This document shows positions 1-24,092 of a stretch of DNA of 24,092 bases, one piece after another. Position numbers and translations under genes: made by a program. The stretch is from a virus: positions 1-24,092 of IMG/VR virus record IMGVR_UViG_3300048587_001124; one strand, given 5' to 3'. Position 1 is the first letter of the stretch. Each line of letters begins with the position of its first letter. Below the pieces are notes generated by a model. It ran no database searches. It had not been told where the DNA came from and was given only the letters and a program-made list of their open reading frames with translations.

Positions 1-324
1 TTATTCCTCCTCTTCCAGTTGGTCGACCAGAAGCCCGACATACCTCGCGTAGTCGTGGCCAGACGGGTCGATGTAAAGCGTTTCTCTGTCGGGCGCGGAG
101 ACGGCGATGACCTGACGCAAGTATTTCTTGCTGCCGCCTTTGCCCGCCAGCCACGGACGGCTTTTGAAGAAGTCGCCCGCGAACTCGTCATATTCTTCCG
201 TGGTCATCTCTTGCGTCTCGGCGACATGGGCGTACTCCATGTCGCCAGCGTCATTGAGGGCTTCAAGATCGATAGACTCAAGGGAGCTGGGTTTACGGAC
301 AAATAAATATACGTTTCTCATCAT
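1..324 (-). CDS. Small acidic protein of unknown function
   Basis: A complete 107-residue leftward gene whose stop is the first three bases of the window. I do not recognise the family. The protein is acidic, begins MMRNVYLFVRK and ends in a run of glutamates (QLEEEE). A stretch near residues 83-94 (LYIDPSGHDYAR) looks like a conserved core. There is no signal peptide or membrane segment, so it is probably cytoplasmic. A GGGAG ribosome-binding site lies about nine bases before the first ATG; the adjacent second ATG is also possible. Only three bases separate it from the DUF6900-type gene upstream, so the two, with the 75-residue gene before them, form one leftward operon. Function is unknown; the setting suggests an accessory or early phage or mobile-element protein rather than a structural one. 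Confidence 0.6.
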   Translation of the reverse strand: MMRNVYLFVRKPSSLESIDLEALNDAGDMEYAHVAETQEMTTEEYDEFAGDFFKSRPWLAGKGGSKKYLRQVIAVSAPDRETLYIDPSGHDYARYVGLLVDQLEEEE

Positions 325-327
325 GGC

Positions 328-810
328 TCATTCTCCCTGTCTATGGACAAGCTTGGCTCTGCCGCCGAGCATCCTGACGATGCGGTCGACAAGGGAGGTA
401 TCCAACCCGCCGATGTGCCACCGCGTGACGTCTTTGATGTCAGGGTATTGAGAGCCGTAAGACTTGCTGTTCTTGTAATTGTAAATCTTGACGTCTTGCT
501 TTTTAGGAAGCCGGATTATCCATTGTGCCTCCGTCTTGTTTTCGGTGCCAGGTTGCGGCTCGCCGAAAGTTTCGAAGAGGTCGGCATAGCTGACCTCAAT
601 CGCTGCCATGTAGCTGCCACCTTGACGAATCTTCTTCTGCTGATCCTCCGTTGCCGCCAGTTGCCCTGCAGTGTAGGCGGTCTCCAAGGCTTCCTTGAGG
701 CGCCGAACACTCACATCGTGGAAATCAAGGCTGTCGCGGTTGCGAAGCTCCAGCGTCTCGATGCCAAGCTGCGTTTGCGCGATTTTGAGGATGATATCGT
801 CTTTTGTCAT
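328..810 (-). CDS. DUF6900 domain protein
   Basis: A 160-residue leftward gene. The N-terminal half (residues about 3-50: IAQTQLGIETLELRNRDSLDF followed by a helix ending LETAYTAGQ, split here as a long motif) matches the pattern I associate with DUF6900, a domain of unknown function common in proteobacterial and Gram-positive mobile elements. The C-terminal part has a second motif: IIRLPKK, then IYNYKNSKSYG, then a WHIGG signature near residue 140. The ATG at 808-810 is chosen because GGGAGG lies six bases before it; an upstream in-frame TTG at 825 would overlap the previous stop and lacks such support. It lies between two small genes in the same operon. No catalytic motif, membrane segment or signal peptide is visible. 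A regulatory or DNA-transaction role is possible but unproved. Confidence 0.65.
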   Translation of the reverse strand: MTKDDIILKIAQTQLGIETLELRNRDSLDFHDVSVRRLKEALETAYTAGQLAATEDQQKKIRQGGSYMAAIEVSYADLFETFGEPQPGTENKTEAQWIIRLPKKQDVKIYNYKNSKSYGSQYPDIKDVTRWHIGGLDTSLVDRIVRMLGGRAKLVHRQGE

Positions 811-821
811 GACCGCCTCCC

Positions 822-1049
822 TCAACCGCGACTGCGATGCAAAGTGATCGCGGCGTTATAGAGCGCCTGTGCTTCCGGCAGCAGATATTCAAAATCGAGG
901 ATCGTGCCGATGGCTTGATTTTGTTCGCCCTGCGCCAATGCCTCCTGCGCTTCTTGCGCCAGCGCGGTGGCTTTGGTCAGGCGTTGCGTCAAGGCCGCGA
1001 GGTTGGCGGCGATGGCAGTTTGGTTGATAGTTTTCGACTCGGTTGTCAT
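822..1049 (-). CDS. Small helical protein of unknown function
   Basis: A 75-residue leftward gene, first of the three-gene operon. The protein starts MTTESKTINQT and is almost wholly helical and alanine/glutamine-rich, with heptad-like spacing (LAALTQRLTKATALAQEA), so a short coiled coil is likely. The ATG at 1047-1049 is preferred over one at 1082 because AAGGAG stands seven bases before it. Its stop is eleven bases from the ATG of the DUF6900-type gene. I do not recognise a family. Upstream lies a pair of 11-base direct repeats (1073-1094) that may control the operon. Probably a small cytoplasmic accessory protein. Confidence 0.55.
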   Translation of the reverse strand: MTTESKTINQTAIAANLAALTQRLTKATALAQEAQEALAQGEQNQAIGTILDFEYLLPEAQALYNAAITLHRSRG

Positions 1050-1072
1050 GGTGTTTCTCCTTTTCTTTACAC

Positions 1073-1094
1073 CTTCATTCACGCTTCATTCGTG
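1073..1094. promoter_or_regulatory. Tandem 11-bp repeat, possible operator
   Basis: Two adjacent copies, CTTCATTCACG and CTTCATTCGTG, match at nine of eleven bases and are spaced one helical turn apart, 24 bases upstream of the ATG at 1049. The same stretch also contains an inverted repeat (ACCTTCA at 1071-1077 and TGAAGGT at 1093-1099). Sites of this form often bind repressors or activators. A TTGATT on the minus strand just upstream could be a -35 element, but no convincing -10 follows. Assignment as an operator is inference. Confidence 0.3.
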
Positions 1095-1134
1095 AAGGTA
1101 ATCAAGCTCTGGCTGGGCTAGATTATTGCGAAGA

Positions 1135-1173
1135 GAAACACCCGTTGATTATAGAACAATCAACGGGTGTTTC
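1135..1173 (-). terminator. Hairpin terminator of the DUF3489 gene
   Basis: A perfect 16-bp inverted repeat (GAAACACCCGTTGATT at 1135-1150 and its complement at 1158-1173) around a 7-base loop. It starts 14 bases beyond the stop of the leftward DUF3489 gene, the usual place for an intrinsic terminator. The T-rich tail on the minus strand is short (TTTCTCTTC), so efficiency is uncertain. It separates the DUF3489 gene from the three-gene operon farther left. Confidence 0.7.
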
Positions 1174-1186
1174 CAGGCTTCTTTGA

Positions 1187-1534
1187 TTATTTCGCGACAG
1201 TTTTTGCGCCCGACTTGATCATATAATGACGCTTGCCGCCCTCCAGTTTTTCGGAGACCACCTCGTAGCCATGCTTCTTCACAAGCGTGTGCGAGATTGC
1301 GCTCCTCACCGTGTGCTTTTGCCAGCCATTTTCTGCTGCCATTTCCTCGACGGTTGCCCCGTTGGGGCGACTCAGCAGGGCGACGAGCTTGCCAAGTTTC
1401 GTGCCTGGCATCGTGGCGACGGCCTTGAGACCAGCCTTCATGGGTTCTGAGATCGGCTTGCCCTTGGGCGCGGCCTTGGATTTGAAGGGTTGCGACTTCT
1501 TAACACTTTTTGATGGTGTGCTTTTCTTGGACAT
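1187..1534 (-). CDS. DUF3489 winged-helix protein
   Basis: A 115-residue leftward gene. Residues 1-30 are a lysine- and serine-rich, strongly basic tail (MSKKSTPSKSVKKSQ and onward). Residues about 40-108 carry the DUF3489 pattern: LGKLVALLSRPNGATVEEMA, then NGWQKHTVRSAIS, then GKRHYMI, which reads as a winged helix-turn-helix. The protein is therefore a likely DNA-binding regulator or nucleoid-type protein. The ATG at 1532-1534 has an excellent AAAGGAGG ribosome-binding site. It is divergent from the small terminase gene, with 98 bases between the starts, and ends at a hairpin terminator. DUF3489 proteins are frequent in alphaproteobacterial genomes and their prophages; the target here is unknown. 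Confidence 0.8.
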   Translation of the reverse strand: MSKKSTPSKSVKKSQPFKSKAAPKGKPISEPMKAGLKAVATMPGTKLGKLVALLSRPNGATVEEMAAENGWQKHTVRSAISHTLVKKHGYEVVSEKLEGGKRHYMIKSGAKTVAK

Positions 1535-1552
1535 GATTGTCCTCCTTTCTAT

Positions 1553-1581
1553 ATCTCCATGAACACTCCCTTTGCGGAGAT
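1553..1581. promoter_or_regulatory. Divergent intergenic inverted repeat
   Basis: ATCTCC at 1553-1558 and GGAGAT at 1576-1581 form a 6-bp inverted repeat with a 17-base spacer, inside the 98-base region between the divergent DUF3489 and small terminase genes. On the minus strand a GATAAT sequence near 1579-1584 could be a -10 element, but no good -35 is seen. A control site for one or both genes is plausible and weakly supported. Confidence 0.2.
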
Positions 1582-1632
1582 TATCCAGTCGAACCTGAGC
1601 AATCGGATGGCGAAGAATGCCTGCAAAAGATC

Positions 1633-2172
1633 ATGAAGTTATCAATCGCCGCTTATGCGCGACATCGTGGTGTCAGCCATGTCGCCGTCCTGAAAGCTAT
1701 CAAATCCGGCCGGATCGAAAAGGAAGCGGATGGCACAATTGACGCTGCCAAGGCGGATGCAGCATGGAGCCGTAATACCAATAAGGCGCAGCAACGTCAC
1801 CAACGACAGACGGATGCGACCGTTGCCGCTACCCACGCCGCCGAAAACCATGTCGGGCCGCCCATCGTCAACAGCGGCCCCAGCTACGCGCAAAGCCGCG
1901 CCGTCAAGGAAGCGTACCATGCGCGACTCGCAAAACTGTCTTACGAAGAAAAGTCCGGCAGTCTGGTCAAGATCGATGCCGTCAAGGTGTCGTGGTTCAA
2001 TATCCTGCGCGTACTACGCGACAGGGTACTGAACCTTCCCGACCGCCTCGCCCCCATACTGGCGGCGGAAACCGACCCCAAAAAGGTGCGCGACCTGCTG
2101 GAAGAAGATTTACGGCTCATCCTTAACGATGCTTCCGGTGCCATTGAAAAAATAAACACGCCGATGGAATAA
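1633..2172 (+). CDS. Terminase small subunit (Nu1-like)
   Basis: A 179-residue protein that should recognise the packaging site on phage DNA and recruit the large terminase. The N-terminal residues 1-25 (MKLSIAAYARHRGVSHVAVL) are a helix-turn-helix of the type seen at the start of Nu1-like proteins. A basic, low-complexity middle (residues about 45-90) leads to a helical C-terminal domain (VKVSWFNILRVLRDRVLNLP and a DLLEEDLRLIL helix) typical of this group. Although the frame is open from 1537, the ATG at 1633 is chosen because it begins exactly at the DNA-binding motif; its ribosome-binding site is weak. It abuts the large terminase ATG with no gap, so translation is probably coupled. Confidence 0.8.
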   Translation: MKLSIAAYARHRGVSHVAVLKAIKSGRIEKEADGTIDAAKADAAWSRNTNKAQQRHQRQTDATVAATHAAENHVGPPIVNSGPSYAQSRAVKEAYHARLAKLSYEEKSGSLVKIDAVKVSWFNILRVLRDRVLNLPDRLAPILAAETDPKKVRDLLEEDLRLILNDASGAIEKINTPME

Positions 2173-4065
2173 ATGGATGCTTTGCAAGATTGTCTTTCGC
2201 ACGCGGCCTTCGCGTTGCGGCCTGATCCCCGCTTGACGGTATCGGAATGGGCGGACACACATCGCTTCTTGTCGCAGACGGCCTCTGGTGCGCCTGGGCC
2301 GTGGCGCACCGAACGCACGCCGTATATACGCGAGATTATGGATTGCCTTTCGCCGTCTTCTCCTGTGGAGAAGGTCGTCTTCATGAAGGGCGCGCAGATT
2401 GGCGGTACGGAAGCGGGCAACAATTGGATTGGCTACGTCATTCACCATGCGCCGGGGCCGATGCTGGCGGTACAGCCGACTGTGGAAATGGCAAAACGCT
2501 GGTCGAAACAGCGTATCGCTTCTCTGATCGACAGCACCCCCGTCCTGCGGGAGCGCGTCAAAGAAGCCCGCGCCCGCGACAGCGGCAACACGGTGCAGAG
2601 TAAGGAATTTTCGGGCGGCATCCTCGTGATGACCGGCGCAAACAGCGCGGTCGGCCTGCGCTCGATGCCGGTGCGCTACCTCTTTCTGGATGAAGTTGAC
2701 GCATACGATTTTGACGTTGATGGCGAAGGCGATCCCGTCAGTCTTGCCAGCCAACGTACTATCACGTTTGCTAACCGCAAAATATTTCTGGTTTCAACCC
2801 CGACCATCCAGGGGTTGAGCCGTATTGAACTGGAATACGAAGCCTCCGACCGACGCCGCTGGTGGATTCCATGCCCTGAATGTCAGGAATATCAGGTGCT
2901 GGAGGAAAAGCGCCTGCAATGGCCGAAGGATCATCCCGAAGAGGCCGCTTATTTCTGCGCTCATTGTGGCGTCGCCATTCCCAGCCACCGCAAGGTTTGG
3001 ATGAACAGTCGCGGCGAGTGGCGGGCAGATGCGCCAGGAGAAGGAAAAGCGGCTGGCTTCCACCTGTCCGGCCTCAACAGTCCGTGGCTGTCTTGGACGC
3101 AGATCGCAGAGCGCAGGGTTGCCGCAAAAGACGATGCGGCGATGAAGGTCTATGTGAATACGATTGAAGCGCGGACATGGACGGAATCCGGCGAGGCTCC
3201 CGAATGGCAACGCCTCTATGACCGTCGTGAAGATTATCGGATCAGGCAAGTGCCGGAAGGCGGCCTCTTCCTGACTGCGGGTGTCGACGTCCAGAAAGAT
3301 CGCATTGAACTTGAAATTGTAGCTTGGGGCCGTGACCGCGAGAGCTGGTCTATCGATTATCGCGTATTGCAAGGCGATCCGGTTAAGCCCGATGTTTGGA
3401 AACAGCTCGATGACGTGCTGGCTGAAACATTTACACATATCAGTAATACAGAGCTGGCGATCTTAAGGCTTGCCATCGATACCGGCTACGCCACACAAGA
3501 AGTTTACGATTGGGTGCGACGGCAAAGCGACCGTGTGATTGCCATTAAAGGCGTTGATCGCCTTGGTGCCGCCATCGGTACGCCGGGGCATATCGACGTT
3601 ACCAGCAACGGCAAGCGCAAGCGGCGTGGTCTGCTGGTCTGGCCGGTTGGCTCGTCTTTCTGCAAGTCCGAACTTTATGGTTGCCTGCGAAAAGATACAC
3701 TGACCGATGAACAACGCGCCAATGGCGACAAGCCGCCTGCGGGTTTCTGCCATTTCCCCAAGCATGGGGAGGAATATTTCAAGCAATTGACGGCAGAGCG
3801 GCTGGTCACAATCAAAGACCGTCGCGGCTTTCCACGCCGCGAATGGCGCAAGATGCGGGAACGCAACGAGGCATTGGATTGCCGCATCTATGCGCGCGCC
3901 GCTGCCGCGGCCCTTGGAATTGATCGCTTCGGCGAAACAACATGGCAACGGCTGGAACAGGCTTTGGGGCGCATGACCCCACGTCATACGGACGCGCCAG
4001 AGCCACCGAAACCGACACAAACCCCGTCCACGACACGGCGGGTTATCAGGAGCAATTACCTATGA
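2173..4065 (+). CDS. terL: Terminase large subunit, GpA family
   Basis: A 630-residue DNA-packaging motor with ATPase and nuclease parts, as in lambda gpA. A Walker A-like element is at residues 72-80 (KGAQIGGTE) and Walker B at 169-178 (YLFLDEVDAY). A zinc-binding pair follows: CPEC at 234-237 and CAHC at 262-265. The RNase H-like nuclease is marked by GVDVQKDRIE near 370-379, with Asp372, and by IDTG at 435-438 with Asp436, plus a late ALDCRIYARAAA segment. Length fits the family. The start directly follows the stop of the small subunit, and the end overlaps the next gene as ATGA. All key residues visible in this reading are intact, so an active enzyme is expected. GpA-type terminases usually go with cos-type cutting, which would place a cos site near the left of the module, though none was identified. 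Confidence 0.95.
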   Translation: MDALQDCLSHAAFALRPDPRLTVSEWADTHRFLSQTASGAPGPWRTERTPYIREIMDCLSPSSPVEKVVFMKGAQIGGTEAGNNWIGYVIHHAPGPMLAVQPTVEMAKRWSKQRIASLIDSTPVLRERVKEARARDSGNTVQSKEFSGGILVMTGANSAVGLRSMPVRYLFLDEVDAYDFDVDGEGDPVSLASQRTITFANRKIFLVSTPTIQGLSRIELEYEASDRRRWWIPCPECQEYQVLEEKRLQWPKDHPEEAAYFCAHCGVAIPSHRKVWMNSRGEWRADAPGEGKAAGFHLSGLNSPWLSWTQIAERRVAAKDDAAMKVYVNTIEARTWTESGEAPEWQRLYDRREDYRIRQVPEGGLFLTAGVDVQKDRIELEIVAWGRDRESWSIDYRVLQGDPVKPDVWKQLDDVLAETFTHISNTELAILRLAIDTGYATQEVYDWVRRQSDRVIAIKGVDRLGAAIGTPGHIDVTSNGKRKRRGLLVWPVGSSFCKSELYGCLRKDTLTDEQRANGDKPPAGFCHFPKHGEEYFKQLTAERLVTIKDRRGFPRREWRKMRERNEALDCRIYARAAAAALGIDRFGETTWQRLEQALGRMTPRHTDAPEPPKPTQTPSTTRRVIRSNYL

Positions 4066-4268
4066 CCTATACCACCGAGCAACGCGATGCCTTGCGACAG
4101 GCTATCGCCAGCGGCGTCCTGCGCCTGTCCTATGACGGCAAGAATGTCGAATACCGTTCTATGACCGAACTAAAGGCCGCGCTGAACGAAGTCGAAGCGG
4201 CTTTGGCGCGGGACAGTGGTCAGCCGCAAACCCGTCAAGTCAAGATTTACGCAGAGAAAGATTTGTAA
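4062..4268 (+). CDS. gpW-like head-tail connector protein
   Basis: A 68-residue protein in the size range of lambda gpW, which fits between the portal and the head-completion protein to keep DNA in the filled head. The sequence has the gpW pattern: MTYTTEQRDALRQAIASG, then LSYDGKNVEYRSMTELKAAL, then a charged tail. The ATG overlaps the terminase stop as ATGA, and CAGGAG lies nearby as ribosome-binding site. Its stop overlaps the portal ATG as TAATG, so the three genes are coupled. Position between large terminase and portal matches lambda W exactly. Confidence 0.85.
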   Translation: MTYTTEQRDALRQAIASGVLRLSYDGKNVEYRSMTELKAALNEVEAALARDSGQPQTRQVKIYAEKDL

Positions 4269-5734
4269 TGGGCATCTTTTCCCGCATCAACGCCGCCTTC
4301 AAGCGGCGGCTGAATGCCTCTGCCTTTGAGGGGGCGATGCAGCAACGTCGCCTGATCGCATGGAAGGCAACGCAGGAAAATATCAATACTTTGCTGTCGT
4401 CTGGCGGCGATCTCCTCCGCGCCCGTGCGCGCCAGATCGTGCGCTCTAATCCTTATGCTTCCAATGCCGCCGACAGTTTTGTTGCCAACGTCGTGGGTAC
4501 GGGAATTACGCCATCGAGCCTGATCACAGATAAGGCGTTGAAAGACGAATTGCAAAAGGTCTGGCTGGCATGGACAGATGAGGCCGATGCCGACAGCCTG
4601 ACAGATTTCTACGGCATACAAGCCCTTATTGCCCGCGCCATGTTCGAGGCGGGAGAATGCTTCGTCCGCTTCCGTCCGCGCAGGCCGGAAGACGGACTGG
4701 TCGTCCCCCTCCAGCTTCAACTCCTGGAAGCCGAGCATCTGCCTTTTGATAAGAACGAACTCGGTAGCAATGGCAATCAAATCCGGTGCGGGATCGAGTT
4801 TGACAAGATCGGGCGTCGCGTCGCGTATCACTTTTACCGCAAGCACCCAGGGGACACCACAGATCAAAGTGGCAAAGGCGAGATCGTGCGCGTCCCCGCC
4901 AGCGAAATCCTACATCTCTATCGCCCCCTTCGCCCCGGACAGATTCGCGGCGTGCCGTGGATTTCTCCTGCTCTGGTAAAACTCTACCTGCTCGACCAAT
5001 ACGATGACGCAGAACTGGATCGCAAGAAAGTTGCGGCCCTGTTTGCGGGTTTCATCACCAAAAATGCGCCCGAAGACAATCTGCTGGGCGAAGGCGCGCC
5101 AGATGCGGCAGGGAGCGCCATAGCAGGACTTTCCCCCGGCACAATGCAGGTTCTTCTGCCCGGAGAGGACGTAAAGTTTTCTTCCCCCGCCGATGTGGGC
5201 GGCTCTTACGAAATGTTCCAGTACCGCACGTTGCTGGCTATCGCCGCCGCGCTGGGCGTTCCCTATACCAACGTCACAGGCGACCTGAAAGCCGCGAATT
5301 ACTCCAGCATCCGTGCCGGAACGGTAGAGTTCCGCCGCCGTCTGGATCAATTCCAACACGCGACTCTGATCTACCAATTCTGCCGCCCTGTCTGGAAACG
5401 CTGGCTGGAAACGGCGTCGCTGTCGGGCGCGCTCAATTTCCCCGGCTTCTCCCGCGACCCCGCTAAGTATGCGGCGGTCAAATGGATTACCCCGAAATGG
5501 GAATGGGTCGATCCCCTCAAGGATCGTCAGGCTGAGAAGATCGCGCAAGAGTGTGGCTGGAAGTCCCCTTCCGACATCATCGAAGCCGAGGGCTACGACG
5601 TGGACGAAACATACCGTCGCATCGCTGCCGACCAACAACGGGCGGACGCTTTGGGCATCCGTTTGGGAGACCCCAAACAGCAAGCGGCACAAGAAAACAA
5701 ACCTGACGACAAAACAGATGAAGGAAAAGAATGA
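4268..5734 (+). CDS. Portal protein, lambda gpB family
   Basis: A 488-residue protein expected to form the ring at one head vertex through which DNA enters and leaves. Recognisable family features are an arginine-rich helix followed by RSNPYASNAADSFV and NVVGTGI (residues about 59-80), a central FVRFRPRRPEDG segment, HLYRPLRPGQIRGVPW near 218-233, and the KAANYSSIRAG motif near residues 344-354. The C-terminal part (GYDVDETYRRIAADQQRADA) is charged and ends in a disordered lysine/glutamate tail, as in gpB, which is trimmed by the head protease in lambda. It overlaps the protease start as ATGA. No truncation seen. Confidence 0.93.
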   Translation: MGIFSRINAAFKRRLNASAFEGAMQQRRLIAWKATQENINTLLSSGGDLLRARARQIVRSNPYASNAADSFVANVVGTGITPSSLITDKALKDELQKVWLAWTDEADADSLTDFYGIQALIARAMFEAGECFVRFRPRRPEDGLVVPLQLQLLEAEHLPFDKNELGSNGNQIRCGIEFDKIGRRVAYHFYRKHPGDTTDQSGKGEIVRVPASEILHLYRPLRPGQIRGVPWISPALVKLYLLDQYDDAELDRKKVAALFAGFITKNAPEDNLLGEGAPDAAGSAIAGLSPGTMQVLLPGEDVKFSSPADVGGSYEMFQYRTLLAIAAALGVPYTNVTGDLKAANYSSIRAGTVEFRRRLDQFQHATLIYQFCRPVWKRWLETASLSGALNFPGFSRDPAKYAAVKWITPKWEWVDPLKDRQAEKIAQECGWKSPSDIIEAEGYDVDETYRRIAADQQRADALGIRLGDPKQQAAQENKPDDKTDEGKE

Positions 5735-6927
5735 CCTTATTACCCCATATCGCAGGGCGCGTTTTCGACACGCCCCTTTTGATTGCCCGCGCCAAGCTGG
5801 ACACGATCCTTGGCGTCATCGTGCCGCGTCTTCGTGGCGAAGCTCTCCCCTTCAGCACAAAGCCCGCCTTGCGGGATTACCAGGTAACAAGCGGCATCGC
5901 CGTCATCCCCATCGTCGGGACGCTGGTGCGGAGGACAGTCGGACTGGAGGCTCAAAGCGGCCTCATGAGCTACGGCCTGATCGCGGAACGGCTGGACGCC
6001 GCTCTGCAAGATAATGCGGTCAAGGGCATTTTGCTCGACATCGACAGTCCCGGCGGCGAAGCGGGCGGCGTGTTCGACCTTGCCGACAAGATTTTCGCGG
6101 CGCGGAAGTATAAGCCGATCTGGGCGGTCGCCAACGACGAAGCTTTTTCTGCCGCCTATGCCATCGCAGCATCCGCCGAGCGGGTTTATCTCTCGCGCAC
6201 AGGCGGGGTTGGTTCTATCGGTGTGATCGCCATCCACCTCGATCAGAGCGAAGCCGAAGCGGACGCTGGCCTGAAGTACACGGCCATTTATGCCGGGGAA
6301 CACAAGAACGACCTTTCCCCGCATAAACCCTTGAGTGATCCTGCCCGCGCCCAACTGCAAACCGAGGTGGATCGTATCTACGAATTGTTCACCGTATCCG
6401 TCGCACGGATGCGAGGCATTGATCTTGCGGCCATCAAAGGAACAGAGGCGGCGCTTTATTTCGGAGAGCAATCCGTCACCATCGGGCTTGCAGACCGGAT
6501 TGGGACGATGGGCGACGCCTTGTCCGATCTCACCAAGAAAGTCGCCCATCCACCAGCAACTATCAACCGTAACTTGGAAAGAAAGGAAATTCCCATGACG
6601 GAAGCCACCGAACAACCCATCACAAGCACGGAGGCCATGCCCGATCTTGCTGCCCTCCAGCAACAAGCGCGGACGGAAGCTATGTCCTACGTCACGGAAA
6701 TCACCGAGCTGTGCCAGCTCGCGGGCGTTCCTGACAAGGCTCTGGCTTTCATCTCCAAGTCCACGCCGACCGCCGAAGTGCGGAAAGCCCTCTTGGATGC
6801 CCGCGCCACGCAAGCGGACGCGACAGCCATTGCTGGTCAAATCCCCGCCAACACCAATCCTACCGATGCTGAACCGAAGATCGACACGGCGGCGATCTAC
6901 GCGACGCGCAACAAGAAAGGAAACTAA
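5731..6927 (+). CDS. S49 prohead protease, lambda gpC-like
   Basis: A 398-residue serine protease of the SppA/gpC group that should cut head proteins and scaffold during prohead maturation. The S49 fold is marked by GILLDIDSPGGEAGGVFDL (residues 99-117), the catalytic region DEAFSAAYAIAASAERVYLS with Ser140, TGGVGSIGV, and Lys192 in AGEHKNDLSPHKPL. The 52-residue Ser-to-Lys gap is what I recall for gpC. Residues beyond about 285 form a separate helical, Glu/Ala/Gln-rich region corresponding to the scaffold, with its own internal start (see the nested entry). Thus the protease carries the scaffold at its C-terminus, the same design as lambda C/Nu3. The stop is two bases from the decoration protein ATG. 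Confidence 0.93.
   Translation: MTLLPHIAGRVFDTPLLIARAKLDTILGVIVPRLRGEALPFSTKPALRDYQVTSGIAVIPIVGTLVRRTVGLEAQSGLMSYGLIAERLDAALQDNAVKGILLDIDSPGGEAGGVFDLADKIFAARKYKPIWAVANDEAFSAAYAIAASAERVYLSRTGGVGSIGVIAIHLDQSEAEADAGLKYTAIYAGEHKNDLSPHKPLSDPARAQLQTEVDRIYELFTVSVARMRGIDLAAIKGTEAALYFGEQSVTIGLADRIGTMGDALSDLTKKVAHPPATINRNLERKEIPMTEATEQPITSTEAMPDLAALQQQARTEAMSYVTEITELCQLAGVPDKALAFISKSTPTAEVRKALLDARATQADATAIAGQIPANTNPTDAEPKIDTAAIYATRNKKGN
6581..6594 (+). promoter_or_regulatory. Internal ribosome-binding site for scaffold
   Basis: GAAAGGAAAT lies just ahead of an in-frame ATG at 6595 inside the protease gene. The AAGGA core is about eight bases from the ATG, as good as the sites used by the decoration and capsid genes nearby. 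It would let ribosomes start afresh on the scaffold part of the message. Confidence 0.6.
6595..6927 (+). CDS. Nested scaffold protein (Nu3-like), in-frame with protease
   Basis: A 110-residue product predicted from an internal start (Met289 of the protease), sharing its frame and stop. It begins MTEATEQPITSTEAMPDLAA and is rich in Ala, Glu and Gln, with helices suited to an assembly scaffold, and ends IYATRNKKGN. In lambda, Nu3 is made in the same way from within C and guides capsid assembly before being digested. The strong ribosome-binding site directly before this ATG, at the boundary between the protease domain and the helical tail, supports the same arrangement. It is close in length to Nu3 as I recall it. 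Expression is inferred. Confidence 0.65.
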   Translation: MTEATEQPITSTEAMPDLAALQQQARTEAMSYVTEITELCQLAGVPDKALAFISKSTPTAEVRKALLDARATQADATAIAGQIPANTNPTDAEPKIDTAAIYATRNKKGN

Positions 6928-6929
6928 GC

Positions 6930-7571
6930 ATGACCGAAATCATCGAAGGCCAGCATAAGGCCGAATTTATCGTGACGGAGGCCAACGGCAGTCTGTCGCG
7001 GGAGAACGCCACCATTGTCTCCGGTCAAAGCCTTCAACCAGGTCATATTCTGGGCAAGGTAACGGTCGGCACGGCCAGCGGAGCTGCTGTCTCCGGTAAC
7101 ACCGGCAACGGCACGATCACGACCGTATCGGCTGGCGATACGGCGAAAGCAGGGATTTACCAAATCATCTGCATTGAGCCGGGCACGAACCTTGGCACGT
7201 TCAGCGTCGAAAACCCCAACGGGGTTGTCGTTGGTCGCGCCATCGTCGGTGCCGCATTTGCGGGGGAAGTCAATTTCACTATCAATGATGGTGCAACCGA
7301 CTTCGTAGCCGGTGACCGCTTCACTGTGACCGTGGCCGAAGGGTCGGGCAAGTACAAGGAATACAACCCTGCCAATACGGACGGCTCACAGGTGGCATCC
7401 GCCATCCTGATCGACTTTGCCGACGCCACGGCGGGTGATTGCCCCGGTGTCGTCATCGCTCGCCATGCCGAAGTGAACAAGGCAGAACTGATCTGGTTCA
7501 CCGGCGCCAACGATGCCCAGAAAGAAGCGGGTCTGACCGAGCTGCGGCTCTACGACATCATCGCCCGTTAA
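6930..7571 (+). CDS. Head decoration protein with inserted domain (gpD-like)
   Basis: A 213-residue protein expected to bind the outside of the expanded capsid and stabilise it. The N-terminal part (AEFIVTEANGSLSRENATIVSG, residues 11-32 in pieces, then LQPGHILGKVT) and the C-terminal part (ASAILIDF, VVIARHAEVN, GLTELRLYDIIAR) match the lambda gpD family. Lambda gpD is only about 110 residues; the excess lies at about residues 50-140, a Gly/Thr/Val-rich beta segment (ITTVSAGDTAKAGIYQI, FSVENPNG, VNFTINDGATDFVAGDRFTV) that reads as an extra beta-sandwich. An AAAGGA site precedes the ATG. A strong terminator follows the stop. Confidence 0.88.
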   Translation: MTEIIEGQHKAEFIVTEANGSLSRENATIVSGQSLQPGHILGKVTVGTASGAAVSGNTGNGTITTVSAGDTAKAGIYQIICIEPGTNLGTFSVENPNGVVVGRAIVGAAFAGEVNFTINDGATDFVAGDRFTVTVAEGSGKYKEYNPANTDGSQVASAILIDFADATAGDCPGVVIARHAEVNKAELIWFTGANDAQKEAGLTELRLYDIIAR

Positions 7572-7593
7572 CGCCAACCACGCTGCCTGACAT

Positions 7594-7630
7594 AAACCCC
7601 CGCACGCCACTCCGCGTGCGGGGGTTTTGT
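7594..7630 (+). terminator. Intrinsic terminator between decoration and capsid genes
   Basis: A perfect G+C-rich stem: AACCCCCGCACGC at 7595-7607 pairs with GCGTGCGGGGGTT at 7614-7626 around a 6-base loop, followed by TTGTTTTG. The A at 7594 and T at 7627 extend the stem to 14 bp. This is the strongest terminator form in the window, 23 bases after the decoration stop and about 32 bases before the capsid ATG. Confidence 0.88.
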
Positions 7631-7661
7631 TTTGCCTTACAACCCGAAAGGATTATCCCCT

Positions 7662-8678
7662 ATGCCTGTACTTGATATTTTCAGCAATCGCGCCTTTTCC
7701 GTGATTTCGCTCACGGACGCGATCAACAAAGTCCCCTTCGTTCCAGGCAGGATCGGCCAGCTCGGTATCTTTGCCGAGTCCGGCGTTTCTACCACCTCGA
7801 TTATGATCGAGGAACGCGAAGGCAGTCTCAACCTGATTGAGACAACCTCTCGCGGCGCACCCGCCGTGCAGAACCTGCACAACAAGCGCAAGGCACGCTC
7901 TTTCGTCGTGCCGCACATCGCGCTTGAGGACACGCTCCTGGCCGATGAAATCCAGAACGTCCGCGCTTTTGGCTCGGAATCGCAACTGGAAAGCCTCGAA
8001 CAGGTGCTTCAGTTCCGCCTTGCGGAAATGGCACGTAAACACGATGCCACGCTGGAGCATTTGCGAGTCGGTGCGATCAAGGGACAAATCCTCGATGCCG
8101 ATGGCGCGACCGTTCTCTACGATCTCTTCAGCGAGTTCGGCGTCACGCCCTATGCGGAGGTAGATTTCGACCTCGACAACCAGACGCCGACCGATGGCAT
8201 CATCAAGAAGAAGTGCCATGACATCCGCCGCAAGATCGAGGATGAGCTGGGGGCGCAACCCTATGACCACATCCATGCCTTCTGCGGCTCGGCCTTCTTT
8301 GATGACCTGATCGTCCACCCTGAAATCAAGACGGCCTATGAACGCTACCTTGACGGCCTGTTCTTGCGCCAAGGTCAGGCGCGCGGTTCATTCGAATACG
8401 CAGGCATCGTGTTCGAAGAATATCGCGGCAAAGTCGGTACGGTCGATTATGCCGACGCCAACAAAGCCAACTTCTTCCCTGTGGGTGTGCCTGGGCTGTT
8501 CCGCCAGTACAATGCGCCCGCCGACTTCGTAGAGACGGCAAACACCATTGGCTTGCCGCGCTACGCAAAACAGGCGGTGGATCAGGAGTTCGGTCGCTGG
8601 GTTAAGGTTCATACGCAATCGAACCCGCTGCCGATCTGCACCCGCCCCAAAACCTTGATCAAAGCCAAACGGACGTAA
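7662..8678 (+). CDS. Major capsid protein, gpE family
   Basis: A 338-residue shell protein, close to the length of lambda gpE. Family marks are the N-terminal FSVISLTDAINKVPFVPGRIG (residues 11-31 in pieces), the IMIEEREGSLNLIETTSRGAP segment in parts, KRKARSFVVPHIALEDTLLA, a WNF-like YDLFSEFGV, and the C-terminal PRYAKQAVDQEFGRWVKVHTQSNPLP portion. The ATG at 7662 is preferred over an upstream TTG at 7632 because GAAAGGA lies upstream of it and the TTG falls just past the terminator's T tract. It is the first gene after the terminator. The head-tail joining gene starts four bases past its stop. Confidence 0.93.
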   Translation: MPVLDIFSNRAFSVISLTDAINKVPFVPGRIGQLGIFAESGVSTTSIMIEEREGSLNLIETTSRGAPAVQNLHNKRKARSFVVPHIALEDTLLADEIQNVRAFGSESQLESLEQVLQFRLAEMARKHDATLEHLRVGAIKGQILDADGATVLYDLFSEFGVTPYAEVDFDLDNQTPTDGIIKKKCHDIRRKIEDELGAQPYDHIHAFCGSAFFDDLIVHPEIKTAYERYLDGLFLRQGQARGSFEYAGIVFEEYRGKVGTVDYADANKANFFPVGVPGLFRQYNAPADFVETANTIGLPRYAKQAVDQEFGRWVKVHTQSNPLPICTRPKTLIKAKRT

Positions 8679-8682
8679 GACC

Positions 8683-8997
8683 GTGGCCTTTCCTGGCATG
8701 ATTGACCAGCTCTTTACCGATCCGGTCTTGAGCAAACCCGCCACCTATCTGGCTGTCGGCACATCCGCATCTCTTCCCGTGCGGGTGATCGCCAAGCAGC
8801 CGGATACGGTGGTGGACTTTGGCGGAGGGCAATTCCACACGCCCACCATGCTTTTCGATGTGCGCGTTTCGGAAGTGCCTGAACCCGCCGTAGGGGATCA
8901 GATCACTCTCGGAACACATATATATAATGTACAGAGCGAACCAAAACTGGATCGGGAAGGTCTGGTCTGGACGCTGGATGTCTGCCCATGCACCTGA
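8683..8997 (+). CDS. Head-tail joining protein (gpFII-like)
   Basis: A 104-residue protein placed directly after the capsid gene, as expected for the FII-type protein that caps the filled head and accepts the tail. The sequence shows the usual order: MIDQLFTDP, ATYLAV, PVRVIAKQPD, a short beta strand FDVRVSEVPEP, GDQITLGTHIYNVQ and a final LVWTLDV strand, a small beta-barrel. The start is taken as GTG at 8683, close to the capsid stop; an ATG at 8698 is possible and neither has a strong ribosome-binding site. It overlaps the next gene by ten bases. Confidence 0.8.
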   Translation: MAFPGMIDQLFTDPVLSKPATYLAVGTSASLPVRVIAKQPDTVVDFGGGQFHTPTMLFDVRVSEVPEPAVGDQITLGTHIYNVQSEPKLDREGLVWTLDVCPCT

Positions 8998-9632
8998 AGG
9001 CCGCCATTCTTGGAAACCTCAAGGCTGTCATGGAAAAAGAGGTGAAAGATGCAGAAACCGCCGTCAGTCGCGGTATAAAGCAAGCGACGGATGGACTGAA
9101 AGAAGAACTGCGCCATCAAGTCACAGGTGCGGGGCTGGGCAACCGCCTCGCGCAGAGCTGGCGCGGCGTGATTTACCCCAAGGGCGGCATGAGCGTCAAC
9201 GCCGCAGGGTTTGTTTACACGAAAGCCCCAGAGATTATCGGGGTGTTTGCCACAGGCGTCACTATAAAAAACAAGCGTGGGCGCTTTCTGGCGATACCGA
9301 CGCAATACGTCATTCGCCGCGAAGGTCGCCGCCTGACGCCCGCCGATTTCGCCGAGGCGAATATTCCCCTGCGCTATGTACCGCCGCAGGGAAAGCGGAA
9401 AATTGGCCTTCTGGTGGTCGATGATTTCCGCATCACAAAGAAAGGCAAAGCCCGCGTTGCCAGCGCGCGCGGTATCAAGACAGGACGTGTCGCTACCGTT
9501 GTCATGTTCCTGCTGATACCAGAAGTCAATATCAAAAAGCGTTTTGACATCGACAGCGTCGCCAAGAAGTGGATCGACCAGCTCCCAGAGCTGGTGGTCG
9601 CCGCCTGGCCTGACGAGAAAGAGGCCACATGA
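8988..9632 (+). CDS. DUF6441 tail-completion protein (gpZ position)
   Basis: A 214-residue basic protein. The FATGVTIKNKRGRFLAIPTQYV segment (in parts, residues about 85-106) and the earlier LAQSWRGVIYPKGG are characteristic of DUF6441 proteins, which occur in phages and gene transfer agent-like clusters at the tail-completion position. In lambda the equivalent place is held by gpZ, which finishes the tail top; orthology is not certain. The N-terminal 50 residues are helical, the rest a mixed fold. It overlaps the joining gene at its start and the tail terminator gene as ATGA at its end. Confidence 0.75.
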   Translation: MHLKAAILGNLKAVMEKEVKDAETAVSRGIKQATDGLKEELRHQVTGAGLGNRLAQSWRGVIYPKGGMSVNAAGFVYTKAPEIIGVFATGVTIKNKRGRFLAIPTQYVIRREGRRLTPADFAEANIPLRYVPPQGKRKIGLLVVDDFRITKKGKARVASARGIKTGRVATVVMFLLIPEVNIKKRFDIDSVAKKWIDQLPELVVAAWPDEKEAT

Positions 9633-10057
9633 CGGCGCGAGAAACAATTTTGCAAGCCTTATTCACGGCCTTGCAAACCATTTCCGGCGTGAAAGTTGTC
9701 CGCAACGAAGCGTTCCCTGAAAAAATCCCAGACGGCGGCTTGATCGTCATGCGCGATGGAGAGCTAGGAGAACCGGAGGCGATCTTATCGCCCCTGTCTT
9801 ATTACTGGCAACACCGCGTGTCGCTGGAAGTGGCCGTTCAGAAGAGCGCCGCTACTGACCGCGATGCCGCGCTTGACGCGCTGTTTGAAGAAATTGCGGC
9901 CATCGTTGCCGCCAACAAAACTTTCGGCGGTCTTTGCGATATCGTGACCGCACACGCGCCCGATATCAATACCCTCGCCATCGAGGGGGCGGCTTCCATT
10001 AAGGCCGCCACCGTGACTTTGGAACTGATCTACGTCACCGCCGACCCCCTCGGCTGA
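9629..10057 (+). CDS. Tail terminator protein (gpU-like)
   Basis: A 142-residue protein that should cap the tail tube and connect it to the head, by position and pattern. The N-terminus (TILQALFTALQTISGVKVVRN) gives the helix-strand start of the family, followed by GGLIVMRDGELGEPE, SPLSYYWQHRVSLEVAV, a helix with DRDAALDALFEEIAAIV, LGGL-like FGGLCDIV, and an IKAATVTLELIYVTADPLG end. Proteins of this type are often mis-annotated as acyl-CoA transferase in alphaproteobacterial prophages. It starts within the DUF6441 gene (ATGA) and lies 25 bases before the tail tube gene. Confidence 0.78.
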   Translation: MTARETILQALFTALQTISGVKVVRNEAFPEKIPDGGLIVMRDGELGEPEAILSPLSYYWQHRVSLEVAVQKSAATDRDAALDALFEEIAAIVAANKTFGGLCDIVTAHAPDINTLAIEGAASIKAATVTLELIYVTADPLG

Positions 10058-10082
10058 CCTTCATTAACAAAAGGAGAAATAC

Positions 10083-11027
10083 ATGGCTCGTGCATATGGC
10101 GCGAATACCCAGCTTGTGGGTAAATTTGAATCCAGCTACGGTACGCCACCCAGCGGAGACTATAACCAGCTTCCTTTCGTATCGTCTGACCTCGGCTCAG
10201 AACAGGGGCTGATTGCCTCTGACCTTCTGGGCCAAGGCCGTGATCCTGCCGCCCCGATCCGCGACGTGATCCGCGTGGAAGGCAATGTGGTCGTCCCTGT
10301 TGATCTGCGGAATTTCGGTCTTTGGCTGAAAGCTCTTCTTGGTGCGCCGACCACGGTGGAAGATGGGGACAATTACACCCACACCTTTGTTTCCGGTCTC
10401 GCCGCCTTGCCGAGCCTATCGCTGGAAGTCGGGATGCCGGATATTCCGGCCTACTTCCTTAACTCCGGCATCCGCGCCAATTCTATCCAGCTCAGTTTTT
10501 CGAGGTCCGGTGCGGCGAATGCAACCATCAACTGCATCGCCCAAGGGGAAACTCGCGCTTCCAGTAGTGGCGGCGGCACGCCTGTCGCCCTGAGCCTGAC
10601 CCGTTTCAACCAGTTTCAAGGGTCTATCAAGAAAGATGGCGTGGTGCTGGGAAATGTCACCGGCGCGCAACTTACCTATAGCAATAATCTTGAGCGCATC
10701 GAAACCATCCGTTCTGACGGCAAGATCGAAGGCGCAGACCCGACCATCGCCGCACTGACGGGAAATATCGATGTCCGGTTCGCCGACACCGCGCTGATCG
10801 ACGCCGCTACCAACAACACGCCTATCGAACTGGAATTCGCCTATACGATCAGCGGGGATTTCTTCCTCATTTTCACGGCGCACCAGGTTTTCCTTCCCAA
10901 GCCGAAACTTGCCGTCAGCGGCCCTGGCGGTATTCAAGCAACCTTCGATTGGCAAGCGGCAAAGGCTTCCAGCCCCGCCCGTATGCTGACCGTCACCCTC
11001 AACAACGATGTGGAGACCTACGCCTAA
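10083..11027 (+). CDS. Tail tube protein
   Basis: A 314-residue major tail protein with its own good ribosome-binding site (AAAGGAG, eight bases before the ATG), suiting high expression. The pattern is that of the Phage_tube_2-type proteins: an N-terminal GKFESSYGTPPSGDYNQLPF, a DLLGQGRDPAAPIRDV loop, VVVPVDLRNFGLWLKALLG, a VGMPDIPAYFLNSG segment and a strand-rich C-terminal half ending GGIQATFDWQAAK. Position between tail terminator and the G/GT chaperone matches lambda V. The stop overlaps the chaperone start as TAATG. Confidence 0.88.
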   Translation: MARAYGANTQLVGKFESSYGTPPSGDYNQLPFVSSDLGSEQGLIASDLLGQGRDPAAPIRDVIRVEGNVVVPVDLRNFGLWLKALLGAPTTVEDGDNYTHTFVSGLAALPSLSLEVGMPDIPAYFLNSGIRANSIQLSFSRSGAANATINCIAQGETRASSSGGGTPVALSLTRFNQFQGSIKKDGVVLGNVTGAQLTYSNNLERIETIRSDGKIEGADPTIAALTGNIDVRFADTALIDAATNNTPIELEFAYTISGDFFLIFTAHQVFLPKPKLAVSGPGGIQATFDWQAAKASSPARMLTVTLNNDVETYA

Positions 11028-11368
11028 TGATTACCCTCAATCTCAAACGTGAAAACTACTGGCTCGATATTCTTCCTAACCTGCGCTTTTTCGTGCGGCC
11101 GGCATCGACGGCGGTCATCATGGCTGCCCGTACCGCCGCACTGAAAGACAACCCCACAGACCCGATCCAGCGCGGTACATCGCTTCTGAAATGCCTCGCG
11201 GAAGTGGCCATCATTGAGTGGGAGGGCGTGGGCGACGATGCCGGAAATACCTTGCCGCCGTCGCCAGATAATGTCCACGCTCTGCTTGATCTCTGGCCTG
11301 TGGCCGATGCTTTCGAGCGTCTTTATCTTGCGCCCGCTTTATTGCTGGAACAGGAAAAAAACGTCTAA
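11027..11368 (+). CDS. Tail assembly chaperone, short form (gpG-like)
   Basis: A 113-residue protein made by ribosomes that do not shift frame. It starts MITLNLKRENYWLDILPNL and contains VRPASTAVIMAARTAAL and a helical end (VADAFERLYLAPALLLEQ). In lambda, gpG coats the tape measure during tail assembly; this gene sits in the same place, between tail tube and tape measure. The frame ends KNV-stop seven bases after an A AAA AAC run, and the -1 frame stays open through that site to the tape measure start. Its family is not clear from sequence alone; the assignment rests on position, size and the frameshift. Confidence 0.82.
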   Translation: MITLNLKRENYWLDILPNLRFFVRPASTAVIMAARTAALKDNPTDPIQRGTSLLKCLAEVAIIEWEGVGDDAGNTLPPSPDNVHALLDLWPVADAFERLYLAPALLLEQEKNV

Positions 11369-11724
11369 CGGCTCGTTGCCACTGGCATTTTGGCGGCGGG
11401 CCTTCTTATTGCGATGGATGCGCCGCATCTGGCCTTCTCTGCGCCGAGGGCAAGGCGAACGAAAAAGGCGAAATCTGCCCTTATCGCCAGCACGAACCGC
11501 TGACGTTGGAGGGTTGGCAAGCCTGGGATGTCACTCTCAAGACCTCAAGTCAACTCCGCATGATCAACACGACCGTCATGGGCATGGATTTCCAAGCCTA
11601 TCTGAAGATGTCTGAAACGCTGGGATATAGCTGCCCCGCAACGGCAGAGCTTCTGCCTGCTTGTGACGCAGGCGTGACCGCGGCCCTCAACGAGAAAATT
11701 GCTGACGAGCTGAAAAACAGATGA
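11027..11724 (+). CDS. Frameshifted tail assembly chaperone GT fusion
   Basis: A predicted 232-residue product of -1 frameshifting at 11356-11362. Residues 1-112 are the short form; after Asn112 the ribosome steps back one base and reads on from CGT at 11362 (Arg113) to the TGA at 11722. The extension has cysteines at 118, 129, 132, 139 and 151 (including CDGC and ICPYRQHEPL), then EGWQAWDV and a helical end similar to the small tail proteins near DUF1799/DUF7697-type families. The extension has no likely start codon and ribosome-binding site of its own; a TTG at 11506 lacks one. The fusion would link the chaperone to the tail tube as gpGT does in lambda. The end overlaps the tape measure ATG. 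Confidence 0.8.
11356..11362 (+). promoter_or_regulatory. A AAA AAC slippery heptamer
   Basis: In the zero frame the codons are GAA AAA AAC GTC TAA, so the heptamer has the exact X XXY YYZ phase needed for -1 frameshifting; both tRNAs can re-pair on AAA. The zero-frame stop follows within two codons, and the -1 frame runs open for 120 codons. Downstream, GTTGCCA and TGGCGGC could pair (with two G-U pairs) as a weak stimulatory stem, which I have not modelled. Confidence 0.85.
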
Positions 11725-14135
11725 CAGAGCGTAATCTTGCCATCCGGCTGACCGTCCTCGATGGGGGAAAGGTCAAAGCCGAACTGCGTGAAATCGGGGA
11801 AAGTGGCGAAAAGTCCCTGAAGAAAATCGAACTGGCAGGCAAGCCCACCTCGAAAGCATTGCTGGCAATCAACGCCGCCGCCAACGACGTCAAAGGTTCT
11901 GCCGTCGGCATGGCTAGAGAGCTGGGGCCGCTTGGGGCAGCACTTCAAGCGATTGGCCCTTATGGTCTTGCGGCTGGGGCAGCTTTGGGAGTTCTGGCCT
12001 TGGGGCTGGTCAAAGGGCTGGAAGCGGCAGCGCACGCTGAACAGTCCTTTACCCGCCTTGAAGCCGTCCTGCGGGCGACAGGGAATGCCTCCGGCATTAC
12101 CGCAAAGGAAATCGCGGCAACGGCAGAAGAAATCGAAAGATCGACGCTGGCAACCGGCGAGCAGGTGCAAGACGCAGCGACGGTACTTGCCACTTTTCAT
12201 TCTGTTGCAGGCGAAACTTTCACCCGTACCCTGCGGCTGGCACAGGATATGTCAGCCACCTTTGGCGGCGACCTGAAATCGAATATCTCTGCCCTCGGCA
12301 AAGCCCTCGAAGACCCTATCAACGGGCTGGGGTCTTTGCAAAAAAGCTACCGCCTGCTGAATGAAACCCAGCGGGAAACGATTAAAAATCTGGTTGAGAC
12401 AGGGCAACACGCCGAAGCGCAAAAAATCATCCTCGATGCCTTGGAGAAAAAAGTCGGTGGCACCGGCGCGGCGGAGGCTGGTGGCCTTGCTGGAGCCGCC
12501 AACCGTCTTTCCGACGCATGGAGCAACCTTCTTAAAGGCATCGGCCAGACTGAAGCCGTCAGCTCCATCGCCAAAAGCTCCCTCTCTGGGCTTGCCAGCG
12601 TCGTGGAAAGTCTCGGCCATATGCTCAAGGACGATACTTTAGGCGAGAAAATCTACAAGGCACAAAACAGGCTTCTCCAAGCCCAGGATGCCTTGCAGAA
12701 CATCCGCAACAATAACGTCCTCGGATTTAACAACGGCACGATTCAGTTTCAAGAGCGCCGTGTTGCGGAACTGCAAGCCGATCTCAACCGCATTCTCCAA
12801 GAGGCCAAAGACCAGACCCGCAAGGCTGCCGAGGAAAAGGCTACCGCCATCGCGGGGCAAGAACAAGCCGCCCGCGAAATGCGAAGCGAGCGGCTCGCCG
12901 AGCAGAGGAAGGCTCTCGATGCCATCCTCGACACGCTCATGACCGAACCCGCCGAGCGTATCGCCAAGGTTAATCAAGAACTGGAGGTGACGAAGAAGCG
13001 GCTAGATGCCCTGCGAGAGAGTGACGGCAGCAACGCGGCTTCTGTCGATAGCGCGATCAAAGAAGCGGAGACCATCGCGCAGCGCAAAATCGCGGCGATT
13101 GAAAAACCCGCGCAAGAAGCCGCAAAGCGTGCCGCTGAATCCAACCAGAAAGTTATCAACGACCTCGGAAACCAGATCGATCAGCTTTCGGATAAACGGG
13201 CGGCATTTATTCAAAATGCTGTCTCGCGCCTGTCCGATAGCGCAACAAAAGAACAGCGCAACGAAGTCGCCCGCCTTGCGGCTTCTCTTTATGATCAGGG
13301 TGAGGCGCAAAAAAGCCTCTCCCAACTCCAGCGCGAAGGGGAGCAGATCACAAAAGATACGCGCTCCGCAACAGAAGCCTATGCCGCAGAAATTCTGCGC
13401 CTGAAAGGGTTACTGGATGCCGGGGCGATCAGTCAGGACACTTATAACCGTGCCGTCACTAAAGCAGAGGAAAACAACCTCGCCGCCCGCAAAGATGCAG
13501 AGGCGGGTGCGTTGCGGGCTTTCCATGCCTACCGTGACCAAGCCGAAGACACGGCAAAGGATATCGAAAAGCTCTTTACGGACGCCATGTCCGGCGCAGA
13601 GGACGCGATTGTTGACTTCGTCAATTCAGGCGGTCGGAGCCTGAAATCTCTGGGCGACCTTTTTAATTCCGTCATGAATGACATTCTCCGTATGTCGGTG
13701 CGAAAATCGATCACCGAGCCTTTGTTCAACAGCTTAGAGAGTGGTGGCTTTTCGTCCTTTATCACCAGCCTGTTTCCCTTTGCACAGGGCGGCATCATGA
13801 CCTCGGCGGGCGCGTTGCCCTTACACCGCTATGCCAACGGCGGCATCGCCAATTCCCCACAGGTCGCCATGTTCGGCGAAGGCCGAAAGCCCGAAGCCTA
13901 TGTGCCGTTGCCAGACGGACGCACCATCCCCGTCACGATGACAGGCGGCGGTACTGTGAATGTCACGATCAACAACAATACCAGCGCAAAAGCAACGGTA
14001 CAGGAAAAGCCCAATGCTTCCGGCGGACGCGACCTGATTGTCCAGCTTGACGAGATGAACGCCCAGCTTTTCAGCGATCCTGGCTCCCGTTCTTCGCGGG
14101 CGCTGGCGCGGGCTGGCGGCTTGGCATCGAGGTAA
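11721..14135 (+). CDS. Tail tape measure protein
   Basis: An 804-residue protein whose length sets tail length; from the usual scaling for tape measures of about 1.5 angstroms per residue a tail of very roughly 120 nm is expected. The N-terminal region (LAIRLTVLDGGKVKAELREIG) is typical, followed by a hydrophobic segment at about 77-100 (YGLAAGAALGVLALGLVKGL) and a TMP_2-like domain with STLATGEQVQDAATVLATF and ALGKALEDPINGL. The middle (about 310-590) is a long charged coiled coil rich in Ala, Glu, Lys and Gln. Near the C-terminus comes LFNSVMNDILRMSVRKSITEP and a Gly-rich AYVPLPDGRTIPV tail. The ATG overlaps the frameshifted chaperone's stop as ATGA and has only a weak ribosome-binding site of its own. 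Confidence 0.93.
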   Translation: MTERNLAIRLTVLDGGKVKAELREIGESGEKSLKKIELAGKPTSKALLAINAAANDVKGSAVGMARELGPLGAALQAIGPYGLAAGAALGVLALGLVKGLEAAAHAEQSFTRLEAVLRATGNASGITAKEIAATAEEIERSTLATGEQVQDAATVLATFHSVAGETFTRTLRLAQDMSATFGGDLKSNISALGKALEDPINGLGSLQKSYRLLNETQRETIKNLVETGQHAEAQKIILDALEKKVGGTGAAEAGGLAGAANRLSDAWSNLLKGIGQTEAVSSIAKSSLSGLASVVESLGHMLKDDTLGEKIYKAQNRLLQAQDALQNIRNNNVLGFNNGTIQFQERRVAELQADLNRILQEAKDQTRKAAEEKATAIAGQEQAAREMRSERLAEQRKALDAILDTLMTEPAERIAKVNQELEVTKKRLDALRESDGSNAASVDSAIKEAETIAQRKIAAIEKPAQEAAKRAAESNQKVINDLGNQIDQLSDKRAAFIQNAVSRLSDSATKEQRNEVARLAASLYDQGEAQKSLSQLQREGEQITKDTRSATEAYAAEILRLKGLLDAGAISQDTYNRAVTKAEENNLAARKDAEAGALRAFHAYRDQAEDTAKDIEKLFTDAMSGAEDAIVDFVNSGGRSLKSLGDLFNSVMNDILRMSVRKSITEPLFNSLESGGFSSFITSLFPFAQGGIMTSAGALPLHRYANGGIANSPQVAMFGEGRKPEAYVPLPDGRTIPVTMTGGGTVNVTINNNTSAKATVQEKPNASGGRDLIVQLDEMNAQLFSDPGSRSSRALARAGGLASR

Positions 14136-14138
14136 TCC

Positions 14139-14492
14139 ATGTCCTTCTCTTGGCCTGAAACGCTTCCGCAACGGCTCGCTGCTTCGGACTTCAGCGACAG
14201 CCTGCCCGACAACGTCATCACCACAACGATGGATGCCGGCCCACCTAAACGCCGCCGAAAAACAACGGCAAACATCCGCACGATCTCCGGCTCGATGGTC
14301 ATGACAACGGCAGAATGGAACGCTTTGGTCACGTTCTTTCAGGACATCATCAAGGAAACGCTTCCCTTCGAGCTTCCTGCGCCGGGTGAAGATGTCGGCA
14401 TATTGACCGTGGTATTCGGCGCGCCGCCGCAACGTCAATATTTCGGCCCAGGCCGTTGGCGCGTCGGTCTGAAATTCGAGATACAGCCATGA
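14139..14492 (+). CDS. Minor tail protein (gpM position)
   Basis: A 117-residue protein between the tape measure and DUF1833 genes, where lambda has M. It starts MSFSWPETLPQRL and includes RTISGSMVMTTAEWNALVTFF, a FELPAPGED loop and a final YFGPGRWRVGLKFEIQP, a beta-rich fold common at the tail tip of this phage group. The role is most likely in joining tip and tube. It starts three bases after the tape measure stop and overlaps the next gene as ATGA. Family name not certain. Confidence 0.72.
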   Translation: MSFSWPETLPQRLAASDFSDSLPDNVITTTMDAGPPKRRRKTTANIRTISGSMVMTTAEWNALVTFFQDIIKETLPFELPAPGEDVGILTVVFGAPPQRQYFGPGRWRVGLKFEIQP

Positions 14493-14962
14493 GCCGCAAC
14501 GTCAGCGCCGAGCTAAAACAAGCCGTTTACGCACAGGAGACCGAGCATGAATTCGTCGTCCTGATCAGCCTCAGCCACCCGGATTTGGAAGAACCAATCC
14601 GCGTCAATAGCAGCGGACAGGCTGTTCTGCATAACGGTGATAACTATGTGGCCTTTCCTTTTGAAGTCATTTTACCCGATGATGTAGACGACAGACCTCC
14701 GCGCGCCAAACTGCGGATCGATAACATCAGCCGCGAGATTGTTCTTGCCATTCGCACGATCAGCTCCGCGCCCTATGTCACCATCCGCATTGTGATGGCG
14801 GAAACGCCGGATGTGGTGGAGGCCGAGTTTCTGGACTTTCGTCTGTCCAATATCAGCTACGACCAACTCACCGTCGAGGGCGACCTTACGTTGGAAGAAT
14901 TTATCGGTGAACCTTATCCGGCGCGAGTATTTTCTCCGGCGGATTTTCCAGGGCTATTCTAA
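14489..14962 (+). CDS. DUF1833 minor tail protein (gpL position)
   Basis: A 157-residue protein with the DUF1833 pattern: HEFVVLISLSHPDLEEPIRV, NYVAFPFEVILPDD, PPRAKLRIDNISREIVLAIR, YVTIRIVMAETPDVVEAEFLDF and a closing GEPYPARVFSPADFPGLF. Such proteins lie next to the NlpC/P60 peptidase in lambda-like and gene transfer agent-like clusters and belong to the tail tip. The ATG at 14489 overlaps the preceding stop; an ATG at 14456 would lie inside the previous gene and lacks the family start. Its stop overlaps the end of a leftward cargo gene by three bases, which separates it from its usual NlpC/P60 partner by over 700 bases. Confidence 0.83.
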   Translation: MSRNVSAELKQAVYAQETEHEFVVLISLSHPDLEEPIRVNSSGQAVLHNGDNYVAFPFEVILPDDVDDRPPRAKLRIDNISREIVLAIRTISSAPYVTIRIVMAETPDVVEAEFLDFRLSNISYDQLTVEGDLTLEEFIGEPYPARVFSPADFPGLF

Positions 14963-15633
14963 GAGTTTTGTATTGCAATACTTACGATTTCTGACGCATC
15001 GGGAGCGCCAGGTAAGTCGCCTGTATATTTCAAGATTAGCTTTGCAATGCCCTGCTTGATATGAATGAAGAGCTTGTGCATCTGATCGTGAGAGAAAGTA
15101 ATGGCTGCGTCTGGTAAAACAAGAGGTTGCATCATCTTGAGCTTTGTATGATCCGTTGCGGGCAATATGCCGCCGTTGTGTATTATATTTTTGCGAAGGA
15201 TTCTTAGATCACCGAATTCATCTATCATAACTTCATTCGGTGTAACGCCGCGAACCTTGGCGATTTGTGGCCGGATTTCTTCATCCCAATACGCAAATAT
15301 AAAGACGATAATTGACCAGCACACTTGCTGCTCATTGAAGCCAGCCTCTGAATTCACTTTTATAAAATCATCAGCTCTGATAATGCGATGATGTATAGCA
15401 TCAGGAGATGACGGGTCTTCAAAACTTGCCCACATAACAACGGGGCGACCATCTTTAATTTGTCGCCCTACAGGGCGTTGAACACGAGCCACTTGCCTCT
15501 CGACACGAACCTTGTTTCCTTCAAAGCTGGACAAGGCATCGGAATAGACGCCGACCTGCTTGTTAACAAAGTCGATAAAGCTACGCAGGATGGGCAACTC
15601 CGCCCTCGCTTTTTCAAATTCTGCTTTTTCCAT
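14959..15633 (-). CDS. HEPN-like cargo protein in tail operon
   Basis: A 224-residue leftward gene set against the rightward tail operon. Residues 116-125 (WDEEIRPQIA) and 139-155 (EFGDLRILRKNIIHNGG) form the pattern of HEPN-like helical proteins, with Arg147 and His152 in R-x4-H spacing; in HEPN RNases this pair is catalytic. The N-terminal 60 residues are charged and helical; residues 82-95 are RIIRADDFIKVNSE. No signal peptide or membrane segment. The gene is visibly more AT-rich than its neighbours (19 G/C in the 60 bases from 15181, against 37 in the 60 bases from 12061) and has its own candidate promoter, as expected for a moron gene. It may act as a defence or toxin RNase, or as a non-catalytic HEPN protein. 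No antitoxin partner is visible. The ribosome-binding site is poor. Confidence 0.6.
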   Translation of the reverse strand: MEKAEFEKARAELPILRSFIDFVNKQVGVYSDALSSFEGNKVRVERQVARVQRPVGRQIKDGRPVVMWASFEDPSSPDAIHHRIIRADDFIKVNSEAGFNEQQVCWSIIVFIFAYWDEEIRPQIAKVRGVTPNEVMIDEFGDLRILRKNIIHNGGILPATDHTKLKMMQPLVLPDAAITFSHDQMHKLFIHIKQGIAKLILKYTGDLPGAPDASEIVSIAIQNS

Positions 15634-15675
15634 ACGGATTGAGTAGCTCTTTACCGAAATCCCGTCAACCTAAAA

Positions 15676-15688
15676 CCATAAATTATGG
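15676..15688. repeat. 13-bp palindrome over the cargo promoter
   Basis: CCATAA-A-TTATGG is a perfect inverted repeat with a single central base. It covers the candidate -10 element of the leftward HEPN-like gene and lies ten bases before the ATG of the rightward NlpC/P60 gene. A repressor site is possible; a chance palindrome in AT-rich DNA cannot be excluded. Confidence 0.35.
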
Positions 15689-15711
15689 GTTCTTTTAAAT
15701 GTCCATCCCAA
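15682..15711 (-). promoter_or_regulatory. Candidate promoter for HEPN-like gene
   Basis: On the minus strand TTGGGA (15706-15711) and CATAAT (15682-15687) are separated by 18 bases, four and five matches of six to sigma-70 consensus. Transcription would begin about 40 bases before the ATG at 15633. The -35 element lies inside the start of the NlpC/P60 gene. The promoter would allow expression independent of the late operon, for example from a quiescent prophage. Confidence 0.4.
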
Positions 15712-16139
15712 TCTGGGTCGGCCATTACATTGGCTTGCCTTTCAAAGAGCATGGTCGAGATCGGAAAGGTGTCGATTGCTGGGGGCTTGTCCGGCTGGTT
15801 ATGGCGGAGCAGTTCGGCATCGCGCTGCCGTCCTATTCCACCTACTACGATAGCACGACACGCGAAGACCAGCTTGCGCCGCTGATCGAAGAAGAACGCA
15901 AGCATTGGATTCCTATCGAACACGGCGAAGAAAAATTCGGCGACGTGGTCGTCTTGCGAATGCGCGGGCAACCGATCCACGTCGGCCTCGTCATTGAAAA
16001 AGGTCGAATGCTCCATGCCGAGGTCGGCATCGGTAGCGTTCTCGACAGTTACGCATCTGCACGCTGGGCTTTAAGGGTCACAGGATTTTACCGCTATGGA
16101 GAAACCGGAACAAACGGTCTGGCTAACAGCCTGCCCTGA
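15699..16139 (+). CDS. NlpC/P60 tail-tip peptidase (gpK-like)
   Basis: A 146-residue cysteine peptidase expected to sit at the tail tip and cut peptidoglycan peptides or process tail proteins at infection. The catalytic motif is DCWGLVRLVM with Cys27, followed by HVGLVIE with His94 and a third polar residue probably at His106 (MLHAEVG). The N-terminal VGHYIGLPFKEHGRDRKGV is typical of the tail-associated group. Residues needed for activity are present. It follows the inserted cargo gene and overlaps the TipJ/J-like gene by 44 bases. The start at 15699 matches the family N-terminus although the ribosome-binding site is weak. Confidence 0.88.
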   Translation: MSIPIWVGHYIGLPFKEHGRDRKGVDCWGLVRLVMAEQFGIALPSYSTYYDSTTREDQLAPLIEEERKHWIPIEHGEEKFGDVVVLRMRGQPIHVGLVIEKGRMLHAEVGIGSVLDSYASARWALRVTGFYRYGETGTNGLANSLP

Positions 16140-19100
16140 GCCTTTTCGCGTCCGCAACATCAGGGAGAAAATCCCGCAAGGCTGGACGATTGCTGAAATC
16201 GTCCTTTTTGCTATCCCCCGCGTCTCCGTTCGCTTTGCCCATGTATTCGTCAACGGGGACTACATTCCGCAAACCATGTGGCTGTCCGTCCGGCCCAAGG
16301 CGGGGACTGTTGTTACCATCCGCGTTGTCCCCGGCAAAGGGGGCGGAAAAAACCCCATTGCAACGGTTCTGTCCCTTGCCCTTATCGTTGCCGCCCCAGC
16401 CCTTGGAGCCTCCTTAGCGACCGCGACGGGGCTTGCCACGGCTACCTCTGCGGGGCTGATCTCGTGGACGGTTGGCGGCATTAGCGGCCTTTCCATAGCT
16501 ACGGGGATTGTTAGCGTTGTGGGCAGGCTGGTGATTAGCGCCATCGCCCCGCCGTCGAAGCAAAAGAACGGCGGAAGCGTCGCCAGCATTACAGAAAAAC
16601 CCACGCAATTTATCAGCGGGGGCAAAAACCAAGTCCTCCGCTTCAACGCTATCCCGCGGCCCCTCGGCAAGCATCGGATGATGCCGCCCTATGGCGCGTT
16701 GCCCTTCACGGAGATTGTCGGCAACGACCAATACGTCCGTATGCTTTTTGTTTGGGGCTATGGCCCTCTTGTCATCAGCGATCTGCGGATCGGCGACACA
16801 AGCATCGACGAATTCGCCGATGTCGAAATTGAAACCCGCCAGGGCTACGACGACGACGCGCCGTTGACGCTCTTCACGAAGCAGATCAACCAGAACGATC
16901 TTTCTATCACGCTCACAGCCGCCGCTGGATGGCAGGTGCGGACGACGGAAGACAATGTCGATGAAATCAGTATCGATGTGACCTTCCCGCGTGGCCTTGC
17001 GAAATACGGCAGTAGCGGCAGCAAAAGCAACCAGACCGTCAATATCGAAGTCGAATACGCCCCGACAGGAACGGGCAACTGGGGCAACGCTGGCACAACC
17101 ACGCCCGCCCTCAGTATCACCGCGAAACAAAGCGCCGCCGTCCGCAATGGCCTTCGTTTCAAAGTCACACGCGGGCAATACGATGTACGGCTGCGCCGCG
17201 TGACGGCAGACAGCACCAGCGATACCATTATCGATGAAGTTGTCTGGACGGCTTTGCGCTCCATCCGCAACGATAACCCCGTCAAAATCAAGGGGCTGGC
17301 TGTTACGGTCTTGCGTATCAGGGCAACCGACCAGCTCAACGGCATCGTTGACCAATTTAGCGGTGTTGTCAGCTCCATCCTGCCGGACTGGAATGGATCA
17401 AGCTGGATTGCGCGTGAGACCGCCAACCCTGCCGCCGTCTATCGTGAAGTTTTGCAGGGCAAGGCCAATGCCCGCGCCCTCGGTGACAGCCGCCTCGACA
17501 TGGCTGCTTTCCAGCAATGGCATGAGGACTGTGCGGCGGCAGGCAGAGAATTCAATTATGTGGTGGACAGCCAGCTCAGCGTTCACGACCTTCTTGCCGA
17601 CATCGCTGCCGCAGGCCGTGCCAGCCCTGCCGTTATCGACGGCAAGTGGCGCGTGGTGCAAGACAAGGTGCAAAGCGCCCCAGCGCAACATTTCACGCCC
17701 CGCAACAGCTTCGGCTTTCAATCGCAAAAAGCCTTCCCCGAATTGCCGCATGGCTTTCGGGTTAAATTTCTCAACCGCAACAATGACTGGCAAGCCGATG
17801 AGAGGATTGTTTACGACGACGGATACGATGCCACCAACGCTACGAAGTTTGAGGGGCTGGAACTAATCGGGATTACCCATCCCGACCAAGCCTGGAAGGA
17901 TGGCCGCTACCACATCGCCACAGCGCGCTTGCGGCCGGAAACCTTCAGCTTCAATACTGATATCGAGCATATCGTCTGCACAAGAGGCGACCTGATCCGG
18001 CTCACCCATGACGTTTTGCTTGTTGGTCTTGGTTCTGCTCGCATCAAGTCCTTGCAAGATGACGATGACAACGTGACCGGGGTTGTCGTTGACGACACCT
18101 TTACAATGGAAGCGGATAAAAGCTATTCCGTCCGCATCCGCAAGGCTGATGGCTCTAGCCTCATCTGCGCCCTGACAACCGTTGCGGGGGAAACCAAGGC
18201 TCTCACGCTCTCCACGCCTCTGTCTTTTGCCGAGGCGCCGGGCGTTGGCGACCTCGTTCTTTTTGGCGAGACAGGACTGGAAAGTATCGAATGTATCGTC
18301 AAGAGCATTGAGCCACAGTCCGATCTGACCGCACGGATTACCTGTGTCGATGCCGCGCCTGCCGTCCATACGGCAGATGTCGGCACGATCCCGCCTTACG
18401 AAAGCAACATCACCGTTCCGGCAGACCTGAAGCGTCCGCCGTCCCCTGTTGTCATCAGCGTCCAGACGGGCGAAGAAGCCTTGATCCGCAACCCAGACGG
18501 ATCGTTTTCCTCTACCATCACAATGACGCTGGCGACACCGCTTTATTCGGGCGTCCTATTCACCGACGTGCAAATCCGCGCCGATGGAGAAACAACCTTC
18601 CGGTCGGCCAGCTTTATCCAGTCTGGCAACCAGATAAGGGTGATCGATGTCGAGGCGGCTGAATACTACGACATCAGTATTGCCTATAAAAACAGCAACG
18701 GCCTGACCTCGCCGCCGACGATCATCACCAACCAGAATGTTGTTGGCGCGACAGAGCCTCCTGCTGACGTGGCGGGCTTTCAGGTCAACGTCAACGGGCA
18801 AACCGCTCACTTGTCATGGGATGCCGTCCCAAACATCGATCTCAACCACTACAGAATCAAGTTTTCGCCCGATATGTCCGGCAATGCTTCGTGGGCAAGC
18901 TCGGTCGATCTGGTTCTGAAGGCATCCGCACCGGCCACTTCGGTCACCGTCCCCGCTCTAGTGGGAACGTACTTGATCAAAGCTGTAGACTTCGGCGGAC
19001 GCGAAAGCGTCAACGAAGCAAGGGTGGTTTCGACCATCGCCGATGTTGAAGGCTTCAACGCCGTCACGGTCTTGACGGAACAGCCGGAATACATGGGTAT

Positions 19101-19815
19101 CCATGAAGGCACAGCGGCGGACGCGGGCGTTCTTCGGCTCGACAGCGCAGACCTTTTCGATGACCTGGAAGATGTCGATGCCGCCGAAAACCTTGACTTC
19201 TCCGACAACGGCATTCTGTCATCTGGCACTTACTATTTCTTCAATAACTTTGACCTAGGAGATGTCTATACCTCCAAGCTCACCGCCAGCATCGCCGTCG
19301 ATGGCGTGAGCCTGCAACAAAACTTCGATACCGTCATCAACGTCGATTTGATGGGGGATTTCGACCAGAGTGCAGATTCGACATCCTACAACGTCCAGCT
19401 TCAAGTCCGCACCACCAACGATGATCCCTCTGACTCCCCTGTTTGGAGCGACTGGATGAATTTCGTTGTGGGGGATTACACGGCGCGGGCGTTCCAATGC
19501 CGCATTCTGCTGTTCAGCTTCCAGCCAGGTGTTTCGCCGCTGGTGTCGGAGCTGTTCGTCAACATTGATATGCCAGACCGGACGGACGCGCAGAAAAATC
19601 TGATCTCGCTTCCAACTGGATCGAACATTTCCTTCCTCTACGCCTTCAAGGAAACGCCTGTCATCGGCGTGACCTCCAGCGACATGGAGACGGGCGATCA
19701 TTTCACCATCACTAACCGCACCCCGACAGGCTTCAGCATCCGCTTCTTTGACGGGTCAAACGCGGGGATTACGCGAACCTTCGACTACATCGCCAAGGGC
19801 TACGGGAAAACTTAA
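16096..19815 (+). CDS. TipJ/gpJ-like tail-tip host-specificity protein
   Basis: A 1239-residue central tip protein that should contact the cell surface. The N-terminal 80 residues (PFRVRNIREKIPQGWTIAEI, FVNGDYIPQTMW, VVTIRVVPGKGGGKN) look like a beta-grasp, gpI-type domain fused to J. Residues about 88-151 are hydrophobic and Gly/Ala-rich, a likely membrane-interacting or pore part. Next comes the conserved J region (NAIPRPLGKHRMMPPYGALP, YVRMLFVWGYGPL, DLRIGDTSID), then beta domains. An FN3 domain is at about 885-975 (PPADVAGFQVNVNGQTAHLSW). The C-terminal 250 residues are likely receptor-side and least conserved. The ATG overlaps the peptidase gene. A reading without frameshift over its full length indicates an intact gene. 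Confidence 0.9.
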   Translation: MEKPEQTVWLTACPEPFRVRNIREKIPQGWTIAEIVLFAIPRVSVRFAHVFVNGDYIPQTMWLSVRPKAGTVVTIRVVPGKGGGKNPIATVLSLALIVAAPALGASLATATGLATATSAGLISWTVGGISGLSIATGIVSVVGRLVISAIAPPSKQKNGGSVASITEKPTQFISGGKNQVLRFNAIPRPLGKHRMMPPYGALPFTEIVGNDQYVRMLFVWGYGPLVISDLRIGDTSIDEFADVEIETRQGYDDDAPLTLFTKQINQNDLSITLTAAAGWQVRTTEDNVDEISIDVTFPRGLAKYGSSGSKSNQTVNIEVEYAPTGTGNWGNAGTTTPALSITAKQSAAVRNGLRFKVTRGQYDVRLRRVTADSTSDTIIDEVVWTALRSIRNDNPVKIKGLAVTVLRIRATDQLNGIVDQFSGVVSSILPDWNGSSWIARETANPAAVYREVLQGKANARALGDSRLDMAAFQQWHEDCAAAGREFNYVVDSQLSVHDLLADIAAAGRASPAVIDGKWRVVQDKVQSAPAQHFTPRNSFGFQSQKAFPELPHGFRVKFLNRNNDWQADERIVYDDGYDATNATKFEGLELIGITHPDQAWKDGRYHIATARLRPETFSFNTDIEHIVCTRGDLIRLTHDVLLVGLGSARIKSLQDDDDNVTGVVVDDTFTMEADKSYSVRIRKADGSSLICALTTVAGETKALTLSTPLSFAEAPGVGDLVLFGETGLESIECIVKSIEPQSDLTARITCVDAAPAVHTADVGTIPPYESNITVPADLKRPPSPVVISVQTGEEALIRNPDGSFSSTITMTLATPLYSGVLFTDVQIRADGETTFRSASFIQSGNQIRVIDVEAAEYYDISIAYKNSNGLTSPPTIITNQNVVGATEPPADVAGFQVNVNGQTAHLSWDAVPNIDLNHYRIKFSPDMSGNASWASSVDLVLKASAPATSVTVPALVGTYLIKAVDFGGRESVNEARVVSTIADVEGFNAVTVLTEQPEYMGIHEGTAADAGVLRLDSADLFDDLEDVDAAENLDFSDNGILSSGTYYFFNNFDLGDVYTSKLTASIAVDGVSLQQNFDTVINVDLMGDFDQSADSTSYNVQLQVRTTNDDPSDSPVWSDWMNFVVGDYTARAFQCRILLFSFQPGVSPLVSELFVNIDMPDRTDAQKNLISLPTGSNISFLYAFKETPVIGVTSSDMETGDHFTITNRTPTGFSIRFFDGSNAGITRTFDYIAKGYGKT

Positions 19816-19824
19816 GGAGGAGAC

Positions 19825-20817
19825 ATGACACAATTTAACCCCATCTTGGGCGCAAACCTCTCCGGCCTCACGTATCGCACCCAGGATAACAACGCCAAGC
19901 GCGCCCTTCTGAATCACCACAAGGGATCGACCGCCCCCACTTATGCCGAGGCGGGGATGGTCTGGGTGGACGACAGCGCAACGCCGTGGCTCATGAAAGT
20001 TCATGACGGGTCAGACTGGATTGTCCTTGGTGAAATCAACAGCGCGACGAACACGTTTTCTCCATATTTGGGGACGGCGCCGATCCGTCTCTTGAACTTT
20101 GCCGCTGATACGGGAAGCGCCAACACCTACGTCATTACACCGACGCCCGCCATCACGGATTACATTGCTGGGCAAATCGTCACCCTCAGTCCTGCCAACG
20201 CCAACACAGGATCATCTACCTTAGCCGTCAATGGCCTGACGGCAAAAACCATCAAAACCCTCGATGGCGCAAACCTGACGGCAGGAATGCTGGCGGCAAG
20301 CGGCGTTTATCTGCTGATATTCGATGGCGTGAACTTCGTTCTTTTGAATGCTGGCGGCATCACGGCTATTACCGCAGGGGGTACTGGAGCCAATACCGCA
20401 GCCGCAGCCCGTACCAACCTTGGCCTCGCTATCGGCACAAACGTCCAGGCGTATGACGCGAACACCGCTAAAACCAACGTCGCCCAAGGCTACACGAAAA
20501 CCCAGAACTTTACCGCCACGACTCTCACGGATGCGTCAACGGTTTCTTGGGATGCTTCAAATAACCAAGTCTGCACAGTGACACTGTCGGGAAACCGCAC
20601 CCTCGGCAACCCCAGCAACAAAGTTGCGGGCGCAACCTATGTCCTGATTGTCAAGCAGGATGCAACGGGGAACAGGACGCTGGCTTACAACTCTGTTTAC
20701 AAATTCCCCAACGGGGTTACGCCTGTACTTTCTACCGCCGCCAACGCTGTTGACATTCTCACCTTCGTGACCGATGGCACGAATATGTACGGCGTCTGCC
20801 AGAAAGCCTTCTCGTAA
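19825..20817 (+). CDS. Tail fibre protein
   Basis: A 330-residue fibre with a strong ribosome-binding site (AAGGAGG before the ATG). It starts MTQFNPILGANLSGLTYRTQ and has an early WVDDSATPWLMKVHDGSDWI segment of the type found at fibre N-termini. Residues about 187-202 contain the phage fibre repeat signature GGTGANTAAAARTNLGL. The C-terminal part (TVSWDASNNQVCTVTLSGNR, VLIVKQDATGNRTLAY, PNGVTPVLSTAANAVDI) is a beta-rich tip common in siphophage fibres. Likely role is receptor contact. It follows the TipJ/J-like gene and overlaps the next gene as TAATG. Confidence 0.82.
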   Translation: MTQFNPILGANLSGLTYRTQDNNAKRALLNHHKGSTAPTYAEAGMVWVDDSATPWLMKVHDGSDWIVLGEINSATNTFSPYLGTAPIRLLNFAADTGSANTYVITPTPAITDYIAGQIVTLSPANANTGSSTLAVNGLTAKTIKTLDGANLTAGMLAASGVYLLIFDGVNFVLLNAGGITAITAGGTGANTAAAARTNLGLAIGTNVQAYDANTAKTNVAQGYTKTQNFTATTLTDASTVSWDASNNQVCTVTLSGNRTLGNPSNKVAGATYVLIVKQDATGNRTLAYNSVYKFPNGVTPVLSTAANAVDILTFVTDGTNMYGVCQKAFS

Positions 20818-21449
20818 TGTTTACCTTTCCCATGAGTCAATTCGGTGGCGGTGCGCCACAGGTCACGTTTCTAGGGGCTTTTGCAAATGGAGGCGGTACT
20901 GGCTTCAATATCGGCCCCGCACGGCCAGACCGCATTGTGGTCGTTGCCGCGCAGCGAGAACTGGATGCAGCCACGCCTTTCGGCACACCAACTATCAACG
21001 GATCGGGAGCCACAATCCTCGTCCAACCCGCGATTTCAGACCCGATGGTGATGGCCTATGCCTTTATTCCCACCGGAACAACCGCCGATCTTGCCTGCAC
21101 CAACGGATCGCGGATGTTCGGTTGGGTTATTACAGGCGTGACAGCATTAGATCAGGTCATGAACGGTGTGGTATCAGGGGCGAATTACACTTTCTCTCCG
21201 ACCATGCCCGCACAGCCTTCCGTCATTATCGGCATCGCCCGTTCTCGATCCACGGAATCTTCATACTCCGCTTCTGTCACAGGCGTCCTAACCGATGTCG
21301 TGACCGATGCTTACAGCACATCTGGTAGCGGAAACTCAAGCTGGATTGGCGCTCACGCCAAAGCCGATGCCCCTGGCGACGCCACGCTGGTACTGACCGG
21401 AAGCAATAACTATTCCGGCGGCTATGGAGCTGCTGCCATCTTCATATAA
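20817..21449 (+). CDS. Tail-tip accessory protein, paralogue 1
   Basis: A 210-residue Gly/Ser/Thr/Val-rich beta protein of unknown fold. It shares with the next gene the start MFTFP, a following FG, the DRIVVV strand near residues 38-43, an AFIPTGTTA turn and a PSVIIG strand, so the two are related by duplication. There is no signal peptide or membrane segment. Position after the fibre suggests a fibre-tip, receptor-binding or adhesin-like part of the virion. It overlaps the fibre stop (TAATG) and is followed by a GGGAGG ribosome-binding site for its paralogue. I do not recognise a named family. Confidence 0.65.
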   Translation: MFTFPMSQFGGGAPQVTFLGAFANGGGTGFNIGPARPDRIVVVAAQRELDAATPFGTPTINGSGATILVQPAISDPMVMAYAFIPTGTTADLACTNGSRMFGWVITGVTALDQVMNGVVSGANYTFSPTMPAQPSVIIGIARSRSTESSYSASVTGVLTDVVTDAYSTSGSGNSSWIGAHAKADAPGDATLVLTGSNNYSGGYGAAAIFI

Positions 21450-21460
21450 AGGGAGGGGTC

Positions 21461-22114
21461 ATGTTCACTTTTCCGGTCATGCACTTTGGCGAAACGGGGC
21501 CAACCTGTACTTTCATCACTCAACAGATCTTGTCCGGCACGGCTTCGTCTTACAGCTACACCGCCAGCATCGGAGAAGCAAATGATCCAAATCGTCTTGT
21601 CGTCGTTTGCATCAAGGGGATGCGCGACGCGGGCGGAACGTGTAGCGGCACCATCGGTGGTGTCGCTTTCACAGTCATTGAAGGGCAGTCCCTCGCAAAC
21701 GGGTCGGAATTCATCGTTGCCGCTGTCGTGCCCTCGGGGACGACAGCCAACATCGTCGTCAACTGGACTCTTGCACAGGTCGGAACGCGCCTTTGCGTCT
21801 ATGTCCTGCGTTTCTTGACCTCGACCACAGTTTACGCGAACGCGAGAACAACCTCCGCCCCCTCGAACACGGCGACCATCAACAGTATCTCGCCGCCGCC
21901 CCAGTCTATCGTCATCGGTCACACCGGCGCTCAAAACAGCGTGTCGTGGACGTGGGCGGGCCTTGTGCGAGACGCCGACAGCGGCGCTCCGGCTAACTAT
22001 AGCGAGTCCTGCGCGTCAAAATATTTCCCCGCAGGGGCGTCCACACCGACCATCACGGCCACGGCGTCGGGAGGCTGGACGAATCCAATCATGTCCGTGG
22101 CCTGCTGGAGATAA
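21461..22114 (+). CDS. Tail-tip accessory protein, paralogue 2
   Basis: A 217-residue relative of the preceding protein. Shared marks are MFTFP at the start, FG at 9-10, NRLVVV near residues 44-49, AVVPSGTTA and PQSIVIG. It differs elsewhere, with several cysteines and a closing GGWTNPIMSVACWR. An excellent GGGAGG ribosome-binding site lies before the ATG. Likely another fibre-end or receptor-contact protein; having two variants could widen host range. Function is inferred from position. Confidence 0.63.
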   Translation: MFTFPVMHFGETGPTCTFITQQILSGTASSYSYTASIGEANDPNRLVVVCIKGMRDAGGTCSGTIGGVAFTVIEGQSLANGSEFIVAAVVPSGTTANIVVNWTLAQVGTRLCVYVLRFLTSTTVYANARTTSAPSNTATINSISPPPQSIVIGHTGAQNSVSWTWAGLVRDADSGAPANYSESCASKYFPAGASTPTITATASGGWTNPIMSVACWR

Positions 22115-22129
22115 CAAGGACAAGCAAAA

Positions 22130-22543
22130 ATGTACACAGATGAAACCCTCACGCCCATTGCAGACAACGCCCCCTATGTCAGCGCAGACGGAACTAAATA
22201 TCCCCCGAACTTCCCCAAATCCGAAATCCCAGGTCTCTATCAGGTAACAGAAACCACAAAGCCCGCCGATACGGATGCGGAAATCGTCACAGGCTTCATT
22301 ATTGACGAGGAACTGGTTCAAGTCTGGCAGACAAGGCCGCGCACGGAAGAAGAGCTGATCGGTCTGATTAAAGACCGTGCTTACGACGAGCTGGCTAAGT
22401 CTGACATGACAGCTCTTCGATGCGTCAAGGCAGGCATCCCGTTTCCTATCGAATGGCAGGAATACGTTGCCGACCTCCGTGAAATTTTCCAAACAGGCAT
22501 CGGCCCGTTGCCCGATCAGCCTCCCTACCCGGAAGGAACATAA
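22130..22543 (+). CDS. Tail fibre assembly chaperone-like protein
   Basis: A 137-residue cytoplasmic-looking protein. The N-terminal part (TPIADNAPYVSADGTKYPPNFPK) resembles tail-fibre-linked proteins with a strand-turn start, and the C-terminal segment (LAKSDMTALRCVKAGIPFPIEWQEYVADLREI) has the helix plus W-x2-Y-x3-L-R pattern of phage tail-fibre assembly chaperones. It ends in a proline-rich tail. Position after the fibre genes agrees. It starts after an AAGGA site, and the next gene begins three bases past its stop. Confidence 0.65.
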   Translation: MYTDETLTPIADNAPYVSADGTKYPPNFPKSEIPGLYQVTETTKPADTDAEIVTGFIIDEELVQVWQTRPRTEEELIGLIKDRAYDELAKSDMTALRCVKAGIPFPIEWQEYVADLREIFQTGIGPLPDQPPYPEGT

Positions 22544-22546
22544 ACA

Positions 22547-22816
22547 ATGGAAGACAATATCACCCTCACGCGCCTGGAGCTTCAAACTCTCCTGACGCAA
22601 GCTGCCTGTAACGGCGCGAAGCAAGCCCTCACGGAGATCGGCCTGAGCGATACGGAGGCTGGAGCGGACATCCGCGACTTGCGGGATTGGCTTCGCGCCT
22701 GCCGTGCCGTCAAATCCGAAGCCCTTAAAACTGCCGTGTCCGTCGTCACAAAGGCGACGCTCATGGCAATCGTTATCGGTCTTGCGTACCTCGCAGGCGT
22801 GAAAATCGGCGGATAA
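22547..22816 (+). CDS. DUF6127-like small membrane protein, possible holin
   Basis: An 89-residue protein. The first 60 residues are helical and charged, with AGADIRDLRDWLRACRA (38-54), the mark I associate with DUF6127 phage proteins. Residues 66-86 form one membrane segment (VVTKATLMAIVIGLAYLAGV). It stands directly before the endolysin in the lysis cassette, so a holin or lysis-helper role is plausible, but single-span proteins are not classic holins. The gene follows the chaperone-like gene by three bases and is 14 bases before the endolysin. Confidence 0.6.
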   Translation: MEDNITLTRLELQTLLTQAACNGAKQALTEIGLSDTEAGADIRDLRDWLRACRAVKSEALKTAVSVVTKATLMAIVIGLAYLAGVKIGG

Positions 22817-22830
22817 AAAGGAGAAACCAC

Positions 22831-23496
22831 ATGACCACGACAAAAACCCCTGCGCGCGGCATTCGCAACAACAACCCCGGCAATCTTCGCCGTACATCCG
22901 ATCCGTGGCAAGGTTTAGCTACGTCGCAAGCGGATAAAGAGTTTTTCGTTTTCAAAACCGCCACCTACGGCATCCGAGCATTGGCGCGGACGTTGATCGC
23001 CTATCAGGACGAACACAAGCTCCGCAGCATCCGACAGATCATCTGCCGGTGGGCGCCTGCAAATGAAAACAACACGGCAGCGTATATTTCTGCCGTGGCG
23101 AAAGACTCAGGCTTTGATGCCGACCGTCCTCTCGATATGCACAAGTTCGAGCATTTGAGCGCGGTCACCTGCGCCATCATCCGGCATGAAAACGGTCAGC
23201 AGCCCTACACCGACGTTGAAATCACCAAGGCTCTCGTCCTCGCAGGGGTAGAACCTGAAGCCTCCAATCTCCAGAAAACCCGTACCGTTAAGGGGGGGCA
23301 GGCCGCTACCGCCGCCACCGCGGGCCTTGGCGTAGTGGAGGCCGTCCAGCAGACCATCGATCCCGCCCGCGATGCGCTGGCAGGGATCGTGCCGTATTTG
23401 GATGCCGCAAAATGGCTTCTGCTGATCGTAACCTTGATCGGCATTGGCGTTATGATCTGGGCGCGGATCGACGACCGCCGCAAAGGACTTCGCTAA
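22831..23496 (+). CDS. Endolysin with C-terminal membrane segment
   Basis: A 221-residue peptidoglycan-degrading protein of the P5-like muralytic type. The start ARGIRNNNPGNLRR, then YGIRALARTLIAYQDE, RWAPANENNTAAYI and IIRHENGQQPY match that group, which holds lytic transglycosylase-like enzymes. After a Gln/Ala-rich linker (about 150-190) there is a hydrophobic segment at 194-212 (WLLLIVTLIGIGVMIWARI) followed by a basic tail DDRRKGLR. The C-terminal third is thus holin-like and may insert in the inner membrane. No N-terminal signal peptide. Active site not assigned with confidence. AAGGAG precedes the ATG; the stop overlaps the i-spanin ATG (TAATG). Confidence 0.82.
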   Translation: MTTTKTPARGIRNNNPGNLRRTSDPWQGLATSQADKEFFVFKTATYGIRALARTLIAYQDEHKLRSIRQIICRWAPANENNTAAYISAVAKDSGFDADRPLDMHKFEHLSAVTCAIIRHENGQQPYTDVEITKALVLAGVEPEASNLQKTRTVKGGQAATAATAGLGVVEAVQQTIDPARDALAGIVPYLDAAKWLLLIVTLIGIGVMIWARIDDRRKGLR

Positions 23497-23735
23497 TGTG
23501 GACGATCATTAAAACGTGGCTTTCCGGCAATCTTCTACGAATTATCGGCTGGGGCGTGGCGGCGGTGTCAGTGGCAACAATTCTGCTTGGCGCAAGACAG
23601 GCGGGCCGCAACGCTGAACGTGTGGATCAACTCAAAAAATCATCGGAGATCAAAGATGCTCAACTTCGCGCAACGCTGGATGCTCCTCGCAATCGTGATG
23701 AGCTTGTTAACCGCTTGCGCGACGGCAAGTTCTGA
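23496..23735 (+). CDS. Rz-like inner-membrane spanin
   Basis: A 79-residue protein with one N-terminal membrane segment (about 13-32, LLRIIGWGVAAVSVATILLG) and a charged helical remainder (NAERVDQLKKSSEIKDAQLR) fit for the periplasm. That architecture, its place after the endolysin, and a lipoprotein gene nested in another frame identify it as an i-spanin, which with its partner fuses inner and outer membranes at the end of lysis. It is shorter than lambda Rz. The ATG overlaps the endolysin stop (TAATG). Confidence 0.78.
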   Translation: MWTIIKTWLSGNLLRIIGWGVAAVSVATILLGARQAGRNAERVDQLKKSSEIKDAQLRATLDAPRNRDELVNRLRDGKF

Positions 23736-23889
23736 CCCAGCGCGCGCTTGTCCACCGATCAGAAAATATGACCGCGAATTTCAGCGGAGGCTGGCAGCCG
23801 AGATCGAAGCCGCGCCAGCAGATGCCGTGTTTCCTGTCGCTTTGCAAGACTATGCGCTTTTAAGGCTTCAACTGCGCGAATGCCGGTAA
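23656..23889 (+). CDS. Rz1-like outer-membrane lipoprotein spanin
   Basis: A 77-residue lipoprotein that starts inside the i-spanin gene in the +1 frame and continues past its end. The signal peptide (MLNFAQRWMLLAIVMSLLTA) ends in a lipobox L-T-A-C with Cys21 as the lipidated residue; there is no Asp at +2, so outer-membrane sorting is expected. The mature part has CPPIRKYDREFQRRLAAEIE and is not unusually proline-rich compared with lambda Rz1. The ATG at 23656 is chosen because GGAG stands eight bases upstream and it begins the signal peptide; the frame is open from 23587. Its end overlaps the convergent DUF2061 gene by 22 bases. Confidence 0.78.
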   Translation: MLNFAQRWMLLAIVMSLLTACATASSDPARACPPIRKYDREFQRRLAAEIEAAPADAVFPVALQDYALLRLQLRECR

Positions 23890-24092
23890 TGTTTTCTTCC
23901 CCACGACACTTGATGCCAGACGCGCTCATGCCCCCAGAATAAAACGACTTTCGTGATGGCCTCCACCGAACCGATCACGGCGGCATATTTAACGCTACCC
24001 GTCACCAAGTAGCTAATGACCATCGTATCTATCGTGCCGATGACGCGCCAACTGATTCCCTTTGCGACGCTGCGAAGATGGCTTTCCGTCAT
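23868..24092 (-). CDS. DUF2061 membrane protein
   Basis: A 74-residue leftward gene reaching the right edge; the last three bases of the window are its probable ATG, so the upstream region is unseen. The pattern is DUF2061: ESHLRSVAKGISWRVIGTIDTM, ISYLVTGSVKYAAVIGSVEAITK and HERVWHQVSW. Two membrane segments (about 15-31 and 36-53) are predicted. In bacteria DUF2061 proteins are small membrane proteins of unknown role, sometimes found near sulfur-assimilation genes. Here the gene is convergent with the o-spanin gene and shares 22 bases with it, so it is either host DNA at a prophage edge or phage cargo. A start farther right cannot be excluded. Confidence 0.85.
   Translation of the reverse strand: MTESHLRSVAKGISWRVIGTIDTMVISYLVTGSVKYAAVIGSVEAITKVVLFWGHERVWHQVSWGRKHYRHSRS

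Follow-up and report, generated by a model that had tools for sequence, protein, structure and literature searches.

A putative HEPN-family gene as exchangeable antisense cargo between two tail genes of a phage

Why does a phage carry a gene that runs against its tail operon, at a point where two tail genes normally follow each other directly? The window analyzed here, a stretch of 24,092 nucleotides of viral DNA, contains such a gene (the cargo gene). It lies within a lambda-like tail operon, between the tape measure and the J-like tip protein, starts with an ATG codon, and overlaps the 3' end of the DUF1833 gene with its own 3' end by 4 nt (Table 1). ORF list, Pfam matches, and base composition agree with the initial annotation of an AT-rich, leftward gene that splits the DUF1833 gene from the NlpC/P60 gene: the cargo gene has a GC content of 0.449 (GC3 0.449), and the other measured genes range from 0.53 to 0.59 (GC3 0.60-0.70). 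The two elements that had been pointed out in its protein, WDEEIRP at residues 116-122 and R147-K-N-I-I-H152, are also present as described.

Table 1. Features of the cargo locus and of the corresponding junction in other phages. Positions without a locus prefix refer to the window.
Feature	Position	Strand	Basis or remark
Cargo gene, 224-aa putative HEPN-type protein	14959..15633	-	ORF list; 19-member family including full-length homologues
DUF1833 tail gene, left anchor	14492..14962	+	PF08875, E 7.5e-10
NlpC/P60 tail gene, right anchor	15699..16139	+	PF00877, E 2.7e-15
Exchangeable slot, DUF1833 stop to NlpC/P60 start	14963..15698	.	DNA comparison with L009 and L010
65-nt spacer upstream of cargo gene	15634..15698	-	putative home of the cargo promoter (plus first NlpC codons)
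Predicted HEPN-like helical core, residues ~99-204	15022..15339	-	AlphaFold2 helices 99-128, 144-151, 182-204; Swt1 profile match
R147 codon of Rx4H	15193..15195	-	invariant, 19/19
H152 codon of Rx4H	15178..15180	-	invariant, 19/19
W116-D117-E118-E119-I120-R121, acidic-x3-[KR] element (D117x3R121)	15271..15288	-	alignment
Leftward cargo of L010, 158 aa	L010:856-1332	-	family motif RNNLFHG[GE]K
Leftward cargo of L009, 181 aa	L009:809-1354	-	RILNVIVH (Rx6H)
DUF1493 (PF07377) gene in DUF1833/NlpC junction	L044:2341-2676	+	more distant prophage-like locus
HNH-type endonuclease gene in junction, overlaps DUF1833 end	L141:1814-2266	+	by eye, HSCDHPECVNPDHL

The two anchor genes do normally adjoin, as had been assumed. 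Of eight annotated phages, seven have their next annotated gene no more than 30 nt past the DUF1833 stop, and in most of these it is an overlapping tail gene or an NlpC/P60-type peptidase; in the eighth (SOVA965), ∼300 nt past the stop carry no annotated gene. Among 75 viral contigs found via their J-like protein (rows not de-duplicated, one anomalous), the DUF1833-NlpC/P60 spacing ranges from -9 to 66 nt in 59 and is at least 120 nt in 15. A leftward gene of at least 100 aa occurs at this junction only in the window's own clade, which upholds the description of the site as unusual for a leftward gene. The junction itself, however, is a recurrent insertion point in this phage group (15 of the 75 loci). 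In more distant phages, it is occupied by a DUF1493 gene (L044), by a gene of HNH type (L141), or by small ORFs on the plus strand.

The window's clade consists of the three phages found, namely the window, L009, and L010. L009 is 96% identical to the window in both the DUF1833 and the NlpC/P60 protein, and L010 is 84 and 87% identical, respectively. A survey of the junction, as the initial annotation had proposed, revealed three different leftward genes in these three close phages, each at the exact position of the window slot. DNA homology between the window and L009 (86.6%) extends up to position 14966, is lost, and is back at 15697; homology to L010 ends at 14962 and is back at 15699. No DNA similarity to either phage was detected within the slot. 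Each swap exchanges a complete gene, its borders being precisely the stop codon of DUF1833 and the start codon of NlpC/P60; recombination in the conserved tail genes on either side would be the simplest mechanism. All three cargo genes have a low GC content (0.449 in the window, 0.419 and 0.388 in the others).

What kind of protein occupies the slot in the window? Members of the HEPN superfamily feature an Rx4-6H motif whose arginine is followed by a polar residue (N, D, or H in most cases), and an Ex3[KR] element is often present further upstream (PMC3710099). By itself, Rx4-6H occurs at chance level, being present in 74% of shuffles of the cargo protein and at a mean of 0.55 per 224 aa in the other window proteins. 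We nevertheless regard the Rx4H of the cargo protein as real, because it is conserved in 19 homologues with a constant R-to-H spacing of 4. Only W116, A125, D142, R144, R147, and H152 are invariant in all rows of the 19-sequence alignment, ten of which are just 18-25% identical to the window protein. The conservation of R147 and H152, on which the initial annotation had staked its assignment, is therefore complete. The residue after R147 is N in 10, K in 3 (including the window protein), H in 2, and T in 2 sequences (17 of 19). In the upstream element, W116 is followed by D117 in 16 of 19 and by R121 in 17 of 19 sequences, with K in the remaining two; the acidic position differs from the E that is typical of the superfamily (PMC3710099). 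Five weak plasmid relatives retain W116, D117, R121, A125, D142, L143, R147, and H152.

The single cargo protein had no match in Pfam, PHROGs, PADLOC, NCBIfam, or PDB sequences, and tblastn against the phage collection returned no homologue. A genome scan identified proteins of 61-64% identity in Bradyrhizobium, Mesorhizobium, another Rhizobiaceae, Rhodoplanes, a Granulicella MAG, and a Binatia MAG; planctomycete MAGs encode homologues of 48-49% identity, and Sphingobium, Pectobacterium, and actinobacteria encode distant ones. The family thus spans several phyla, the 19-homologue set covering alpha- and gammaproteobacteria, acidobacteria, planctomycetes, and actinobacteria, and is unrecognized by the libraries searched (no model of Pfam, PADLOC, or NCBIfam matches it at cut-off). 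The occurrence of homologues of 61-64% identity in Rhizobiales, Granulicella, and a Binatia MAG indicates horizontal movement, and the cargo gene is probably a foreign, horizontally moving member of the HEPN family.

Among the sub-threshold library names are HEPN_Swt1 (0.045), HEPN_RiboL-PSP (0.11), and CARF-HEPN and RT-associated HEPN (∼0.03), mixed with unrelated families; the matches to HEPN_Swt1 (PF18731) and HEPN_RiboL-PSP (PF18735) lie below the Pfam cut-off. We compared the family by hhalign with profiles for these two families, built from members collected from genomes. The cargo family aligned with HEPN_Swt1 over 74 columns (P 0.026), with HEPN_RiboL-PSP over only 17 columns that span the Rx4H region (P 0.015), and with the cargo family of L010 (P 0.008-0.023), whereas three unrelated profiles from the same operon gave P 0.34-0.62. 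In the two alignments that were read out, those with Swt1 and L010, R and H are in register. For each HEPN-type target, none of 60 column-shuffled or reversed decoys reached the real score, although the absolute scores are weak. As in Abi2/Swt1-type HEPN proteins (PF18731; PMC3710099), a conserved tryptophan within a helix precedes an RN..H motif. Unlike in these proteins, the N-terminal half, with a β-hairpin predicted at low confidence for residues 50-72, and a GDLRxxR segment are not shared.

The HEPN fold is a bundle of four helices. The alignment-based AlphaFold2 model of the cargo protein (pLDDT 76, pTM 0.68) is largely helical, and its most confident part comprises the three helices of the putative core, whereas the single-sequence model was too poor (pLDDT 58). 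Searches with the alignment-based model by Foldseek (PDB, BFVD) and VIA-align gave no significant or specific match. The best structural match, an Mx stalk (Z 7.5), lies within the helical background, and these searches listed no HEPN chain, which excludes nothing. The HEPN assignment of the initial annotation is thus backed by the invariant R/H pair, by the acidic-x3-basic element, and by profile matches exceeding all decoys, but not by a significant fold match. On this sequence evidence, the cargo protein very probably belongs to the HEPN superfamily, and it is likely a catalytically active RNase.

The cargo of L010 has plasmid relatives that share an invariant R-N-x3-H-G-x-K (RNNLFHGGK), which is an Rx4H that no Pfam model recognizes. 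In Planktothrix, the neighbors are genes for a restriction enzyme and for a PglZ-like alkaline phosphatase; in Sinorhizobium they are type I restriction genes, and in Rhizobium a DEAD/DEAH helicase. The L010 cargo represents a second HEPN-type family, with relatives beside restriction and BREX-type genes. The cargo of L009 was not counted as HEPN, since its only relative (L057; WDLLNAILHS) shares the LNxIxHS segment but lacks the arginine of the Rx6H; it is possibly a degenerate HEPN-like or an unrelated helical family. Two of the three leftward cargos of the clade therefore appear to be HEPN-type. That the slot always holds a HEPN protein can be dismissed, given the L009 cargo and the DUF1493, HNH-type, and small ORFs of the distant phages.

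The genomic surroundings of homologues give some indication of function. In Mesorhizobium, the homologue is followed after 16 bp by a gene for Abi_alpha (PF14337), and a retron-type HNH nuclease plus an ATPase are found near the relative in Pantoea (L002), which has a DUF1493 gene two genes upstream of it as well. Most chromosomal homologues stand alone in mixed, ordinary contexts without known defense genes, and no consistent partner gene was found beside the closest ones. A role in defense is suggested indirectly by the precedent of the family, by the defense-type neighbors of some homologues, by the exchange of cargos among close phages, and by the family's movement across phyla and purifying selection on the gene; the cargo gene is most likely a swappable, putative defense gene.

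How could a phage keep such a gene without harming itself? In our preferred explanation, which we hold with a probability of roughly 0.55, the cargo protein is a stand-alone HEPN RNase, its activity being presumed, that is carried as exchangeable cargo and would be expressed in the lysogen, with late transcription of the tail genes working against it. In the silent prophage, the gene would be transcribed from a promoter of its own. Upon infection by another phage, its product would cut RNA as a dimer, with the metal-independent activity expected of HEPN RNases, and the infection would abort. During the late phase of the phage's own cycle, transcription of the tail operon through the cargo gene would oppose cargo expression. 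Upstream of the cargo gene, a promoter scan yielded one promoter-like site (15711-15682), which is not above shuffled expectation, so that no site stands out.

A known precedent is Tha from Staphylococcus aureus prophages (e.g. 80alpha gp03), a stand-alone HEPN RNase that is activated by minor tail proteins and is encoded antisense to the gene of its inhibitor, ith, in a noncontiguous operon (PMC11087260). By analogy, a tail component of the incoming phage would be the most attractive candidate for the trigger of the cargo protein. Both proteins are phage-borne and stand-alone, carry an Rx4H (RNSIMH in Tha, RKNIIH in the cargo protein), and are encoded in an antisense arrangement that could couple expression to the phage life cycle. 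In contrast to the cargo gene, which lies antisense within a tail operon, Tha (301 aa) is part of the lysogeny (cI) operon together with ith. No separate inhibitor is seen at the cargo locus, where the ORF list includes putative frames of 60-82 aa that run antisense across parts of the cargo gene. The two proteins are not sequence relatives: BLASTP of the cargo protein against Tha-1 gave E 17, and hhalign gave P 0.34 outside the motif. A more far-reaching version of our explanation would make the junction of this clade a dedicated site for immunity cassettes, with a one-gene HEPN RNase that is switched on in the lysogen, triggered by tail proteins of related phages entering the cell, and silenced during the phage's own lytic cycle by tail transcription antisense to the entire gene, so that no inhibitor protein is needed. 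We consider this version unlikely. Silencing by late tail transcription alone is a bold assumption, because Tha is switched mostly by the inhibitor protein and antisense transcription plays only a minor part (PMC11087260).

Several other explanations have to be weighed against the preferred one. The cargo protein might be a HEPN-type toxin for lysogen retention or growth control, either an orphan or neutralized by a host factor or RNA, which is not probable but deserves more credit than the alternatives below. Toxin-antitoxin systems include HEPN toxins with this motif (PMC3710099), and the cargo-family gene is alone in most genomes. However, the slot contains neither an antitoxin nor a nucleotidyltransferase gene, in line with the initial annotation, which had seen no antitoxin; the adjacent partner of HEPN-MNT or other two-gene toxin-antitoxin systems is thus absent. 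A nearby RNA antitoxin was discarded after a search of positions 14400-16200 returned no credible Rfam match. It also speaks against a toxin that the protein is conserved over its full length in unlinked contexts where no partner accompanies it, and addiction is hard to square with the presence of other genes in place of the cargo.

The HNH-type, DUF1493, and small ORFs that other phages carry at this junction would fit a neutral or selfish passenger at a site that simply tolerates insertions, without gain for the phage. This is improbable, as the family is under purifying selection (pN ∼0.24 and pS 0.82-0.93 against the closest homologues, synonymous change being saturated), the three cargos are intact with no remnants, replacement is exact from stop to start, and all three close phages share the leftward orientation. 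Slightly less probable still is a HEPN-like protein without catalytic activity, which would bind nucleic acid or protein, for example as a regulator or an accessory of tail assembly. Such a role would fit the placement among tail genes, the loss of the motif in some HEPN families (PMC3710099), and the relative of the L009 cargo without the arginine, but is hard to reconcile with R147 and H152 both being invariant across 19 divergent sequences. Moreover, most homologues are chromosomal genes of bacteria with no tail genes nearby, and the cargo gene lies on the opposite strand and is absent from most related phages.

The slot resembles the defense hotspots of P2 and P4, which occupy 1-5 kb beside cos, in that two conserved phage genes enclose accessory genes of high turnover; a hotspot of a Vibrio phage lies between cI and integrase (PMC9122126). 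Like defense hotspots, which are recognized by differing accessory genes between the same conserved pair, the window clade exhibits such differences. Unlike the P2/P4 hotspots, the cargo slot lies inside a tail operon and holds a single short gene in opposite orientation. The HEPN superfamily and phage-borne HEPN defense were already known; new is the slot with its whole-gene swapping. Prophages need defense genes that are kept from attacking their own lytic cycle, and a single-gene cassette antisense to tail genes would be a minimal solution to this problem of self-immunity. Cargo exchange together with antisense placement would offer a clean way to examine how prophages escape self-directed immunity, and the exact stop-to-start swapping suggests DUF1833 and NlpC as anchors for finding more small defense genes.

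The tail genes of the phage carrying the cargo resemble those of alphaproteobacterial phages. A search of alphaproteobacterial genomes for prophages of the clade found, as the closest, one distant relative (DUF1833 53% identical), and no recognized integrase or repressor is present within the 24-kb window. The terminase large subunit (2173-4065, plus strand) is ∼56% identical to terminases of Wolbachia phage WO, and the GC content of the window (∼0.57) is ill-suited to a Wolbachia host. Ahead of the terminase, a leftward group of small genes includes a DUF3489 protein (1187-1534, minus strand; PF11994, E 1.4e-21). At the junction of six other loci (L074, L076, L077, L085, L086, and L087), plus-strand ORFs of 52-94 aa fill the space between DUF1833 and NlpC; several of them resemble one another and may belong to a single family of short phage proteins.
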